From: an uncultured Psychroserpens sp.
GTDB lineage: Bacteria; Bacteroidota; Bacteroidia; Flavobacteriales; Flavobacteriaceae
DNA length: 64,000 nt
Assembly: GCF_947500255.1 (NCBI RefSeq)
Contig: NZ_CANMRL010000001.1
Location: 1,116,001 to 1,180,000 of the forward strand
Direction of reading: 5' to 3'
This document shows, one piece after another, positions 1 through 64,000 of this stretch (within the stretch, counting starts at the first letter, position 1; each line of letters opens with the position of its first letter). The position numbers were made by a program, and so were the translations under genes. Below the pieces are notes generated by a model that saw nothing but the letters and a program-made list of their open reading frames with translations, was not told where the DNA came from and did no database searches.

Positions 1-1901
1 ACAGAAAAGTGCATTTGTCCTCAGAAGACTTGAACCAGCTCCTAGAAGGGTCATCTGCAAATGCAATAAAATCTGTAGAGGTGATTACAAACCCTTCAGC
101 ACGATATGATGCAGAAAGCGGCGTTGTTTTAAATATCGTTATGAGTAAAAACCTCATTACAGGCTATAGAGGAACTGTCTCTACAAAATATACACAAGGT
201 GTTTTTCCGAGATATAATGCGGGAACTAGTCATTTCTTTAAAAATGAAAACCTCAGCTTTAACGTTAATTACGATTATACTAAAAGTAAAATAAATAGAG
301 ATGGTGATGATGTTATAAATTATTTGGATAATACAAACACCTTGGATCAGAATTGGCGCTCTGTCACTAATCGAAATACATGGTCTGAAACACATAGCTT
401 AAATGCTAATTTTGACTATTTTATCGATGATAATAATACATTGAGCTTATCAACTAATACATTGTTTGTGCCATATTTTAAATATGTAATTACCAATAAC
501 ACAACAATTAGGGATAACAACAATGCTTTTTTATCTAGATTTACAGCTGATAATTTATCTAGAGATGATAAATATAATTTAGGTTTTGATTTAGATTTTA
601 ACCACAATTTCACAAAAGGACAATTAACATTTAATTCCCACTTTACTTCATATAATTATGAAAGAAGTCAGAGTGTGTTGAGCAACTTTTTTGACGTTAA
701 TGATGATTTTCAAAATGCATCAGCATTTAATACTAACGCAAACCAGGACACTCAAATTTTTGCAGCAAAATTAGATTATAGTTTACCGCTAAGTGAGAAT
801 TCAAATTTTGAAACTGGAATTAAAATGTCTAATATTAAAACCGAGAGTGATATTATACAATTTGATGTTGATATTAACACAGGAACAGAAACTGTTGATA
901 CAGAAAACACAGATGCTTTTGATTATGACGAGCGTATATATGCTGGATATGTCAACTATTCATCTAGTACCGAAAAGTATAACCTCAATATTGGACTAAG
1001 AGCTGAACAAACGGATGTTGATGGGCAATCGCCTTTAACCAACGTATCTAATATGCAAAACTACTTAGAATTGTTTCCTAATTTAAGTTTTCAATATAAC
1101 ATTTCTGATGGGTACAGCGCCTATGTAAATTACAAACGAAGTATTTTAAGACCTAGTTATACCGATTTAAATCCGTTTCGTTTTTTCTTTAATGACAACT
1201 ATGTGATCACGGGAAACCCTAATCTCGTACCAACCTTTTTAGATCATTATGTAATTGGTGCGACTTTATTTGACCTGGTTACTATTGAGGCCTATTATGA
1301 CAATTATGATGGTGCTATTTCTGAAATTCCTAGACAAGACAATACAAACAATATTATTGAGTATACTTCGGTTAACTTCGATAAAACGATTGAATATGGC
1401 TTCGATTTTTTAATCGATTTTAATATCACCGAACATTGGAACACCTATTTCGTTACGTCATTCTATAATATTGAAGAAGAAACCAATTTTGGTAATGGAC
1501 TTGTTAATCAGAGTCAGTGGTCTAATTATTCAAATATTACCAATACTATATCCTTTCTAGAAGACCGAAGTCTTAATGTATTTTTAGATGTGATATGGAT
1601 TGGCAAGAATCTTCAAGCATTTCAGATTGTTGAAGACCGATTATTTAGTCAGATTGCCATCTCAAAAACACTATTCAAAAAGCAAGGGACGATTACACTC
1701 AGCGCTGGAGATTTATTTAATATGCAAGATGAAAAATCGCGCGTGAGATATCAAAACCAATTTAATTTTAGCCGATCTGATATCGATAATCGCTATGTGA
1801 CTTTAGGTTTTCGATACAAATTTGGAAACACAAAGTTAGAAACCAATCAGAGAAAAATAGATCGCGAAGAACGTGATCGATTAAATAAAGAAGGAAATTA
1901 A
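1..1901 (+). CDS. Outer-membrane beta-barrel / TonB-dependent receptor-like protein, 5' end outside window
   Basis: Outer-membrane barrel protein of the OMP_b-brl_3/TonB-receptor type. The first visible residues (HLSSEDLNQLLE, SVEVITNPSARYDAE) are the end of a TonB plug domain, which precedes the barrel in this family. The rest is a long run of alternating aromatic/polar strands, ending in a short charged tail (ERDRLNKEGN) typical of the family. The frame is open to base 1, so the signal peptide, any CNA-B-like domain and most of the plug lie upstream; the GTG at 9 is not a real start. It converges with the PD40 lipoprotein gene 8 nt away. Substrate is unknown: this subgroup lacks a SusD partner here, so a glycan role is not supported. 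Confidence 0.85.
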   Translation, partial: RKVHLSSEDLNQLLEGSSANAIKSVEVITNPSARYDAESGVVLNIVMSKNLITGYRGTVSTKYTQGVFPRYNAGTSHFFKNENLSFNVNYDYTKSKINRDGDDVINYLDNTNTLDQNWRSVTNRNTWSETHSLNANFDYFIDDNNTLSLSTNTLFVPYFKYVITNNTTIRDNNNAFLSRFTADNLSRDDKYNLGFDLDFNHNFTKGQLTFNSHFTSYNYERSQSVLSNFFDVNDDFQNASAFNTNANQDTQIFAAKLDYSLPLSENSNFETGIKMSNIKTESDIIQFDVDINTGTETVDTENTDAFDYDERIYAGYVNYSSSTEKYNLNIGLRAEQTDVDGQSPLTNVSNMQNYLELFPNLSFQYNISDGYSAYVNYKRSILRPSYTDLNPFRFFFNDNYVITGNPNLVPTFLDHYVIGATLFDLVTIEAYYDNYDGAISEIPRQDNTNNIIEYTSVNFDKTIEYGFDFLIDFNITEHWNTYFVTSFYNIEEETNFGNGLVNQSQWSNYSNITNTISFLEDRSLNVFLDVIWIGKNLQAFQIVEDRLFSQIAISKTLFKKQGTITLSAGDLFNMQDEKSRVRYQNQFNFSRSDIDNRYVTLGFRYKFGNTKLETNQRKIDREERDRLNKEGN

Positions 1902-1908
1902 CGAATAA

Positions 1909-3024
1909 TTAGTCCTGCCACTCTGCTATAAATAGATTGGTGTCTCGTCCACCACCATTGTTACGATTAGACGAAAATGCTAAATACTTACCATTATTAG
2001 AAAACACAGGAAAAGCATCAAAAGTTTCACCATGTGTCACACGCTCAAGGTTTCTTCCATCAATATCGATCAAGTATAAGTTGAATGGAAACCCTCGCTC
2101 TGCTTCAAAATTAGAAGAGAATAAAATTTTCTCTCCTGAAGGATGAAAAAACGGACTCCAATTGGCATTTCCTAAATCGGTTAATTGGCGAAGATCACTA
2201 CCATCAGCATTACAGATATATAACTCCATTTCGGTAGGTTCTACTAAACCTTCGGCTAGTAAATCTTTATAAGCTTTAATTTCTTCTTCTGTTTTTGGAC
2301 GCGAAGAGCGGAAAATTAATTTTGTTCCGTCAGGAGAAAAGAAAGCACCACCATCATAACCCAACTCATTAGTAATTTGCTTTACATCAGTACCATCAAT
2401 GTTCATCGTGTACAATTCTAAATCACCGCTTCTAGTTGAAGTAAATACGATTTTATCACCCTTTGGAGATACTGTTGGCTCTGCATCATAACCTATTTCA
2501 TTAGTTAGTTGTTTTACAATATTACCTTCTAAATCGGCAACAAAAATATCATAACTATCATAGATTGGCCAGATGTATTTTCCGTTTTTACGTAATGGAG
2601 TATCTGGACAAGCGTCATCACCTAAATGTGTTGAGGCGTAAATAATATGCTTGTTGTCTGGCAAAAAGTAAGAGCAAGTTGTACGCCCTTTCCCTGTACT
2701 TATCATTGGAGGTGCCACACTATCCATAAATGTCTCATTTACATTCATTAAGAACATTTGATCGCAACCTACATTCCAAGCTTTATTGTTAGATTGAAAT
2801 ACGATTTGTTTGTCATCAAAACTCCAATAAGCTTCAGCATTATCACCACCAAAAGTAACTTGTCTAATTGATTTGAAGTGTTTTTCCCCAGGATATATCA
2901 ACGAGTCTTTTGAGGTATCTGAAACTTCAGTTTGCGTTTCTTTTTCTACTTCAGAAGTCGTTTTAGAATCGTTTTTACAATTAAAAAATAAAACTCCTAA
3001 TATTAAAATGTATGCGTATTTCAT
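1909..3024 (-). CDS. TolB-like PD40 beta-propeller lipoprotein
   Basis: 371 aa. An N-terminal lipoprotein signal (MKYAYILILGVLFFNC) predicts anchoring to a membrane facing the periplasm. At least four PD40/TolB-type propeller blades follow, each with the pattern SPxGxKIxFxSxRxGxxxLY; examples are PKGDKIVFTSTRSGDLELY and FSPDGTKLIFRSSRP. Such propellers bind proteins or peptides; no catalytic domain is attached. Divergent from the M28 peptidase gene with 39 nt between the starts, so the two may share control and act together on periplasmic peptides (inference). Length fits a stand-alone six- or seven-bladed propeller. Confidence 0.85.
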   Translation of the reverse strand: MKYAYILILGVLFFNCKNDSKTTSEVEKETQTEVSDTSKDSLIYPGEKHFKSIRQVTFGGDNAEAYWSFDDKQIVFQSNNKAWNVGCDQMFLMNVNETFMDSVAPPMISTGKGRTTCSYFLPDNKHIIYASTHLGDDACPDTPLRKNGKYIWPIYDSYDIFVADLEGNIVKQLTNEIGYDAEPTVSPKGDKIVFTSTRSGDLELYTMNIDGTDVKQITNELGYDGGAFFSPDGTKLIFRSSRPKTEEEIKAYKDLLAEGLVEPTEMELYICNADGSDLRQLTDLGNANWSPFFHPSGEKILFSSNFEAERGFPFNLYLIDIDGRNLERVTHGETFDAFPVFSNNGKYLAFSSNRNNGGGRDTNLFIAEWQD

Positions 3025-3039
3025 ATGACAATTATTAAC

Positions 3040-3047
3040 TAAATTTG
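3040..3047 (+). promoter_or_regulatory. Bacteroidota -7 element upstream of M28 peptidase
   Basis: TAAATTTG fits the Bacteroidota -7 consensus TAnnTTTG and lies 16 nt before the ATG at 3064, predicting a very short leader. No convincing -33 TTG is present about 20 nt upstream, so support is partial. Confidence 0.4.
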
Positions 3048-3063
3048 TGCAAAATTAAGATAT

Positions 3064-4314
3064 ATGCGTATCAATCACATAATTATTGTTCTTTTTTTGA
3101 CGGTTTTTACTGCTTGTAAAAAAGATTCCAAAACAGAAATTAGACCTGTTTCTATTGAAGAAGATGTTGTTTTTTTAGCTTCAGATGAGCTTGAAGGGAG
3201 ACAAACAGGGACCGATGGAGAAAAAGCAGCAGCAGAATATATTGCCAAACGTTTTGAAAATTTAGGACTAACAGCCAAAGGAACTAACGGCTATTTTCAA
3301 ACCTTTTCATTCAAACCCCAAACAGATCCACATCAAGAAGTTAACTATACTGTAAAAGATGGAGACAGCACAATCACCGGAACTAACGTTATTGGTTTTT
3401 TAGACAATAAAGCTGAGAATACCATTATCATTGGAGCACATTATGATCATTTAGGATATGGAGCCGAAGGATCACTTTATAGAGGTGAAACACAGGAAAT
3501 TCACAATGGAGCAGATGATAATGCAAGTGGTGTTGCAGTGATGTTGAACCTAGCGAAAAAGTTAGCATCAGAGAATAAAGGAAACAACTACTTATTTATG
3601 GCGTTTTCTGGAGAAGAGATGGGCTTATTAGGATCTAATTATTTCACCAAAAATGCAACTATTGATTTATCTAAAGCTAACTATATGATTAATATGGATA
3701 TGGTTGGTCGATTAAAAGAAGATAATACTTTAGCAGTATATGGTGTTGGAACTTCTCCTATTTTAAAGCAGGTGGTCAAGGCCAATAACTCGAAATTCAA
3801 GATCATTCAAAATGAATCTGGCGTTGGCCCAAGTGATCACACCTCTTTTTATAATAGCAACATACCTGTAATGCATTTTTTTACTGGCCAACATGAGGAT
3901 TACCATAAACCTGGTGACGATACTCAAAAGTTGAATTATGAGGGTATGGATTTAATTTCAAATTATCTTTTTGATATCATTTCAGATCTTGATGATAATG
4001 GAAAGTTACCGTTCAGAAAAACAAAAAATGAAAGTGATAACACGCCTAGATTTAAAGTAGGTCTAGGGGTTATTCCAGATTATTTATATGATGGAAAAGG
4101 CATGAGAATAGATGGTGTTAGTGAAGATAAAGCTGCTCAAAGAGCTGGACTTCAAAAAGGTGATATTGTCATCAAGCTAGGTGATAGCTTAGTAACAGAT
4201 ATGAATAGCTATATGCGCGCTTTGTCAAGTTTTGAAGAAGGAGATAAAACCAAAGTGGTTGTGAAGAGAGGTGATGAAGAGGTTGAAAAAGACATTGAAT
4301 TTCAAAAGTTTTAA
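3064..4314 (+). CDS. M28 family metallopeptidase with C-terminal PDZ domain, lipoprotein
   Basis: 416 aa zinc aminopeptidase-like protein. The lipobox (LTVFTAC) gives a periplasm-facing lipoprotein. Peptidase M28 zinc ligands are visible in order: GAHYDHLG (His), GADDNASG (Asp bridging), GEEMGLLGS (catalytic Glu/ligand Glu), NMDMVGR (Asp) and a late His in VMHFFTGQHEDYH. A PDZ domain occupies about residues 330-416 (GVSEDKAAQRAGLQKGDIVIKLGD). The M28-PDZ architecture is common in Bacteroidota. The next gene begins directly after its stop codon, so the two are translationally linked. Confidence 0.92.
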   Translation: MRINHIIIVLFLTVFTACKKDSKTEIRPVSIEEDVVFLASDELEGRQTGTDGEKAAAEYIAKRFENLGLTAKGTNGYFQTFSFKPQTDPHQEVNYTVKDGDSTITGTNVIGFLDNKAENTIIIGAHYDHLGYGAEGSLYRGETQEIHNGADDNASGVAVMLNLAKKLASENKGNNYLFMAFSGEEMGLLGSNYFTKNATIDLSKANYMINMDMVGRLKEDNTLAVYGVGTSPILKQVVKANNSKFKIIQNESGVGPSDHTSFYNSNIPVMHFFTGQHEDYHKPGDDTQKLNYEGMDLISNYLFDIISDLDDNGKLPFRKTKNESDNTPRFKVGLGVIPDYLYDGKGMRIDGVSEDKAAQRAGLQKGDIVIKLGDSLVTDMNSYMRALSSFEEGDKTKVVVKRGDEEVEKDIEFQKF

Positions 4315-4725
4315 GTGCTAAAAACCAAAAACGATTTTATCCATAAAATTCACTTGATCATTTCGGTGGTTATTGTTGTTCCCGTTGCTATTCTATATGC
4401 TTTTTATCCTGAATCTCAATTCGAATTGTTTCCTAAAACCATAGATGAACACAATTTTTATAAGGCAGTAATGGGATTGTATTTAGGCTTTTCTATATTA
4501 TGGTTCATAGGGATAGTAAAACCCAACTATCTTAAAACGGCACTCATTTCAAATATCGTTTTTATGCTAGGTTTGGGTTTAGGAAGGGTGTTAAGTATCA
4601 TTTTAGATGGACAACCAAGCTTTGGTTATACTTTCGGGACAATCGCAGAATTGTGTCTTGGAATCTATGGGTTTTGGGTTTTAAATAGATATAAAACCCT
4701 AAATGAAGGTTCAACAAATTCATAA
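4315..4725 (+). CDS. DUF4345 family membrane protein
   Basis: 136 aa with four predicted membrane helices (about 12-30, 47-66, 75-95, 105-125). Sequence pattern (FYPESQFELFP early, AVMGLYLGFSILW, GLGLGRVLSIILDGQPS) matches the DUF4345 family of unknown function. Start chosen as the GTG that abuts the stop of the M28 peptidase gene (no spacer), which implies translational coupling. No catalytic residues are recognisable. Confidence 0.75.
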   Translation: MLKTKNDFIHKIHLIISVVIVVPVAILYAFYPESQFELFPKTIDEHNFYKAVMGLYLGFSILWFIGIVKPNYLKTALISNIVFMLGLGLGRVLSIILDGQPSFGYTFGTIAELCLGIYGFWVLNRYKTLNEGSTNS

Positions 4726-4770
4726 ACGCTTCAAATAGGCATTACAATGACTAAATTAACTCTTTCGTCA

Positions 4771-6300
4771 TTATTCTTTATAAAAATCATAGGTCGTTCT
4801 TTCTACGCTTGGATGTAATTTTAAAGTAAATTTCACGACGTTATTATTTTCAATGACAAAAGGAAAAACGGACTCGCCATATAACGGATTATTAAAAACC
4901 GCATAGAACTCATTATTTTTTAAGTGCATTAATTTAACCTTTAAGTCTTTGTGATGTTCAAAATCGATTCGCAATTCATCTTCTCCTACTTTTTTAATGC
5001 TTAACATACCGTAAACTTCGTTTTTATAAGAACCTTCAAAACGATCGAGAGAAACCGATGGTTTATTATTTTCGGCCACTTCTTTTAAACGTAAATCTTT
5101 TTCTGTTTTTTCTCTCTCTTTTCCCCTTTCATAAAAACTTCTATATAATTGACTATAGTTGTTTCTAGGTAAATCTAAGTAGGCATCTAGGATATCCCAT
5201 TTTAGTGCTTCAAAAAAATAATTTTGATCAGTGTTTGTCAAAATTACAATTCCGATATTTTTTTCAGGAACGGTAGTCACAGAGGTTACATAACCATGGA
5301 TTCCTCCAGTATGCATGATTAATTTATGACCTTCATAGTCTTGTAAATCCCAACCTAATCCATATAATGAAAAATGGCTTTTATTAAATGGGTGCCAACT
5401 ATTTCCTTGAATACTTCTTGGATATATAGTTTGATCGATAGCTCTTTTTGGTATGACTTGCGCTCCATTATATGTGCCATTATTTAATAAGGCAATTACC
5501 CACTTACTCATATCGGTAATGGATGAAGAAATACTGCCAGCTGGAGCAGTTGCATCGATGTCGCCATATGGAATAATTTTCAACTTTCCATCTACAATTG
5601 TATGCGCTAATGTTGTATTGGTAGCAGACTTAATTTCTTCGGAAAGAGCAAGAGAGTTATTCATTTCAAGAGGAATAAATATTTTTGTTCTCAATTGCTC
5701 AGCCCATGTTTTGTTTGATGAAGCTTTTATAATTTCACCAGCAATTGTATACCCTGTATTAAAGTATCCCCAAGTCTCTCTATAGTCATAAGTAGGCTCT
5801 ATTAAAGCGAATTTTTTTATAATGTCTTCAGAAGATAATTCATTGTCGAAATTTAAAAAGTCACCTTGAAAGGTTTCAAAACCTACGCGATGAGAGAGAA
5901 TGTCTAAAACATTAACCTTTTCAGTTAGCCATGGGTCCTTTAATTTAAAGTATGGCAACCATTTTTTAACAGGGTCTTTTAAAGAAAATAGTTTTTCTTC
6001 TGCCAATGTGGCCATTAAAATTGAGGTAAATGCCTTAGAATTACTTCCAATCATAAACAAAGAGTTTTCATCTAAAGGAGCATTCGACTCTATATCTTTA
6101 ACACCATTTACTATAGTTTTAACAATTTTTCCATCTTTAATAATAGCAACGGCAACTGCAGGAATTTGCCATAGCTTTTGTTCTGTTTTAATATAAGATT
6201 CTAAGCTATCTTTAATAAATTGAGGTTGATTATCTTGAGAGTAAAGGCTGTAGCCTAGTAGAACAAACAGCGTAGTGATTTTTTGTAACCTATTCATCAT
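4771..6300 (-). CDS. Serine hydrolase, beta-lactamase/class C PBP family
   Basis: 509 aa with an N-terminal signal peptide (ITTLFVLLGYSLYSQ). The beta-lactamase class C/AmpH-like fold is shown by the SxxK motif GSNSKAF near residue 86, YFNTGY as the YxN element, and HTGGIHGY as the KTG-equivalent HxG motif. A C-terminal extension of about 110 aa (SVSLDRFEGSYKNEVYG onward) resembles the DUF3471 tail often fused to these enzymes. Likely a periplasmic peptidase or esterase; true beta-lactamase activity is not implied. Convergent with the DUF4345 gene. Confidence 0.9.
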   Translation of the reverse strand: MMNRLQKITTLFVLLGYSLYSQDNQPQFIKDSLESYIKTEQKLWQIPAVAVAIIKDGKIVKTIVNGVKDIESNAPLDENSLFMIGSNSKAFTSILMATLAEEKLFSLKDPVKKWLPYFKLKDPWLTEKVNVLDILSHRVGFETFQGDFLNFDNELSSEDIIKKFALIEPTYDYRETWGYFNTGYTIAGEIIKASSNKTWAEQLRTKIFIPLEMNNSLALSEEIKSATNTTLAHTIVDGKLKIIPYGDIDATAPAGSISSSITDMSKWVIALLNNGTYNGAQVIPKRAIDQTIYPRSIQGNSWHPFNKSHFSLYGLGWDLQDYEGHKLIMHTGGIHGYVTSVTTVPEKNIGIVILTNTDQNYFFEALKWDILDAYLDLPRNNYSQLYRSFYERGKEREKTEKDLRLKEVAENNKPSVSLDRFEGSYKNEVYGMLSIKKVGEDELRIDFEHHKDLKVKLMHLKNNEFYAVFNNPLYGESVFPFVIENNNVVKFTLKLHPSVERTTYDFYKE

Positions 6301-6422
6301 TATGTCTTTTTATGAATGTATTTTTTTTAAAACCGAAAGATTAATGTTTAAAAATACAACAATTATTAAGTGAATAGTAGGTTTGTTCAAAAAGCATTAA
6401 TTTTGCGCAAAATAAAACAAGT

Positions 6423-7415
6423 TTGGTAAAAATAGGTGATATAGAACTTCCAGATTTTCCATTGCTTTTAGCGCCAATGGAAGATGTAAGCGACCCTCCT
6501 TTTCGCGCTTTGTGTAAGGAACAAGGAGCCGATGTCGTTTATACTGAATTTATCTCTAGTGAAGGCTTAATTCGCGATGCTGCTAAAAGTGTCATGAAAC
6601 TTGATATCTATGAAAAGGAACGTCCAGTTGGTATTCAAATTTTTGGAGCTAATATGGACAGTATGCTTCAGACTATTGATATTGTAGAAAAGTCAAATCC
6701 AGATATTATTGACATCAATTTTGGGTGTCCAGTTAAAAAGGTCGTAAGTAAAGGCGCAGGAGCAGGAATCTTAAAAGATATTTGCATGATGGAAAGCTTA
6801 ACTGCCGAAATGGTTAAGCGCACCAATCTACCTGTAACTGTAAAAACACGCTTAGGCTGGGATCATGATTCTATAAAGATTGTTGAGGTAGCAGAACGGC
6901 TTCAGGATGTTGGTTGTAAAGCAATTTCTATCCATGGAAGAACACGTGCGCAAATGTACAAAGGTGAAGCCGATTGGAAACCTATTGCACAAGTAAAGAA
7001 CAACCCGAGAATGCACATTCCTGTATTTGGAAATGGCGACGTCGATTCTCCAGAAAAAGCGGCGCTTATGCGAGATAGTTTTGGTTTAGACGGTTGTATG
7101 ATTGGTCGTGCAACTATAGGAAACCCTTGGTTTTTTAAGCAGGTAAAGCACTTTTTTGAAACTGGAGAACATTTACCTCCTATATCAATGGCTGAACGTG
7201 TTGAAGCAGCGAGACGACACTTGCAAATGTCTATTGATTGGAAAGGTGAAAAACTTGGTGTTTTTGAAACTAGACGCCATTATACCAATTACTTTAAAGG
7301 CATTCCAAACTTTAAAGAACACCGAATGAAAATGGTGACTAGCGATGATTCAAAAGATGTATTTGCAGCTTTTGATGAGGTGTTAGACAAATTTGCTAAC
7401 CACCAATTTGTTTAG
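6423..7415 (+). CDS. dusB: tRNA-dihydrouridine synthase
   Basis: 330 aa FMN-dependent enzyme reducing uridines in the tRNA D-loop. Diagnostic motifs: PLLLAPMEDVSDPPFR at the N-terminus, INFGCPVKKVVSKGAGAG (catalytic Cys), KTRLGWD, SIHGRTRAQMYKGEADW and GNGDVDSP/MIGRATIGNPWFF for FMN binding. The start is the TTG at 6423, giving MVKIGDIELP, the usual Bacteroidota N-terminus; no ATG is available. The upstream TAATTTTG at 6398-6405 fits a -7 element. Convergent with the ABC permease gene, 4 nt apart, without a visible terminator. Confidence 0.93.
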   Translation: MVKIGDIELPDFPLLLAPMEDVSDPPFRALCKEQGADVVYTEFISSEGLIRDAAKSVMKLDIYEKERPVGIQIFGANMDSMLQTIDIVEKSNPDIIDINFGCPVKKVVSKGAGAGILKDICMMESLTAEMVKRTNLPVTVKTRLGWDHDSIKIVEVAERLQDVGCKAISIHGRTRAQMYKGEADWKPIAQVKNNPRMHIPVFGNGDVDSPEKAALMRDSFGLDGCMIGRATIGNPWFFKQVKHFFETGEHLPPISMAERVEAARRHLQMSIDWKGEKLGVFETRRHYTNYFKGIPNFKEHRMKMVTSDDSKDVFAAFDEVLDKFANHQFV

Positions 7416-7419
7416 AAAA

Positions 7420-8622
7420 CTATCCCTTTACTAAGTTTTTTGTAATACGTTGTGAAGCTAGTTTTGAGGCTAAAAGTCCTAAAACAACAATTGTTAGAAT
7501 CACTATCACAAAGTTGACAACCTTTAACTCCACAGGATAAGGAAGTGATGGTGTTAACATAATGAGTGCAAATTGCTTTTGTAAAAAGACAATAATAAAT
7601 CCTAAAGCGAGTCCAATAGTTCCGGCTAGAATAGTCATTAAACTGCCTTGTAAAAAGAAAATACGCCTAATATCTTTTGTAGTTGTACCAAGGTTAAATA
7701 GAGTGCTTATTGATTCCTTTTTATCTAAGATCATCATAATCAATGCACCAATCACATTAAATAATGCAATAATGATTACCAAAGTAAAAATGAGATATAC
7801 AGCCACATTTTCGGTGTTGAGCATCTTATAAAGTGCATCATTAAGTTGTGCTCTATCTTTAACTTCTATAGCATTTCCCAATGCTGTTTGTAAGGCACTG
7901 GCAACTTCTGCTTGGTCTACACCTGTGGTAAGTTTAAATTCCAGCGAAGACACCTGGTTATCATCATAGTTGAGTAAATATCTGGCCGTTTCAATATTAG
8001 AAAAAATGTATTCATTATTCAGTTCTTCATTGATATCTAATATCCCAACATTATAGGCTTTAACAGTTGTAAATGCACCTTTAACTGAAGTGATTTGTCC
8101 TTTTCCAGGTTTCGGCACATATATTTTTTGATGTCGTGTCAAGTCTAAGGTACCATAAGATAGTTTTCGCGACACACCGCCTCCAGATACAATTTGATCG
8201 GTACCGCGTTCGAGCCAATTTCCGTAGTAGATTCTAGAATCTATAGCTGTAATTTTAGTGAAATTCTCATCAACACCTTTTAAGGTTACGATTTGATGTT
8301 TGTTATCAAACTCTAAGATCACCCGTTCTTCAATAATTTTTGAGTAGCCTTGAATACCATCTATAGATTGTATAGCAAGGACATCCTTTTCTGAAAGCGT
8401 AAATGATTTCCTTTTAGAAGGAACTACTTTTAGATCTGGATCCACAAACGATGAAAACTCTAAGCTGAAGGTTTTTAATCCAGCAAAACCAGAAAGCACA
8501 ATAAACAAAGCAGCAGAGGCAATGACAGTTCCTGAAGCTGCAATAATGGTCATGATATTTATAGAATTATTGCTGCTTTTAGAAAACAGATACCGCTTTG
8601 CTATGTATAATGAGACGTTCAT
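7420..8622 (-). CDS. FtsX/LolC-type ABC transporter permease
   Basis: 400 aa. The N-terminal segment MNVSLYIAKRYLFSKSSNNSINIMTIIA and the first membrane helix precede a long periplasmic MacB-PCD-like domain (about 40-270). Three C-terminal helices follow, an FtsX fold. This is the LolC/LolE-like permease class that extracts lipoproteins or lipids from the inner membrane; the cognate ATPase is not adjacent. It lies downstream of rbfA on the same strand (39-nt gap), a common flavobacterial pairing, so probably co-transcribed. Exact substrate not determinable. Confidence 0.85.
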   Translation of the reverse strand: MNVSLYIAKRYLFSKSSNNSINIMTIIAASGTVIASAALFIVLSGFAGLKTFSLEFSSFVDPDLKVVPSKRKSFTLSEKDVLAIQSIDGIQGYSKIIEERVILEFDNKHQIVTLKGVDENFTKITAIDSRIYYGNWLERGTDQIVSGGGVSRKLSYGTLDLTRHQKIYVPKPGKGQITSVKGAFTTVKAYNVGILDINEELNNEYIFSNIETARYLLNYDDNQVSSLEFKLTTGVDQAEVASALQTALGNAIEVKDRAQLNDALYKMLNTENVAVYLIFTLVIIIALFNVIGALIMMILDKKESISTLFNLGTTTKDIRRIFFLQGSLMTILAGTIGLALGFIIVFLQKQFALIMLTPSLPYPVELKVVNFVIVILTIVVLGLLASKLASQRITKNLVKG

Positions 8623-8661
8623 GCTCTTAGTTGTGAAAGGAAGATCAATGTTAAGATAGAA

Positions 8662-9057
8662 CTATTTTTTCTTACGTTTTTCTAACTGATCCTGATCCTT
8701 GATAGGATCATCTTCTCTTTTAAGAGAACGTTCTATGCCTTCAATGTACTCTAAAGAGTCGTCGATAAAGAATTCTAGATTTGGCATACGACGCAATTGG
8801 TTTTTGGTACGTTGTGCCAATTCGTGACGTATTAAGGGTGTGTTTGAGCGTATCCCTTTAAGTAATTCGTCGGCCTCTTTATTAGGAAAAATGCTGAGGT
8901 ATACTTTAGCGATTGATAAATCGGTTGTGACGCTCACTTTACTTACCGAAATAATCACACCTCGCAAACCACCATCGGTAGCTGCTTTTTGTAATACTTC
9001 GGCTAAATCTTGTTGGAGTATGCCTCCTATTTTTTTCTGTCTTTGTGTTTCTTCCAT
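8662..9057 (-). CDS. rbfA: Ribosome-binding factor A
   Basis: 131 aa KH-fold protein needed for late 30S maturation and 16S 5' end processing. Family features: QRQKKIGGILQQDLAEVLQK at the N-terminus, a central VSVTTDLSIAKVYLSIFP strand region, and RHELAQRTKNQLRRMPNLEFFIDDSLEY near the end. The C-terminal charged tail is usual in Bacteroidota. First gene of a two-gene unit with the downstream permease. Confidence 0.93.
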   Translation of the reverse strand: MEETQRQKKIGGILQQDLAEVLQKAATDGGLRGVIISVSKVSVTTDLSIAKVYLSIFPNKEADELLKGIRSNTPLIRHELAQRTKNQLRRMPNLEFFIDDSLEYIEGIERSLKREDDPIKDQDQLEKRKKK

Positions 9058-9180
9058 AGTTACTATAATAAGTAATCATCTGCAAAAGTAGATGATATTT
9101 AAGGATTATCTTATTTTTGATAGCAAAATTCATACCTTATCATAAGATTTCCGTTTAAACGGAAACCAAAATACGTTTAC

Positions 9181-9582
9181 ATGAAGAAAATTGAACATAT
9201 TGGTATTGCTGTAAAAGACCTTGAAGCGTCTAATACGTTGTTTGCTAAACTCTTTGGAAAAAAGCATTATAAAATTGAGGCTGTAGAGAGTGAAGGCGTT
9301 ATGACCTCTTTTTTTAAGGCAGGACCAAATAAAATTGAGTTGTTGCAAGCAACCAATGCAGACAGCCCAATAGCAAAATTCATTAAAAAAAAAGGTGAAG
9401 GCATTCATCATATTGCCTTTGCGGTAAAAGATATAGAAAAAGAAATCGAACGTTTAAAAGGCGAAGGATTTAAAATGATACATGAGAAACCCAAGAAAGG
9501 AGCCGATAATAAATTGATTGCCTTTTTGCATCCAAAAGCTACAAATGGCGTTCTCATTGAATTATGTCAGGATATTGACTAA
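9181..9582 (+). CDS. mce: Methylmalonyl-CoA epimerase
   Basis: 133 aa VOC-superfamily enzyme converting (R)- and (S)-methylmalonyl-CoA in propionate/succinate metabolism. Two VOC half-repeats begin at KIEHIGIAVKDLEAS and GIHHIAFAVKDIEKE, giving metal-binding His residues, with KIELLQ and GVLIELCQ supplying the Gln/Glu ligands and base. Length is normal. Stands alone, divergent from rbfA and followed by a tRNA gene. Confidence 0.92.
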   Translation: MKKIEHIGIAVKDLEASNTLFAKLFGKKHYKIEAVESEGVMTSFFKAGPNKIELLQATNADSPIAKFIKKKGEGIHHIAFAVKDIEKEIERLKGEGFKMIHEKPKKGADNKLIAFLHPKATNGVLIELCQDID

Positions 9583-9601
9583 TAATATTGGCATAAATTT
9601 C

Positions 9602-9632
9602 TTGCAGTCTTTGAAAATATGTAGTAATATTG
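9602..9632 (+). promoter_or_regulatory. Bacteroidota promoter for the CAU tRNA
   Basis: TTG at 9602-9604, a 20-nt spacer, then TAATATTG at 9625-9632 (consensus TAnnTTTG with one change). It predicts a start about 10 nt before the tRNA at 9643. Confidence 0.55.
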
Positions 9633-9642
9633 CAGCCTTATT

Positions 9643-9716
9643 GGTCCCATAGCTCAGTTGGTTAGAGCACCTGACTCATAATCAGGTGGTCCTTGGTTCG
9701 AGCCCAAGTGGGACCA
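9643..9716 (+). tRNA. tRNA with CAT anticodon (Ile2 or elongator Met)
   Basis: Full cloverleaf: acceptor GGTCCCA/TGGGACC, D stem GCTC/GAGC, anticodon stem CCTGA/TCAGG with loop CTCATAA (anticodon CAT), T-loop TTCGAGC, discriminator A. CCA is not encoded (ACTAA follows). C4-G69 and C5-G68 pairs are known TilS determinants in tRNA-Ile2, so lysidine-modified tRNA-Ile is favoured over Met, but this cannot be settled by eye. Confidence 0.92.
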
Positions 9717-9725
9717 CTAATCACG

Positions 9726-9750
9726 AGCCAAGCTTCTGCTTGGCTCTTAT
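9726..9750 (+). terminator. Rho-independent terminator after tRNA
   Basis: Perfect 8-bp stem AGCCAAGC/GCTTGGCT with TTCT loop, followed by a T-rich tail. Confidence 0.75.
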
Positions 9751-9838
9751 TATTTGCGATCTTTTCAAGTGGTTAGCATTTTTAATTCATTGTAGTTTTT
9801 TCTAAATCTTCAAAAAAAGGCACACATTTTTAGTTTCC

Positions 9839-9931
9839 AGCTAAAACCTTAGGTATTAGCTATTCTAAATTAATTCCTGTACTAATAAAAGCCATTCAAG
9901 AGCAACAAGAAATTATTAACGTAATGAAATA
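9839..9931 (+). pseudogene. Remnant of an S74/tail-fibre-type gene C-terminus
   Basis: One frame here reads FPAKTLGISYSKLIPVLIKA, then IQEQQEIINVMK and stop. It closely matches the end of the intact protein at 13167-15221 (NYTALIPVLIKAIQEQQKII). A stop codon lies just before it in frame and no head or chaperone domain precedes it, so only about 30 codons of a former paralogue remain. The gap 9751-10007 otherwise holds nothing I recognise. Confidence 0.6.
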
Positions 9932-10007
9932 AAAACAACAAATACCGATAAGACCTTACAATCACTATTAAAACTATTAAAAATAACCAATCTAATTAGT
10001 GTTTTAA

Positions 10008-10760
10008 TTATAACGAATCTAAAAAATCATTCTTTTTTCTAACCGAAACAGGAACATTTGCACCATTAGACATTATTAGTGTGCCACCACGACCTTTAAT
10101 ATATTTTTTTACAAAATTAAGGTTAATTACATACGAGTTATGGACACGAACAAATTGGGTGGCTTCTAGCTTTTCTTCCATAAATTTTAGCTTTCTAGTA
10201 ACCAACAACTTTTGTTTATCCTTTAGATAGATTTCTGTGTAGTTGCCATCACTATGACAATAGATAATATCTTCGGTTTTTATAAAATCTAATCCTTCCA
10301 TTGTGGGTAGTCCAATAGATCCTATATTTTTATTCTTTTTATGTAAACGTTCAAATAAATCGGCAATATAATTTTGGGTAGAATCACTTTGTAGTTGTTC
10401 TCCAATTTTATGAACAGCTTGTTTAAGTTCATTAGAGTCTATAGGCTTTAAAAGATAATCGACTGCTGAGGTTTTAAAAGCTTGAAGCGCATATTCGTCA
10501 TAGGCAGTAGTAAAGATAATTTGAGACTTTTTATATGTAATCGAATTTAACAATGTAAAACCATCCATTCTAGGCATAGCTATATCTAAGAATAATATGT
10601 CAGGTTTTAGATTATTGATTAGCTGTATAGCTTTTTCAGGACTTTTGGTCTTACCAATTACCGAAACGTTAGTACAGTTTTTATCTAACATGCGCTCCAT
10701 AGAATTAAGAGCCATTGGCTCATCGTCTACTAAAATTGCTGTCAATTTAATATTACTCAT
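10008..10760 (-). CDS. LytTR-family response regulator
   Basis: 250 aa. The receiver domain (1-120) has acidic pocket DDEP, phospho-acceptor Asp in DILFLDIAMPRMDG, the T/A pair TTAYDEYALQAF and Lys in DYLLKPID. The LytTR DNA-binding domain (about 150-250) includes EDIIYCHSDGNYTEIYLKD, FVRVHNSYVINL and VPVSVRKKNDFL. Start overlaps the kinase stop by 4 nt, so the pair is translationally coupled. Target genes unknown; the secreted-protein group starting at 13167 is the nearest candidate. Confidence 0.93.
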   Translation of the reverse strand: MSNIKLTAILVDDEPMALNSMERMLDKNCTNVSVIGKTKSPEKAIQLINNLKPDILFLDIAMPRMDGFTLLNSITYKKSQIIFTTAYDEYALQAFKTSAVDYLLKPIDSNELKQAVHKIGEQLQSDSTQNYIADLFERLHKKNKNIGSIGLPTMEGLDFIKTEDIIYCHSDGNYTEIYLKDKQKLLVTRKLKFMEEKLEATQFVRVHNSYVINLNFVKKYIKGRGGTLIMSNGANVPVSVRKKNDFLDSL

Positions 10761-12862
10761 GGATTATTCTGTTTAGGTAATATTACTTTAACCATAGTAC
10801 CTGAAGCACTGCCATTTTCAATCAAATCTAAAACTTCTACACGTGCTTCTTTACCATGAATGCTCTTTAAGAGTTCAAGTCGACGTTCAGTTAGTCCCAT
10901 ACCTTGCGATTTGTGCTTGACCTTTTGAGCATTTTGCTTCGCACTTGCCGCTCTCCCAACACCATTATCTTCAATTTCGCAAACTAAAATATCTTTTTTT
11001 TCGTAAAACCGAAGCTTCATTTTTCGATTATCATCTTTCGCCATTAGGCCATGCCAAATGGCATTTTCTACAAAGGGTTGTAGCATCATTGGAGGGATAT
11101 ATAATTCATCTAAATTAATTGAACGGTCAACATTAAAGGTATAATCAATTGAGTTATAAAAACGTAAACTTTCGAGTTCTAGATATAATTTCAACAAATC
11201 TATTTCTTCCTTTAACGTCACAAATTTTCGCTTTGAGTAATTGAGAGTAGATCGCATTAGTCGTGAAAATTTAACTAAATAATTTGAAGCGTCATCACTA
11301 CTATCGTTCTGTATAAACTCGTTAATAGAGTTTAGTGAGTTAAACATAAAATGAGGGTTCATTTGTGACCGAATTGAATTTAGTTCTGCTTCAATAGCTA
11401 TGCGCTCTTTGTGTGAAATCTGTTCTTGATATTGACTAATACGTAATTTTTCTTTTTGATTTCTCTGATAAAGGAAAAAGCCGGTTAATAGAGCAATACT
11501 TAAAAACGAATAAATCAGAATATTTTTAGTGATTGTTGTTTTAGAAACTTTCTTATTTAAGGCTTGATTTTCTTGTATATAAGTATCTATATCCAATTCG
11601 ATTTTGGCTAACGCAGCTTGCTTTTTCGCCATATTCCTATTTTCGAGCTCAAGAGAGGCATCAGATTTGTTTCTATAAAATAATGCAGAATCCAAAACTT
11701 TATTGGCTTCATAAGCCTTTGAAAGCCATAGCTCAATATTACCTTTATACAAACTTCTTAAATTATTTGTCTTGGCGTATACAGATGATAGTAAGCTTAT
11801 GGCTTCGACAGATCGTTTTTCTTTAAGATAGAGTTGTGCAAGCTCAATAGCTGTAAGAGATTCTATGGTTTTATTATGATATTCATTCGCAAACTTATAG
11901 CTTGATAGAAGCATAGTTTTGGCTTCAGCTATTTCGTTAGACTGTAGTAAAATTTTTGCCTTATAGAATTTGTTTTTACTAAGGTTATAATAATTATTTG
12001 AAGCACTATCTATTTTGAAACAAAGGTTATTATAATATTTAGCCGAATCAAGTTGATGTAATCTGGTATAGGCATCAGTTGCAACCGAATAAAGAATAGG
12101 AACTCCTGAATAATTTGGAAACTTCTTCAATATTGGTCTAATTTGACCCCAAACCTTAATAGCATTTTCATTATTTCTAGTAGTATTCAAGTCCATCATT
12201 ATAGTTTGCAATGAGAGTATAATACGTATTGTATCTTTGATTTCTTTTGCCAATTCATAGCGTTCTTTATTATGATATAGGGATTGCTCATAATTAGCTA
12301 GCATATTGTTATAGAATGATAGATTAGAATGAAACGGAATAATTTGTTTAATAACTCTACTTTTCTCGGCATATTCTAACCCTTTATTAAGATCTTCTAG
12401 TCCTTTTTCATAACTAAAATTGTTTAAGGAGAAGTTGTGGCTTCTATTCCATCTTATTGAAGCAAGAAGTGTAAAGTCTACTGGACGCTTATTTAAAACA
12501 TCTGCTTCTAAATTAACAAATAGTTCTTTGGCTAGTTCATGTTTTTTTTTAACGCGCCAATATTCTGCTATCACCAAACGTGCTATAAAGCTATTATGGC
12601 TTTTGGGCATCAATGTATCAATTGAGTTCTGTGTTAAGTTTTTTACTTTATTAGTTAATTCAAGCGTGTAATTATATTTTTCTTCATTTGTTTTTAGTGT
12701 ATCATAGGTCTCAAAATAAGCAACTAAACCTTTGGTGGTTTGTTCTTGCCCTTTCGATACAGACGTAAATAAAACCAAAGCGAATGTTAGTAATTTTGTT
12801 ATACGGATGATCTGCACACTTTTATTTTTAAGAATTAAAACATAATGATAAGCATTATGCAA
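10757..12862 (-). CDS. TPR-containing LytS-type sensor histidine kinase
   Basis: 701 aa. Signal-like segment and SVSKGQ cleavage site, a long helical periplasmic region with TPR-like repeats (about 45-420), a membrane helix near 455 (ILIYSFLSIALLTGFFLY), a short coiled linker, then a His_kinase domain with H-box NPHFMFNSLNSINEF, N-box PPMMLQPFVENAIWHGL and G-box DNGVGR. Autophosphorylates and passes phosphate to the LytTR partner downstream. The ATG at 12862 gives 15 residues before the hydrophobic segment; the in-frame GTG at 12817 would give a cleaner signal peptide and may be the true start. Confidence 0.9.
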   Translation of the reverse strand: MHNAYHYVLILKNKSVQIIRITKLLTFALVLFTSVSKGQEQTTKGLVAYFETYDTLKTNEEKYNYTLELTNKVKNLTQNSIDTLMPKSHNSFIARLVIAEYWRVKKKHELAKELFVNLEADVLNKRPVDFTLLASIRWNRSHNFSLNNFSYEKGLEDLNKGLEYAEKSRVIKQIIPFHSNLSFYNNMLANYEQSLYHNKERYELAKEIKDTIRIILSLQTIMMDLNTTRNNENAIKVWGQIRPILKKFPNYSGVPILYSVATDAYTRLHQLDSAKYYNNLCFKIDSASNNYYNLSKNKFYKAKILLQSNEIAEAKTMLLSSYKFANEYHNKTIESLTAIELAQLYLKEKRSVEAISLLSSVYAKTNNLRSLYKGNIELWLSKAYEANKVLDSALFYRNKSDASLELENRNMAKKQAALAKIELDIDTYIQENQALNKKVSKTTITKNILIYSFLSIALLTGFFLYQRNQKEKLRISQYQEQISHKERIAIEAELNSIRSQMNPHFMFNSLNSINEFIQNDSSDDASNYLVKFSRLMRSTLNYSKRKFVTLKEEIDLLKLYLELESLRFYNSIDYTFNVDRSINLDELYIPPMMLQPFVENAIWHGLMAKDDNRKMKLRFYEKKDILVCEIEDNGVGRAASAKQNAQKVKHKSQGMGLTERRLELLKSIHGKEARVEVLDLIENGSASGTMVKVILPKQNNP

Positions 12863-13166
12863 TCAAGTTCATAAATGCAATGTATAGATGTGTCTTTTCC
12901 AATGTAAATGTGAATAATGGACATACTTCATGTAAAAGCTATTTATCCCATAAGCTAAACAAAACCACTATACACCTATACACTCAAAGTTACTCATAAT
13001 ATCCCAAATGAGCACACCTTTACAGTTTGCCTTGAATATACTATTGATTTAAAATACATTTACCTAAGAATTGAATTTTATAATATTGATTATCAGTGAT
13101 TTATAAAAATTGATAATCTCTTAATTGCATATTGAAGTTAGTTTAATGTAAATAATTTTTAGCATC
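12863..13166. other. Intergenic region with an 8-bp inverted repeat
   Basis: Between the divergent kinase and S74 genes. Contains the inverted repeat GATTATCA (13088-13095) / TGATAATC (13111-13118) with a 15-nt spacer, about 50-80 nt before the ATG at 13167; a possible operator. No gene seen. Confidence 0.35.
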
Positions 13167-15221
13167 ATGAAAGCATTATTTTTTTTACTTTTTATATTCT
13201 TAAATCTATACGCATATGGACAAAACGGAATAAACTATAAGGCATTAATTAAAGATGATTTAGGTAATGTTGTTGCCAATCAAGACACCACTGTTCAGTT
13301 TAATATTTTTCAAGGGATCGGAATGTCACTTGTTTATTCTGAAAGGCATAACCTAATAACAGATAACAATGGAATAGTAATTGTAAATATTGGGGAAGGT
13401 TCTGTGCAATTTGGAACGTATTCTGGAATAAATTGGTCAAGTGATGACCATTTTTTAAATGTACAAATAGATATTGATGGTAATGGATTGGTAGATTTGG
13501 GGACTACAGAATTTAAAACTGTACCATATGCTATTCAAGCAGAGAAGGCATTAAATGTTACAGGCATAGAAGTTATAGATGAAGGTAGTGGTGCAGGGTG
13601 GAGAATCATAGGACGAGATGCTGATAATTATGGTAATGTAGGTCAAAATGCAGTAGACCTGAGTTATAGTGATACACCATCATCTGAGATTGGTGCTACA
13701 GGATTTGCATCAACTACTTTTGGATATATTACTAGAGCTACTAATTATGTAGCATTTGCTACTGGAGATAATTCATGGGCAACAGGTCAAGGAGCCACAG
13801 CAATGGGTGGCGCTACTCGAGCTTCTGGTGATTGGTCGACTTCAATTGGGATAAATACAGAAGCTTTTGGGTTGGCTACTTTTGCATCAGGATCGGGCTC
13901 TCAAGCTATCGCAGATTATTCCATGGCAATAGGAGAAAATACATTGACTTTTGGATTTAATTCATTTGCAGGTGGTGAGCAATCTCAAACTATTGGAAAT
14001 TATTCTTTCGCTTTTGGAAAACAGACAACATCTAGTGGTGAAAACTCAGTTGCATTTGGTAACCTGACAGTCGCGGATGGAGAAAATTCGGCGGCATTTG
14101 GTAATGATACAACTGCTACTGGAGAAAATTCGTTTACAAGTGGCTTCTCTTCTGAAGCATTAGGCATATATTCAGTTGCAATGGGATGGGACAATATTAG
14201 CTCTGGTATTGCTTCAACTGCATTTGGCACCTTGAGTGAAGCATCTGGAAATAATTCTTTTGCTTCTGGTTTAAGAGCTACTGCGTCAGGAACATATTCT
14301 GCAGCATTAGGATTTAACGTGCTGTCTGAGTCATCTTATGCTGTGGCAATAGGAAGGTTTAATGTTGGATCTGGAAACCCAACAAATTGGATTAGTACAG
14401 ATCCTCTCTTTGAAATTGGAAATGGCACAGGTAATGGAGTTTTAAGAAATAATGCGTTGACCGTCTTAAAAAATGGTAATGTGGGTATAGGTACGGCATC
14501 ACCTAATAATAGATTACAAATTACTAATGGTACCGATGTTTCTGCATCTAATGATTTAGGTTTTTTAGTACTTGGTAGTGGTAATAGCATAAATATTGCT
14601 ATAGACAATAATGAGATTATGGCTCGTAATAATGCTGCTGCTGCTACATTATATCTTCAAAATGAAGGCGGTCCTAATGCTTCATTAAGTGATAATACGG
14701 GTTATATGGTTTTGGGTAATGAAAATTTTTCGAATTTAGTTTTTGATGGCAACGAAATTCAAGCAAGAACTAATGGCTCTGCTTCCACCTTACTATTGCA
14801 ACAGCATGGCGGTAATGTTGCAGTTAATGGATTGATTGTCCATACTTCAGATAGACGTTTAAAGAAAGATATATCAATTATACATTACGGACTAAAAGAT
14901 ATTCTCAAATTAAATCCAGTAGCTTATAACTGGAAAAATCAACATAATCAAAAGCATAAATCGTTAGGACTAATAGCTCAAGAATTGCAGGAAGTCATTG
15001 CGGAAGTAGTTTCTATAGAAGAGGTCAATAAAAAAATGCTTCATGTTAATTATACTGCCTTAATACCTGTACTAATAAAAGCCATACAAGAACAACAAAA
15101 AATTATTGAAACTCAAGGTCTAATAATTACTGAAGAAAAAGATATTAATGAAGAGCAAAATAAAATGTTTCAAGCACTATTAAAACGAGTTGAAGACCTT
15201 GAAAACGGTAGCTCAGATTAG
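13167..15221 (+). CDS. Secreted YadA-head-repeat protein with C-terminal S74 intramolecular chaperone domain
   Basis: 684 aa. Signal peptide (ALFFLLFIFLNLYAYGQ), a first domain to about 135, then a stretch of 14-residue YadA/Hia head-like repeats (about 170-400) of the type AFGNxTxAxGENSxAFG, a spacer, and an S74/endosialidase-type chaperone domain (about 565-650: SDRRLKKDISIIHYGLKDILKLNP, SLGLIAQELQEV). A coiled coil follows. In viral fibres this domain trimerises and then cleaves itself off. Here it probably assembles a trimeric surface fibre. Followed by two more secreted proteins. A decayed copy of its C-terminus lies at 9839-9931. Confidence 0.87.
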   Translation: MKALFFLLFIFLNLYAYGQNGINYKALIKDDLGNVVANQDTTVQFNIFQGIGMSLVYSERHNLITDNNGIVIVNIGEGSVQFGTYSGINWSSDDHFLNVQIDIDGNGLVDLGTTEFKTVPYAIQAEKALNVTGIEVIDEGSGAGWRIIGRDADNYGNVGQNAVDLSYSDTPSSEIGATGFASTTFGYITRATNYVAFATGDNSWATGQGATAMGGATRASGDWSTSIGINTEAFGLATFASGSGSQAIADYSMAIGENTLTFGFNSFAGGEQSQTIGNYSFAFGKQTTSSGENSVAFGNLTVADGENSAAFGNDTTATGENSFTSGFSSEALGIYSVAMGWDNISSGIASTAFGTLSEASGNNSFASGLRATASGTYSAALGFNVLSESSYAVAIGRFNVGSGNPTNWISTDPLFEIGNGTGNGVLRNNALTVLKNGNVGIGTASPNNRLQITNGTDVSASNDLGFLVLGSGNSINIAIDNNEIMARNNAAAATLYLQNEGGPNASLSDNTGYMVLGNENFSNLVFDGNEIQARTNGSASTLLLQQHGGNVAVNGLIVHTSDRRLKKDISIIHYGLKDILKLNPVAYNWKNQHNQKHKSLGLIAQELQEVIAEVVSIEEVNKKMLHVNYTALIPVLIKAIQEQQKIIETQGLIITEEKDINEEQNKMFQALLKRVEDLENGSSD

Positions 15222-15281
15222 AATGTTACAAAATTATAAAATTTAAAAATTAATGTTTACCTATTATTAATACTAATACAT

Positions 15282-16250
15282 ATGAAAACAAAACCAATCA
15301 CATTAGTTTTATTGATAATTAACTCATTTTTGTTTGCTCAAACCATAGAGAAATTCAGTATCAATAGTGGAGGAGCTTCTGTCTCTGGTGCAGGCATAGA
15401 AATTTTATACACCATTGGCGAAATCAATGTGCAAGAACGCGGCGTTGAAACAGTATCAATATCTGAAGGATTTATAAATGCAGAATTTAGAATATTAATC
15501 GACACCAAAGTGTTCTTACAAGGGCCTTTAGTAAGTCCAGACACACCAACCTTAATGAATGACGATTTACGTTCTGGCGGCTACATACCAACCACAAGCC
15601 CTTATAGTGATAATGCGACCTGTAATGCTTTGGTTTTTTCTGTAACAGGGAATAATGCTATTGTAGATTGGATTTGGTTAGAACTAAGATCAGCAAATGA
15701 TAATACCGAAATTGTAAATGCACGCTCTGCACTAGTACAACGAGATGGCGATGTCGTGGATGTCGATGGTGTTTCTAATGTTATAATGCGCGCTGCGCCA
15801 ACAAATTATTACGTAGTTGTTAATCATCGTAATCATTTAGGAGCGATGTCTGCCTCGGCTATAGGTCTGTCAGACAGTTCTGTAACTACTGTTAACTTTA
15901 CTAATAACGGGTTTTCGACCTACGGAACAGAAGCACAAGTACAATTAGCGTCTAATGATATGGCATTATGGGCGGGAAATACTAATGGGCTTAATCAGAT
16001 TAGATTCTCAGGAGCAGATAATAGTACTAATGTGATTAAAGATTTCATCTTAGCAGATCCAGCCAATGGCTTTAACTCTGTTACATTCACATCGACAGGT
16101 TACTTGCTTATAGATTGTAACCTAAACGGTCAGGGTAAGTTCTCTGGTTCAGGCAATGATAGTAATATTATAAAAGACAATGTACTTGTTCATCCAGGAA
16201 ATGGATTTAACTCACCAACCTTTACCATCACTCAAACTATACCAGAATAA
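15282..16250 (+). CDS. Secreted hemagglutinin-like flavobacterial protein
   Basis: 322 aa. Signal peptide ITLVLLIINSFLFAQ, then a segment ISEGFINAEF and a core with GPLVSPDTPTLMNDDLRSGG, IPTTSPYSD, VDWIWLELRSAND and DFILADPANGF. This pattern is what is often labelled hemagglutinin-like in Flavobacteria, where the core usually sits in much longer proteins. No T9SS tail is present, so it may be delivered by the Sec route alone or may be associated with the flanking fibre protein. Function is not established. Confidence 0.6.
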   Translation: MKTKPITLVLLIINSFLFAQTIEKFSINSGGASVSGAGIEILYTIGEINVQERGVETVSISEGFINAEFRILIDTKVFLQGPLVSPDTPTLMNDDLRSGGYIPTTSPYSDNATCNALVFSVTGNNAIVDWIWLELRSANDNTEIVNARSALVQRDGDVVDVDGVSNVIMRAAPTNYYVVVNHRNHLGAMSASAIGLSDSSVTTVNFTNNGFSTYGTEAQVQLASNDMALWAGNTNGLNQIRFSGADNSTNVIKDFILADPANGFNSVTFTSTGYLLIDCNLNGQGKFSGSGNDSNIIKDNVLVHPGNGFNSPTFTITQTIPE

Positions 16251-16274
16251 TTAATCTTAACACACGAAACAATT

Positions 16275-17075
16275 ATGAAAAAATACTACATTACACTAAT
16301 TACACTGTTACTGACAGGTTTTATCTTTTCGCAAAGCTATAACTTGGGTATTGTACATGTGTCTAATTACGATTTTAAAGTTGTCGCAATTCCAGATTTC
16401 ACTTCCTCTGGTAATACAGATATTTCCGATGTTGGTTTTACATTAGTCTTACCAGCAGGATCTGTGGATGTGACTAATGCCACAGTAGCCCTCGCAGGGA
16501 GAACCGTTAACGTACAAGAGTTTGATGCAGCTTTTTTAACTGGACTAAACCTTGGAAACGGAACTAAAGATGTATTTCAATTTAATATGCCTCCAGGACA
16601 AACTTTATTGGCACATAGCTCTGGAGATCAGATCGATTTGTTTAATTTTCAGATTACCAACATGCCAACTACAGATGAGATGTATTTCTTATTAAATAGT
16701 GATCCAATTGCTATGGGAGCTGGTGGCGTGCTAGAAAGTTTTTATAATTCTAATATAGACAACACCTCTACCCAAGATTATTTCTCGATACCAGAACCAG
16801 ATCTCGATAGCTTTATGTTTGACACATTAAGTGTTGGCAATATTGAAGTTACTGCATTAAGCATAAAAATATATCCTAATCCTACTTCAAACCAAATTAC
16901 AGTAGATACTACATACGAAATAGAAAGTGTCAAATTATACAATATACTTGGTGAGTTGGTATTAACAACGTCAAATCAAAAAAGTATCACTGTAAGACAT
17001 CTTAATTCAGGAGTCTATCTTTTAAAAATAAGCCTAGACAATAAAGATGTAATAAAAAGAATAATTATAGAGTAG
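16275..17075 (+). CDS. T9SS type A sorting-domain secreted protein
   Basis: 266 aa. Signal peptide (YYITLITLLLTGFIFSQ), a beta-rich body of about 165 residues without a recognised family, and a C-terminal T9SS type A domain (IKIYPNPTSNQITVDT, VKLYNILGELVLTT, LNSGVYLLKISLDN) for export and cell-surface attachment. 24 nt downstream of the previous gene, so one operon with 13167-16250; the whole group ends in a terminator at 17228. Confidence 0.88.
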   Translation: MKKYYITLITLLLTGFIFSQSYNLGIVHVSNYDFKVVAIPDFTSSGNTDISDVGFTLVLPAGSVDVTNATVALAGRTVNVQEFDAAFLTGLNLGNGTKDVFQFNMPPGQTLLAHSSGDQIDLFNFQITNMPTTDEMYFLLNSDPIAMGAGGVLESFYNSNIDNTSTQDYFSIPEPDLDSFMFDTLSVGNIEVTALSIKIYPNPTSNQITVDTTYEIESVKLYNILGELVLTTSNQKSITVRHLNSGVYLLKISLDNKDVIKRIIIE

Positions 17076-17227
17076 GGTTTTTGAATTAGATTAATGCTCA
17101 AACCTTTATGCATCCTTAATATTCTATACTACTTTATTAACAAAGAATAGAATGATTAAAAACTCCATATTACTTCACATTACTCTCTATAAATGTAAAG
17201 AATGGTATTCTAAGTGCGACCACACTT

Positions 17228-17253
17228 AAAACCCTTCATTACAAGGGTTTTTT
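17228..17253 (+). terminator. Rho-independent terminator after the secreted-protein operon
   Basis: AAAACCCTT/AAGGGTTTT stem with CATTAC loop and a T-run. Confidence 0.75.
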
Positions 17254-17468
17254 GTTTTGTATCCTATCACTTTAAGACACTTTTATTTATGAAGGGGTTT
17301 TAATAAATCGTAAATACAGACCTATTAGAGTAACTTCTACTAAAATTATTAGGATCACCATAACACTTTAAAATTTTAGACTTATATATAAAACCGTTTG
17401 AAAAGATAAAACCCTAAAAAATCATTTAGTTTTAACAAATTATATAAGATTTTAATAATAGTACTGTG
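17254..17468. other. AT-rich gap, no gene seen
   Basis: Together with 17076-17227 this gap holds only the terminator at 17228-17253 and AT-rich sequence between convergent genes. Confidence 0.5.
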
Positions 17469-19511
17469 TCAATTTGTGTCAATTCCATGAGATTTTAAGA
17501 TGGCCTTAAATCGCTCATTATCTTTTAAGTAATAGAAGAATTCGTCACTTTCACGTCTTAGAGTAGAGGTTTGTTTGTTCCTTGAAGTGTCTAAGTAATG
17601 AAATACGCTGTCATTCATTTTAAGTGCCGAGTAAACAACGGCGAGCTGTTGGCTTTTCTCCCTAGGATGTGCATTTTTATGAATAGAATCAATGGTGCTT
17701 AAACCACTTAAGGTGTCGCCAGTTTTGATGTAACAATAGCCCAAAAAACGATTAAAAACATTTTGGGTTTTTACAATTTCTTTAAGATGAGGAATGGCTT
17801 TTTTGAATTTTTGCTGATCCATATACAACCTAAAATAGGATCTATTAATTACAAATTTATTGCTACCATCATTTCGAGCTTGTATTTTATCCATGAGATT
17901 TTGAGCTCTGTCAAATTCTTTATTTGCAAGAAGAGCATTAAAGTAGCTATTAGCAATAGGAAACGATAAAGGGTCTAGACGGTAAGCAATTTCGGCCTGT
18001 TCTAATTGCTTTTTATATTGCCCAGTATAATAGAAAAACGTAGAGTATTGATACCTCGCTGTTAAATCATTTGGTGATAGTTGTATCGCTTTTTTAAACG
18101 CGTTTTCGGCAGCTTCGCGTTCGCCTTCAATATTATAGATGAGCCCTTTTACAGAATATATTCTGGATACGTTATTATTTATTTTTTCAGCCTTATCTAA
18201 ATAGTCATTGGCAAGTTTAGAGGCTTCAGCAAGATCTCGTCCAGAATGATAGGTTTCTAAATAATAAGAGTTAGCAATTTCGGCATAAGCCAAAGCATAA
18301 TTGGGATCTAAGGCAATAGCTTCTTTATATAATAGAATACTCTTAGCTATACTTTCTTTATTTCGTTTGTCGACTTCGTTTCTACCTTCTATAAATAATT
18401 TATAAGCTTCTATGTTTTGTGTTGGAATGACTGCCAGCCCTTGCTCTTCTTCAAAGGATAAATTAATTTGTAATGCGTCAACAATCTCTTCAGACACTTC
18501 TGTTTGTAAGCTGAATATATTGGTTAGAGTTTTATCATAGTTCTCTGCCCATAAGTGTTCATCTGAAGCAGCGTCGATAAGTTGAGCTACTATTCTAATA
18601 TCGTTCCCGTATTTACGAATACTACCTTCTAAAATGTAAGACACGCCTAATTCTTTAGCTATTTCAGGAATTGTTTTTTTAGTATTCTTATACTGCATTA
18701 CCGACGTTCGTGAAATCACATGCAGGTCTTTAATTTTAGATAATTGTGTCAGGATATCTTCTGTAATACCATCTCTAAAAATTTCGGCATCGTCTTCAGA
18801 ACTAAGATTTTCAAAAGGTAAAACTGCTATTGAAAGCTCATTAGGTGTTGTGTGTTGTGTGTTAAAATGCTGAATTGTAAATATACCAGCAATAGTAAGT
18901 GCTAGAACCAACATCGCAATCACAAACCATTTGGTTTTAGAGTTCGAGGTGTCTTTGGTGTTCGAAACGCTTTTTAGTTTACCTTTAACTTCCTCTGGTT
19001 TTGGTACAATTAAACCATCATTTGCAATAGCAAATATAGGCATGGCCGCATCAACATTTTTTAAGTCATAAGCGTCTAAAAATTTTGCTTTAATGTCTTG
19101 GTGGCTTCTTATTTGATCATGAACCTTATCAGAAATCAAAACACTTCCAGAAACAGCACAAGATTCAATACGTGAGGCAACATTAACGGCGTCTCCTATG
19201 ATATCTTCATCAGTGTAGACGATGTCACCAACATGAATCCCAATTCTAACAGGTATTTTAGTGCCTTCAAGAAAAGATCGTTGTAACTCTATAGCGCATT
19301 TAACCGCCTCTACACTACTCGTGAAAATACTTAATGTACCATCTCCAAAATATTGAATAATCTTACCATTAAAAGCCTCGGTAGTTACTTCAAATGTGCT
19401 TCGATGTCTATTTCTAATATTAAGTGCTTCTTTTTCATCACGCTGCATTAAAGCCGTGTAGTCTTCAATATCTGTAAACATTATTGCAGCTAAAAGCCTT
19501 TGCTGTGACAT
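17469..19511 (-). CDS. Class III adenylate/guanylate cyclase with TolB/FlgO-like and TPR domains
   Basis: 680 aa. The N-terminal class III cyclase domain (1-170) keeps both metal-binding Asp residues (FTDIEDYT and YFGDGTLSIF) and the GDAVNVASRIE helix with the transition-state Asn/Arg. One membrane helix follows (about 195-215). The periplasmic part has a FlgO/TolB-N-like domain (SIAVLPFENLSSEDDAEIFRDGI, 225-340) and TPR repeats to the end (for example LAYAEIANSYYLETY). Likely makes cAMP in the cytoplasm in response to an external cue. Divergent (112 nt) from a sigma-54 activator that carries a cyclic-nucleotide-binding domain. Confidence 0.88.
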   Translation of the reverse strand: MSQQRLLAAIMFTDIEDYTALMQRDEKEALNIRNRHRSTFEVTTEAFNGKIIQYFGDGTLSIFTSSVEAVKCAIELQRSFLEGTKIPVRIGIHVGDIVYTDEDIIGDAVNVASRIESCAVSGSVLISDKVHDQIRSHQDIKAKFLDAYDLKNVDAAMPIFAIANDGLIVPKPEEVKGKLKSVSNTKDTSNSKTKWFVIAMLVLALTIAGIFTIQHFNTQHTTPNELSIAVLPFENLSSEDDAEIFRDGITEDILTQLSKIKDLHVISRTSVMQYKNTKKTIPEIAKELGVSYILEGSIRKYGNDIRIVAQLIDAASDEHLWAENYDKTLTNIFSLQTEVSEEIVDALQINLSFEEEQGLAVIPTQNIEAYKLFIEGRNEVDKRNKESIAKSILLYKEAIALDPNYALAYAEIANSYYLETYHSGRDLAEASKLANDYLDKAEKINNNVSRIYSVKGLIYNIEGEREAAENAFKKAIQLSPNDLTARYQYSTFFYYTGQYKKQLEQAEIAYRLDPLSFPIANSYFNALLANKEFDRAQNLMDKIQARNDGSNKFVINRSYFRLYMDQQKFKKAIPHLKEIVKTQNVFNRFLGYCYIKTGDTLSGLSTIDSIHKNAHPREKSQQLAVVYSALKMNDSVFHYLDTSRNKQTSTLRRESDEFFYYLKDNERFKAILKSHGIDTN

Positions 19512-19623
19512 TTTGGATTAATTATGTTAGGTGCTACTAAGTTAATTAAAAATGTTTTGTGATGAAATTGTTTACTAATTCTGAAATAATAATTAATATC
19601 TTTAACTAGAAATTTATCACTTA

Positions 19624-21465
19624 ATGCCTAATCATAACTTAGTTGACTTTTTATCCAAAGTATCATTCTTCTCAGAGGTGTCAAAACAATCTCTTGAGAA
19701 CTTAATTGTGAATTCATCTGAGGAATCTTTTCGAAAAAATGACACGATTATAGCTAAAGAAACTATAGGAGATTCCATGTACGTTATTATAAATGGTGAA
19801 GTTAAAGTTCATGATAAAGAGCATCAATATGACATCCTTACAGAAGGTGAGTGTTTTGGTGAGTATGCTTTAATTGATAATAAGAAACGGTCGGCTTCAG
19901 TAACAGCTATAGAGCGAACAGATGTGCTTAAGATTGAGCGGGAAGATTTTTTAAATCTTATGAGTGCCGACAGTGGATTAGCACAAGGTGTTTTAGCTGT
20001 TATGATTAAGCGTCATAGAGAATTAGATACTATTCAAGAACGACTCTCGACATCTAAATTAGAACTCGAATTGGTAAGTTCTAAAATGAACGGACTCATA
20101 CAAGGCGCAATGGATGCCATTATTATGTTTGATCGTAATTTTAGAATTGTACTCACAAACCCTTCCGCGAATAAATTATTAGAGAATGATGATGCATTAC
20201 AGCGGAACATACTCTACTTTTTTGATGAAGAAAGTGCTGAAGTGATTGAATCACTAGTTAATGAGGCTGAAACGAATACGACCAAAACAATTAATAGCTT
20301 TATCCCAAATATTGTAAAGGTTATAGGGTCTAATGAAACAGAAACTCTAAATGAAGGTACTATTAGTAAGTTTGGAAATGAAACAGAAACGTTTTATACG
20401 CTTATTCTTAGAAACATAGAAGAGCGCATTGAAGCTGAAGATCAGATTAATTTTTTAACCAAGCAAGCACAGTATCTTAAAGAAGAAATTAAAGAGCTTA
20501 CTAATGATTATGGGATTGTTGCTGAAGATGTAAAAATGCAAAATGTTTTAAGTCTTATAAAACACGTTGCTCCTACCAATGCTACTGTTTTAATAAATGG
20601 AGAAACGGGAACAGGAAAAGAACTAGTCTCTAGAGCTATTCACGAAGCCAGCGACAGAAAGGATAAACCATTAGTACGAATTAATTGTGGTGCTATACCA
20701 GCTAACCTTATTGAAAGTGAATTATTCGGTCATAAAAAAGGAGCGTTTACTGGTGCAACAGCAGATAGAAAAGGAAGGTTTTTATTAGCTGACAAAGGCA
20801 CGATCTTTTTAGATGAAATTGGAGAAATGCCAATCGATCTACAACCCAAATTATTACGTGTTATTCAAGAAGGAGAATTTGACCCTGTAGGAAGTTCCGA
20901 AACTATTAAAGTTGATGTTCGCATTATCGCAGCGACACATAGAGATTTATTACAGCATGCTGCCGATGGTAAGTTTAGGGAAGATCTGTATTACCGACTT
21001 AATGTATTTCCAATTGAAGTTCCAGCATTAAGAGATAGGGGGAAAGACGTGTGCTTAATCGCAGATCAAATGATTAAAGGCTTTTCTAAGAAAATGAATA
21101 AACCATTAGTTGATTTGTCCGAAACAGATAAATCAGTGTTGATGTCTTATCACTGGCCAGGAAATGTTCGTGAACTTCAAAACTTGATAGAGCGTGCTAT
21201 TATTGTATCTAAAGATGGTACTATTAAATTTAAGGATATTATACCAGATAAGCGCTCTGATAAAGAGCTCTCACAAGAACAACAAGAAGATAAAATCTAT
21301 ACTGCAAAAGAGTTACTTACTCTCGAAAAAGAAAATATTCTAAAAGTGCTTAAGCAAACACGCTGGAAAATTTCAGGAAAAAATGGTGCGGCTGAACGTC
21401 TTCAATTACCCGCAACCACATTAGCTTCCAAAATCAAAGCTTTAGGTATAGAGCGACCTATCTAA
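19624..21465 (+). CDS. Sigma-54 enhancer-binding protein with N-terminal cyclic-nucleotide-binding domain
   Basis: 613 aa. CNB/CRP-like domain (about 8-125) with the phosphate-binding cassette [19 protein letters not shown], including the Arg expected to contact the cyclic phosphate. A PAS-like domain (about 155-280) follows. The AAA+ activator domain (about 305-545) has Walker A GETGTGKE, the GAFTGA sigma-54 contact loop and Walker [12 protein letters not shown] Fis-type HTH (about 575-613) ends the protein. It should drive RpoN promoters when it binds a cyclic nucleotide. Its neighbour is an adenylate cyclase, and three palindromes plus a -24/-12 promoter lie just downstream, so osmC/nifJ are the likely targets. 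Confidence 0.92.
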
Positions 21466-21468
21466 TTA

Positions 21469-21520
21469 ACGACATCTCGTAAAAACCAAAACGAAATATC
21501 GTTATTATACGAATTTTCGT
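21469..21520. promoter_or_regulatory. Array of three ACGA-N4-TCGT palindromes (probable activator sites)
   Basis: ACGACATCTCGT (21469-21480), ACGAAATATCGT (21491-21502) and ACGAATTTTCGT (21509-21520) are identical half-sites with a 4-nt centre. Centre spacings are 22 and 18 bp, about two helical turns. They sit 60-111 bp upstream of the -24 element, the usual place for sigma-54 activator sites. Confidence 0.75.
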
Positions 21521-21579
21521 TTCATGTAATTATCCTTAAAATCATTGTAAAACATTGATTTTCAATATTTTATATTGTT

Positions 21580-21594
21580 TGGCACACCATTGGC
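21580..21594 (+). promoter_or_regulatory. Sigma-54 (-24/-12) promoter of osmC
   Basis: TGGCACACCATTGGC matches the consensus TGGCAC-N5-TTGC, with GG (21581-21582) and GC (21593-21594) exactly 12 nt apart as required. Predicted start near 21605, 35 nt before the osmC ATG. Confidence 0.85.
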
Positions 21595-21639
21595 TTTAGA
21601 TAGGTCAAATAAAATGTTTAACAAATAAAATTTAAAACA

Positions 21640-22194
21640 ATGATTACAACAGCAAACATTAAAAACGGAGTAAATGTAGACCAATTAGTAGAGACTATTG
21701 GAGCAGTTCAAACAAATCCAGAATTAGCAAAGTTTCAATTCAGAGCCAAAAACAATTGGATAGATGGAGGACATTGCGTATCAAGTATTAAAGGCTTTTA
21801 TGGTGTTGGCGCAGAAGACACTTCCAGAGAAGACACGTTTACGATGGAGTGTAGCCATCCTAATGTATTATTAGGACAAGATGAAGCAGCAACTCCTCCA
21901 GAAGTATTACTACATTCTTTGGGTTCTTGCTTAACTGGTGCGATGGTTTATCATGCAGCTGCTAACGGTGTTAATATTGATAGCGCTTCATCATCTTTAG
22001 AAGGTAATGCAGACTTACAAGGGTTTTTAGGTTTAGATCCAGAAGTACGTATGGGATTTGATGGGATCAAGTTCACTTTAAAAGTAAAATCTGATGCCTC
22101 GGTTCAAGACTTAGAGAAATTTGCAAAATTCTCACCTGTCTTTGATATGATTAGCAACCCTACTCCAATTTCAATTGAAATTGTTAAGGAGTAA
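21640..22194 (+). CDS. OsmC family peroxiredoxin-like protein
   Basis: 184 aa. OsmC/Ohr fold with GQDEAATPPEVLLHSLGSCLTGAMVYHA, containing the catalytic Cys of the second motif; the first redox Cys may be that in FTMECSHPN. These proteins reduce organic hydroperoxides or handle reactive sulfur. First gene behind the sigma-54 promoter, and separated from nifJ by a hairpin, so expressed under control of the CNB activator (inference). An oxidant-protective protein next to an oxygen-sensitive ferredoxin oxidoreductase makes functional sense. Confidence 0.88.
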   Translation: MITTANIKNGVNVDQLVETIGAVQTNPELAKFQFRAKNNWIDGGHCVSSIKGFYGVGAEDTSREDTFTMECSHPNVLLGQDEAATPPEVLLHSLGSCLTGAMVYHAAANGVNIDSASSSLEGNADLQGFLGLDPEVRMGFDGIKFTLKVKSDASVQDLEKFAKFSPVFDMISNPTPISIEIVKE

Positions 22195-22206
22195 CTATTA
22201 ATTTTG

Positions 22207-22240
22207 AAAAAGGCTACTAAATCTAAGAGTAGCCTTTTTT
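22207..22240 (+). terminator. Terminator/attenuator between osmC and nifJ
   Basis: AAAAAGGCTACT/AGTAGCCTTTTTT stem with T-run, only 18 nt before the nifJ ATG. There is no room for a normal promoter after it, so it likely acts as a partial terminator. Confidence 0.75.
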
Positions 22241-22258
22241 CTTAGCTCAACTCAAGCA

Positions 22259-25200
22259 ATGAAATCACAACATCAAATTATTAATGCAAATCAAGCTGTA
22301 GCGCATATTGCTTATAGAACCAATGATGTATTTCCAATCTATCCAATTACACCATCTTCTGAAATGGCCGAATTAGTTGAAGAGTGGAATGCAACAGGTC
22401 GAACAAATAATTTTGGAACGCTTCCATCAGTTTTTGAAATGCAAAGTGAAGCTGGTGTTGCAGGCGCTATGCATGGAGTGCTTCAAACAGGATCTCTATG
22501 CACAACTTTTACAGCATCACAAGGTTTATTACTCATGTTACCAAACATGTATAAGATTGCAGGCGAGTTAACACCAAATGTGATTCATGTAGCAACGCGA
22601 AGTATTGCAACGCATGCCTTGTCCATTTTTGGAGATCACAGTGATATCATGGCCGTAAGAAGCTCTGGTTATGCCATGCTTGGAGCAGCATCTGTTCAGG
22701 AAGCGCATGATTTTGCCTTAATTTCTCAAGCAGCTACATTAACATCTCGAGTGCCATTTGTACACTTTTTTGATGGTTTCAGAACGTCTCACGAAACGTC
22801 TAAAATTGAAATGATCTCTGATGGGGTGATTTCAAAACTTATAGATTCAAATCAGATTGATGCACATCGGGACAGAGCCTTAAACCCTAATAATCCCGTT
22901 TTGAGAGGAACATCTCAAGGTTCCGATGTGTTTTTTCAAAGCAGAGAAGCTACAAATCGTTATTACAATGTATGTCCAGAAATTGTTCAAGATAAAATGA
23001 ACGAATTTGCAAACCTTACAGGAAGACACTATCAACTTTTTGATTATGTAGGTCATCCAAATGCAGAACAGGTTATTATAACGATGGCTTCATCAACAGA
23101 AACAGTTGAAGAAACAATTAAACAATTAAACAATAAAGGTGAAAAATACGGACTTGTTAAAGTGCGATTATTTAGACCCTTTAGCACAAAACACCTTGTA
23201 GAAGCATTGCCATTAACGTGCAAATCTATTGCTGTTTTAGATCGAACAAAAGAACCAGGAGCATCTGGAGAGCCTTTGTATTTAGATATTTGTCAGTCGG
23301 TTTTTGAAGCGTATCAAAACAACAGCTTAGCCGTATTGCCTAAAATTATTGGAGGACGTTATGGGTTGTCGTCAAAAGAGTTTACACCTGCCATGGTCAA
23401 TGCGGTTTATAATAATTTAAAAAGCAACCAGTCACAAGATAATTTTACAGTTGGAATACTAGATGATATAACTCATTTGAGCTTGTCTGTGGATGAGAAA
23501 TTCGAGTTAGAAACAGAGAGTTTTCAAGCTGTGTTTTATACTGAAAAATCAACTATTGAAGACAACGAGTACACAAGCATATCTCACGTTATTGGTAGGA
23601 AAAAAATGAATTATGTACAATCCTATACTGAGCTTGATTATAAAAAATCACAATCACGACAAGTCAATCATTTACGTATTAATTCAAAACCAATAAAGGT
23701 GCCATATTTAATTTCTAATGCCGATTTTATTGCTTGCCAAAATGTATACTTCACTGAAAAAGACAATGTATTACAACAGATAAAACTACAAGGAACCTTA
23801 CTGGTTAATTCTTCACTATCGTCTCAAGCATTTTGGCAATCACTTTCAGCAAACACTCAAGAAATTATTATAAAAAAAGAGGTTGCGTTATATACCGTAG
23901 ATCTAAAAAACATAAAATCAAATTTTAATCTAGGATCATCAAAAATTTCAACATTTGATGCTTGCTTCTTGTTTCTAAATAATGGCTTTGTATATTCTAG
24001 TGCTTTAGCAGAGCTGAGCACACAAATTGTTGAGGTAGATACATCAATTCAAACGAATTTTAACCCAATTCAAACTGATAATAACAAAGCGTTTTCACCA
24101 ATGCTTTTAGATAAGTTATTACTAGACAACAATGAAACAATTTTTGTTAGTGATCTTCCTGTTGATGGCACGTTTCAAACTAATACATCTCAATATAATC
24201 CCAATAGATGTTCTGAAATGATAGCACAATGGAACTCAAACGCTTGTATCCAATGTGGAGCTTGTAGTATGGCTTGCCCTTTAGGAGCACTCCGTATAAA
24301 AGTCTTTAGTGATACAGAATTAGAAAAAGCACCATCAGACTTTGAATCGGTTGTTTCAAAAGAATTCAAAGAAAAGAATTTCAGCATTCAGGTCAACAGT
24401 AGTCAATGCAATGCATGTAATAACTGTATTGATGCCTGTGACGTTAATGCGCTCAAACTAGTAGACAATACTAATAAGAAAAATGACAATTGGAATTATT
24501 TTGATGCCCTTCCAGAATTGAGTCGAACAAAAATTGACGTGACTAAAGTGAGCCAGCAACAATTACAAGAACCATTATTCAAATATGCTACTGGTGATGA
24601 TGGCTGTGGTGAATCACCTTACTTAAAATTGTTATCTCAATTATTTGGTGATCGCTTGTTGGTCGCCAATGCTACAGGAGCTAGCTCAATTTTTGGAGGT
24701 GCTTTGCCAACAACACCTTGGTCTAAAAACCTTCAAGGGAAAGGTCCTGCCTGGTCCAACTCTTTATTTGAGGACAATGCCGAATTTGGGCTGGGATTTA
24801 GATTGTCAATAGATCAACAAGAAGCCGAAGCCAAGCGATTGCTTAAAAGCATGATGAACACCATAGATTTTGATTTGGTACATGATATCATATCTGCGAA
24901 GCAACATTCGGAAATAGAGATTATTCAGCAACGAAAGCGCGTTAAAGAACTTAAAGCTATTCTAAAAACAATGGATTTAAATGAAGCAGAAGCGCTTTTG
25001 AAAATTGCTGATAGCTTGATTAAGAAAAGCGTTTGGTGTGTTGGAGGAGATGGTTGGGCCTATGATATTGGTTTTGGAGGTTTAGACCATGTTATAGCAT
25101 CGGGCAAAAATATAAACATCTTAATTTTAGACAATGAGGTGTATTCAAATACAGGCGGACAAATGTCTAAGTCCACACCATTTGGAGCTGCTGCAAAATT

Positions 25201-25732
25201 TGGGTTTAACGGAAAATCAAAACAAAAGAAAGATTTGGGCTTAATGGCCATGACCTATGGAGATGTGTATGTAGCATCTGTGGCTATTGGTGCTAATCAA
25301 GAACAAACTTTAAAGGCTTTTATTGAGGCCGAAAACTATGATGGTCCCTCAATTATTATAGCGTATACACATAGTAAATCGCATGGTATTGATATGAAAA
25401 ACCCGAGCCAGTATCATAAAGCAGCAGTGAATTCTGGGCAATGGCTATTGTACAGAAATGACCCTAGACGAGAAGAAAATAATTTGAATGCGATGCAATT
25501 AGATTCTGATTGTCCAAGTATAAGAATTCAAGACTATTTAAAATTAGAAGGACGTTTTTCAAAACTCTTCGACCAAGATCAAGATCAATTCGATCATATG
25601 ATGAGACACATTCAAAAACAAGTGGATCAACGATTTGATAGATATTTGACATTGGCTAATAACAAACCTATTCATAGAGACCAGTTGCTGCAAAAAGCTA
25701 AAATAGGACAGCAGTTGGTTTACAGGAAATAA
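22259..25732 (+). CDS. nifJ: Pyruvate:ferredoxin (flavodoxin) oxidoreductase, single-chain
   Basis: 1157 aa, normal size for the fused enzyme. Domain order: pyrimidine/TPP domain I (ANQAVAHIAYRTNDVFPIYPITPSSEMAE), domain II, gamma-type domain, a two-[4Fe-4S] ferredoxin domain (CIQCGACSMACP and CNACNNCIDAC), and the C-terminal TPP-binding domain (GGDGWAYDIGFGGLDH, DNEVYSNTGGQMSKSTPFG). GDDGCGESPY supplies a proximal-cluster Cys. Converts pyruvate and CoA to acetyl-CoA, CO2 and reduced ferredoxin. In a largely aerobic family it suggests microaerobic or redox-balancing use. Follows osmC behind a sigma-54 promoter. Confidence 0.95.
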   Translation: MKSQHQIINANQAVAHIAYRTNDVFPIYPITPSSEMAELVEEWNATGRTNNFGTLPSVFEMQSEAGVAGAMHGVLQTGSLCTTFTASQGLLLMLPNMYKIAGELTPNVIHVATRSIATHALSIFGDHSDIMAVRSSGYAMLGAASVQEAHDFALISQAATLTSRVPFVHFFDGFRTSHETSKIEMISDGVISKLIDSNQIDAHRDRALNPNNPVLRGTSQGSDVFFQSREATNRYYNVCPEIVQDKMNEFANLTGRHYQLFDYVGHPNAEQVIITMASSTETVEETIKQLNNKGEKYGLVKVRLFRPFSTKHLVEALPLTCKSIAVLDRTKEPGASGEPLYLDICQSVFEAYQNNSLAVLPKIIGGRYGLSSKEFTPAMVNAVYNNLKSNQSQDNFTVGILDDITHLSLSVDEKFELETESFQAVFYTEKSTIEDNEYTSISHVIGRKKMNYVQSYTELDYKKSQSRQVNHLRINSKPIKVPYLISNADFIACQNVYFTEKDNVLQQIKLQGTLLVNSSLSSQAFWQSLSANTQEIIIKKEVALYTVDLKNIKSNFNLGSSKISTFDACFLFLNNGFVYSSALAELSTQIVEVDTSIQTNFNPIQTDNNKAFSPMLLDKLLLDNNETIFVSDLPVDGTFQTNTSQYNPNRCSEMIAQWNSNACIQCGACSMACPLGALRIKVFSDTELEKAPSDFESVVSKEFKEKNFSIQVNSSQCNACNNCIDACDVNALKLVDNTNKKNDNWNYFDALPELSRTKIDVTKVSQQQLQEPLFKYATGDDGCGESPYLKLLSQLFGDRLLVANATGASSIFGGALPTTPWSKNLQGKGPAWSNSLFEDNAEFGLGFRLSIDQQEAEAKRLLKSMMNTIDFDLVHDIISAKQHSEIEIIQQRKRVKELKAILKTMDLNEAEALLKIADSLIKKSVWCVGGDGWAYDIGFGGLDHVIASGKNINILILDNEVYSNTGGQMSKSTPFGAAAKFGFNGKSKQKKDLGLMAMTYGDVYVASVAIGANQEQTLKAFIEAENYDGPSIIIAYTHSKSHGIDMKNPSQYHKAAVNSGQWLLYRNDPRREENNLNAMQLDSDCPSIRIQDYLKLEGRFSKLFDQDQDQFDHMMRHIQKQVDQRFDRYLTLANNKPIHRDQLLQKAKIGQQLVYRK

Positions 25733-25759
25733 TTAATAGTATTTACCAATTTTATATGA

Positions 25760-25788
25760 GGCTTTAGTATTTACTAAGGTCTTTTTTT
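25760..25788 (+). terminator. Weak terminator after nifJ
   Basis: GGCTTTAG/CTAAGGTC stem with two G:T pairs, loop TATTTA, then a T-run. Confidence 0.5.
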
Positions 25789-25871
25789 ATGCCTAAACCC
25801 ATTTTCCAAACGAATTCTAAACCATCCTTAACGAATTCTAGAAGCACCCAAATTTCACTTTAATGCCAACA

Positions 25872-25879
25872 TATCTTTG
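25872..25879 (+). promoter_or_regulatory. Bacteroidota -7 element upstream of SH3 protein
   Basis: TATCTTTG fits TAnnTTTG, 39 nt before the ATG at 25918. No clear -33 TTG. Confidence 0.4.
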
Positions 25880-25917
25880 AAGTATCAAACAAGTATAAAC
25901 CCATAAAACAGAATACT

Positions 25918-26661
25918 ATGAAAACTTTAAAGAACACCCAAACCGAAAACAAAACACAAACAAGAGTATCTAAACTCTTTCAAGCCGTAATGATTTTAGC
26001 AATGCTATTTATTGCTTCAGATATTTACGGTCAAACCAAAGAAGTAGAATTTGATGTCTATACTAATTCTGCAGCTAATGCCACACAATATTTATTAGGT
26101 GACGATGTCGCTTTAAGAGATTGTGCTTCGGTACACTGCGAAAAATTAACAACCGTTAATATTGGCACACGAGTAAGATTACTAGCAAAAAGTGAAAATG
26201 CACAAACGATTAATGGCGTAACAAGTAGATTTTATAAAATTAAAATGGGACCTCAAGTTGGATGGATCTGGGGAGGACTCATCTCACAAAAAACAATGGT
26301 AAGCCAAATGAACCCTGAAATTAAATTTGTATTTGGTGAAGCAGGTGTAGACTATAAAGGCTATAAGCGTTTTCAACTAAGAGCAGTAAGAAATGGTGTT
26401 GAGATCGATAAGATCTTTGTAAAGTCTGAAACATTAAACCATGAATTGGTAAGCATTATTGACAAGCAAGACAACAAATATGGTACAGACGTAATTACCT
26501 TATGCAGCAATGAAGGTGAAAGCTGTGATACGACAGATAGTAAATCCTATGTCGTATTCAAAGACAATAAATTAATGCAAACGTCTACACTAGTAGCTCT
26601 AGAAAAAGTAAAACTTCAAAAAGCAAACTATGCGTTCTCTTGTGAACTTGATAATGAATAA
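25918..26661 (+). CDS. Exported SH3-like domain protein
   Basis: 247 aa. A membrane/signal segment at about 25-42 (VMILAMLFIASDIYGQ) is preceded by an unusually long polar N-terminus rich in Thr/Lys/Gln. A bacterial SH3-type domain spans about 60-125 (LRDCASVHCEKLTTVNIGTRVRLLAKS, FYKIKMGPQVGWIWGGLIS). The C-terminal half is unassigned and contains several Cys. SH3b domains usually bind peptidoglycan peptides or act as adaptors. Lies alone before a terminator. Confidence 0.75.
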   Translation: MKTLKNTQTENKTQTRVSKLFQAVMILAMLFIASDIYGQTKEVEFDVYTNSAANATQYLLGDDVALRDCASVHCEKLTTVNIGTRVRLLAKSENAQTINGVTSRFYKIKMGPQVGWIWGGLISQKTMVSQMNPEIKFVFGEAGVDYKGYKRFQLRAVRNGVEIDKIFVKSETLNHELVSIIDKQDNKYGTDVITLCSNEGESCDTTDSKSYVVFKDNKLMQTSTLVALEKVKLQKANYAFSCELDNE

Positions 26662-26693
26662 TAAAATTAGTTGATGTTGTGATTCATGTTTTT

Positions 26694-26728
26694 AGCGCTG
26701 TATATCTTTTTAGAGTACAGCGCTTTTA
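26694..26728 (+). terminator. Rho-independent terminator
   Basis: AGCGCTGTA/TACAGCGCT perfect 9-bp stem, then TTTT. Confidence 0.75.
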
Positions 26729-26810
26729 GCCGTTTAAAAAAAATGTGCATACTTCAAGTGCAAAAACTCCGTTCAAAATTGTAAGTTGCATTGAAATCAT
26801 AAAACCAGAA

Positions 26811-29800
26811 TTGAAATTAAAAATAACATATAAATTCTTTGTTCTTTTTTTTGGAATAACACTTGCTTGTTATGCTCAAAATAAACAACTGCGCGCTTTT
26901 ACATTAGAAGATGGTTTGCCACAGTCGCAAGTATACGCGATGGCTCAAGATAACAAAGGCTATTTATGGTTGGGCACACAAGGTGGTGGTTTGGCTCGTT
27001 TTGATGGTAATAGTTTTAAAGTGTTTAATGAAACAAACGGATTATCATCAAATTACATCAACACATTAAACACAAAAAACAACAGATTATATATAGGTAC
27101 AAAACGAGGACTTAGCATAAAGCAAAAACACACGTTTATTAATATTGAAACACCTGAGGTCAACAAAATTTGTGAACTTAATGGGGACTTATTTTTATTA
27201 ACCCATCAAGGGCTATATCAGATTAAAAAAAATACAGTAGTAGAAAAAATAGAAATTCATCCCGAAATCGATACAATCCAGATCAAGGATATGATCTTTT
27301 TTGATGACTATTATTGGATTGCCACTCAAGATGGACTTTGGCAATTTAACGAGCTTAGCAATAACACATCATTTATTGAAAAAATAGAACGTAATGATTT
27401 TTCAGCTTTGGTAGGTTTTGACCATAAGATTTTTGCATCAACATTTAATGATGGCACCTTAGTGTTTGAATCTCAAAATTTTGACGATGCTGTTTTAATC
27501 CGAGAACCTTTACGTATTAATCACACGTCTATTTTAAACAATAATGAACTTTGGATTGCAACAGATAATGATGGTATTTCTGTGATCGATGCAACGACAA
27601 ATTCCGAGTTATTTACACTCAATGATGTTAATGGGCTTTCGGTACCAAATGTAAAACAAGTACTTCAGGATAGACAATCTAATATTTGGATTGCAACGTC
27701 TGGTGGTGGATTATACAAATACTTCCAAAACAACTTCAAGCATTTTAGTACAGAAACTGGTCTCAATGGAAACCGCGTCTATGCGGTGCATCACAGTAAT
27801 AATGCGATATGGATTTCAACCTCCGAAAAAGGATTAATGCGAATTGATAACTTTGGGATTCATAATATTGAAATTCCTGAAGCGTTTTCCGAAGTTAAAA
27901 TTAAAACGATAACAAGTGATCAAAACGAAAATATTTGGGCAGGTTCTGAAGGAAGAGGTTTATTGTTTCACGGAAAAGTGACTCTAGATTCTATTGCAAT
28001 AGATACATTAAAGCGAAGTAAAAAAAGGATTCCAAAAACTGTTGAGGTTTCAAAAGTGATAAGCACAGAAAACGGATTTCCTTTTGATGATTGGATTCGG
28101 AAAATACACATTGATAAAGACGGCATTTATGCGGCAACCTATTCTAGCGGAATTGTAAAGTTTAATTACAACCCCAAATTAGATAGTTTAATTATACATA
28201 AAACGTTTGCTACTCAAGACGGTATTGCAGATCTCTACATTAGAGATATGGTTAAAGATGATGCTAATCGCCTTTGGTACGCTACACGAAATGGTCAATT
28301 AGGTTATTTGCTTAATAATAAGATAACACATTTGGGCTCAGTTCTAGATCTTCAAACACCAATCAATAGCATATTGTTTCAAAATAACACCCTGTTTTTA
28401 GGTACTGCAGGAAAAGGTATTTGGTGGTCTAATGATGAAAACTTCAGCACATTTAAGAAACTTAAAGGAGCAAAAAAGGGATCTTCAGAAAACATATACC
28501 AACTTATTTTTGATGATCAAGGCTATCTTTGGGCAGGAACAGAGCGTGGTGTTGATAAATTAGAGTTAGATAAAGATAATGAGATCAAAGATGTTTTTTT
28601 CTTTGGAAGAAATGACGGGTTCTTAGGTATTGAAACGTGTTTGAATGCTGTAGATAAAGATAATAATGGTCATTTATGGTTTGGTGCATTATACGGCCTC
28701 ACCGAATATAGACCAGCCGAAAGTGACCGAGAGACCAAAAAACCAAACCTTTTTTTAGAAGATGTTAAAGTGGCTTATCGTAGTGTTGATTCTATTCGAT
28801 TATCGTCTTGGACAAACACTGACAAAGTTTTAAAGCTGAAACCCGATCAAAAGCAAGTGAGTTTTTCATTTAAAACAGTTGATATTGATCATCCTAATGG
28901 TGTCGAGTATCGCTACAAATTAAATGACAACGATTGGAGCCCTTGGTCTTCTAAAGACACTCAGGATTTTTCTGAACTAAATTTCGGAGCACACGATTTT
29001 CTGGTTCAATCTAGAAATCATCGTTGGAAAGAAAGTGAACCGCTTAGATTTTCTTTTTATATCGAAAGCCCATTGTATAAAAAAGGATGGTTTCAGTGGA
29101 CGATTATTGGTCTCACCATTTTAGGACTTATAGCGATAGCATATCAATATATTAAGCGTATTAAACGAAAAACCACTAAGGAAAAGGAACGTTTAGAATT
29201 AGAAAACCACCTGTTAACATTAGAGCAAAAGGCATTGCGTTTACAAATGAATCCGCATTTTATTTTTAATGTGCTTAATGGTATAAAAGCTATGGCTCCT
29301 ACAAAGCCAGAAAAAATGAACGAGACCGTAAATAGTTTTGCGACATTGCTTAGAGAAACTTTAGTGAATTCTAGAAAAGACACAATAAGTTTAGATCAGG
29401 AAATAAACACGTTACGTCATTATGTTGAGGTGGAACGCCTAATGGCCGAAAAACAATTTGAATACGACATAGTATTAAATACTGATTTAGATCCTGAAGA
29501 AATTTTAGTTCCTCCTATGCTTATTCAGCCTTTTGTAGAAAATGCAATCCGTCATGGGATTTTAAAAGGTCCTAGAGAAGGGGAGTTAAAAATTAAGTTT
29601 GATACCACTGATGACCTTTTAAAGGTGAGCATTACAGATAATGGCATTGGAATCTATAGTTCTCAACAACAAAAACCTAAGACCGATCATCAATCTATGG
29701 CGCTTAAAGTAACAAGAGAACGATTAGAATCTATCTCAGGTAAAAACGCTTTAGAGATTTCAGAAATAAAAAACAACGACGGAAGTATTGGTGGCACGAC

Positions 29801-29837
29801 CATTGTATTTAAAATTCCGTTAGAAACCGATTACTAA
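26811..29837 (+). CDS. Two-component propeller sensor histidine kinase (LytS type)
   Basis: About 1008 aa from the TTG at 26811, which gives a clean signal peptide (KITYKFFVLFFGITLACYAQ); the longer frame from a GTG at 26745 has 22 extra residues. Two seven-bladed Reg_prop propellers (repeats like VYAMAQDNKGYLWLGTQGGG), a Y_Y_Y domain (KQVSFSFKTVDIDHPNGVEYRY), a membrane helix near 775, then a His_kinase domain with H-box NPHFIFNVLNGIKAM, N-box PPMLIQPFVENAIRHGI and TDNGIGI. The output is a separate LytTR regulator 2 nt downstream rather than a fused AraC domain as in hybrid systems. Ligand unknown; glycans are common for this class. Confidence 0.88.
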   Translation: MKLKITYKFFVLFFGITLACYAQNKQLRAFTLEDGLPQSQVYAMAQDNKGYLWLGTQGGGLARFDGNSFKVFNETNGLSSNYINTLNTKNNRLYIGTKRGLSIKQKHTFINIETPEVNKICELNGDLFLLTHQGLYQIKKNTVVEKIEIHPEIDTIQIKDMIFFDDYYWIATQDGLWQFNELSNNTSFIEKIERNDFSALVGFDHKIFASTFNDGTLVFESQNFDDAVLIREPLRINHTSILNNNELWIATDNDGISVIDATTNSELFTLNDVNGLSVPNVKQVLQDRQSNIWIATSGGGLYKYFQNNFKHFSTETGLNGNRVYAVHHSNNAIWISTSEKGLMRIDNFGIHNIEIPEAFSEVKIKTITSDQNENIWAGSEGRGLLFHGKVTLDSIAIDTLKRSKKRIPKTVEVSKVISTENGFPFDDWIRKIHIDKDGIYAATYSSGIVKFNYNPKLDSLIIHKTFATQDGIADLYIRDMVKDDANRLWYATRNGQLGYLLNNKITHLGSVLDLQTPINSILFQNNTLFLGTAGKGIWWSNDENFSTFKKLKGAKKGSSENIYQLIFDDQGYLWAGTERGVDKLELDKDNEIKDVFFFGRNDGFLGIETCLNAVDKDNNGHLWFGALYGLTEYRPAESDRETKKPNLFLEDVKVAYRSVDSIRLSSWTNTDKVLKLKPDQKQVSFSFKTVDIDHPNGVEYRYKLNDNDWSPWSSKDTQDFSELNFGAHDFLVQSRNHRWKESEPLRFSFYIESPLYKKGWFQWTIIGLTILGLIAIAYQYIKRIKRKTTKEKERLELENHLLTLEQKALRLQMNPHFIFNVLNGIKAMAPTKPEKMNETVNSFATLLRETLVNSRKDTISLDQEINTLRHYVEVERLMAEKQFEYDIVLNTDLDPEEILVPPMLIQPFVENAIRHGILKGPREGELKIKFDTTDDLLKVSITDNGIGIYSSQQQKPKTDHQSMALKVTRERLESISGKNALEISEIKNNDGSIGGTTIVFKIPLETDY

Positions 29838-29839
29838 AT

Positions 29840-30589
29840 ATGTTAACAGCAATTATTGTAGAAGATATGAAAGATGCGATGGCACTATTAAAAAGTGACA
29901 TTGAAAGTCTACATCCAGATATAAAAATTATAGATACAGCTCAAAGCGTAGTGGAGGCAGCAAAAGTTTTAAGAAAAACACAACCAGATATTTTATTTCT
30001 TGATATTATGTTAGGAGACGGAACAGGATTTGATGTTCTAGAGATTTTTCCAGAATTAAAATCAAAGATCATTTTTGTTACAGCTAGTGATGAGTTTGCA
30101 ATTAAAGCATTCAAATTTGCAGCTATAGATTATGTTCTAAAACCGTATGCTCATGAAGAGTTAGCGCAAGCTATCGAACGCGCAAAGCAACAAATCCAAC
30201 CAAGTAAAGAGCGTTTAAACATTTTAAAAGAAACATTATCGGCACCAGAAAAGAAACCAGATAAGATTTCATTACACACTTTAGATAAGATTATAATAGT
30301 CAACTTAGATGATATTGTGCGTTGTGAATCTGATAGTAATAACACTATGTTTCACCTTCGGGATAGCCGAAAGATTTTTGTAACTAAAACATTAAAGTAC
30401 TTTGCTGATATGCTAAAACCTTATGGGTTTTTAAGAATTCATCAAAGCCATTTAGTAAATCTTCAATGTATAAGTGCATTTATAAAAACAGATGGCGGCT
30501 ATTTGATGCTAAAAAATGGGGAAAATGTTCCGGTCTCTGTTAGAAAAAAAGCCGAAGTTATTGAGATCTTAGATCAAATGCACCGATAA
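29840..30589 (+). CDS. LytTR-family response regulator
   Basis: 249 aa. Receiver domain with acidic residues VEDMKD, phospho-acceptor in DILFLDIMLGDGTG, TASDEFAIKAF and Lys in DYVLKPYA. LytTR domain at about 150-249 (DDIVRCESDSNNTMFHLRD, FLRIHQSHLVNL, VPVSVRKKAEV). Starts 2 nt after the sensor kinase stop, forming one operon. Resembles the pair at 10008-12862 in output domains but not in sensor. Confidence 0.92.
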   Translation: MLTAIIVEDMKDAMALLKSDIESLHPDIKIIDTAQSVVEAAKVLRKTQPDILFLDIMLGDGTGFDVLEIFPELKSKIIFVTASDEFAIKAFKFAAIDYVLKPYAHEELAQAIERAKQQIQPSKERLNILKETLSAPEKKPDKISLHTLDKIIIVNLDDIVRCESDSNNTMFHLRDSRKIFVTKTLKYFADMLKPYGFLRIHQSHLVNLQCISAFIKTDGGYLMLKNGENVPVSVRKKAEVIEILDQMHR

Positions 30590-30733
30590 GTAGGTAATAT
30601 TATAAAAACAGATATTATAAAATGTCAGAAGTAATAACGTAAAACACATGATAACAATTATTTAAAATTAAAAACATGCAGATTTTGTCTCGATTATGAT
30701 AAAAAAGCATATATTTGATTTTAATATAAATTT

Positions 30734-30779
30734 AACGCAAACGCCGAAAAACATGCTTTTCGTCGATTTTTTTTGCGTT
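30734..30779. repeat. Nested inverted repeat in leader of small Pro-rich protein
   Basis: Outer stem AACGCAAA (30734-30741) / TTTGCGTT (30772-30779) encloses inner stem CGAAAA (30745-30750) / TTTTCG (30757-30762). Lies 63 nt before the ATG at 30843; a leader structure or binding site. Confidence 0.5.
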
Positions 30780-30842
30780 TTATGGATGTTTTTTTGCTAT
30801 TTTATTTTGTTGAGACCTTTTTTTTTATACATTTACGCCATA

Positions 30843-31043
30843 ATGAGAATACAAAACAAGAAAATCTTTGCCTCGATCTTATTTGTATTAATAAGTTTTG
30901 TATGTGTAGCCCAAGGTGGTAACCCACCTCCTCCTATGCCACCACCACCTCCAGGTTTGCCTATTGATGGTTTCACCACAATAGCCGCAATTCTAGGAGC
31001 TTTCTTTGGTATTAAAATGACTATTAAAAATTCTAGAAAGTAG
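30843..31043 (+). CDS. Small secreted/membrane protein with Pro-rich PGLPID segment
   Basis: 66 aa from the ATG at 30843. Signal peptide (IFASILFVLISFVCVAQ), then a proline-rich linker (GGNPPPPMPPPPPGLPIDG), a hydrophobic helix (FTTIAAILGAFFGIKM) and a basic tail (KNSRK). The Pro-rich-motif, helix, basic-end plan resembles tripartite C-terminal sorting signals. An upstream extension in frame exists to 30696 but crosses a strong hairpin and would place a second hydrophobic stretch before the signal peptide, so the short start is chosen. Its stop abuts the convergent ribE stop. Confidence 0.65.
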   Translation: MRIQNKKIFASILFVLISFVCVAQGGNPPPPMPPPPPGLPIDGFTTIAAILGAFFGIKMTIKNSRK

Positions 31044-31634
31044 TTATAGTCTAGCCTCGTAGAGCTTTTGTATATATTTTCCTAAAACATCAAACTCTAA
31101 ATTAATTTTAGAACCAACATGCAAATTCTTGAAATTAGTATGCTCGTAAGTGTATGGAATAATAGCGACACTAAACTTGTTTTTTTCTGAATTCACTACA
31201 GTTAAACTAACACCATTAACAGTAGCAGATCCTTTTTCGATGGTTACATTTCCAGAGCTTTGATCGTAACTAAATGTAAAGAACCAGCTGCCATTTTCCT
31301 CTTTTATGCGCTCACAGGTCCCAATTTGATCAACATGACCTTGAACGATATGTCCGTCCAATCGGTCCCCTAATTTCATAGCGCGCTCTAAGTTTACAGT
31401 ATCTCCAACCTGAAGGTCACCAATATTTGTCTTATCAATAGTTTCCTTTATGGCTGTAACAGTATAATTATCACCCAAAATAGCTACAACGGTAAGGCAA
31501 ATACCATTATGAGCAACACTTTGGTCTATTTTTAATTCTGAAGTGATATTGCTTTGTATGGTTAAGTGAAGATTATCTTGTTCTTTTTCAAGATTGGTCA
31601 CAACGCCAAGATCTTCGATAATTCCTGTAAACAT
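31044..31634 (-). CDS. ribE: Riboflavin synthase, alpha subunit
   Basis: 196 aa enzyme forming riboflavin from two 6,7-dimethyl-8-ribityllumazines. Two homologous barrels are visible: MFTGIIEDLGVV and NGICLTVV in the first, GHIVQGHVDQIG and NGVSLTVV in the second. Length normal. Divergent from pdxA with 60 nt between the chosen starts. No FMN riboswitch-like leader was seen. Confidence 0.95.
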   Translation of the reverse strand: MFTGIIEDLGVVTNLEKEQDNLHLTIQSNITSELKIDQSVAHNGICLTVVAILGDNYTVTAIKETIDKTNIGDLQVGDTVNLERAMKLGDRLDGHIVQGHVDQIGTCERIKEENGSWFFTFSYDQSSGNVTIEKGSATVNGVSLTVVNSEKNKFSVAIIPYTYEHTNFKNLHVGSKINLEFDVLGKYIQKLYEARL

Positions 31635-31651
31635 AGTGTCGAATAATTGGT

Positions 31652-31659
31652 TAAATTTG
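31652..31659 (+). promoter_or_regulatory. Bacteroidota -7 element for pdxA
   Basis: TAAATTTG fits TAnnTTTG and predicts a start near 31666, before the ATG at 31695. This excludes the in-frame upstream start at 31647. Confidence 0.5.
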
Positions 31660-31694
31660 CAATTGTAAAATTACGGACTATAGATAACATCTTA

Positions 31695-32741
31695 ATGGAA
31701 AAAGGTAAAAAAATAAAACTAGGAATTTCAATTGGCGATCTTAATGGAATAGGATCTGAAATTATCATCAAAACTTTTGAAGACAATCGCATGTTGGAGT
31801 TTTGCACGCCAGTAATTTTTGCCTCTATAAAAACGATGTCTTTTTTTAAAAAGCATTTTAAAAGCAGCATCAATTTTCACGCAATCAATCATACAGACCA
31901 GATTATTCAGGGTAAGGTTAACGTATTGAATGTTTGGAAGGAAAATGTCACGATAAATTTTGGAGAAGAAGATCTGAAAATTGGTGAGTATTCGGTGAAA
32001 TCGCTCGAAGCGGCTACGGATGCCTTAAAAAAGGAAGCTATAGATGTATTAGTTACGGCTCCAATACATAAGCATAATATTCAGTCTGATGACTTCAAAT
32101 TCCCAGGCCACACCAATTATCTTGCAGAAAAATTGGGAGGAAAAAGCTTAATGTTCATGGTAACAAATACATTAAAAGTAGGCTTACTTACCGATCATGT
32201 TCCAGTAAAAGATGTTCCTAATCATATCACTGCCGAACTCATTAATGAAAAAATTGATACAGTTTACACGTCCTTAAAACAAGATTTTAGGATCAGCAAA
32301 CCGAGAATTGCGGTTCTGGGCATCAATCCTCATGCTGGTGATAATGGTGTTATTGGAGAAGAGGACGACAAGGTGTTACGACCAACATTGCAGGACATTA
32401 AAGAGAAAGGTAAGATGGTATATGGACCTTATTCTGCTGATAGCTTCTTTGGGTCTGGAAATTATAAAAACTTTGATGCCATTGTTGCATCATATCACGA
32501 TCAAGGGCTAATACCATTTAAAACTATTGCTTTCGGACATGGTGTCAATTATACAGCAGGACTTAATAGAGTAAGAACGTCTCCAGATCATGGAACTGCT
32601 TTTGAAATTGCCGGAAAAGGAAAAGCTGACAACGGTTCATTTAAAGAAGCTGTATTTACTGCAATAGAAGTTTTTAAGAATAGAAAAGAGTATAATGAAT
32701 ACTCAAAAAACCCTCTAAAAAAGGCACCAAAAAAGATATAA
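31695..32741 (+). CDS. pdxA: 4-hydroxythreonine-4-phosphate dehydrogenase
   Basis: 348 aa NAD-dependent enzyme of the DXP-dependent pyridoxal phosphate pathway. Motifs: KLGISIGDLNGIGSEI, VTAPIHKHNI, FPGHTNYLAEK (His ligand), GINPHAGDNGVIGEEDD (His ligand), ASYHDQGLIPFK (His ligand) and RTSPDHGTAFEIAG. The ATG at 31695 is preferred over an in-frame start 48 nt upstream because a -7 promoter element (31652-31659) lies between them and the family begins here. Confidence 0.95.
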   Translation: MEKGKKIKLGISIGDLNGIGSEIIIKTFEDNRMLEFCTPVIFASIKTMSFFKKHFKSSINFHAINHTDQIIQGKVNVLNVWKENVTINFGEEDLKIGEYSVKSLEAATDALKKEAIDVLVTAPIHKHNIQSDDFKFPGHTNYLAEKLGGKSLMFMVTNTLKVGLLTDHVPVKDVPNHITAELINEKIDTVYTSLKQDFRISKPRIAVLGINPHAGDNGVIGEEDDKVLRPTLQDIKEKGKMVYGPYSADSFFGSGNYKNFDAIVASYHDQGLIPFKTIAFGHGVNYTAGLNRVRTSPDHGTAFEIAGKGKADNGSFKEAVFTAIEVFKNRKEYNEYSKNPLKKAPKKI

Positions 32742-32783
32742 ACATTTTTTGTTGATAAGCGCTGTTTAATTAATTAAAATTTA

Positions 32784-32791
32784 TATATTTG
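32784..32791 (+). promoter_or_regulatory. Bacteroidota -7 element for yceD-rpmF
   Basis: TATATTTG exactly fits TAnnTTTG, 10 nt before the first ATG at 32802. A start near 32798 gives an almost leaderless message, so the ATGs at 32811 or 32814 could be used. Confidence 0.5.
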
Positions 32792-32801
32792 CAGGCTCAA
32801 A

Positions 32802-33356
32802 ATGAATGCGATGATGAAGCCCTTAAAGGAATTTACAATACCATTTATTGGTCTCAAGGTTGGAAAGCACCATTTTGATTATCAGATTGATAAAAAGTTC
32901 TTTGAACATTTTGAGTATGATGATTTTAATGATGTAAAAGTAAAAACAGAGTTGTTGTTTGAAAAAAAGACAACTTTGTTGGAGTTACATTTCGAAATTT
33001 CAGGCGTTGTAAATGTCAACTGCGACCTTACAAATGAGCCTTATGACCAAAGTGTCGAAGGTAAATTTAAATTGGTAGTCAAGTTTGGTGACGATTACAA
33101 TGATGAATTTGAAGACATACTAATCATACCTCATGGAGAATATGAAATCAATGTTGCCCAGTACATATATGAGTTAATCATATTGTCGATGCCAGCAAAA
33201 CGAATTCATCCAGGAGTTGAAGATGGTACATTAGATTCAGAAATACTTAAAAAGTTAGAAGAATTAAGCCCAAAAGGCTTAGACGACAAAGAAGATACAT
33301 CAGAGGATATTGACCCTCGTTGGAATACATTAAAAAAACTATTAACGGATAAATAA
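32802..33356 (+). CDS. DUF177/YceD family protein
   Basis: 184 aa. Matches the YceD/DUF177 family, which sits next to rpmF across bacteria and is implicated in 23S rRNA/ribosome assembly. Conserved [15 protein letters not shown] is the Cys-containing family core (the C of the usual CxR motif). Ends with an acidic tail. Start at 32802, 32811 and 32814 are all ATG in frame; the last two may be favoured by the promoter position. 8 nt before rpmF, hence co-transcribed. Confidence 0.88.
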
Positions 33357-33364
33357 CATATAAA

Positions 33365-33568
33365 ATGGCACATCCTAAAAGAAAAATTTCTAAAACAAGA
33401 AGAGATAAGAGAAGAACACATTATAAAGCATCTGTTCCTACTATAGCTACTTGTCCTACAACAGGAGAAGCACACCTTTACCATAGAGCTCATTGGCATG
33501 AAGGGAAGTTATATTACAGAGGTCAAGTATTGATTGATAACTCTGAAAAAGAAGAAAACTTAGCATAA
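33365..33568 (+). CDS. rpmF: 50S ribosomal protein L32
   Basis: 67 aa. The [23 protein letters not shown]-terminus (first part shown) is diagnostic for L32. The usual zinc-ribbon Cys pairs are reduced: only one Cys remains ([19 protein letters not shown]), so this is the C-minus form. Located yceD-rpmF-fabH as in most bacteria; a terminator follows. Confidence 0.96.
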
Positions 33569-33588
33569 GTATTATGCATGCATATAAT

Positions 33589-33616
33589 AAAACGCTCATA
33601 CTTGAGCGTTTTTTTT
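33589..33616 (+). terminator. Rho-independent terminator after rpmF
   Basis: AAAACGCTCA/TGAGCGTTTT perfect stem, loop TACT, eight T. Confidence 0.88.
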
Positions 33617-33748
33617 ATGTTTAATTTCTCTAAGTCTTAAAAACGACTTATTTTGCGTCATATTCGTTCAAAATTTAGTAAATTCATTAAAATTTTACCG
33701 TTTTTTGACGATTTTTGTCTTTTTAGGACGATTTTTTAAAAATTTAGT

Positions 33749-34744
33749 ATGAGTAAAATCACAGCTGCAATTACAGGAGTAGGTGCTTATTTACCTGAAT
33801 ATAAATTGACCAACCAGATTTTAGAAACCATGGTCGATACAAATGATGAGTGGATTACCACTCGAACAGGTATAAAAGAACGTAGAATTCTTAAAGAAGA
33901 TGGTAAAGGAACTTCCTATTTAGCCATTAAAGCCGCTCAAGACTTAATTAACAAAAAGGGAATTGACCCAAAAGATATAGAACTTGTTATTGTTGCCACT
34001 GCAACTCCTGATATGAAAGCTGCCTCAACCGCAGCTTTTACTGCAACTAATATAGGAGCAACTAATGCCTTCTCGTTCGATTTAGAAGCAGCATGCTCTA
34101 GTTTTCTTTTCGGAATGTCTGTTGCTGCACGTTATATAGAATCTGGAAAATATAAGAATGTATTACTTATTGGAGCAGATAAGAACTCTTCAATGATTAA
34201 CTATAAAGACAGAGCTACTTGTATCATCTTTGGAGATGGTGCTGGAGCTGTGTTATTTGAACCTAACCATGAAGGACTTGGTCTACAAGATGAGCTATTG
34301 AGAAGTAATGGAGAAGGACGTGAGTTTCTACATGCACAATATGGAGGCTCTTCTTATCCATCTACACCAGAAGCAATTGCCGAAGGAAAGCATTTTGTAT
34401 TCCAAGAAGGGAAAACAGTATTTAAGAACGCTGTATTTAATATGGCAGATGTCACAGAGCGTATTCTAGAAAGAAACAATTTAACTAATGACGATATCTC
34501 ATGGTTGGCAGCACACCAAGCTAATAAGAGAATTATAGAGGCTACTGCAAATAGAGTGTCTCTAGACCCAGCAAAGGTGATGATGAATATCCATAAATAT
34601 GGAAACACAACTTCGGCAACATTACCATTGCTATTACACGATTACGAATCACAATTAAAAAAAGACGATAAAATTATATTCGCAGCCTTTGGTGGCGGAT
34701 TTACTTGGGGCTCAATTTATTTAAAATGGGCTTATAATTCTTAA
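33749..34744 (+). CDS. fabH: Beta-ketoacyl-ACP synthase III
   Basis: 331 aa enzyme that condenses acetyl-CoA with malonyl-ACP to start fatty acid synthesis. Catalytic triad visible: Cys in EAACSSFLFG, His in LAAHQANKRI and Asn in YGNTTSATLP. N-terminal ITGVGAYLPEYKLTN and TRTGIKERR are typical. Downstream accB and accC give the common fabH-accB-accC order. Confidence 0.95.
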   Translation: MSKITAAITGVGAYLPEYKLTNQILETMVDTNDEWITTRTGIKERRILKEDGKGTSYLAIKAAQDLINKKGIDPKDIELVIVATATPDMKAASTAAFTATNIGATNAFSFDLEAACSSFLFGMSVAARYIESGKYKNVLLIGADKNSSMINYKDRATCIIFGDGAGAVLFEPNHEGLGLQDELLRSNGEGREFLHAQYGGSSYPSTPEAIAEGKHFVFQEGKTVFKNAVFNMADVTERILERNNLTNDDISWLAAHQANKRIIEATANRVSLDPAKVMMNIHKYGNTTSATLPLLLHDYESQLKKDDKIIFAAFGGGFTWGSIYLKWAYNS

Positions 34745-34781
34745 CCGACTTTTAACTAACTAATTAAAAAGACTAATAATT

Positions 34782-35270
34782 ATGGATATTAAGGAAATTC
34801 AAAACTTAATCAAATTTGTAGCCAAATCTGGTGCAAGTGAGGTTAAATTAGAAATGGATGATGTTAAGATCACCATCAAAACAGGTGCTGATGACAAAGG
34901 GGACTCAACCACTTATGTTCAACAAATACCAGTGAGCCAACCTGTAGCGCAAGCTATACCTGCAGCTGCACCAACTGCGCCTGCCGCACCAGCCGCTCCT
35001 GCAGCTGAACCAGCATCAGACGATTCGAAATATATTACAGTTAAATCACCAATTATAGGTACATTTTACCGTAAGCCATCTCCAGACAAACCCGTATTTG
35101 TTGAAGTAGGTAGCACTATTGGTGAAGGTGATGTACTATGTGTCATTGAAGCGATGAAATTATTCAACGAAATCGAATCTGAAGTATCAGGAAAAATCGT
35201 TAAGATTTTAGTAGATGATTCTTCTCCAGTAGAGTTTGATCAACCATTATTCTTGGTAGATCCATCATAA
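34782..35270 (+). CDS. accB: Biotin carboxyl carrier protein of acetyl-CoA carboxylase
   Basis: 162 aa. N-terminal helical segment ([13 protein letters not shown]), an Ala/Pro-rich linker (about 55-85) and a C-terminal biotinyl domain with the biotinylation site [10 protein letters not shown] (Lys near residue 126). 37 nt after fabH and upstream of accC, so part of the acc operon. Confidence 0.95.
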
Positions 35271-35276
35271 CCGTTT

Positions 35277-35341
35277 AAAAATTCCAATTCGCATCTCATG
35301 TTATGAGACCCAAAACCTGTTTGGTTTGGTACTTGGAATTT
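35277..35341 (+). promoter_or_regulatory. Structured element between accB and accC
   Basis: Outer stem AAATTCCAA (35279-35287) / TTGGAATTT (35333-35341) encloses TCTCAT (35294-35299) / ATGAGA (35303-35308). Could set accB:accC stoichiometry by mRNA processing or stability. Confidence 0.5.
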
Positions 35342-35363
35342 GAAATTTTTAATTCAAGAAGTT

Positions 35364-36716
35364 ATGTTTAAAAAAATATTAATAGCTAATAGAGGAGAAA
35401 TAGCACTACGTGTTATTAGAACCTGTAAAGAAATGGGTATCAAAACGGTAGCAGTGTATTCTACAGCAGATGCTGAAAGTTTACATGTGAAGTTTGCAGA
35501 CGAAGCTGTCTGTATTGGCCCACCATCAAGTAGTGACTCTTACCTTAAAATATCCAATATTATAGCAGCAGCAGAAATCACAAATGCTGATGCCATACAT
35601 CCAGGTTATGGGTTTTTATCTGAAAACGCTAAATTCTCAAAAATCTGTGAAGAGCACGATATCAAATTTATTGGAGCATCTCCAGAAATGATTGATAGAA
35701 TGGGAGACAAAGCCAATGCAAAAGCAACAATGCTTGCTGCTGGTGTGCCATGTGTTCCTGGAAGTGAAGGTATAATTGAAGATTTTGAAGAGTGTAAAAA
35801 ACTAGCTAAAGAAACCGGCTATCCAGTTATGCTTAAGGCATCTGCTGGAGGTGGTGGAAAAGGAATGCGTGCTGTTTGGAAACCTGAAGATCTTGAAGAT
35901 GCTTGGGAATCAGCTAGAACAGAATCTAAAGCAGCTTTTGGAAATGATGATATGTACATGGAAAAACTTATTGAAGAACCACGTCATATTGAAATTCAAG
36001 TCGTAGGAGATTCAACTGGTCGCGCATGCCATCTTTCAGAACGTGATTGCTCAGTGCAAAGACGTCACCAAAAGTTAACCGAAGAAGTGCCATCTCCATT
36101 TATGACTAAGGCTTTACGTGATAAAATGGGGAAAGCAGCTGTAAAAGCAGCAGAATATATCAAATATGAAGGAGCAGGAACAGTAGAGTTCTTGGTAGAT
36201 AAGCATCGTAATTTCTACTTCATGGAAATGAATACGCGTATTCAAGTGGAGCACCCAATTACAGAACAAGTGATTGATTTCGATTTAATTCGTGAGCAAA
36301 TTCTTGTGGCTGCTGGTGTGCCAATTTCTGGTAAGAACTATACGCCTAATCTACACTCTATCGAATGTCGTATTAATGCCGAAGATCCATTTAATGATTT
36401 TAGACCATCGCCAGGACGCATTACAACGTTACATGCACCTGGAGGACATGGTGTTCGTTTAGATACACACGTGTATGCTGGTTATGTGATTCCGCCTAAC
36501 TACGATTCTATGATCGCTAAGTTGATAACTACAGCACAAACGCGTGAGGAAGCCATCAATAAAATGAAGCGTGCTTTAGAAGAGTTCGTTATTGAAGGTA
36601 TTAAAACAACCATTCCATTCCACAGACAACTTATGGAGCATCCAGATTATTTAGCAGGTAATTATACCACTAAGTTCATGGAAGATTTTGTTATTGAGAG
36701 AACTCCAGAAGATTAA
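35364..36716 (+). CDS. accC: Acetyl-CoA carboxylase, biotin carboxylase subunit
   Basis: 450 aa from the ATG at 35364 ([17 protein letters not shown]), the standard N-terminus; an upstream TTG at 35340 falls inside a stem structure and is unlikely. ATP-grasp enzyme: [11 protein letters not shown] glycine loop, [22 protein letters not shown] and [14 protein letters not shown] with catalytic Glu/Arg. Carboxylates the biotin of AccB. Terminator follows at 36723. Confidence 0.95.
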
Positions 36717-36722
36717 AAATAT

Positions 36723-36757
36723 AACTCCGAGATTTACGTTTCGGAGTTTTTTTTTAC
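36723..36757 (+). terminator. Rho-independent terminator after accC
   Basis: AACTCCGA (36723-36730) / TCGGAGTT (36741-36748) stem and nine T. Confidence 0.85.
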
Positions 36758-36781
36758 CTCTTTCTTATGGTGTTCTTTTAT

Positions 36782-36861
36782 CCCGAAGTGTTGGGACAAA
36801 AGGCAGGCTCTCGCAAGTCGCTCTCGGTGAGGAGCTCCAACAATAACTCCATCCTTAACAC
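36782..36861. repeat. Dispersed repeat element, copy 1
   Basis: Contains the core AGTCGCTCTC..GAGGAGCTCCAACA and TCCTTAAC also found at 49232-49306. Ends carry GTGTT (36788-36792) / AACAC (36857-36861) in inverted orientation. In copy 2 the equivalent ends are GCGTT/AACGC, a compensatory change. Confidence 0.65.
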
Positions 36862-36908
36862 GAACCAATATTTCTTGTTATATTTAAGAGAACTAATAAC
36901 CAAGGTTA

Positions 36909-37499
36909 ATGATTAAGACCAAAGAATCTGTTTTCATCTTTCTCTTATTTTTACTCTTTTTTCCTGCTTACGCCATGTTCAACAATGCTATTTTATTTTT
37001 GTTCGATCAGGCATTTACAGGTGGTGAAATCTCAAAAATTTTCACATATAATTATACGGGAAATCTACTGGGTTGTCTAGGTGTAGCAAAGTATATCGAA
37101 CTGTCAAACTCATTTAATTTTTTTCAAAAAAACGGTGTATTAGTCCTTTCCTTTTTAGTTTCAGTCGTTGCTTTTTTAATGATTATCAAAAAGAAAGAAT
37201 CCAAGAACTATCATGCTAAATGGCTTCTAGTTTTTGTGTTTTCGTTATTTCTGTTTACAGGACTTGAGTTTTTATATTACACTTTTTCTTATATCATTAA
37301 GGCAGATGCTGAATTCTCAGAAGCTCTTTCTTTAATACTAGTATTTAGTCTAATTGTTGCTCTATTAGCTGTTATTCTATTTTTTAAAAGTTTCATTAAA
37401 AAAGAAAAATTACAAGTTTTTGTGCTAGTGATACCTGCATCTTTTATAAGTGCTTATCTTTGGTTAGGTTACATCGGACCAGCAATTTTGCCAATATAA
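36909..37499 (+). CDS. Hypothetical integral membrane protein
   Basis: 196 aa with five predicted membrane helices (about 8-34, 78-100, 109-132, 140-160, 165-192). No recognised family or catalytic residues. The amino-acid make-up (Phe/Leu-rich with basic loops) is ordinary for inner-membrane proteins. 5 nt before the next gene's chosen start, so possibly co-transcribed with it. Confidence 0.6.
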   Translation: MIKTKESVFIFLLFLLFFPAYAMFNNAILFLFDQAFTGGEISKIFTYNYTGNLLGCLGVAKYIELSNSFNFFQKNGVLVLSFLVSVVAFLMIIKKKESKNYHAKWLLVFVFSLFLFTGLEFLYYTFSYIIKADAEFSEALSLILVFSLIVALLAVILFFKSFIKKEKLQVFVLVIPASFISAYLWLGYIGPAILPI

Positions 37500-37504
37500 A
37501 TTCT

Positions 37505-38614
37505 ATGAATCTATCCTACTGGGAAATAAAATCATGGCTTACTAATGTCGATTATACAATCGTAGGTAGTGGTATTGTAGGCCTCAATTGTGCATTACAA
37601 TTAAAACAACGATTTCCAACAGCTAGCATTTTAATTCTTGAGCGTGGCACTTTACCACAAGGTGCCAGCACTAAAAATGCAGGCTTTGCATGTTTTGGGA
37701 GCCTGAGTGAAATTATCAATGACCTTAAAACACATTCTGAAGATGAGGTGTTACAATTGGTAAAAAAACGTATTGATGGTTTGCAGTTATTGCGACAAAC
37801 TTTAGGAGATGAGATTATAGGCTACCAAGAGCTAGGCGGTTATGAATTGTTTTCAAAAACAGATGATTTATATGAAGAATGCCAGTCTAAAAAAGACACT
37901 ATAAATTTGCTTCTAAAACCACTATTTAATCAAGAAGTATTTAGCTTCAAGCCCAATGAGTTTAATTTTAAAAACTGTCATGACACCTTAGGCTTTAATC
38001 AATTTGAAGGCCAAATAGACACGGGAAAAATGATGGCTTCATTAACGCAATTAGTATTAGGTTCTGGGATAAAAATATTGAATAATAGTACTGTCAAACA
38101 GTTTTCTGAAAATGACAATTCTGTTAACATTAAAACAGATCAATTTGAATTTTCTACCTCAAAACTTTTAATTGCCACTAATGGTTTTGCCTCAATGTTA
38201 GATATTTCCGAAGTAAAACCAGCTAGAGCACAAGTCCTTATTACAAAACCTATCGAAAACCTTCATATTAAAGGTACATTTCATTTAGATCAAGGGTATT
38301 ATTATTTTAGAAATATTGATAACCGCTTACTATTTGGAGGTGGGCGAAATCTGGATTTTAAAGGAGAAGAAACTACTAAATTGATTCAAACCCAACGTAT
38401 TCAAGATAAGTTAGAAGACTTATTAAGAACAACGATATTACCTCATACAGCTTTCGAAATTGATTATCGTTGGACAGGTATTATGGGTGTTGGACAACAA
38501 AAGAAACCTATTGTAAAACAGCTTAGCAATAATGTTTTTTGTGGTGTGCGTTTAGGAGGCATGGGAGTCGCTATTGGGAGTTTGGTTGGAAAAGAATTAG
38601 CCGATTTATTGTAA
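37505..38614 (+). CDS. FAD-dependent oxidoreductase, DadA/glycine oxidase family
   Basis: 369 aa. N-terminal Rossmann motif YTIVGSGIVGLNCALQL, then the DAO-type segment GASTKNAGFACFGS, and a C-terminal FAD-contact region with TGIMGVG and RLGGMGVAIGS. Family members oxidise D-amino acids, glycine or related amines. Start at 37505 (MNLSYWEIKSWL) avoids overlap with the upstream gene. Its stop overlaps the next start (TAATG), so translation is coupled. Substrate unknown. Confidence 0.85.
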   Translation: MNLSYWEIKSWLTNVDYTIVGSGIVGLNCALQLKQRFPTASILILERGTLPQGASTKNAGFACFGSLSEIINDLKTHSEDEVLQLVKKRIDGLQLLRQTLGDEIIGYQELGGYELFSKTDDLYEECQSKKDTINLLLKPLFNQEVFSFKPNEFNFKNCHDTLGFNQFEGQIDTGKMMASLTQLVLGSGIKILNNSTVKQFSENDNSVNIKTDQFEFSTSKLLIATNGFASMLDISEVKPARAQVLITKPIENLHIKGTFHLDQGYYYFRNIDNRLLFGGGRNLDFKGEETTKLIQTQRIQDKLEDLLRTTILPHTAFEIDYRWTGIMGVGQQKKPIVKQLSNNVFCGVRLGGMGVAIGSLVGKELADLL

Positions 38615-39063
38615 TGGATACCAAGGAAAAACTATATTACCAATGCCAAGAGTTTATTGATGACCGCTTGCAAGCGGTTCAAAAAACCATTCATGAAATT
38701 CAAGAATCATTAACCTCTGAAACGAAGAGTTCGGCAGGGGACAAACACGAAACAGGTCGAGCTATGTTGCAATTAGAAAGAGAAAAAACTGGACAGCAAT
38801 TGGCAGAAATTCAAAGAATTAATCAATTATTATCCAAGATTGATGTTTCAAATACCTCAAAAGCCATTGGCTTAGGAAGTGTTGTAATGACAACCAATGC
38901 CAATTACTTCATTGCCATTAGTGCTGGAGAATTGAAAGTAAGCAATCAAGTGTTTTATGCGATTTCAGCACACACACCTATTGCCCAATTGTTATTAGGG
39001 AAATCTATAGGAGATGACATTCAATTTAGAAATCAGGATTTTAAAATTATTGAAGTCTACTAA
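38614..39063 (+). CDS. GreA/GreB C-terminal-like domain protein
   Basis: 149 aa. N-terminal helical region with many Glu/Lys/Gln (DRLQAVQKTIHEIQESLTSE, GRAMLQLEREKTGQQL), then a GreA/GreB_C-like FKBP-fold domain (AIGLGSVVMTTNANYFIAIS, TPIAQLLLGKSIGDDIQF). The acidic GreA finger tip that triggers RNA polymerase cleavage is not evident, so a Gre-like RNAP secondary-channel function is only possible. Often mislabelled as an oxoacyl-ACP synthase in this family. Start is the ATG overlapping the previous stop. Confidence 0.7.
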   Translation: MDTKEKLYYQCQEFIDDRLQAVQKTIHEIQESLTSETKSSAGDKHETGRAMLQLEREKTGQQLAEIQRINQLLSKIDVSNTSKAIGLGSVVMTTNANYFIAISAGELKVSNQVFYAISAHTPIAQLLLGKSIGDDIQFRNQDFKIIEVY

Positions 39064-39099
39064 TTTTTATCTCATCCAATTTCAGTGTATCTTTAGTTT

Positions 39100-39639
39100 A
39101 TGAAAAAGATTAAAATTACACTTGTATTGCTTACAAGTACGATATTCTCATTGATGAGTTTTGCTCAAGATACTAAAACTCAAATATCTGTAGATTTTAA
39201 AATTAGAAACCTAGGGTTTAATGTTGATGGTTACTTTTCAAGAGCTTCTATTACCACAAACTTTAACAGTGACAATAGTACGAAATGGACCTTATCTGGA
39301 AGTGTAAAAGCCAATTCCATTGCTACAGGCATCAAAAAACGCGATGAACACTTATTAAGAGAAGATTATTTTGATGTTAAAACCTATCCAGATATAACTC
39401 TAGAAGCAACAAATTTTAGAAAGACATCTAAAAACAAGTATAAGGTTGAGGTGAATCTTACTATTAAAGACGTGACCAAACGGATAACAATTCCAATGCA
39501 AATTAGTGATGACGACAATAGCTTGAAGCTGAGTGCTTATTTTGAAATAAACAGAAGGGATTTTGGTGTTGGAGGAAGTAGCCTAACACTATCAAATACT
39601 GCTAGAATAAATGTAAACTATACCTTAAAAAAGGAATAA
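39100..39639 (+). CDS. YceI family periplasmic lipid-binding protein
   Basis: 179 aa. Signal peptide KITLVLLTSTIFSLMSFAQ, then the YceI lipocalin-like barrel with VDFKIRNLGFNVDGYFSRAS, KWTLSGSVKANSI, DEHLLREDYFDVKTYPDI and VKDVTKRITIPM. YceI proteins bind long isoprenoid or polyprenyl-type lipids in the periplasm. Only 1 nt before the FAD reductase, so it belongs to the polyketide operon and may carry its lipid product (inference). Confidence 0.88.
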   Translation: MKKIKITLVLLTSTIFSLMSFAQDTKTQISVDFKIRNLGFNVDGYFSRASITTNFNSDNSTKWTLSGSVKANSIATGIKKRDEHLLREDYFDVKTYPDITLEATNFRKTSKNKYKVEVNLTIKDVTKRITIPMQISDDDNSLKLSAYFEINRRDFGVGGSSLTLSNTARINVNYTLKKE

Positions 39640-39640
39640 C

Positions 39641-40780
39641 TTGAATCGAAAGAATTCCAAAATAGATGTGCTTATTATTGGAGGAGGGTTGGCTGGTTTA
39701 TCTAGCGCTATCCACTTAGCAAAGCACGAGTATAGTGTTTTGGTTATAGAGAAAAACAAGTATCCTAAGCATAAAGTTTGCGGCGAATATATTTCAAATG
39801 AAGTACTCCCTTACCTCAATTATTTAGACATTGATGTTTTTAAATTAGGCGCCAAAAAGATTGATAAATTTCAACTATCTACCACAAAAAGCAAACTCAT
39901 TTCTACTATTCTACCCTTAGGTGGTTTTGGAATTAGTCGTTTTTGTTTGGATGAGGCTCTTGCTCGAAAAGCCATGGATAATAATGTTGAAATCATTCAA
40001 GATACCGTAGAAGATGTTCAATTTGATAATGATCAATTTACTGTAATTACCAAAAACCAAAAACACTTTAAATCTAAGATGGTAATTGGTGCCTATGGTA
40101 AACGATCTAATATTGATATAAAGCTTAAGCGTCAGTTTATAAAAAACAAGTCTCCTTATCTAGCTGTTAAAATGCACGTTAAAGGAGATTTTCCTGAAGA
40201 CTTAGTGGCTCTTCATAATTTTGAAGGCGGTTATTGTGGTGTTTCTAAAGTAGAGAATGATAGTATCAATCTTTGTTATATTGCAAATTTTAAAGTATTC
40301 AAAACGTATAAAAATATTGAGGAGTTTCAACACAAAGTGGTATTTAAAAACACCTATTTAAAAAATATTTTTAGCAGGACAACACCGGTTTTTGAACATC
40401 CTTTAACGATAAGCCAGATTTCTTTTGAAGATAAAAAACCATTAGAGAATCACATCTTGATGTGTGGTGATACAGCCGCACTTATTCATCCATTGTGTGG
40501 CAACGGAATGAGTATGGCAATTAGAAGCGCACAGATAGCGTCTGCATTAATTATTAAATTTTTTAATTCTGAAATTTCAACAAGAGAAGCACTAGAAAAG
40601 CAGTATCTTAGAGAATGGAATACAGCCTTTAAGTCCCGTTTAAAAACGGGACATATGATGGCTAATTTGTTTGATCAGCCAAAATTGTCAGAAATTTTGA
40701 TGAAAGGATTGCAATGGTTTCCAGGTGTTTTGCCATATATCATTAAACGAACGCATGGTAAATTAATGCAGATTGAATGA
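39641..40780 (+). CDS. FAD-dependent oxidoreductase, geranylgeranyl-reductase/hydroxylase-like
   Basis: 379 aa. FAD Rossmann motif VLIIGGGLAGLSSAIHLAK, ENKYPKHKVCGEYIS-like segment (KNKYPKHKVCGEYIS), and GDTAALIHPLCGNGMSMAIRS in the second FAD motif. This group contains geranylgeranyl reductases and aromatic hydroxylases. In a type III PKS operon a hydroxylation of the phenolic ring, giving a quinone, is the likely job (compare the flavoprotein partner in Streptomyces srs). Start is TTG at 39641. Overlaps the methyltransferase by 4 nt. Confidence 0.87.
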   Translation: MNRKNSKIDVLIIGGGLAGLSSAIHLAKHEYSVLVIEKNKYPKHKVCGEYISNEVLPYLNYLDIDVFKLGAKKIDKFQLSTTKSKLISTILPLGGFGISRFCLDEALARKAMDNNVEIIQDTVEDVQFDNDQFTVITKNQKHFKSKMVIGAYGKRSNIDIKLKRQFIKNKSPYLAVKMHVKGDFPEDLVALHNFEGGYCGVSKVENDSINLCYIANFKVFKTYKNIEEFQHKVVFKNTYLKNIFSRTTPVFEHPLTISQISFEDKKPLENHILMCGDTAALIHPLCGNGMSMAIRSAQIASALIIKFFNSEISTREALEKQYLREWNTAFKSRLKTGHMMANLFDQPKLSEILMKGLQWFPGVLPYIIKRTHGKLMQIE

Positions 40781-41490
40781 GCTTACTCGTCAATACAAAA
40801 TATAGAAGTGATGCAGAAGAAATCATGGATGATTTGGATTATAATGGTCCAATACTTCATGATGCGCTCGATAAATTAGCAAAGATCAATCAATGGTTAG
40901 GTGGAAATAAAGTGACGCTTAACGGACTTAAAAAAGCACTAAAAAACTACCCAAAAGAGAAGCCTATTACTATTATTGATCTTGGGTGTGGAGGCGGAGA
41001 TATGTTGAGAGCTGTTTCACAATTTGGAAAACGTAATGGCTATAATTTTCAATTGCTAGGCATTGATGCTAATCACCATACAATCGATTATGCTAAGACA
41101 TCGTCAAAAGCGTATAAAAATATTGAGTTTAAAGCCATAGATATTTTTTCGGAAAATTTTAAACAGCTCAACTATGACTTGGTATTGACAACATTATTTT
41201 TACACCATTTCAAGGAAGACGAATTGGTGTCGTTTTTAAAACCTGTTTTAGTAAAAGCGAAGTTAGGCATTGTAGTTAACGATTTGCACAGGCATAAACT
41301 AGCCTATTATCTTTTTAAACTATTGTGTTTAACGATAAAGAACAAAACAATAATTAAAGATGGATTAACGTCTGTACTAAGAGGATTTAAACGACAAGAG
41401 TTAATACATATATCACAACAATTGCATGCCAATTATCAAATAGAATGGAAATGGGCATTTCGTTTCCAGTGGCTATTGAAGCAAAAATAA
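40777..41490 (+). CDS. Class I SAM-dependent methyltransferase
   Basis: 237 aa. Motif I ITIIDLGCGGGDMLRAV, motif II region LLGIDANHHTIDYAK, and DLVLTTLFLHHFKED as post II/III. UbiE/Methyltransf_25-like fold. C-terminal NDLHRHKLAYYLFKLLCL is typical for lipid/quinone or polyketide O/C-methylases in this clade. Placed between a flavoprotein and a type III PKS with overlaps, so it likely methylates the phenolic product. Confidence 0.88.
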   Translation: MSLLVNTKYRSDAEEIMDDLDYNGPILHDALDKLAKINQWLGGNKVTLNGLKKALKNYPKEKPITIIDLGCGGGDMLRAVSQFGKRNGYNFQLLGIDANHHTIDYAKTSSKAYKNIEFKAIDIFSENFKQLNYDLVLTTLFLHHFKEDELVSFLKPVLVKAKLGIVVNDLHRHKLAYYLFKLLCLTIKNKTIIKDGLTSVLRGFKRQELIHISQQLHANYQIEWKWAFRFQWLLKQK

Positions 41491-41491
41491 T

Positions 41492-42544
41492 ATGAGTGTA
41501 AAAATAACAGCTGTAGCTAAACAATTACCTAAATATACTAGAGAGACTAAAGATATTATTCCGTATTTAAATCTTTGGTTAGCTGGTCAGGAAGAGCGCT
41601 TTCAACGTAAAGTGGTTAAGCTTTTTGAAAATGCTGGAGTCGATAGGCGTTATTCTATTATGGATGCTGAAGATGTCTTTATGAAAACCTCTTTCGAAGA
41701 GAAAAATGACATCTATTCAAAAGAAGTCGTGAAACTAGCCGAAAAATCTTTGATTAAAGCCCTTGAAAAAGTCAGCCTAAAACCTACAGATATTGATTAT
41801 ATCATAACGGTGAGTTGTACAGGAATCATGATTCCGTCTATGGATGCTTATTTAATAAATAACCTTAAGATGAAACAAGACATTGTAAGGCTTCCTGTAA
41901 CCGAAATGGGCTGTGCTGCTGGTGTTTCAGGGATTATCTATGCAAAGAATTTTTTAAAAGCGAATCCTAATAAACGCGCCGCCGTAATTGCTGTAGAATC
42001 ACCAACGGCAACCTTTCAGTTAGATGATTTTTCGATGGTAAATATCGTAAGTGCTGCTATTTTTGGAGATGGAGCTTCAAGCGTGATTTTATCATCTTAT
42101 GAAAACGAAGAAGGACCTAAGATTATTGATGAAGCCATGTATCACTTTTATGATGCTGAAACTATGATGGGTTTTAAATTGGTAAATACGGGGTTACAAA
42201 TGATTTTAGATAAAGCAGTTCCTGAAACGATTGCTACTCATTTTCCTAAAATTGTACATCCTTTTTTAAAGCAGAATGGTATGACCATTGAAGATGTTGA
42301 CCATCTTATTTTTCATCCTGGAGGAAAGAAAATCGTACAAACAGTTGAAGATTTATTTGGGGCACTAGGAAAAAACATAGAAGATACCAAAGAGGTATTG
42401 AAGCGCTATGGAAATATGAGTAGTGCAACAGTATTATATGTGCTAGAGCAGTTTATGGATAAGCAATTACCAAAAGGTGATAAAGGTTTAATGTTAAGTT
42501 TTGGACCAGGGTTTTCAGCACAACGAATTTTATTAGAATGGTAA
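41492..42544 (+). CDS. Type III polyketide synthase (chalcone-synthase family)
   Basis: 350 aa. Catalytic Cys in VTEMGCAAGVSGI, His in LIFHPGGKKIV and Asn in RYGNMSSATVLYVLEQ form the type III PKS triad; GLMLSFGPGFSAQ is the C-terminal GFGPG loop. Condenses an acyl starter with malonyl-CoA units and cyclises to a resorcinol, pyrone or similar ring. A dedicated fatty-acid line downstream suggests an acyl-ACP or long-chain starter. Overlaps the next gene by 7 nt. Confidence 0.93.
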   Translation: MSVKITAVAKQLPKYTRETKDIIPYLNLWLAGQEERFQRKVVKLFENAGVDRRYSIMDAEDVFMKTSFEEKNDIYSKEVVKLAEKSLIKALEKVSLKPTDIDYIITVSCTGIMIPSMDAYLINNLKMKQDIVRLPVTEMGCAAGVSGIIYAKNFLKANPNKRAAVIAVESPTATFQLDDFSMVNIVSAAIFGDGASSVILSSYENEEGPKIIDEAMYHFYDAETMMGFKLVNTGLQMILDKAVPETIATHFPKIVHPFLKQNGMTIEDVDHLIFHPGGKKIVQTVEDLFGALGKNIEDTKEVLKRYGNMSSATVLYVLEQFMDKQLPKGDKGLMLSFGPGFSAQRILLEW

Positions 42545-43332
42545 AAGAATTTGAACACAAAAACTATTGGGCACTCATTTTGGGAGGTTCTAGCGGATTA
42601 GGTTTAGCCACGGCAAAAAAACTCGCTAAACACGGTATGAATATATGTGTCATTCATCGAAATTCTAGGTCTCAAGAGACGGAAATTAATGCAGAGTTTG
42701 ACAAAATCAAAGCCGAAGGAGTGACATTTAAATCGTATAATGTAGATGCATTTAAGCCAGAAAAACGCGAGCAAATTATTAGAGAATTAGATTCAGTATT
42801 AGAAGGAGGAAAAATAAGAAGCTTAGTACATAGCGTTGCAAAAGGAAATTTAAAACCCATGTTAGATGATGAAAAACCAACGCTTCAAAATGATGATTTC
42901 AATTTAACTATCAATGCTATGGCAATTAGCTTATACGATTGGACCAAGTCTCTTTTTGAAACAAAATTATTTACTGAAGACGCACGAATCATAAGCTTCA
43001 CTAGTGAAGGCAATACGAAAGCATGGAAGAATTATGCAGCAGTTTCAGCAGCAAAGGTTGCATTGGAAGCTATTACCAGAAATATTGCTTTAGAGTTTGC
43101 ACCATATGGTATTAGGGCTAATTGTATTCAAGCTGGTGTTACAGATACAGCCTCATTGCGAATGATTCCTGGTAGCGATCAAATAAAAGCGCACAGTTTA
43201 AAGCGTAACCCATTTAAACGGCTAACTCAACCTGAAGATGTCGCAAATGCTGTCTACCTATTAAGTAAAGATGAAGCGCGTTGGATTAATGGATGTGTAA
43301 TTCCTGTCGATGGAGGTGAACATATAAGTTAA
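42538..43332 (+). CDS. SDR oxidoreductase, enoyl-ACP-reductase-like (Y-x6-K)
   Basis: 264 aa. N-terminal cofactor motif ALILGGSSGLGLATAKK. The active-site segment NYAAVSAAKVALEA has Tyr and Lys separated by six residues, the spacing of FabI/FabL enoyl reductases, instead of the YxxxK of ketoreductases. SVAKGNLKPMLD and AGVTDTASLRMIPG also fit FabI/FabL. The glycine motif is FabL-like. Probably reduces enoyl-ACP in the private fatty-acid line of this operon; ketoreductase function cannot be excluded as no other one is in the operon. Confidence 0.82.
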   Translation: MVKEFEHKNYWALILGGSSGLGLATAKKLAKHGMNICVIHRNSRSQETEINAEFDKIKAEGVTFKSYNVDAFKPEKREQIIRELDSVLEGGKIRSLVHSVAKGNLKPMLDDEKPTLQNDDFNLTINAMAISLYDWTKSLFETKLFTEDARIISFTSEGNTKAWKNYAAVSAAKVALEAITRNIALEFAPYGIRANCIQAGVTDTASLRMIPGSDQIKAHSLKRNPFKRLTQPEDVANAVYLLSKDEARWINGCVIPVDGGEHIS

Positions 43333-43333
43333 A

Positions 43334-43771
43334 ATGACAGAGCAACAGATTATAGCATTATTACCTTATCAAGAGCCTTTTTTGTTTGTTGATGAACTTA
43401 CCGCATTTTCTTCTGAAGGTATTACAGGACACTATACTTTTCAAAGCGATGCCTATTTCTATAAAGGGCATTTTAAGAACAATCCAATCACGCCAGGTGT
43501 TATTTTGATCGAGTGTATGGCTCAAATCGGACTGGTATGCTTAGGCATTTATATGTTGAAAGACGAGCTTTCAGAACAAACGAACCCTCAAATTGCATTG
43601 ACTTCAAGTCAGGTAGATTTCTTTTTACCAGTATATCCAGGTGAGAAAGTGCTGGTGGTTTCAGAGAAAGAGGTTTTTCGTTTTAATAAGCTGAAATGTA
43701 AGGTCAAATTATTTAATGAAAGAGGTGATTTGGTGTGTCGGGGAAGAATTTCAGGAATGGTTAAAACATGA
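43334..43771 (+). CDS. FabZ-like 3-hydroxyacyl-ACP dehydratase
   Basis: 145 aa hot-dog protein. Catalytic His in FYKGHFKNNPITPGVILIE and Glu/Asp position in LIECMAQIGLV match FabZ (GHFPxxPxMPGV ... E). N-terminal LLPYQEPFLFVDEL is typical. Only 1 nt behind the SDR stop and overlapping the KS by 4 nt. Supplies the dehydration step of the dedicated acyl-ACP line. Confidence 0.88.
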   Translation: MTEQQIIALLPYQEPFLFVDELTAFSSEGITGHYTFQSDAYFYKGHFKNNPITPGVILIECMAQIGLVCLGIYMLKDELSEQTNPQIALTSSQVDFFLPVYPGEKVLVVSEKEVFRFNKLKCKVKLFNERGDLVCRGRISGMVKT

Positions 43772-45039
43772 AAAATAGAGTTGTCATAACAGGTTTAGGA
43801 GTTGTATCACCAAATGGTGTAGGCCTTGATGCGTTTGCTAAAGCTATCAAAAAAGGTCAATCAGGAATTACCTTTCACCAGCAATTAGCCGATTTACAAT
43901 TTTCTTGCTGTATAGGTGGAGTGCCTCTAATTTCCGAAGAAAAAAAACTCGAATACCTAACACCTTTGCAGCTCAGAGGTTTTAATAGTTCTGGGATTTT
44001 ATATGGATGTATCGCGGGAATCGATGCATGGAAAGATGCTGGACTAGTAGTAGACCCTAAAGGTAAATTGGACTTCGATAGTGGAACTGTTTTTGGCACT
44101 GGAACATCTGGTGTTGAAAAGTTCAGAGAAGCAATCTATAAACTTGATGACAACCAAGTCAAACGTTTAGGGAGTACCGTTGTAGTACAAACTATGGCTA
44201 GTGGGATTAGTGCTTTTATTGGTGGTATCTTAGGTTTGGGAAATCAAGTGACCACAAATTCTTCGGCATGTACCACTGGAACCGAAGCGATTTTAATGGG
44301 TTATGAGCGTATTAAAAATGGTCAAGCCAAACGCATGTTAGTTGGGAGTTGTAGTGATGATGGTCCATACATTTGGGGCGGATTTGACGCTATGCGAGTA
44401 ATGACTTATAAGCACAACGATACGCCTGAGCAAGGCTCGCGACCTATGAGTGCTAGCGCTTCTGGATTTGTGCCAGGATCTGGTGCAGGCGCTATAGTAT
44501 TGGAGTCTCTTGAAAGTGCTTTGGATCGAAACGCTAAAATCTATGCTGAGATCTTAGGCGGAAACATTAATTCTGGAGGTCAACGGCAAGGCGGTACCAT
44601 GACTGCTCCAAATGCTGAAGCAGTAAAGCGATGCATTATGAATGCAATGACAAATGCTCATATTTCTGCAGAGGAGATCGATACCATAAATGGGCATTTA
44701 ACAGCAACGTCAAAAGACCCTTTAGAAATTGAAAATTGGACTAAAGCTCTAAATAGAAACGGTAATGATTTTCCATTTATCAATTCTTTGAAATCTATGG
44801 TTGGTCATTGTTTGGCTGCAGCAGGAAGTATTGAATCTGTAGCAACAGTATTGCAGTTAAAAGAACAATTTGTGTTTCCAAATATTAATTGTGATGATGT
44901 TCATCCAGAAATTTCCAATTTGATTTCCGAAGAAAAGATTGTAAAACGAGTACTAAAAACGGAATTAAATATTGCAGCAAAAGCCAGTTTTGGTTTTGGT
45001 GATGTGAATGCTTGTATTATCTTTAAGAGATATAATTAA
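43768..45039 (+). CDS. Beta-ketoacyl-ACP synthase II-like (KAS/FabF family)
   Basis: 423 aa. VVITGLGVVSPNGVG start, catalytic Cys in NSSACTTGTEAI (near residue 170), first His in TINGHLTATSKDPLE and second His in SLKSMVGHCLAAAGSIE, the latter with the conserved Lys. The usual HGTGT is changed to GHLTA, retaining only the His. Condensing enzyme of the operon's type II line. It is more divergent than housekeeping FabF, consistent with a specialised role. Confidence 0.88.
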   Translation: MKNRVVITGLGVVSPNGVGLDAFAKAIKKGQSGITFHQQLADLQFSCCIGGVPLISEEKKLEYLTPLQLRGFNSSGILYGCIAGIDAWKDAGLVVDPKGKLDFDSGTVFGTGTSGVEKFREAIYKLDDNQVKRLGSTVVVQTMASGISAFIGGILGLGNQVTTNSSACTTGTEAILMGYERIKNGQAKRMLVGSCSDDGPYIWGGFDAMRVMTYKHNDTPEQGSRPMSASASGFVPGSGAGAIVLESLESALDRNAKIYAEILGGNINSGGQRQGGTMTAPNAEAVKRCIMNAMTNAHISAEEIDTINGHLTATSKDPLEIENWTKALNRNGNDFPFINSLKSMVGHCLAAAGSIESVATVLQLKEQFVFPNINCDDVHPEISNLISEEKIVKRVLKTELNIAAKASFGFGDVNACIIFKRYN

Positions 45040-45042
45040 GCT

Positions 45043-45297
45043 ATGACCAAAGACCAATTAATTACCAAATTAAAAACTATTGTTCAACCCTATATTCAAG
45101 ACGAAGTAGCATTTGATAATCTGTCTGAAGACACCGATTTTATTAATGATCTCAAAATCAACTCTGCAAATCTTGTGGATGTAATTCTAGATGTGGAAGA
45201 TGAGTTTGATATTAGAATCGAAAACGACGATATGGAAAAAATGACATCTGTAAAAGCTGCAATGGATATCGTCAATGAAAAACTTGCCACAAAATGA
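45043..45297 (+). CDS. Acyl carrier protein
   Basis: 84 aa, acidic, four-helix ACP. The phosphopantetheine Ser is in KINSANLVDVILDVEDEF; the common DSL is replaced by NSA, which marks a specialised ACP. Followed immediately (4-nt overlap) by a phosphopantetheinyl transferase that would load it. Carrier for the operon's own fatty acyl chain. Confidence 0.88.
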   Translation: MTKDQLITKLKTIVQPYIQDEVAFDNLSEDTDFINDLKINSANLVDVILDVEDEFDIRIENDDMEKMTSVKAAMDIVNEKLATK

Positions 45298-45866
45298 TTG
45301 GTAATGATATTGTTGATTTAAAACAAATAGGCCAAACCGTAAATTGGAAACGACCACGTTTTTTAGATAAGGTCTTCACCCAAAACGAACAGCAACTTAT
45401 TTTTTCTTCTGAAAAGCAACATCGAACCGTATGGTTACTATGGAGTATGAAAGAAGCGGCTTATAAATGTCATGTTCAGCAATATGGAAGGCGTTTTTTT
45501 AATCCGAAACGATTAGTGTGTGAGCTCATTTCCGAAGAGAAAGGCATTGTGAGAATAGATAACAACAACTATTTTACAGACTCTACGATTACTGAAGATT
45601 ATGTCTATACGATTGCAAATTTAAATGGCCAAAAAGCTGTAAATAGTTCAATTTTTAAAGCTGAAATAAAATCTCATAACACACAAAGCCACGAGTTGAA
45701 ACAGTCTCTTGTAGCATCGGTTTCTGAAAACAGAAGTATTGAGCTTAATGCTATTAAAATAAAAAAAACAGAACAAGGCATTCCGCAACTATTCATTAAT
45801 TCTGAGCAATTAACCCTATCCTTTTCTTTGACGCATTGCGGACGGTTTTCTGGGTTTGTTTACTAG
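45294..45866 (+). CDS. 4'-phosphopantetheinyl transferase
   Basis: 190 aa. Sfp/AcpS superfamily: MIGNDIVDL at the N-terminus (Mg-binding Asp) and LLWSMKEAAYK (WSxKEAxxK) as the second motif; LSFSLTHCGRFSGF ends the protein. Short for a two-domain Sfp (about 230), so AcpS-like pseudo-half architecture. Final gene of the nine-gene operon; the bidirectional terminator at 45987 follows. Confidence 0.87.
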   Translation: MIGNDIVDLKQIGQTVNWKRPRFLDKVFTQNEQQLIFSSEKQHRTVWLLWSMKEAAYKCHVQQYGRRFFNPKRLVCELISEEKGIVRIDNNNYFTDSTITEDYVYTIANLNGQKAVNSSIFKAEIKSHNTQSHELKQSLVASVSENRSIELNAIKIKKTEQGIPQLFINSEQLTLSFSLTHCGRFSGFVY

Positions 45867-45986
45867 ATTTTGTTGAATATTCTTTGAGCTAAAAAGCGGA
45901 TCATCATTACTGTTTTTTCCTGTATTTCTTTGGTTGGGCATATTGTTGTTTTTCTAATTCTGAAATTAGTGTTTTGTATTGAAACA

Positions 45987-46020
45987 AAAAGGAAGACCAA
46001 TTCAAATTGGTCTTCCTTTT
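45987..46020. terminator. Bidirectional terminator between PPTase and the small basic protein gene
   Basis: AAAAGGAAGACCAA/TTGGTCTTCCTTTT perfect stem with TTCAAA loop; A- and T-runs on both sides serve both convergent genes. Confidence 0.9.
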
Positions 46021-46023
46021 AAT

Positions 46024-46248
46024 TTAAGTATCCCAAGACATTGTTTTTTTGTAAATAGAGAATTCAGTTTCATATCCTTTAAGTTTTTTAATTAAAATAA
46101 CTTTGGATTTGACTCTGTAATTTCGTCGTTCTTGTTTGGTGTATTCTTTTCCAAGTTTATCCCAAAAATGACTTCTTTCAATACTTCTTTTTTTTCTCTT
46201 GTGAACAGTTTTGTAATTATAAAACTTCTTGTTCTTGTAAGATTTCAT
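46024..46248 (-). CDS. Small, highly basic protein of unknown function
   Basis: 74 aa, about one third Lys/Arg plus many Tyr (for example KNKKFYNYKTVHKRKKRS). No family recognised; such composition suggests RNA binding. Last gene on the minus strand of the RtcB/tRNA block, separated from rtcB by a terminator and ending at the shared terminator 45987. Standing next to an RNA ligase and tRNAs, an RNA-associated role is possible but unproven. Could also be spurious, but the frame is clean and positioned between two terminators. Confidence 0.5.
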   Translation of the reverse strand: MKSYKNKKFYNYKTVHKRKKRSIERSHFWDKLGKEYTKQERRNYRVKSKVILIKKLKGYETEFSIYKKTMSWDT

Positions 46249-46320
46249 TGTATTAAATTTTTGAATTAAAAACTTAATACAGTGTTCCTTTTTTGATTTG
46301 CATCGCTCTGTTTTTTATAA

Positions 46321-46352
46321 AAAAGCAGACCAACCAAAGTCAGTCTACTTTT
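46321..46352 (-). terminator. Terminator after rtcB
   Basis: On the minus strand AAAAGTAGAC/GTCTGCTTTT with one mismatch and a following T-run. Confidence 0.65.
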
Positions 46353-46365
46353 GTCTTTTTAAAAT

Positions 46366-47808
<1,443 letters not shown>

Positions 47809-47911
47809 CTACTACCAAAGTCTAACTAATAAGACTTCTTTATGATTACCTTGCAAATATTTAATCCTATTGCGCAATCTTTCTGCGTAGTATAATTATT
47901 TTTTAAAAAAG

Positions 47912-47984
47912 TAAGCAAAGCAAGATTCGAACTCGCATCTTCAGGATCGTACCCTAATGTTTTATCCAATTAAACTATATGCTT
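47912..47984 (-). tRNA. tRNA-Arg(ACG)
   Basis: Acceptor AAGCATA/TTTGCTT (one T:T mismatch), D stem GTTT/AAAC, anticodon stem TTAGG/CCTGA with loop GTACGAT (ACG), T stem GCGAG/CTTGC, T-loop TTCGAAT, A73. Starts 16 nt after the ykuK stop and is the last tRNA before rtcB. A34 would need TadA for decoding all CGN. Confidence 0.88.
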
Positions 47985-48000
47985 TTTTTAGTGCCTAAGT

Positions 48001-48486
48001 TTATACCACTTTATCTGCACAAGATGAACTTGCAAAAGCATAAGGTTTTGCTTTAAAAATAAAACCCATTCCTAAGATGTAGCCCATTGCATCTTTTAGA
48101 GCTACATTAGATTGAAATTTCGGATCTGTATTAATATCGGCATGAACCTCAAGTTCTACATTGTACTTATCTAAAATGTCACAAATTGAATATGCGACTT
48201 CTACAGACATCGTTACTTCCTTAAGCATACGTTCTTTAATACGAATATGTTTTGTCCCTTTGTAATTTCTCATAAACATAAAACCACCTTTTCCTTCACG
48301 CAGTATCACAATAACTGTTGCATATTCAACATGAGATTTATAGGCTTGAGAATCTGAACCAACACAAACCTTTAAACGATGTCCGTTTTTTTGTTCTTTT
48401 ACAATAGCATTTTCGATTACTTTGGTGATGGGTTGGTCAAAAACCTTCCCACTAAAGTTTCTCCATTTTTGTTGTACAATTTTCAT
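48001..48486 (-). CDS. RNase H-like YkuK (DUF458) family protein
   Basis: 161 aa. RNase H fold as in Bacillus YkuK: first strand with Asp in KVCVGSDSQAY, a following EYATVIVI strand, Asp in EVHADINTD, and a final Asp in SSSCADKVV. The acidic residues are compatible with metal-dependent nuclease activity, but activity of the family is not established. Embedded between tRNA-Phe (33 nt upstream) and tRNA-Arg (16 nt downstream) on the same strand, so it must be cut out of a mixed tRNA-mRNA transcript. A tRNA-processing role is suggested by position. Confidence 0.85.
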   Translation of the reverse strand: MKIVQQKWRNFSGKVFDQPITKVIENAIVKEQKNGHRLKVCVGSDSQAYKSHVEYATVIVILREGKGGFMFMRNYKGTKHIRIKERMLKEVTMSVEVAYSICDILDKYNVELEVHADINTDPKFQSNVALKDAMGYILGMGFIFKAKPYAFASSSCADKVV

Positions 48487-48518
48487 CTCTATTTAGTTTC
48501 TATTTAATAATTATGTTG

Positions 48519-48591
48519 TGGAACAAACTGGGATCGAACCAGTATTTTCGGAGCTTCAATCCGACGCATAGACCAACTTTGCTATTGTTCC
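48519..48591 (-). tRNA. tRNA-Phe(GAA)
   Basis: Acceptor GGAACAA/TTGTTCC, weak three-pair D stem GCA/TGC, anticodon stem TCGGA/TCCGA with loop TTGAAGC (GAA), T arm ACTGG-TTCGATC-CCAGT, A73, followed by CAA. Confidence 0.9.
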
Positions 48592-48596
48592 TATTG

Positions 48597-48668
48597 GGTG
48601 ATTTCGAGATTCGAACTCTGTTCTCCTCATTCACAGTGAGGTACTTTACCATATAAGCTAAAACCACC
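48597..48668 (-). tRNA. tRNA-His(GTG)
   Basis: G-1 plus GTGGTTT/AAATCAC acceptor with C73, the tRNA-His identity pair. Anticodon stem CCTCA/TGAGG, loop CTGTGAA (GTG). The T stem CAGAG/CTCGA pairs in only three positions, an unusual weakness. TTCGAAT T-loop. Confidence 0.88.
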
Positions 48669-48677
48669 ATATTTTAG

Positions 48678-48750
48678 TTCTGACAAAAGGAATCGAACCT
48701 TTATCTGCAAACGTATCAGGCCTGCGCTTTACCAATTAAGTTATGTCAGA
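48678..48750 (-). tRNA. tRNA-Ile(GAT)
   Basis: Perfect acceptor TCTGACA/TGTCAGA, anticodon stem CAGGC/GTTTG (two G:T), loop CTGATAC (GAT), T arm AAAGG-TTCGATT-CCTTT, A73. D stem has three pairs only. Confidence 0.88.
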
Positions 48751-48755
48751 GTTTG

Positions 48756-48826
48756 TTTACCCGATAGGATTCGAACCTATACCTCAAGAGTCAAAGTCTT
48801 GAATGCTGCCTTTACACCACGGGTCA
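48756..48826 (-). tRNA. tRNA-Gln(TTG)
   Basis: Acceptor TGACCCG/CGGGTAA with one G:A mismatch at 2-71 and U1:A72 as usual in tRNA-Gln. Anticodon stem CAAGA/TCTTG, loop CTTTGAC (TTG), T arm ATAGG-TTCGAAT-CCTAT. Confidence 0.87.
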
Positions 48827-48832
48827 TTGTTG

Positions 48833-48906
48833 TACTTCGCCTTGGATTCGAACCAAGAAATCACAGTGCTTAAAACTGATGCCTTTTCCAGTTTGGCCAA
48901 CGAAGT
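48833..48906 (-). tRNA. tRNA-Leu(TAA) without long variable arm
   Basis: Acceptor ACTTCGT/GCGAAGT, anticodon loop TTTAAGC (TAA) in stem CAGT/ACTG, T arm CTTGG-TTCGAAT-CCAAG, A73. Only about 6 nt lie between the anticodon stem and the T stem, so the long class II variable arm is absent. Confidence 0.88.
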
Positions 48907-48911
48907 ATTTG

Positions 48912-48985
48912 TGCAGGAAGAGAGACTCGAACTCTCAAAACCTTGTTTCTAAGACAAGAGCGTATGCCAATTCCGCCATTCCTGC
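48912..48985 (-). tRNA. tRNA-Leu(TAG) without long variable arm
   Basis: Acceptor GCAGGAA/TTCCTGC perfect; D region TGGCGGAATTGG typical of tRNA-Leu; anticodon stem CTTGT/ACAAG, loop CTTAGAA (TAG); T arm GAGAG-TTCGAGT-CTCTC; A73. The variable loop is only GTTTT, so again no class II arm. Confidence 0.9.
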
Positions 48986-48990
48986 AATTG

Positions 48991-49064
48991 TTGAGATGTC
49001 AGGAATCGAACCTGAATCTTTCGCCTTATGAGAGCGACGCTCTACCAGATTAAGCTACATCTCA
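48991..49064 (-). tRNA. tRNA-Met(CAT)
   Basis: Acceptor TGAGATG/CATCTCA perfect, D stem GCTT/GAGC, anticodon stem TCGCT/GGCGA, loop CTCATAA (CAT), T arm TCAGG-TTCGATT-CCTGA, A73. Lacks the C4/C5 signature of lysidine tRNA-Ile, so Met is preferred; no initiator GGG/CCC pairs. Confidence 0.88.
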
Positions 49065-49069
49065 ATATG

Positions 49070-49142
49070 TTGAGGTAATAGGATTCGAACCTATGACTTT
49101 CACGATGTAAGCGTGACGCTCTTACCACTGAGCTATACCTCA
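49070..49142 (-). tRNA. tRNA-Val(TAC)
   Basis: Perfect acceptor TGAGGTA/TACCTCA, D stem GCTC/GAGC, anticodon stem TCACG/CGTGA, loop CTTACAT (TAC), T arm ATAGG-TTCGAAT-CCTAT, A73. Confidence 0.93.
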
Positions 49143-49147
49143 ATTTG

Positions 49148-49219
49148 AATTCCGTAGGAGAATCGAACTCCCATCTGCTGATAGAAAGTCAACCGTCTTA
49201 ACCATTTGACCAACGGAAT
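49148..49219 (-). tRNA. tRNA-Glu(TTC)
   Basis: Acceptor ATTCCGT/ACGGAAT perfect, D stem GTC/GAC, anticodon stem GTTGA/TCAGC, loop CTTTCTA (TTC), T arm TGGGAG-type with TTCGATT. T73 in place of the usual G. Confidence 0.88.
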
Positions 49220-49231
49220 ATGTTTTTTATG

Positions 49232-49306
49232 GCGTTACCCTATTGGGTCAGGCTTTCGGTAGTCGCTCTCTACGAGGAGCTCCAACAGTACCTCAATCCT
49301 TAACGC
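49232..49306. repeat. Dispersed repeat element, copy 2, inside the tRNA array
   Basis: Shares the AGTCGCTCTC..GAGGAGCTCCAACA core with 36782-36861. Bounded by GCGTTA (49232-49237) / TAACGC (49301-49306). Fills the longest gap between array tRNAs (Glu to Asp). Confidence 0.65.
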
Positions 49307-49312
49307 AAATTG

Positions 49313-49384
49313 CGGTTCATACGAGAATCGAACTCGTATCTCCCAAGAGACAGTCGGGAAGGATAGCCATTACCCCAATGAACC
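49313..49384 (-). tRNA. tRNA-Asp(GTC)
   Basis: Acceptor GGTTCAT/ATGAACC perfect, anticodon stem CCCGA/TTGGG, loop CTGTCTC (GTC), T arm ACGAG-TTCGATT-CTCGT, G73 as required for AspRS. Confidence 0.9.
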
Positions 49385-49409
49385 AGTTTTGTATATCTAA
49401 TGTCTGTTG

Positions 49410-49491
49410 TGGGAATGATAGGATTCGAACCTATTTAGCAATAGCACCAGTTTTACAGACTGGCTCAACTCTCCAACGTTGACGTATTCCC
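49410..49491 (-). tRNA. tRNA-Tyr(GTA)
   Basis: Acceptor GGGAATA/CATTCCC (last pair mismatched), four-pair D stem TCAA/TTGA, anticodon stem CCAGT/ACTGG, loop CTGTAAA (GTA), extended variable region of about 12 nt as in bacterial tRNA-Tyr, A73. Confidence 0.9.
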
Positions 49492-49499
49492 TTATGTTG

Positions 49500-49573
49500 A
49501 GACAAGGATGAGATTTGAACTCATAAAGATCAGTTTTGCAGACTGACGCCTTAACCAATTCGGCCACCTTGTC
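49500..49573 (-). tRNA. tRNA-Cys(GCA)
   Basis: Perfect acceptor GACAAGG/CCTTGTC with U73, the CysRS identity base. Anticodon stem TCAGT/ACTGA, loop CTGCAAA (GCA), T arm ATGAG-TTCAAAT-CTCAT. Confidence 0.92.
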
Positions 49574-49577
49574 TTTG

Positions 49578-49649
49578 CGATACCGATAGGACTCGAACCT
49601 ATAACCTGTTGGTTAACAACCGACTGCTCTGCCGTTGAGCTACGATATC
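49578..49649 (-). tRNA. tRNA-Asn(GTT)
   Basis: Acceptor GATATCG/CGGTATC, D stem GCTC/GAGC, anticodon stem GTCGG/CCAAC with one C:A mismatch, loop TTGTTAA (GTT), T arm ATAGG-TTCGAGT-CCTAT, G73. Confidence 0.9.
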
Positions 49650-49655
49650 ATATTG

Positions 49656-49728
49656 TGGAGCTACGGAGACTTGCACTCCATTCTGCGAGTTGCAAACCCA
49701 CTGTTTTGGCTTGTTAAACTATAACCCC
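49656..49728 (-). tRNA. tRNA-Ala(TGC)
   Basis: Acceptor GGGGTTA/TAGCTCC with the G3:U70 pair that specifies alanine, A73. D stem GTTT/AAAC, anticodon loop TTTGCAA (TGC), T-loop TGCAAGT in place of TTCRANN. The altered T-loop is exceptional in this array. Confidence 0.88.
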
Positions 49729-49737
49729 AATTTTTAG

Positions 49738-49824
49738 CGGAGAGTAAGAGAATCGAACTCTTACTGCATTTAAGCAGACTTGCTTAGCAGGCAAGCGCAA
49801 CAAACCAATATTTGCCTACTCTCC
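49738..49824 (-). tRNA. tRNA-Ser(GCT)
   Basis: Perfect acceptor GGAGAGT/ACTCTCC, D stem GCAA/TTGC, anticodon stem CTTGC/GCAAG, loop CTGCTAA (GCT), long variable arm CTGC/GCAG, T arm with TTCGATT, G73. A full class II tRNA-Ser. Confidence 0.93.
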
Positions 49825-49838
49825 AATAATTATTTAGT

Positions 49839-49913
49839 CTGAGAGACAGGGTTGACTTCGTCTCTCCTGTTGTATCTCATTGCCAATCAAATTCAAGTAA
49901 ACTTGATTTGATT
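49839..49913 (-). pseudogene. Partial duplicate of tRNA-Pro 3' end plus hairpin
   Basis: CTGAGAGACAGG (49839-49850) repeats the 3' end of tRNA-Pro (49921-49932) but the T-loop is lost. Instead GAGAGAC/GTCTCTC forms a 7-bp hairpin (49841-49866). A second hairpin follows: AATCAAAT-T-CAAG / CTTG-ATTTGATT (49885-49913). Possibly a degenerated or reduced tRNA. Confidence 0.5.
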
Positions 49914-49919
49914 GTTTCG

Positions 49920-49992
49920 TCTGAGAGACAGGATTCGAACCTGCAACCTCTCGCTTCCAAAGCGAGTAAACTAGCCGTCGTTCTCCTCTCAG
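49920..49992 (-). tRNA. tRNA-Pro(TGG)
   Basis: Acceptor CTGAGAG/CTCTCAG with the C1:G72 pair typical of bacterial tRNA-Pro, A73. D stem GAAC/GTTT, anticodon stem CTCGC/GCGAG, loop TTTGGAA (TGG), T arm GCAGG-TTCGAAT-CCTGT. Confidence 0.92.
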
Positions 49993-49997
49993 TTTTG

Positions 49998-50139
49998 CGG
50001 AAGGAGTGGGAGTCGAACCCACACGAGTCGTAATCTCCGAACAGTTTTAACTCAAAGAATATTATTTCTATAAATACGATTCGTTGAATTCGAACCCTCA
50101 TTTCAAAACTGTGGCCACCGCCTATTGGCTTGCCCTTCC
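49998..50139 (-). tRNA. tRNA-Ser(TGA) interrupted by a 55-nt insertion in the anticodon loop
   Basis: Acceptor GGAAGGG/TCCTTCC, D arm AGCC/GGC, T arm GTGGG-TTCGACT-CCCAC, G73 and an 18-nt variable region, as in tRNA-Ser. The anticodon arm is split: ACAGTTTTGAAA (50101-50112) and ACTGT (50041-50045) are separated by 50046-50100. Removal gives stem ACAGT/ACTGT with loop TTTGAAA (TGA) and an 87-nt tRNA-Ser. Three flanking A residues let the junction slide to the canonical 37/38 intron site. Confidence 0.8.
50046..50100 (-). other. Candidate 55-nt intron of tRNA-Ser(TGA)
   Basis: Too short for a group I intron. In the unspliced form ACAGTTTT and AAAACTGT extend the anticodon helix to 8 bp. Internal short hairpins TTCG/CGAA and TATTT/AAATA are seen. 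A strict bulge-helix-bulge could not be drawn. Confidence 0.6.
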
Positions 50140-50146
50140 TAGTTTG

Positions 50147-50221
50147 TTGACCTGATGGGAATCGAACCCATGACCTCGACCTTAAAAGGGCCTTGCTCTA
50201 ACCTTGCTGAGCTACAAGTCA
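50147..50221 (-). tRNA. tRNA-Lys(TTT)
   Basis: First tRNA of the array in transcription order. Acceptor TGACTTG/CAGGTCA, D stem GCTC/GAGC, anticodon stem AGGCC/GGTCG (terminal A:G mismatch), loop CTTTTAA (TTT), T arm ATGGG-TTCGATT-CCCAT, A73. Confidence 0.92.
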
Positions 50222-50249
50222 ATATGTTTATTTCAATACACACCATAAA

Positions 50250-50279
50250 AAAAGCACCTCGTTTACGGAAGGTGCTTTT
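50250..50279 (-). terminator. Terminator/attenuator between the leader and the tRNA array
   Basis: AAAAGCACCT/AGGTGCTTTT perfect 10-bp stem followed on the minus strand by a run of T. It lies between the promoter at 50456-50486 and the first tRNA, so it could attenuate the array. Confidence 0.85.
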
Positions 50280-50302
50280 CTTAATTTTATAAATACATCA
50301 AC

Positions 50303-50395
50303 TCATGTACCTATAACCTTCCTATAGTATATGTTTAATTCGGCATCACAACTAAATATGACCTCTATTTGCTTCGGTTCGAGCGACCAGATCAT
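50303..50395 (-). CDS. Candidate 30-codon leader frame upstream of the tRNA array
   Basis: ATG at 50395, TGA at 50303, beginning MIWSLEPKQIEVIFSC. It lies between a promoter and a strong terminator, the arrangement of a leader peptide. No family recognised and no clear ribosome-binding site, so translation is uncertain; the RNA may matter more than the peptide. Confidence 0.3.
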   Translation of the reverse strand: MIWSLEPKQIEVIFSCDAELNIYYRKVIGT

Positions 50396-50455
50396 GTACT
50401 GAATTATATGTTGTAAATAATTTCGCATTATTATTATGTTTGTTTTTTGTTGGTG

Positions 50456-50486
50456 CAAATATGAAATGAATTTTTTAAATACACAA
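50456..50486 (-). promoter_or_regulatory. Predicted promoter of the tRNA array
   Basis: On the minus strand TTG (50486-50484), 20-nt spacer, CATATTTG (50463-50456), close to TAnnTTTG. The same TTG-N20 arrangement precedes the tRNA at 9643. Predicted start near 50450. Confidence 0.5.
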
Positions 50487-50668
50487 GAAATTTTTGATTT
50501 AATTTACTGATAATCAAATAGTTATGTTAAATTTAGACAATAAAATTCCTGTCCGTTTTTTAACGGATAATGTACATGTTATACAATAGTCTGTCTCCCA
50601 ATTGTTTCACTGTTTATTAAATCTCTATTTTACGTTTTATTGTTTCATAATCACTTTTATAAAAAATT

Positions 50669-50700
50669 TAAAAAAAAACGTCCAACTTTTAGGTTGGACG
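50669..50700 (-). terminator. Terminator downstream of the metallophosphoesterase gene
   Basis: CGTCCAAC/GTTGGACG perfect 8-bp stem, then nine or more T on the minus strand. Confidence 0.88.
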
Positions 50701-50736
50701 CTTCATATTACGGTTTTAATAGTATTTAAATCATAT

Positions 50737-50856
50737 TCAACTCTTAAAAATAGATACAAAGCGTCCTTGTAGGGAATTCAGTAAAATGACTGCCCATTTA
50801 TAATCGCATTCACTAAAACGCGACATCGGTTGTTTATGTATCTGTTGTTTTACCAT
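50737..50856 (-). CDS. Candidate 39-codon small protein
   Basis: ATG at 50856, TGA at 50737, beginning MVKQQIHKQPMSRFSECDYK. A -7 element TATATTTG (50897-50890, minus strand) lies upstream and a terminator at 50669 downstream. Unknown function; may be an untranslated tail of the phosphoesterase transcript. Confidence 0.3.
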   Translation of the reverse strand: MVKQQIHKQPMSRFSECDYKWAVILLNSLQGRFVSIFKS

Positions 50857-50935
50857 TTTATATTGTAAATATACTTTTTATTTATACTGCAAATATAAGT
50901 CCAATAATACGCATTGTTTTTACGTAGTAAATTAT

Positions 50936-51502
50936 TTATTCATTTTTAGATGGTGGCTCCCATATTTTTTTACTCATAATCGCTTTGACTTCTTCGTAGG
51001 TTATCGGATAGAAATCGTGACAATCTACACCAACATCAAAACTGTTCATCGTTGGATCGTCGGTTAAACTTCCATGTGAATGGCCATAAAGGTGCCATGT
51101 TCCTCTAAAGCTTGAACGCCATACACGCATTGCGTAATGCAAGAGTATGATTTTTTGCTTACCATTTGGCGCCTCTTCATCATTAACATTGAGTTCGAAA
51201 TAATCTTTTATCCATTCAAATCGGTTTGGGTTTGCCAAGGCAGCACCTTCGTGATTGCCTCGAATTAAAAAGATATGTCCGTTTAATTGCTCAAGTATGT
51301 CTCGCATTCGCTCAGCTTTACAGAGTCCGAAATCACCTAAATGATAGACCTTGTCATGTTTATTAACTCGACTATTCCAGCGTTTTATGAGTTCTTGGTC
51401 CATGTCTTTTACACTACCAAATGGACGATTGGTGAATTTTATAATATTCTCGTGACCAAAATGATGGTCTGAAGTGAAATATATGTTTCTAGTTTTATTC
51501 AT
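50936..51502 (-). CDS. Calcineurin-like metallophosphoesterase
   Basis: 188 aa. All metal-binding motifs of the metallophosphoesterase fold: YFTSDHHFGHENII (DxH), YHLGDFG (GD), IRGNHEG (GNHE), LHYAMR and YGHSHGSL (GHxH). Related stand-alone enzymes act on phosphodiesters or phosphomonoesters, including nucleic-acid ends; the substrate here is unknown. Downstream of the TPR gene (32-nt gap) on the same strand as the tRNA array and rtcB, so an end-processing partner to the ligase is plausible but untested. Confidence 0.88.
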   Translation of the reverse strand: MNKTRNIYFTSDHHFGHENIIKFTNRPFGSVKDMDQELIKRWNSRVNKHDKVYHLGDFGLCKAERMRDILEQLNGHIFLIRGNHEGAALANPNRFEWIKDYFELNVNDEEAPNGKQKIILLHYAMRVWRSSFRGTWHLYGHSHGSLTDDPTMNSFDVGVDCHDFYPITYEEVKAIMSKKIWEPPSKNE

Positions 51503-51534
51503 GTTTTATAATATGTTTTTATGAAAAGGATTGC

Positions 51535-52083
51535 TTAATCCTTCTTCTTTTTTTGCTTCCCTTTTTTTGTTTTCTTCTTTTTGGAAGCTTTCTTTTTCTT
51601 TGGTTTTATCTTGTTTTTAACTCTTGTTATTTCAGAATCGATAAACGCCATAAAACTGTTGTTGTATACATACAACTTTGCTTTTTTAAAAGTTTTCAAT
51701 GCTTCTTTATACGCTTCTTGGCATTCTAAAAGCTGTGCCTGTAATACAATAAGCTCGCCTTTTTGAATTGACTTTACTGTAAATGCAAAATCGATTAGTT
51801 TTTGCGCTTCATCATAATCATGATTCCAAATCAAAACCAAGATATATTTAGGATATACTTTCACAAAATCCATCTTACTAGCTAAGGCTTCAGCAAAATA
51901 ATATTTGGCTTTTTCGTAATCGCCTAGCTGTTCCGATTGTAATCGTCCCATGAGATATAATGCATATGCATTAGTGTTCTCGTAAGACAACGCATAATTT
52001 AGATTTTCTACAGTTTCTTCTAAATCGTATGGATAAGCATCTATGGCTTTAAGCACGTAATTGTTTAACAAATTCGTGTCCAT
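51535..52083 (-). CDS. TPR protein with Lys-rich tail
   Basis: 182 aa. TPR-like helical pairs (about 10-150: AYALYLMGRLQSEQLGDYEKAKYYFAEAL, first part) and a strongly basic C-terminal tail of about 25 residues, nearly all Lys. A protein-binding scaffold with a nucleic-acid-binding tail is suggested. Co-directional with the metallophosphoesterase, rtcB and tRNA array. Confidence 0.8.
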   Translation of the reverse strand: MDTNLLNNYVLKAIDAYPYDLEETVENLNYALSYENTNAYALYLMGRLQSEQLGDYEKAKYYFAEALASKMDFVKVYPKYILVLIWNHDYDEAQKLIDFAFTVKSIQKGELIVLQAQLLECQEAYKEALKTFKKAKLYVYNNSFMAFIDSEITRVKNKIKPKKKKASKKKKTKKGKQKKKKD

Positions 52084-52205
52084 TGTTTTTTTACTATTTT
52101 AATAATTCATTTTTTGCGACATATAAGTTCGCTAAAGCCATTTAACGGCTTGATATTTTAACTGTTTTGGAGGAGGTTTAGCAGACTTGCTAATGACTGA
52201 AAACA

Positions 52206-52243
52206 AAAAATCCGAAACAGTTAAACAAGTGCTTCGGATTTTT
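52206..52243 (-). terminator. Terminator of the candidate small RNA
   Basis: AAAAATCCGAA/TTCGGATTTTT perfect 11-bp stem, 16-nt loop and T-run on the minus strand; no annotated gene directly upstream on this strand, which points to a short transcript. Confidence 0.85.
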
Positions 52244-52391
52244 CATTATGTTTTGAAAAGTATATTAGCTATACGCTCGAAGCATCACAGAATGGGTTTT
52301 TCCCACTGGATTTCCTGAAATAGGTATGAATAAATACATAGCTTCGTGTTTTTGTTAATACTAATTTTTTTTCCTGAATTGTTTAATTCTT
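52206..52391 (-). ncRNA. Candidate structured small RNA (about 185 nt), with a possible 24-codon frame
   Basis: On the minus strand a promoter (52397-52427) and terminator (52206-52243) bracket a transcript that can fold: CGAAGC..GCTTCG closes hairpins GTAT/ATAC and AGTGGG/CCCATT. A frame from ATG at 52339 to TAA at 52265 (MYLFIPISGNPVGKTH...) also fits. I cannot assign it to a known RNA family. The rest of the 52084-52593 gap holds nothing else recognised. Confidence 0.45.
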
Positions 52392-52396
52392 CGCTG

Positions 52397-52427
52397 CAAA
52401 TATTTGGATTTATTTTTTAATTATCAA
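52397..52427 (-). promoter_or_regulatory. Predicted promoter of the candidate small RNA
   Basis: On the minus strand TTG (52427-52425), 20-nt spacer, AATATTTG (52404-52397), near TAnnTTTG and matching the array promoter layout. Confidence 0.5.
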
Positions 52428-52593
52428 AATTTATTTTTTCATTTTCAGAAAATTATATGTCTTAATACGTAGTATTAACTTTTTTTGAAAAATCAAAGGG
52501 TTAATGCAAATTTTTCATTTTTGATCTAATTTTCTTTCTACGCAATTTAATTGCGTATATTTAATTTCAGTATAAAAAGCCCTCTAAATTTAT

Positions 52594-54897
52594 ATGAAAT
52601 TAAAGTGTTTTATTTTCTGTTTTTTTGTTATTAGTTTTCAGAGTTTGTATGCGCAACTTAGCATTGCAGATGAAGAGAAATTAGCGGTTCTATTGACCGA
52701 AAAAATCAACAAACTTAGAGTTGAAAAAGGGAAACAACCTCTTAAAAGACATGAAGATTTAGCGAAGGCAGCAAAGTTACATTCAGGCTATATCTCAAAG
52801 CGAAATAAGCTCACGCACATTCAAATTAAAACGGCACTACCACAACCAAGGGATAGGGTTGAAAAATTTAATGTATCATTTACAAATATTGGAGAGAATA
52901 TTCTGTATTCAAAAATGATAAGAACGCCTTTATCTATGGGTAATTTAAAAAAGTTGGCAATTGATATGTACCGTTCTTGGAAAAACTCTCCTGGTCATTA
53001 TGCTAATATGATTTCTGATAGTTTTACCTATGGCGATTTCGGGTTTACCTATAATTCAAAATCGAAGCGTGTGTTTGCTGTTCAAGTTTTTGGTAAAAAA
53101 GGACATATTGTTGGTGGTCAATTGTCTAAAAATGCATTTGGGATTCTACCAAGTGATTTGTCATGTCATGATTTAATAGGTAATAAAGGAAATATTATTG
53201 TTAATATGGGTAATGCCTTATCAATTGTTAATGATGAAGTTATCTTTTCATATCATAATCTTGAGATTATACAAGAGATCTTTAAAAGTGCAAAAGATGG
53301 CTTGGCTATTGATTTGGTAACTAGAGATCAACTGGTTTGTGGTCAAGAGAATAAGTTGGATGCATCTAGCATTTATGAAGGTGTTTTGCTTAAACCTAAA
53401 TATAGAGATGAAATTTTTGCTGGTAATACTGCTCAAAACCCTAAACGGCTTGTGGTCGTTTTAGGGAAAGTGCCAGAGCATCTTAAAAATGAGACGTTAA
53501 GCCCAAATTTGATTTTAATCAAAGACGGGAAAAAGTGTAGCTATGCTGTCCCATCAAATATTCCGAGTAGAAGATATAACCTTAGACCTATTGAGCCAGA
53601 AGTTTTTATACCAGGTGTTGCATTAAAAACTGAAGGAGTTCATGGGATTTTTGAGGTTCGTTTTGATTTTGAAAGTGGAAAAACAAAACCTCTATCCAAC
53701 CCTAAGATAGATATTGATAAGGGTAATATTCATTCTATTGACATTAAAAGTTTCACTTCAGTTGATGGAAATTCAAAAGCGAATCACCTATTACATACTA
53801 AACGCGCGAACTACATTCATGATTTCTTAAATAAGAATTTAGGTTTGAGTAAGATTCCTATAAATATTAATGCCAAAGAAAACTGGGAACTGTGTTTTTA
53901 TCATCTAGAGCTTTTAGGATTAGATCATACTTTAGGACAAAATAAGGAAGTGATTAAAACCTATATTCAGAACAATTTGGATGATAAATGGGAAGAGTCT
54001 CTTAGTTTACAACGGCAATCGAAAGCGATAATTTATACAAAGGGTACCTGGAATAAGGATGACGATCTTCATTTAAACAACAATTTGATTGATGCCCTTT
54101 TAAATCAAAACTATGATTTGGCAAATCAGGTGTTAGCAGATATGTATTTTGAAGTTAATAGTGATCTTTTTTTAAACGAAGAGTTTATTCATGATAAGCT
54201 GTTTAATAAGCAGGAATTGGTTCAAAATGTATCGGCTTTGCTGCTAAAAAACATCAATTTCTATGCTACCGATAATGTCGTGTTTTTTGTTAGAAACTGG
54301 TTATCGAAGTCTCATTTACTCTCAGAAGAAGCTCAAAAAAATTTACTAAATCTATATACAATTACGTCGAGAAAACTTCTTAGAAACTGGGATAGTAGTA
54401 TAGAAGACTTCTCTAAAGTCATGCATCCGGAAAAGGTGGAGCCTCTTTTTGAAAATTATAAAAATCAAAATAAGGTCAACCCTTTGTTTCTCAATTTTCA
54501 TATGTCGAGTATTGAATATTTCGGACAAATAAATTACAGTCCTAAAATTGATGAATCATTTGATTTTATAACAAATTACTTTAAAAGTGTTTCAAAGAAC
54601 ATAAAAGATGATACCGATTTAAGTTTGTTTTTTAATAGTTGGAGTATGTACACTATGACTATAGAAAGATTATTAGAACGATTTGAAGATGGTAAATTAG
54701 ATGAAGAATCCTCTTTTGTTTTAATAAAAACTTTTGTTGCAAATAATAAGGATTACAATGCTGAAGTGCTGTTAGATATTCATAAGAAAACCATCTCATT
54801 TAACAAGGACAGATGGTGTAGATGGATTGATAGAGACTTTCAAAATTTAAGAGATGATGGGGTTAAAAATTTGTTTTGTAAAACTTGTAATGACTAA
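52594..54897 (+). CDS. Large secreted CAP (SCP/PR-1) domain protein
   Basis: 767 aa. Signal peptide (CFIFCFFVISFQSLYAQ). CAP domain at about 25-175 with AKLHSGYISKRNKLTHIQ (His), NIGENILYS (Glu) and SWKNSPGHYANMISDSFTYGDFGF (HYxNM motif). The remaining about 590 residues have no family I can name; GFTFESGKTKPL-like and SFTSVDGNSKANHLLHTKRANYIHDFL segments resemble an OmpA-like motif (NxxLxxxRA) weakly. CAP proteins bind peptides or sterols or act as proteases. Followed 3 nt later by the WYL-dioxygenase gene. Confidence 0.8.
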   Translation: MKLKCFIFCFFVISFQSLYAQLSIADEEKLAVLLTEKINKLRVEKGKQPLKRHEDLAKAAKLHSGYISKRNKLTHIQIKTALPQPRDRVEKFNVSFTNIGENILYSKMIRTPLSMGNLKKLAIDMYRSWKNSPGHYANMISDSFTYGDFGFTYNSKSKRVFAVQVFGKKGHIVGGQLSKNAFGILPSDLSCHDLIGNKGNIIVNMGNALSIVNDEVIFSYHNLEIIQEIFKSAKDGLAIDLVTRDQLVCGQENKLDASSIYEGVLLKPKYRDEIFAGNTAQNPKRLVVVLGKVPEHLKNETLSPNLILIKDGKKCSYAVPSNIPSRRYNLRPIEPEVFIPGVALKTEGVHGIFEVRFDFESGKTKPLSNPKIDIDKGNIHSIDIKSFTSVDGNSKANHLLHTKRANYIHDFLNKNLGLSKIPININAKENWELCFYHLELLGLDHTLGQNKEVIKTYIQNNLDDKWEESLSLQRQSKAIIYTKGTWNKDDDLHLNNNLIDALLNQNYDLANQVLADMYFEVNSDLFLNEEFIHDKLFNKQELVQNVSALLLKNINFYATDNVVFFVRNWLSKSHLLSEEAQKNLLNLYTITSRKLLRNWDSSIEDFSKVMHPEKVEPLFENYKNQNKVNPLFLNFHMSSIEYFGQINYSPKIDESFDFITNYFKSVSKNIKDDTDLSLFFNSWSMYTMTIERLLERFEDGKLDEESSFVLIKTFVANNKDYNAEVLLDIHKKTISFNKDRWCRWIDRDFQNLRDDGVKNLFCKTCND

Positions 54898-54900
54898 GAT

Positions 54901-56622
54901 ATGGCGGTTAACAAAAACGCATTAATTCGATATAAAACCATTGATAAATGTCTTCAAAATAATTTTAGGCAATGGACGCTTAACGACTTGATTGAAGCTT
55001 GTTCTGATGCGTTGTATGAATATGAAGGGAAAGATGTTGATGTAAGCAAGCGAACCGTTCAATTAGATATTCAAATGATGCGAAGTGATAAGTTAGGTTA
55101 CAATGCGCCAATTGTGGTTTATGATCGAAAATTTTATAAATATGAAGATACAAATTATAGCATTACTAATAGTCCCATTTCAAATCAAGATTTAAGTAAA
55201 TTATCTGAGGCGGTTTCGTTTTTAAAACAATTTCAAGGGTTCTCGCATTTTGCTGAATTGGGCAGTATGGTTCAAAAACTTGAAGATCATGTTTACACAC
55301 AACAAACACATGAAAAATCACTCATAGATTTTGAAAAGAACGACAACTTAAAAGGTCTGGAATTTCTGGATGAACTCTATCAATTTATTTTGAAAAGACA
55401 AGCTATTGAGATGACGTATCAATCATTTAAAGCTAGACAAGAAAGCACTTTTAGTTTTCATCCCTATCTGTTAAAAGAATTTAGGAATAGGTGGTTTGTT
55501 ATAGGCAAACGAAAATCTTCAGAAGGGATTATGAACTTGGCTCTAGATCGCATTATTTCAGTAGAAAAAAGTAATAAAACATTTGTTGCAGATAAAAGCT
55601 TTAATTCGGAAACATATTATAAACAGGCGATTGGTGTTTCTGTGAGTCCAAACATAAAACCAGAGAATGTATTGCTTTATGTTAACCATAAGCAAGCTCC
55701 TTATGTACTTACAAAACCATTTCATTATTCTCAAAAAGAAGTAGCGCGAGATAACTATGGTGTGACTATTTCATTGGATGTACAATTGAATTTTGAGTTG
55801 GAAAAAGAAATTCTAGGTTTAGGAGAAGGTATAAAAGTAATAGCACCAGAGCGTTTAAAACGAAATATTAAAGAACGTTTATATGATGCTGTAGATGCTT
55901 ATGAAACTGAAATTAACGACAAAAATCTGAGAACTATTTCGAAACGATTGGAATATAAAGGTTTTGGGATTTTGAATCATGTATATTCTAAGCGAGATAT
56001 TAGAAAGTTAAAGACAAAACTTGATGCCTATATTAAGCTTAACAACGAACAGGTTTTTGGGATGCGAGAAGTTCTTTTAAAACTACCCGAACTCAAACCT
56101 ATTTTATTCAATAAAAATTTCAAAAAACTCATAAAGTCTATCGATAAAGATGCTTTTTTAACAAAAGCTATTTATTTTGATAAGTCCCCTAAAGATAATT
56201 GGTATGTGACTTGGCATCAAGATATACCTATTAATGTTTTAAAAAAGGCAGAAACCAAAGGGTTTAGTGCATGGACCAATAAAAAAGGGGTTGTTAGTGT
56301 TATTCCGCCAGAAGAAATTTCTAAAAACACATTCTCTATGCGCATTCATTTAGACGATACCACAATCAAAAATGGAGCGCTCAAAGTTATTCCTGGATCG
56401 CATCAAAAACGATTAAACACTGAAGAAATTAAGCTAATAACGATGAATTCTATTCCGTTTGTAAGTGAAGTTGGTTCTGGAGGAGTACAATTGTTAAAAC
56501 CCTTATTACTTCATGCGTCTTCTGAATCTAAAGTTCAGCGTAGACGACGTGTATTACATTTGGAGTTTGCGTCTATAGAATTACCAAATGGATTAGAATA
56601 TGCTGAAAAGGAATTATTGTAA
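54901..56622 (+). CDS. WYL-domain regulator fused to a phytanoyl-CoA dioxygenase-like domain
   Basis: 573 aa. Residues 1-330: winged-helix N-terminus (WTLNDLIEACSDALYEYEG, SKRTVQLDIQMM) plus WYL domain (AIEMTYQSF, FRNRWFVIGKRKSS) and the usual C-terminal WCX region ending VIAPERLKRNIKERLYDAVDAYE. Residues 345-573: PhyH-type Fe(II)/2-oxoglutarate dioxygenase with WHQDIP (HxD), GALKVIPGSH and LLHASSESKVQRRRRVLHLEF (second His and Arg). All three iron ligands and the 2OG Arg are seen, so it may be active. A sensor-regulator with an oxygenase domain is an unusual pairing. Confidence 0.87.
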   Translation: MAVNKNALIRYKTIDKCLQNNFRQWTLNDLIEACSDALYEYEGKDVDVSKRTVQLDIQMMRSDKLGYNAPIVVYDRKFYKYEDTNYSITNSPISNQDLSKLSEAVSFLKQFQGFSHFAELGSMVQKLEDHVYTQQTHEKSLIDFEKNDNLKGLEFLDELYQFILKRQAIEMTYQSFKARQESTFSFHPYLLKEFRNRWFVIGKRKSSEGIMNLALDRIISVEKSNKTFVADKSFNSETYYKQAIGVSVSPNIKPENVLLYVNHKQAPYVLTKPFHYSQKEVARDNYGVTISLDVQLNFELEKEILGLGEGIKVIAPERLKRNIKERLYDAVDAYETEINDKNLRTISKRLEYKGFGILNHVYSKRDIRKLKTKLDAYIKLNNEQVFGMREVLLKLPELKPILFNKNFKKLIKSIDKDAFLTKAIYFDKSPKDNWYVTWHQDIPINVLKKAETKGFSAWTNKKGVVSVIPPEEISKNTFSMRIHLDDTTIKNGALKVIPGSHQKRLNTEEIKLITMNSIPFVSEVGSGGVQLLKPLLLHASSESKVQRRRRVLHLEFASIELPNGLEYAEKELL

Positions 56623-56643
56623 ATGTGTTTAAATAAGTAATGT

Positions 56644-56940
56644 CTATGACATTGGTAATATCTCTATTACTTTTCCATAAACATTTTTTGTCCATCCGTT
56701 AATTCTACCATGATTATTACCAATTAATAATCCACGTCTGTTGTTTTTGCCCTTTACAAGGTGCGTAAAACAATTCCCTCTAACTTTACAATATACAATA
56801 TCTCCTGTTTCGCAGTTTTCCCAGTTAATAGGAGCAATTTTAACAGGTTGTTTAGATTTTAGTAGAGGTAACATCGAATTACCGGGTTCTTTTGAAATGA
56901 TGGTTTCACCATTTTGAAGTTTTTGAATTTTCCAATTCAT
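56644..56940 (-). CDS. S24/S26-like peptidase-fold small protein
   Basis: 98 aa. The segment KEPGNSMLPLLKSKQPVKIAP carries the SM motif of the S24/S26 (LexA/signal peptidase) fold, and GDIVYCKVRGNCFTHLVKG provides the following strands with a Lys at the place of the general base. No DNA-binding domain, no membrane anchor. Either a stand-alone protease-like domain or a degenerate binding module. Between convergent/divergent neighbours, no operon partner. Confidence 0.65.
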   Translation of the reverse strand: MNWKIQKLQNGETIISKEPGNSMLPLLKSKQPVKIAPINWENCETGDIVYCKVRGNCFTHLVKGKNNRRGLLIGNNHGRINGWTKNVYGKVIEILPMS

Positions 56941-57040
56941 AATTTTAAATTTTAAAAGTTATATAAGCCATTATTGACTTACATATCCTTCAAGATTTTA
57001 CAAAAGAACTTTCAATGAACTTGCACAAATATATAGTAAA

Positions 57041-57952
57041 TTATTTAAGCGATTTTAAAAATACAATATCTCCTGTTTTGAGTTTAGTATCGTTTTCAAA
57101 AAAAATAGTGTCCTCATTTACTTTCACTTCGATTAAATAGTAATTGCCTTTAAAATAACTATGTACGACAGTTGCCTTTAGTTGAGATGTTTCAACAGGT
57201 TCTAGTTGATGAGCATAAACTATCTTGTTATCTATGACATTAAATTCGCCAAAAAATGAAGCAATTAATGGTGTTTTGGGGTTTTTAAAAAGGTGCTCAG
57301 GCGTATTAATGGTTTCAATTTTGTTGTTATGCAAAATGATCATAGTATCTGCAAAACCAAGCACATCATCTTTATCGTGTGTCGCGACAATACAGGTAAT
57401 ATTTTTTTCTTTCAGATATCTAAAAACCCGCCTTCTGAGCGATTGTTTTTTAAAATTATCAATATGACTAAAAGGCTCATCTAGGAGAATAATTTCGGGT
57501 TGTTTAGCTAAGGCTCTAGCGAGCGCAACCCTTTGTTTTTGCCCACCAGAAAGAGTTTTGACTTTGGTTTTAGCAAAAGCTGAAAGCTCTACAACATCGA
57601 GTAATTCGGCCGTACGTTCTTTTTTTTCCTCTGGAAAGAAGTTAGAAAGAAACTTTCCTATGTTTTCTTCTACTGAAATAAAAGGCATTAGATCAAATTC
57701 TTGTGCAACATATTTCATAAAATCGTAGCCAATAACCAAGTTGTATTTTGGGCCAAGAATCTCATTGTTTTTCCAGTGAATGCTTCCAAGGTCTAAATCA
57801 TATTCGCCATACAATAATTTTAAAAGCGTGCTTTTACCTGAGCCGCTTTCGCCAATAACAGCAAGATGTTCACCTTGATTGATATTAAAAGACAAGTCTT
57901 TTAATACAGGTGTTTTATGATAAGAAAATGAAAGGTGTTTAACGCTTAACAT
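57041..57952 (-). CDS. ABC transporter ATP-binding protein
   Basis: 303 aa. Walker A GESGSGKSTLL, Q-loop YVAQEFDL, signature TLSGGQKQRVALARALA, Walker B IILLDEPFS and H-loop VATHDKDD. A C-terminal domain of about 70 aa (YAHQLEPVETSQLKATVVHSYF) resembles a TOBE-type regulatory domain, as in importer ATPases for anions or metals. No permease or binding protein is adjacent, so the partner must be elsewhere. Confidence 0.88.
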   Translation of the reverse strand: MLSVKHLSFSYHKTPVLKDLSFNINQGEHLAVIGESGSGKSTLLKLLYGEYDLDLGSIHWKNNEILGPKYNLVIGYDFMKYVAQEFDLMPFISVEENIGKFLSNFFPEEKKERTAELLDVVELSAFAKTKVKTLSGGQKQRVALARALAKQPEIILLDEPFSHIDNFKKQSLRRRVFRYLKEKNITCIVATHDKDDVLGFADTMIILHNNKIETINTPEHLFKNPKTPLIASFFGEFNVIDNKIVYAHQLEPVETSQLKATVVHSYFKGNYYLIEVKVNEDTIFFENDTKLKTGDIVFLKSLK

Positions 57953-57973
57953 ACGATTGCAAAAATACTACAA

Positions 57974-58002
57974 AAAAGTCGCTCTAATTTAGAGCGACTT
58001 TT
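57974..58002 (-). terminator. Terminator after the prolyl oligopeptidase gene
   Basis: AAAAGTCGCTCTA/TAGAGCGACTTTT perfect 13-bp stem with a 3-nt loop; symmetric, so it could also work on the plus strand. Confidence 0.88.
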
Positions 58003-58022
58003 ACATATTTTGAGAAAAAGAG

Positions 58023-60191
58023 TTACCCTTTTACTTCTTCTTTTGTTTTGCTTGGCAGGACATCAAAGCCCATATTATACAATGTAAAACCAAAGATATC
58101 CGCATATTGTTCAATTGTTTTACTAATAGGTGTTCCTGCGCCATGACCAGCATCGGTTTCAATACGAATCAATGTAGGGTTATTACCTGTTTGCTTATCT
58201 TGAAGTTCTGAGGCAAATTTAAAGCTATGCGCTGGAACTACACGATCGTCATGGTCTCCAGTGGTGACTAAGGTTGCTGGATATTGAACTCCTTCTTTCA
58301 CATTGTGAACAGGTGAATAGCCTTTAAGGTATTCAAACATTTCTTTATTGTCATCTGCAGTACCGTAATCATAAGCCCATCCAGCTCCTGCGGTGAACGT
58401 ATGATAACGTAGCATATCAAGAACACCAACGGCAGGGAGTGCTACTTTCATTAAATCTGGACGTTGGGTCATTGTTGCACCAACTAATAAACCACCATTA
58501 GAACCTCCTCTAATTGCAAGATAATCACTCGAAGTATATTTATTTGCGATGAGGTATTCTCCAGCAGCAATAAAGTCATCAAACACGTTTTGTTTTTGCA
58601 TTTTGGTTCCTGCCTTATGCCATTCTTTTCCATATTCTCCACCACCACGTAAATTTGCTACAGCATAGATGCCGCCTTGCTCCATCCAAACAGCATTGGT
58701 AACACTAAAACCAGGGTTTAGACTAATATTGAATCCTCCATAACCATAAAGAATTGTTGGGTTTTTGCCGTTGAGCTCAATACCTTTTTTATGTGTAATT
58801 ATCATAGGTACTTTTGTACCGTCTTTTGAGGTGTAAAATACTTGTTTGCTCTCGTAGTCATCACTATTGAATTCGATAGACGGTTTCCAATACAATTCAG
58901 ATTCTCCTGTATCAACATTATAGGTATAAATACTACTTGGTGTATTATAATTTGTGAATGAGAAGTAATCTATTTTTTCTTCTTTTTTACCACCAAAGCC
59001 ACCAGCATTACCAACTCCAGGAAGTTCTATATCTCTAATGAATTTTCCGCTGTAATCATACTGCTTCACTTTAGATACTGCATCAACCATGTACTCTGCA
59101 AAGAAATAACCACCACCTGTTGAAGGGCTTAATACATATTCAGTTTCAGGAATAAAATCTACCCAATTCTCAGGAGTTGGATTAGAGACATCTGCTGTCA
59201 CAATTTTTTGATTGGGAGCGTTAAGGTTTGTTACTAGATATAACTTGCTTCCTTCATTTTCTATGATATAAGTATCACTATCGGTGTTATCTAAAATAGT
59301 TACTAACGGGCTATTAGGCTTAGTTAAATCTTTAATGAATAATTTATTTCCAGAAGTTGAAACACTTGCTGTAATAATTAAATAGTCGTCATTTTCGGTA
59401 ACGCCTGCTCCAATATATCTATGTTTTTCAGCAGGAGTACCTCCAAAAATTAATTTGTCATCTTTTTGTGATGTTCCTAATTTATGATAGTATACTTTAT
59501 GTTGATCGGTTTTAGCAGATAATTCACTTCCTTTTGGCTTGTCATAACTTGAGTAATAAAAACCTTCGTTTTTATACCATGACATACCGCTAAATTTAAT
59601 ATCGACTAAGGTGTCTTCTATAATTTCTTTAGTTTCAGCATTCATTATCAGAATTTTTCTCCAATCACTTCCGCCTTCAGAAATAGAGTAAGCTAAAGTT
59701 TTACCATCTTTAGAAAAACTTAGTCCTCCTAGCGAAATGGTTCCGTCTTCTTTAAATGTATTTGGGTCTAAAAACACACTAGCTGTGCTTGGATCAGCTC
59801 CAGTTTTATGTCTATAAATTACATATTGATTCTGGAGTCCATCATTTTTATAGAAATATGTATAGTCACCTTCTTTGAAGGGAGCGCCTACTTTTTCGTA
59901 ATTCCAAAGTTTAGTTAAACGATCTTTTAATTCTTCGCGATATGGGATATTGTCTAAGTACCCATATGTTGCTTCATTTTGTGATTTTACCCAAGACTCT
60001 GTTTCTTCACTTCTATCATCTTCCAGCCAACGGTAAGGGTCTTTTACATCTGTACCAAAATAATTGGTTACTGTATCTACTTTTTTAGTTTCAGGGTAGT
60101 TTACCACAATATCTCTTTTTTTTGATTCGGCTTCTTCTTTACAAGAGCTAAATGCAACAATAGCAATTAATAATATTGAAATTTTTTTCAT
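58023..60191 (-). CDS. Prolyl oligopeptidase family serine peptidase (S9A), lipoprotein
   Basis: 722 aa. Lipobox ([11 protein letters not shown]). N-terminal [27 protein letters not shown] is the S9A propeller start, followed by a seven-bladed propeller and a C-terminal alpha/beta hydrolase. Catalytic Ser in [12 protein letters not shown], Asp in [12 protein letters not shown] and His in DAGHGAG. Cleaves short peptides after Pro. Periplasm-facing lipid-anchored form is common in Bacteroidota. Confidence 0.94.
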
Positions 60192-60230
60192 GATGTATCA
60201 TGTCTTGATTAGTGTCTCAAAAATAAACAA

Positions 60231-60262
60231 AAAAGCCTCTACAACTTAATGTAAAGGCTTTT
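60231..60262 (-). terminator. Terminator after the first FG-GAP/T9SS gene
   Basis: AAAAGCCTCTACA/TGTAAAGGCTTTT stem with one mismatch and T-run on the minus strand. Confidence 0.75.
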
Positions 60263-60284
60263 TTAAGATATCATTAAGAGTTAT

Positions 60285-62699
60285 CTATTGTTTGATAAAC
60301 TTTTGACTTTTAATAGTGTTTCCAGACACAATTCTTAAGATGTAGTTCCCAGTATTTAAGGCAGAAACATCAATTTTGTTTTGGTCTAGCTTTGCATTCA
60401 TAACACGTTTACCAGTAATATCAAAAATGGTATAAATGGCATTTTGTAAGTTATCACTAGTTGAAATGTTTAATACATCGTTTGTAGGGTTTGGATAGAC
60501 AACTAAATCGTTTACAAAAGAATCTTCAATGGTAAGCGTAGCTCCTTCTATAACTTCTAGAGGTGTATTTATTGTTGGATTTAGAACAGTATCAATAATA
60601 CCAGAAGGCCAATAGATGACAACACTATCAATAGTTGTTTGAGATCCAATTCCGAAGTGTGTATTAATCGTACTCATGTATTCAAAACCTTCACCGCTTC
60701 TAACATCTCTAATTTGAACTCCAGCACTTGTATACAATTCTACTCTCGCTCCAATTCCATCAATATTACTAACCGTTCCTACTGTATTAATTTTAATCCA
60801 ATTATTAGATGTTGTGCCATTCCAATAGATGACGTCATTGTAATAAGTGTCTATAAATCCGTCGTTATTTAAATCACCAAAAGATCCATTTTTATAGTTA
60901 ATTTGGCTAGAGTCTAAATCTTCAAATGTCATATCACCTTTACCATACATAATGGTTCCATTACAAGCAATGTCTAAAAACCCATCATTATCAAAATCAT
61001 GACTTACATTTTCATGACCAGTAGGAGCAGAACTCACATTTGCCGCCGTCGTAACGTCTACAAACACACCGTTACCATCATTTCTCATTAATTTATGATT
61101 ACCAGAACTTGCACCAACAAAAAGATCCATATCACCATCGTTATCGTAATCACCCCAAGATGAAGACCATGTTTGCATTGGATCATCTAAACCAAGTGAA
61201 GCGGCATTTTCTGTATAAGTGCCATCACCATTGTTGGTTAGCATATTATTTCTTCTTCTATCTGTTTCTCCTCCACATTTAGCGATAAACATGTCTAAAT
61301 CTCTATCATTATCATAATCTATCCAAATAGATCCATAGTTTCCTCCTGAAGCATAATCTCCTAGGTTAACCGGAGCATTTGCAGTAACATTTGATTGGTA
61401 AAATGTCAAATTTCCATTGCCATCATTGATGTAATACACATTAGGAGCAACATCATGACAAACAAAAGCATCTAAATGACCATCATTGTTGATGTCGGCA
61501 AAATTTGATCGTTGTGAGAATACATATTCTGAGCCTGAAATTTCAGTGAATGCAGTTCCGTCACTATTGGCTTTCATAAATGTCACACCAGACCCATTAC
61601 CGTAAAGTAAGTCTGTGTGTCCGTTTCCATCAAAGTCAGCCGCCGCCATACTCCATGTAGGAAGGAAATCGGCGTTAGGCGTTGGAATGTCAACTTCATT
61701 AAAGCCACCAGTACTTAATTGGTAGAAAATATTGACATTAGTGCTTGATGCAGATACGATATCATCTAAGTGATCACCATTCATGTCTACAACAGTTAAA
61801 TCATAGCCTCCAATTGGAAATGATTCGGTTATAAAGTTAACTCTTGCTGGTGTTAATGTATTAAAAACAACTGGTCCAACCCAATTGCTATAATCTGAAC
61901 CACCACAAAACCCTCTTACATATACTTCGTAACTAGTTCCAGAATTTAAACCGGTTAAAGGATACGGGTTGTTTGATGATGTTGCGGTTCCAGATCCAGC
62001 AGGAATACCAGAGCCTGGTGTTTGTACTACTATTTCCCAGTTTGACTCAGTACTTCCAGCTTGCCAAGTTATATCAGCAGAATCTATAGTAACATTAGTA
62101 GCGGTAAGACTGGTAATATTTGGACAAGGAGGAGGTGTTTGAGAACTTATCGTAGGTGATTGAAAACAAAATCCCCATCCCCATATGCCATTATCATCAT
62201 ATGAAACTCTATATCTAAAGTTGCTTAACTGATTAGCACTAAACCCTGATATGTTTAGTGGCGCAGAGGTAAAGCTTTCATATGCTCCAGAGCAAAAGTC
62301 ATCGTTTGGAGGGTTAGAAGTCCCCGTAAGAGGGTCGCCCCAAACAACCCAAACGCCTGCATCTGCATCCCAGTATTGTATTGTTAGTAATTCTCCAATG
62401 TTATTAAACACATAGCTTGATCCAACTGAAATCCAATTTTCTCCTGCGGCATTAGCTGCTGTTAAATTTATAACTGGTGATTCAGCTGCGATGTCATCGT
62501 CATGACCATTTTGTGCATCGTCATCGTCATATGCAAAACTATTCACTTGTGTAGGATTTGCTTCAAATACTGCTGAATCAAATAAGTAATTACCAGTAAT
62601 AGACCAATTAGGGTTAGGCCAGTTTGCTGGTTGGTTCAAGGTTTGGGAAAAACTAAAAAAGGCACTTAATATAAAAAGTGTTAGCGTAATTTTTTTCAT
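60285..62699 (-). CDS. FG-GAP/VCBS-repeat, UnbV and T9SS sorting-domain surface protein
   Basis: 804 aa. Signal peptide (ITLTLFILSAFFSFSQ), an N-terminal beta domain, fibronectin type III domain at about 192-285, FG-GAP/VCBS calcium-binding repeats (about 300-620, pattern DxDxDGDxDxF or DINNDGHLDAF, for example DYDNDRDLDMFIAKCGG), an ASPIC/UnbV domain (GIGARVELYTSAGVQIRDVRSG) and a T9SS type A tail (VVYPNPTNDVLNIS, IDVSALNTGNYILRIVSG). Exported by T9SS and attached at the surface; integrin-like propeller for adhesion. Paralogue of the next gene. Confidence 0.92.
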   Translation of the reverse strand: MKKITLTLFILSAFFSFSQTLNQPANWPNPNWSITGNYLFDSAVFEANPTQVNSFAYDDDDAQNGHDDDIAAESPVINLTAANAAGENWISVGSSYVFNNIGELLTIQYWDADAGVWVVWGDPLTGTSNPPNDDFCSGAYESFTSAPLNISGFSANQLSNFRYRVSYDDNGIWGWGFCFQSPTISSQTPPPCPNITSLTATNVTIDSADITWQAGSTESNWEIVVQTPGSGIPAGSGTATSSNNPYPLTGLNSGTSYEVYVRGFCGGSDYSNWVGPVVFNTLTPARVNFITESFPIGGYDLTVVDMNGDHLDDIVSASSTNVNIFYQLSTGGFNEVDIPTPNADFLPTWSMAAADFDGNGHTDLLYGNGSGVTFMKANSDGTAFTEISGSEYVFSQRSNFADINNDGHLDAFVCHDVAPNVYYINDGNGNLTFYQSNVTANAPVNLGDYASGGNYGSIWIDYDNDRDLDMFIAKCGGETDRRRNNMLTNNGDGTYTENAASLGLDDPMQTWSSSWGDYDNDGDMDLFVGASSGNHKLMRNDGNGVFVDVTTAANVSSAPTGHENVSHDFDNDGFLDIACNGTIMYGKGDMTFEDLDSSQINYKNGSFGDLNNDGFIDTYYNDVIYWNGTTSNNWIKINTVGTVSNIDGIGARVELYTSAGVQIRDVRSGEGFEYMSTINTHFGIGSQTTIDSVVIYWPSGIIDTVLNPTINTPLEVIEGATLTIEDSFVNDLVVYPNPTNDVLNISTSDNLQNAIYTIFDITGKRVMNAKLDQNKIDVSALNTGNYILRIVSGNTIKSQKFIKQ

Positions 62700-62740
62700 A
62701 GGTTTTCAAGATTAATTAAGAAAAGGTTATAAAAGTAAGG

Positions 62741-62775
62741 AAAAAGCCTCTAAATTATTAGTTTAGAGGCTTTTT
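62741..62775 (-). terminator. Terminator after the second FG-GAP/T9SS gene
   Basis: AAAAAGCCTCTAAA/TTTAGAGGCTTTTT perfect 14-bp stem and T-run; nearly the same sequence as the terminator at 60231. Confidence 0.9.
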
Positions 62776-62778
62776 TGT

Positions 62779-64000
62779 TTAGCTTTTGATGAATTTTTGA
62801 CTCTTTATTGAAGTCCCCGATACAATTCTTAGAATATAGTTTCCTGGACTTAATTTGGAAACATCTATTGTAGGAGACTCTAATTTAGAATTCATAATTC
62901 TTTTACCAGTAATATCAAATATTGAGTAGATGGTAGAGTCGTTTAACTCTAGGGATTCAATATTTATAACATCTTTAGCTGGGCTAGGATATATTATTAG
63001 TTCATCAGTTAATGAGTTTTCTAGGCCTAATGTTGCGCCTTCTTCGACTTCTAAAGGGGTGTTTATCGATGGATTGGTAACCGTATCGATAATTCCAGAT
63101 GGCCAATAAATAACAACACTGTTAATAGTTGTATCTGAACCAATACCAATATGTGTGTTTAAAGAATTCATATATCTAAAGCCATCACCACTTTTCACAT
63201 CTCTTATTCTTATTCCTGACGCTGTGTGAACTTCAACACGAGCTCCAATACCATCTACATTACTTACCGTTCCTACAGTATGAATTTTGATCCAGTTGTT
63301 ATTGCTTTCAGCATTATTGATGTATAAGTTTCCTGAATTGAAGGCATCTATATAACCATCATCATTTAAATCACCATATGCACCCGAACCAGGGAAAACA
63401 GTTGTATAAACATCGAAGGTCATATCACCATTTCCAAATAAAATGTTACCGCCAGAAACGAGGTCTAAGTTACCATCATTATCGAAGTCAAAAGTAACAG
63501 TCTCGGTAGAGTTACTTGTAAGTACAGTTACACCAGAACCAGCAGTGATATCGGTAAACATACCACTATCATTTCTCATAAGCTTATGTGCTCCAGAGCT
63601 AGCTCCAACAAATACATCCATGTCACCATCACTATCAAAATCTCCCCAAGCGGCAGACCATGTTTGCATTGGATCTGCTAAACCAATTGCAGCGGCATTT
63701 TCTGTATAATTTTCATTTCCATCATTGGTATGCATTTGATTTGTTCTACGTGCAGTTTCGCCACCACACTTAGCAATAAACATATCTAAATCTCTATCAT
63801 TATCATAATCAATCCAAATAGACCCATAGTTTCCACCAGAGGCATAATCTCCTAATCCGCCTTGGTTAAAGGTCAAGTTTCCACTACCATCATTCATATA
63901 ATACACATTAGGAGCAACATCATGACAAACAAAAGCATCTAAATTTCCATCATTGTTTATGTCAACAAAATTAGAACGTTGAGAGAAAACATCTTCCGGA
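62779..64000 (-). CDS. FG-GAP/UnbV/T9SS surface protein, 5' end outside window
   Basis: At least 400 aa visible. FG-GAP/VCBS repeats, UnbV domain (GIGARVEVHTASGIRIRDVKSGDG) and T9SS tail (LIIYPSPAKDVINIE, IDVSKLSPGNYILRIVSGTS) match the neighbour at 60285-62699 nearly domain for domain. The frame is open to base 64000 with residues FVCHDVAPNVYYMND aligned to the paralogue, so the ATG at 63906 is internal and the signal peptide lies outside. A tandem duplication. Confidence 0.9.
   Translation of the reverse strand, partial: PEDVFSQRSNFVDINNDGNLDAFVCHDVAPNVYYMNDGSGNLTFNQGGLGDYASGGNYGSIWIDYDNDRDLDMFIAKCGGETARRTNQMHTNDGNENYTENAAAIGLADPMQTWSAAWGDFDSDGDMDVFVGASSGAHKLMRNDSGMFTDITAGSGVTVLTSNSTETVTFDFDNDGNLDLVSGGNILFGNGDMTFDVYTTVFPGSGAYGDLNDDGYIDAFNSGNLYINNAESNNNWIKIHTVGTVSNVDGIGARVEVHTASGIRIRDVKSGDGFRYMNSLNTHIGIGSDTTINSVVIYWPSGIIDTVTNPSINTPLEVEEGATLGLENSLTDELIIYPSPAKDVINIESLELNDSTIYSIFDITGKRIMNSKLESPTIDVSKLSPGNYILRIVSGTSIKSQKFIKS

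Follow-up and report, generated by a model that had tools for sequence, protein, structure and literature searches.

What purpose is served by a dense array of 19 tRNA genes lying beside the RNA ligase gene rtcB in a flavobacterial genome, and what would switch it on? We addressed this question in a 64,000-nucleotide stretch (the window) from an uncultured Psychroserpens close to P. luteolus. Spare tRNA arrays are known, but to our knowledge their trigger mostly is not; here a trigger appears readable from the DNA, as peptides with nearly the whole amino-acid alphabet encoded ahead of a terminator. From sequence comparison, we think it likely that this array is an inducible spare tRNA set in an RNA-repair island, switched by leader attenuators. 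Literature searches, mainly among openly accessible papers, returned no description of such a system. The array and the adjoining ligase gene comprise the following features.

46366..47760, minus strand: rtcB1, RNA ligase, 464 aa (PF01139, 126.6 bits)
47911..47984, minus strand: tRNA-Arg(ACG), the final array gene (ARAGORN, Rfam)
48001..48486, minus strand: YkuK-type RNase H-like protein inside the array (PF04308, 119.5 bits)
48518..49219, minus strand: tRNAs Phe, His, Ile, Gln, Leu(UAA), Leu(UAG), Met, Val, and Glu (ARAGORN, Rfam)
49231..49310, minus strand: Flavo-1-like dispersed repeat in the Glu/Asp gap (DNA search)
49312..49992, minus strand: tRNAs Asp, Tyr, Cys, Asn, Ala, Ser(GCU), and Pro (ARAGORN, Rfam)
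49997..50139, minus strand: tRNA-Ser(UGA), anticodon loop interrupted at 37/38 (ARAGORN, introns allowed)
50047..50101, minus strand: E1 insert in tRNA-Ser(UGA), 55 nt, GAA/ATG...TAA/ with slashes at its boundaries (insert comparison)
50146..50221, minus strand: tRNA-Lys(UUU), the opening array gene (ARAGORN, Rfam)

The initial annotation had reported 19 tRNAs without Gly, Thr, or Trp, next to rtcB and with an embedded YkuK-type gene, and had proposed an ARAGORN check; all of this was confirmed, including the anticodons (19/19, one gene being interrupted). ARAGORN placed 17 tRNAs, all of them minus-strand, within 47911-50221; Rfam added Ala(TGC) at 49656-49728, giving 18 tRNAs at the gathering score (34.2 to 75.9 bits); and the 19th, Ser(UGA), was detected only if ARAGORN was permitted to skip the 55-nt insert in its anticodon loop, its exons alone forming 20 of 21 stem pairs. 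Most neighbors are separated by 3 to 9 nt, with wider gaps at Glu/Asp (92 nt), Ser(GCU)/Pro (94 nt), and Tyr/Asp (24 nt), and the YkuK-type gene sits in the Phe/Arg interval. The Flavo-1-like repeat (query 916-995) has matches in many genomes among the matches listed; the Rfam gathering score for Flavo-1 is reached in neighboring loci, not at the window copy.

Between the array and the upstream gene lies a leader (50222-50935), overlooked in the initial annotation, which consists of two tandem units, each an ORF of about 40 codons with a terminator about 30 nt farther on. The p values given for the candidate antiterminator elements are against shuffled tails.

50247..50275, minus strand: terminator T2, immediately before the array (leader comparison)
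50303..50428, minus strand: LP2 leader peptide, 41 aa, all 20 amino acids (ORF and locus comparison)
50316..50322, minus strand: LP2 candidate antiterminator element GGAAGGT, complementary to the T2 arm ACCTTCC (p 0.02)
50670..50700, minus strand: terminator T1, between LP1 and LP2 (leader comparison)
50737..50856, minus strand: LP1 leader peptide, 39 aa, 19 different amino acids (ORF and locus comparison)
50760..50766, minus strand: LP1 candidate antiterminator element GGACGCT, complementary to the T1 arm AGCGTCC (p 0.004)
50936..51502, minus strand: metallophosphatase, adjoining the TPR gene (PF12850)
51535..52083, minus strand: TPR protein with a lysine-rich tail, a frequent array neighbor (locus comparison)
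52205..52339, minus strand: third leader unit upstream of TPR, LP3 (52265-52339, 24 aa) and a terminator
54901..56622, plus strand: WYL-WCX regulator, fused here to a PhyH domain (domain search)

The units, chosen by eye, recur in 18 of the 19 upstream regions examined for LP1 and likewise in 18 of 19 for LP2; in all of these an intrinsic terminator lies just 3' of the ORF and before the structural genes, as in attenuators, with stop-to-terminator spacings of 24 to 47 nt (LP1) and 26 to 30 nt (LP2). Leaders of the LP1 type accompany 14/16 TPR loci with at least 5 tRNAs versus 13/64 others; 13 loci retain LP1 although their tRNAs are few or none, which counts against our preferred explanation. 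A leader scan of 29 TPR/rtcB2 loci without arrays (28 distinct) gave four matches, all judged unrelated by eye, at a cut-off of 17 amino-acid kinds that would miss 4/18 LP1 and with 16 of the scanned loci spanning only 3.5 kb. A T1 pattern had no match elsewhere in the genome, an uninformative result in that even the T1 of the window fails to fit this pattern.

The leader peptides hold 15 to 20 kinds of amino acids, with a mean above 18. Compared with random codons of equal base composition, LP1 has 18.43 kinds versus 16.13 (n=23), LP2 has 18.22 versus 16.64 (n=23), and the LP1 of arrays directly adjoining TPR has 19.6 versus 15.98 (n=10); against protein windows the values are 18.06 versus 15.73 (LP1) and 18.11 versus 16.49 (LP2). 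The excess over length-matched expectation is confined to the ORFs' own frame (+2.33 for LP1, +1.78 for LP2, and +3.87 for TPR-direct LP1), the other two frames giving only -0.64 to +0.71. The window's LP1 and LP2 together cover all 20 amino acids, and among 17 loci the pair does so in 8. Leader ORFs differ from one another almost equally at the three codon positions (third-position share in same-length pairs, 0.376 for LP1, 0.346 for LP2, and 0.393 for TPR-direct LP1), giving little sign of a conserved peptide sequence; pN/pS is 0.49 to 0.63, values biased low by the preselection of pairs at 60% amino-acid identity. What would be kept is residue variety, not a particular peptide sequence. Enrichment of amino acids in the leaders follows the tRNA set of the arrays weakly (rho 0.43, p 0.057, 20 amino acids).

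The ORF tails are complementary to the terminator arms beyond shuffled tails (mean z 2.65 for LP1 and 2.09 for LP2, values that overstate certainty, since related leaders are not independent), with p < 0.05 in 15/18 LP1 and 7/18 LP2, and between loci matching changes are seen on both sides, in tail and terminator arm. In minimum-energy folding with the tail free, the terminator was the best structure in 34 of 36 units and the antiterminator in only 2. Equilibrium folding hence did not show the switch, which would need to act kinetically or with assistance.

We infer that the leader units are attenuators sensing a shortage of any charged tRNA. Transcription would probably start just upstream of LP1 and then meet two intrinsic terminators in series. 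When ribosomes complete each ORF, its tail would be covered, the terminator hairpin would form, and the array would stay off. Were any aminoacyl-tRNA to become scarce, through cleavage by anticodon nucleases, starvation, or a blocked ribosome, a ribosome would stall early, the freed ORF tail would base-pair with the terminator's 5' arm, and polymerase would read through into the spare tRNAs. Because the window peptides together use all 20 amino acids, the sensor would be a general one, not specific for one amino acid; anticodon nucleases as the trigger are consistent with these peptides. The spare tRNAs, presumably charged, would restore decoding, while RtcB (with RtcB2-PrfH and RlaP in many relatives) would repair the cleaved RNA. 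The fullest form of this proposal, in which tandem leaders are selected to spell out the whole amino-acid alphabet and not for their sequence, so that losing any single tRNA species turns on a complete spare decoding set, with anticodon loops altered to withstand the responsible nuclease and made together with RNA-repair enzymes, would be a new sensing principle; we hold it tentatively, as a little less than evenly probable. If true, it would amount to a generic alarm, genetically tied to RNA repair, that signals damage to the translation machinery, and would make the purpose of bacterial and phage tRNA arrays directly testable by reporter.

The units resemble the his, trp, and thr attenuators in their short ORF, downstream terminator, and complementary element in the ORF tail. 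Classical amino-acid operon leaders repeat codons of one amino acid, whereas those of the window span nearly all 20, stand in tandem, and precede tRNA genes. The closest parallel to the array itself is the trn operon of Anabaena PCC 7120, which, according to the accessible part of its description (PMC10272220), comprises 26 tRNAs on a megaplasmid, is kept silent by the repressor TrcR, which it has in common with rtcB, and is induced by translation-targeting antibiotics. Both are long arrays beside a housekeeping set with a link to rtcB (in Anabaena via the common repressor), and a slipin gene is among those derepressed there, the operon helping under translational stress. The Anabaena operon differs in belonging to another phylum, in having rtcB elsewhere in the genome, and in being controlled by a DNA-binding repressor, with no leader-peptide attenuator mentioned in that part of the source (PMC10272220).

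This parallel suggests that the leaders might sense ribosome-targeting antibiotics rather than tRNA loss, in which case the array would help the cell recover from drug stress, as has been proposed in Anabaena; drug-responsive leader-peptide attenuators are indeed described, in the accessible sources, at drug-resistance genes. We consider this unlikely, as a drug sensor would have no need of the broad amino-acid set found in the leaders, and no arrest motif common to LP1 and LP2 of different loci was evident by eye.

Our preferred reading of a spare set tied to RNA repair draws on comparison of loci. Related arrays occur in other genera of Flavobacteriaceae, two of them (L120 and L121) with almost identical gene order, so the array is more than a chance assembly. 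An RNA-repair island often surrounds them, with rtcB, rtcB2-prfH, rlaP, the TPR protein, slipin, the YkuK-type gene, and a WYL regulator. The proposed coupling to RNA repair gains comparative support: rtcB lies in the stretch of 13 of 21 array-bearing genomes, picked by eye among the matches listed of a DNA search without rtcB, 9 of the stretches having been taken around an rtcB match and the 12 centered on the array containing rtcB in 4; and rtcB, prfH, rlaP, or the TPR gene lies in 20 of these 21. The linkage sought in other Flavobacteriaceae is therefore frequent, not obligatory. One array-bearing genome (G148) was yet absent among those matched in the search for relatives of rtcB1, which has 35 other loci at 60 to 90% identity. 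L120, L121, L181, L184, L190, L201, L202, and others likewise have a YkuK-type gene inside or close to the array, and the metallophosphatase recurs in L181, L201, L240, L241, L277, and L280. Of the 38 loci clustered around rtcB1, 31 have relatives of the WYL regulator (cluster C1); a possible WYL operator was noticed by eye.

In many relatives a second rtcB is adjoined by prfH (TIGR03072, above cut-off). The window genome gave a single RtcB match and its locus no PrfH, so this RtcB2-PrfH module was not found here. In Escherichia coli the module protects from colicin E3, not from tRNA-targeting toxins, according to the accessible part of the report (PMC9223846); a tRNA array could fill that gap.

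Might the array instead be a relic, or a mobile antidefense cluster of tRNAs derived from phages or plasmids, with no role in the cell today? Presence does vary within the genus, with no tRNA in the 20 kb around rtcB in one Psychroserpens genome (G267) and degenerate pieces in another (G045), an absence and decay that also count against our preferred explanation, and several close relatives retain only Pro, Tyr, and fragments. Phage tRNA clusters are thought to evade anticodon nucleases (PMC10264068, accessible part) and share with the array large redundant sets and anticodon loops changed relative to the host; mycobacterial plasmid arrays are likewise thought to be antidefense (PMC12803027, accessible part). 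Unlike the phage clusters, the window array has cellular repair genes next to it and leader units ahead of it. The leaders and neighbor genes recur, and the stems have a mean of 0.51 unpaired positions of 20 to 21 over 484 tRNAs in 35 arrays. Housekeeping tRNAs average 0.22, and this slightly poorer pairing counts against our preferred explanation. A viral origin of the TPR partner was rejected, since none of 70 viral stretches matching a pattern was confirmed as a relative. On balance, the relic or mobile-cluster reading is quite improbable.

The designation of the array as a reserve, advanced in the initial annotation together with a comparison against the rest of the genome, stands: each of the 19 isoacceptors also has a separate housekeeping gene elsewhere, so the array, never the sole source, is a spare set, as in the Anabaena trn type. 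The comparison with mitochondria holds loosely, in that Leu(UAA) and Leu(UAG) of the array, both 75 nt, are without a long variable arm, the housekeeping Leu tRNAs measuring 83 to 86 nt. Resistance is a tentative suggestion: in many isotypes, Lys, Met, Trp, most Gly, and most Tyr excepted, the anticodon loops differ from housekeeping ones at 32, 37, or 38, chiefly at 37, and may so aid escape from a nuclease. Dense tRNA arrays are described in other bacteria (PMC5966550, accessible part), but ordinary clustered housekeeping genes near rtcB by coincidence have next to no probability here and are ruled out by the full separate set; the different Leu architecture and anticodon loops, and the same-genus genome without tRNAs in the 20 kb around its rtcB, also tell against them.

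The E1 insert of tRNA-Ser(UGA) belongs to a family of about 33 distinct inserts of about 45 to 55 nt in array tRNA loops. They lie (by eye) at 37/38 and 59/60 and recur in different tRNAs, as do archaeal introns, which spread between tRNAs (PMC4090602, accessible part), and once they are removed, 13/17 candidates refold with no more than a single stem position unpaired. In contrast to those introns, some E1 copies are antisense, and E1-like copies also lie outside tRNA genes. Group I introns are of about 200 nt or more, with a conserved core. E1 is far shorter, and an identity as a group I intron or known ribozyme was rejected, Rfam giving no intron or ribozyme hit within L181 8500-11600 with E values up to 1; no consensus pair emerged in its secondary structure, and the tRNA-splicing endonuclease (PF01974) was found in 0/10 genomes. 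A role of E1 inserts as introns that the neighboring RtcB seals is very improbable, the idea being weakened by the copies outside tRNA genes. Because the same element is found outside arrays, it is probably a small mobile element of about 50 nt, which favors the anticodon and T loops of arrays and matches no described element that we recognized.

The searches scored the best 150 or 95 candidates per genome, so the E1 numbers are minima. At E < 1e-3 in 10 array-chosen genomes, at least 18 of 19 matches listed fell in the arrays described, and the 19th fell in the T loop of a second small array (G363). Over 60 family genomes, at least 10 of 12 matches listed lay outside arrays, and E1 as an array-only element is thus rejected; all 10 cover only model positions from 13 or 14 onward, the eight inspected had no tRNA within 1.5 kb, and no obvious transposase was seen by eye among the ORFs close by. 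In G353 the weaker matches all belong to a single dispersed intergenic repeat, about 370 bp long, that includes an E1-like part; one copy of the repeat is without that part.

Searches over the minus-strand array recovered 17 tRNAs with ARAGORN and 18 with Rfam, and the nineteenth, tRNA-Ser(UGA), was detected once a 55-nt insert was permitted, in agreement with the 19 tRNAs counted in the initial annotation. The reserve set proposed there is also supported, in that every one of the 19 array isoacceptors is duplicated by a separate housekeeping gene elsewhere in the genome. With 150 of 366 first-look candidates scored, at least 53 tRNAs reach the gathering score genome-wide; the array accounts for 18 of them and the remainder of the genome for at least 35. 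The two sets differ in form as well, the Leu tRNAs being 75 nt long in the array versus 83 to 86 nt among the housekeeping copies. The features of this region are as follows.

47911-50221, minus strand, tRNA array (ARAGORN, Rfam)
50303-50428, LP2, second leader ORF
50737-50856, LP1, first leader ORF
LP3, third leader ORF, of 24 codons, the unit at the TPR protein gene of the window, similar to those described below for arrays that directly follow this gene

Inspection of 19 regions upstream of arrays revealed two tandem units, each a short ORF with a terminator and each present in 18 of the 19. Unit 1 combines an ORF of 33 to 42 codons (LP1) with a terminator that usually follows the pattern GCGTCCAA...TTGGACGC, and unit 2 an ORF of 39 to 47 codons (LP2; three are longer) with a terminator mostly of the GCACCTCC or GCATCTCC type. 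In 16 of 18 cases, LP1 is preceded at a distance of at most 30 nt by an AT[AC]TTTG box, which is similar to the Bacteroidetes -7 element; the window is one of the two exceptions. Most arrays that directly follow the gene for the TPR protein, a frequent array neighbor, have unit 1 upstream of that gene, plus another unit of about 25 codons. The LP2 terminator region of one fetched locus (L181, 9125-9196) gives a weak match to the Rfam Thr_leader family (25.8 bits, below the gathering score of 55).

The leader peptides hold a greater variety of amino acids than do windows of real proteins. LP1 has 18.43 kinds versus 16.13 in random codons of equal composition (n = 23), LP2 has 18.22 versus 16.64 (n = 23), and the LP1 of TPR-direct arrays has 19.6 versus 15.98 (n = 10). 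The in-frame excess over the length-matched expectation is +2.33, +1.78, and +3.87, respectively, and the other two frames range from -0.64 to +0.71. The probability that 38 random codons include all 20 amino acids is 0.0033, to be read with the proviso that such P values are not those of independent trials because the peptides share some common ancestry. All 20 occur in six of nine TPR-type LP1 peptides of one set (one of the six, that of L198, has no array) and are reached by dissimilar-looking sequences (window LP2, L184 LP1, L193 LP2, L194, L195, and L198); Cys and His are present in all 36 of the leader peptides compared with protein windows. The sequence itself is little conserved: differences at the first, second, and third codon positions of same-length pairs (LP1, 77/129/124; LP2, 130/138/142; TPR-direct, 46/65/72) fall well short of the excess at position three that an ordinary protein would show. 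The pN/pS of 0.49 to 0.63 is not counted as support, as the pairs were preselected by amino acid identity. Variety without sequence is what is expected of a pure codon sampler, yet it is weaker proof of translation; for this reason, we have slightly lowered our confidence that the array is an inducible spare tRNA set behind leader attenuators, a reading that the sequences still make fairly probable. The leader would supply a concrete trigger for the reserve array initially proposed.

Toward its end, the ORF carries a tail element whose sequence is the complement of the terminator's 5' arm; the 3' end of this element lies 15 to 33 nt (mostly 21 to 26) ahead of the stop-codon end in LP1 and 13 to 35 nt in LP2. 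Element and arm covary, as in GGAAGGT/ACCTTCC of the window, CGGAGA/TCTCCG of L116, GGGAGA/TCTCCC of L121, and AGACGCTT/AAGCGTCT of L184, and the complementarity reaches P < 0.05 against shuffled tails in 15 of 18 LP1 and 7 of 18 LP2 units. Because the terminator remained the most favorable structure in 34 of 36 units when the tail was free, we only infer the direction of the switch, by the logic of known attenuators.

We compared 484 tRNAs from 35 arrays, which include two pairs of close relatives (L181 with L240 and the window with L201, that of Psychroserpens luteolus), with the housekeeping genes of the window's genome, where one Pro loop is an array copy. Asp and Glu have U37 in the arrays (30 of 30 loops each) versus A37 in housekeeping tRNAs; A37 replaces housekeeping G37 in His (26/28), Gln, Pro (25/25), Arg(ACG), and Leu(UAG) (32/35); and G37 is found versus housekeeping A37 in Phe (21 of the 27 listed) and Leu(UAA) (21/27). 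Loops of Lys, Met, Trp, most Gly, and most Tyr tRNAs did not differ. Unpaired stem positions average 0.51 in array tRNAs versus 0.22 in 36 housekeeping ones, and the rare isotypes Thr and Gly occur in 0.03 and 0.14 of the 35 arrays. Anticodon-loop changes in phage tRNAs have been interpreted as nuclease evasion in one study (PMC10264068), and a colicin study reports no protection by RtcB2-PrfH against tRNA-targeting toxins (PMC9223846).

Among 299 genomes of the Flavobacteriaceae, 65 have some match to rtcB1, the rtcB gene downstream of the array, and 36 loci, the window's included, have at least 60% identity across nearly the whole protein. Clustering of the genes in 38 stretches fetched around rtcB1 showed recurrence of a WYL-WCX regulator (31 loci), the TPR protein (20), an SPFH/Band-7 slipin (10), two RlaP nucleotidyltransferases (10), and PrfH (8), and likewise of a DUF434-DUF5616 protein and a DEDD exonuclease; the WYL protein was the sole PADLOC match among ten neighborhood proteins submitted. 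A DNA similarity search of 397 genomes, in which rtcB was not a criterion, yielded at least 21 genomes with a true array among the matches listed (G000, G363, G240, G122, G148, G385, G353, G019, G392, G057, G337, G102, G388, G050, G350, G177, G277, G320, G156, G120, and G096), leaving aside the degenerate or very short arrays of G045 and G175. The coupling of rtcB to arrays, as initially suggested, recurs in part: rtcB lies within the fetched stretch in 13 of these 21, in nine of nine stretches fetched around an rtcB match versus 4 of 12 centered on the array, and G120 additionally has rtcB1 about 10 kb from its array. An rtcB, prfH, rlaP, or TPR gene is present in 20 of the 21; near the G096 array are just a slipin and a small ORF family. 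The tRNA order of the window is almost preserved in L120 and L121. Downstream of the TPR gene, in the best 80 of 346 loci, at least five tRNAs were found in 16, two to four in 4, one in 19, and none in 41; across 345 genomes sampled from the whole phylum, strong TPR protein matches were confined to Flavobacteriaceae and one other family of the same order. By comparison, the initial suggestion of a reserve tRNA set linked to RNA repair is largely borne out.

Several side observations concern these loci. In several close relatives (L062-L072), the place of the array between TPR and slipin or rtcB is taken by a seemingly broken stretch that contains Pro and Tyr along with isolated pieces of T arms and D arms (e.g., L068:11900-12780 and L063:12000-13140); as L063 and L068, from different genera, resemble each other there, it may have been converted into another RNA. 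The window's WYL-WCX regulator (54901-56622) is fused to a phytanoyl-CoA dioxygenase-like domain, and many relatives are unfused (about 335 to 340 aa). Palindromes of the TACGCAA..TTGCG type, seen by eye upstream of rtcB (47860-47890) and TPR (52540-52560), are possibly operators of this regulator. Within the array, a partial copy of the tRNA-Pro 3' part lies with a palindromic spacer between Ser(GCU) and Pro (49834-49918), similar spacers being found in L127, L188, and L201, and a Flavo-1-like repeat (49231-49310), dispersed across many Flavobacteriaceae genomes, has complementary ends similar to a tRNA acceptor stem. The nearest genome by TPR protein is P. luteolus XSD401 (98%); the two arrays are almost identical (87 to 98% in blocks) except for a very unlike tRNA-Glu (window 49147-49219), which points to exchange of genes within arrays.

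Array tRNA loops also carry inserts of about 45 to 55 nt, termed E1, with a common start and end (mostly GAA|ATG...TAA|). A model built from 16 inserts matched 39 times in 61 loci (E < 1e-3), about 33 being distinct once loci present twice were removed; visual placement assigns 14 to the anticodon loop (37/38) and 12 to the T loop (59/60), with another 7 lying antisense in the anticodon loop. Copies occur in the window (50047-50101), L181, L184, L201, L120, and others, and exact empty sites exist, as in tRNA-Val, where one of the window and P. luteolus has E1 and the other the exact empty site. Once E1 is removed, 13 of 17 candidates have no more than one unpaired stem position; of the rest, one has three unpaired, one was misread by the pattern, one is a fragment, and one folds poorly. 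Among the Ser(UGA) genes of five arrays, mean identity is 81% in exons and 70% in E1, which is the more alike in 3 of 10 pairs, each involving L120. Positions in the tRNA are intron-like (compare PMC4090602), as though E1 were a spliced tRNA intron; however, antisense copies occur, Tyr copies would yield the anticodon GAA, the T stem of L120 Ser is damaged, and an archaeal-type endonuclease was not found in the 10 genomes searched. E1-like sequence also occurs outside arrays: in G353 it forms part of an intergenic repeat that is dispersed through the genome (L301-L310 and L314-L316), one copy without that part having the empty site GGAGAAAATTT, and 10 of 12 matches in 60 family genomes (L319-L326 among these) lie elsewhere than in arrays and lack the opening 12 or 13 positions of the model. 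Because of these copies, E1 is best read as a putative small mobile element with a preference for array tRNA loops. A second insert type, E2, measures about 45 nt, contains a CAAAAACAATTGTTTTTG-like hairpin, and lies between the D and anticodon arms of tRNA-Leu(UAA) in L112, L115, L120, L186, and L190, in the last of which it is shorter.
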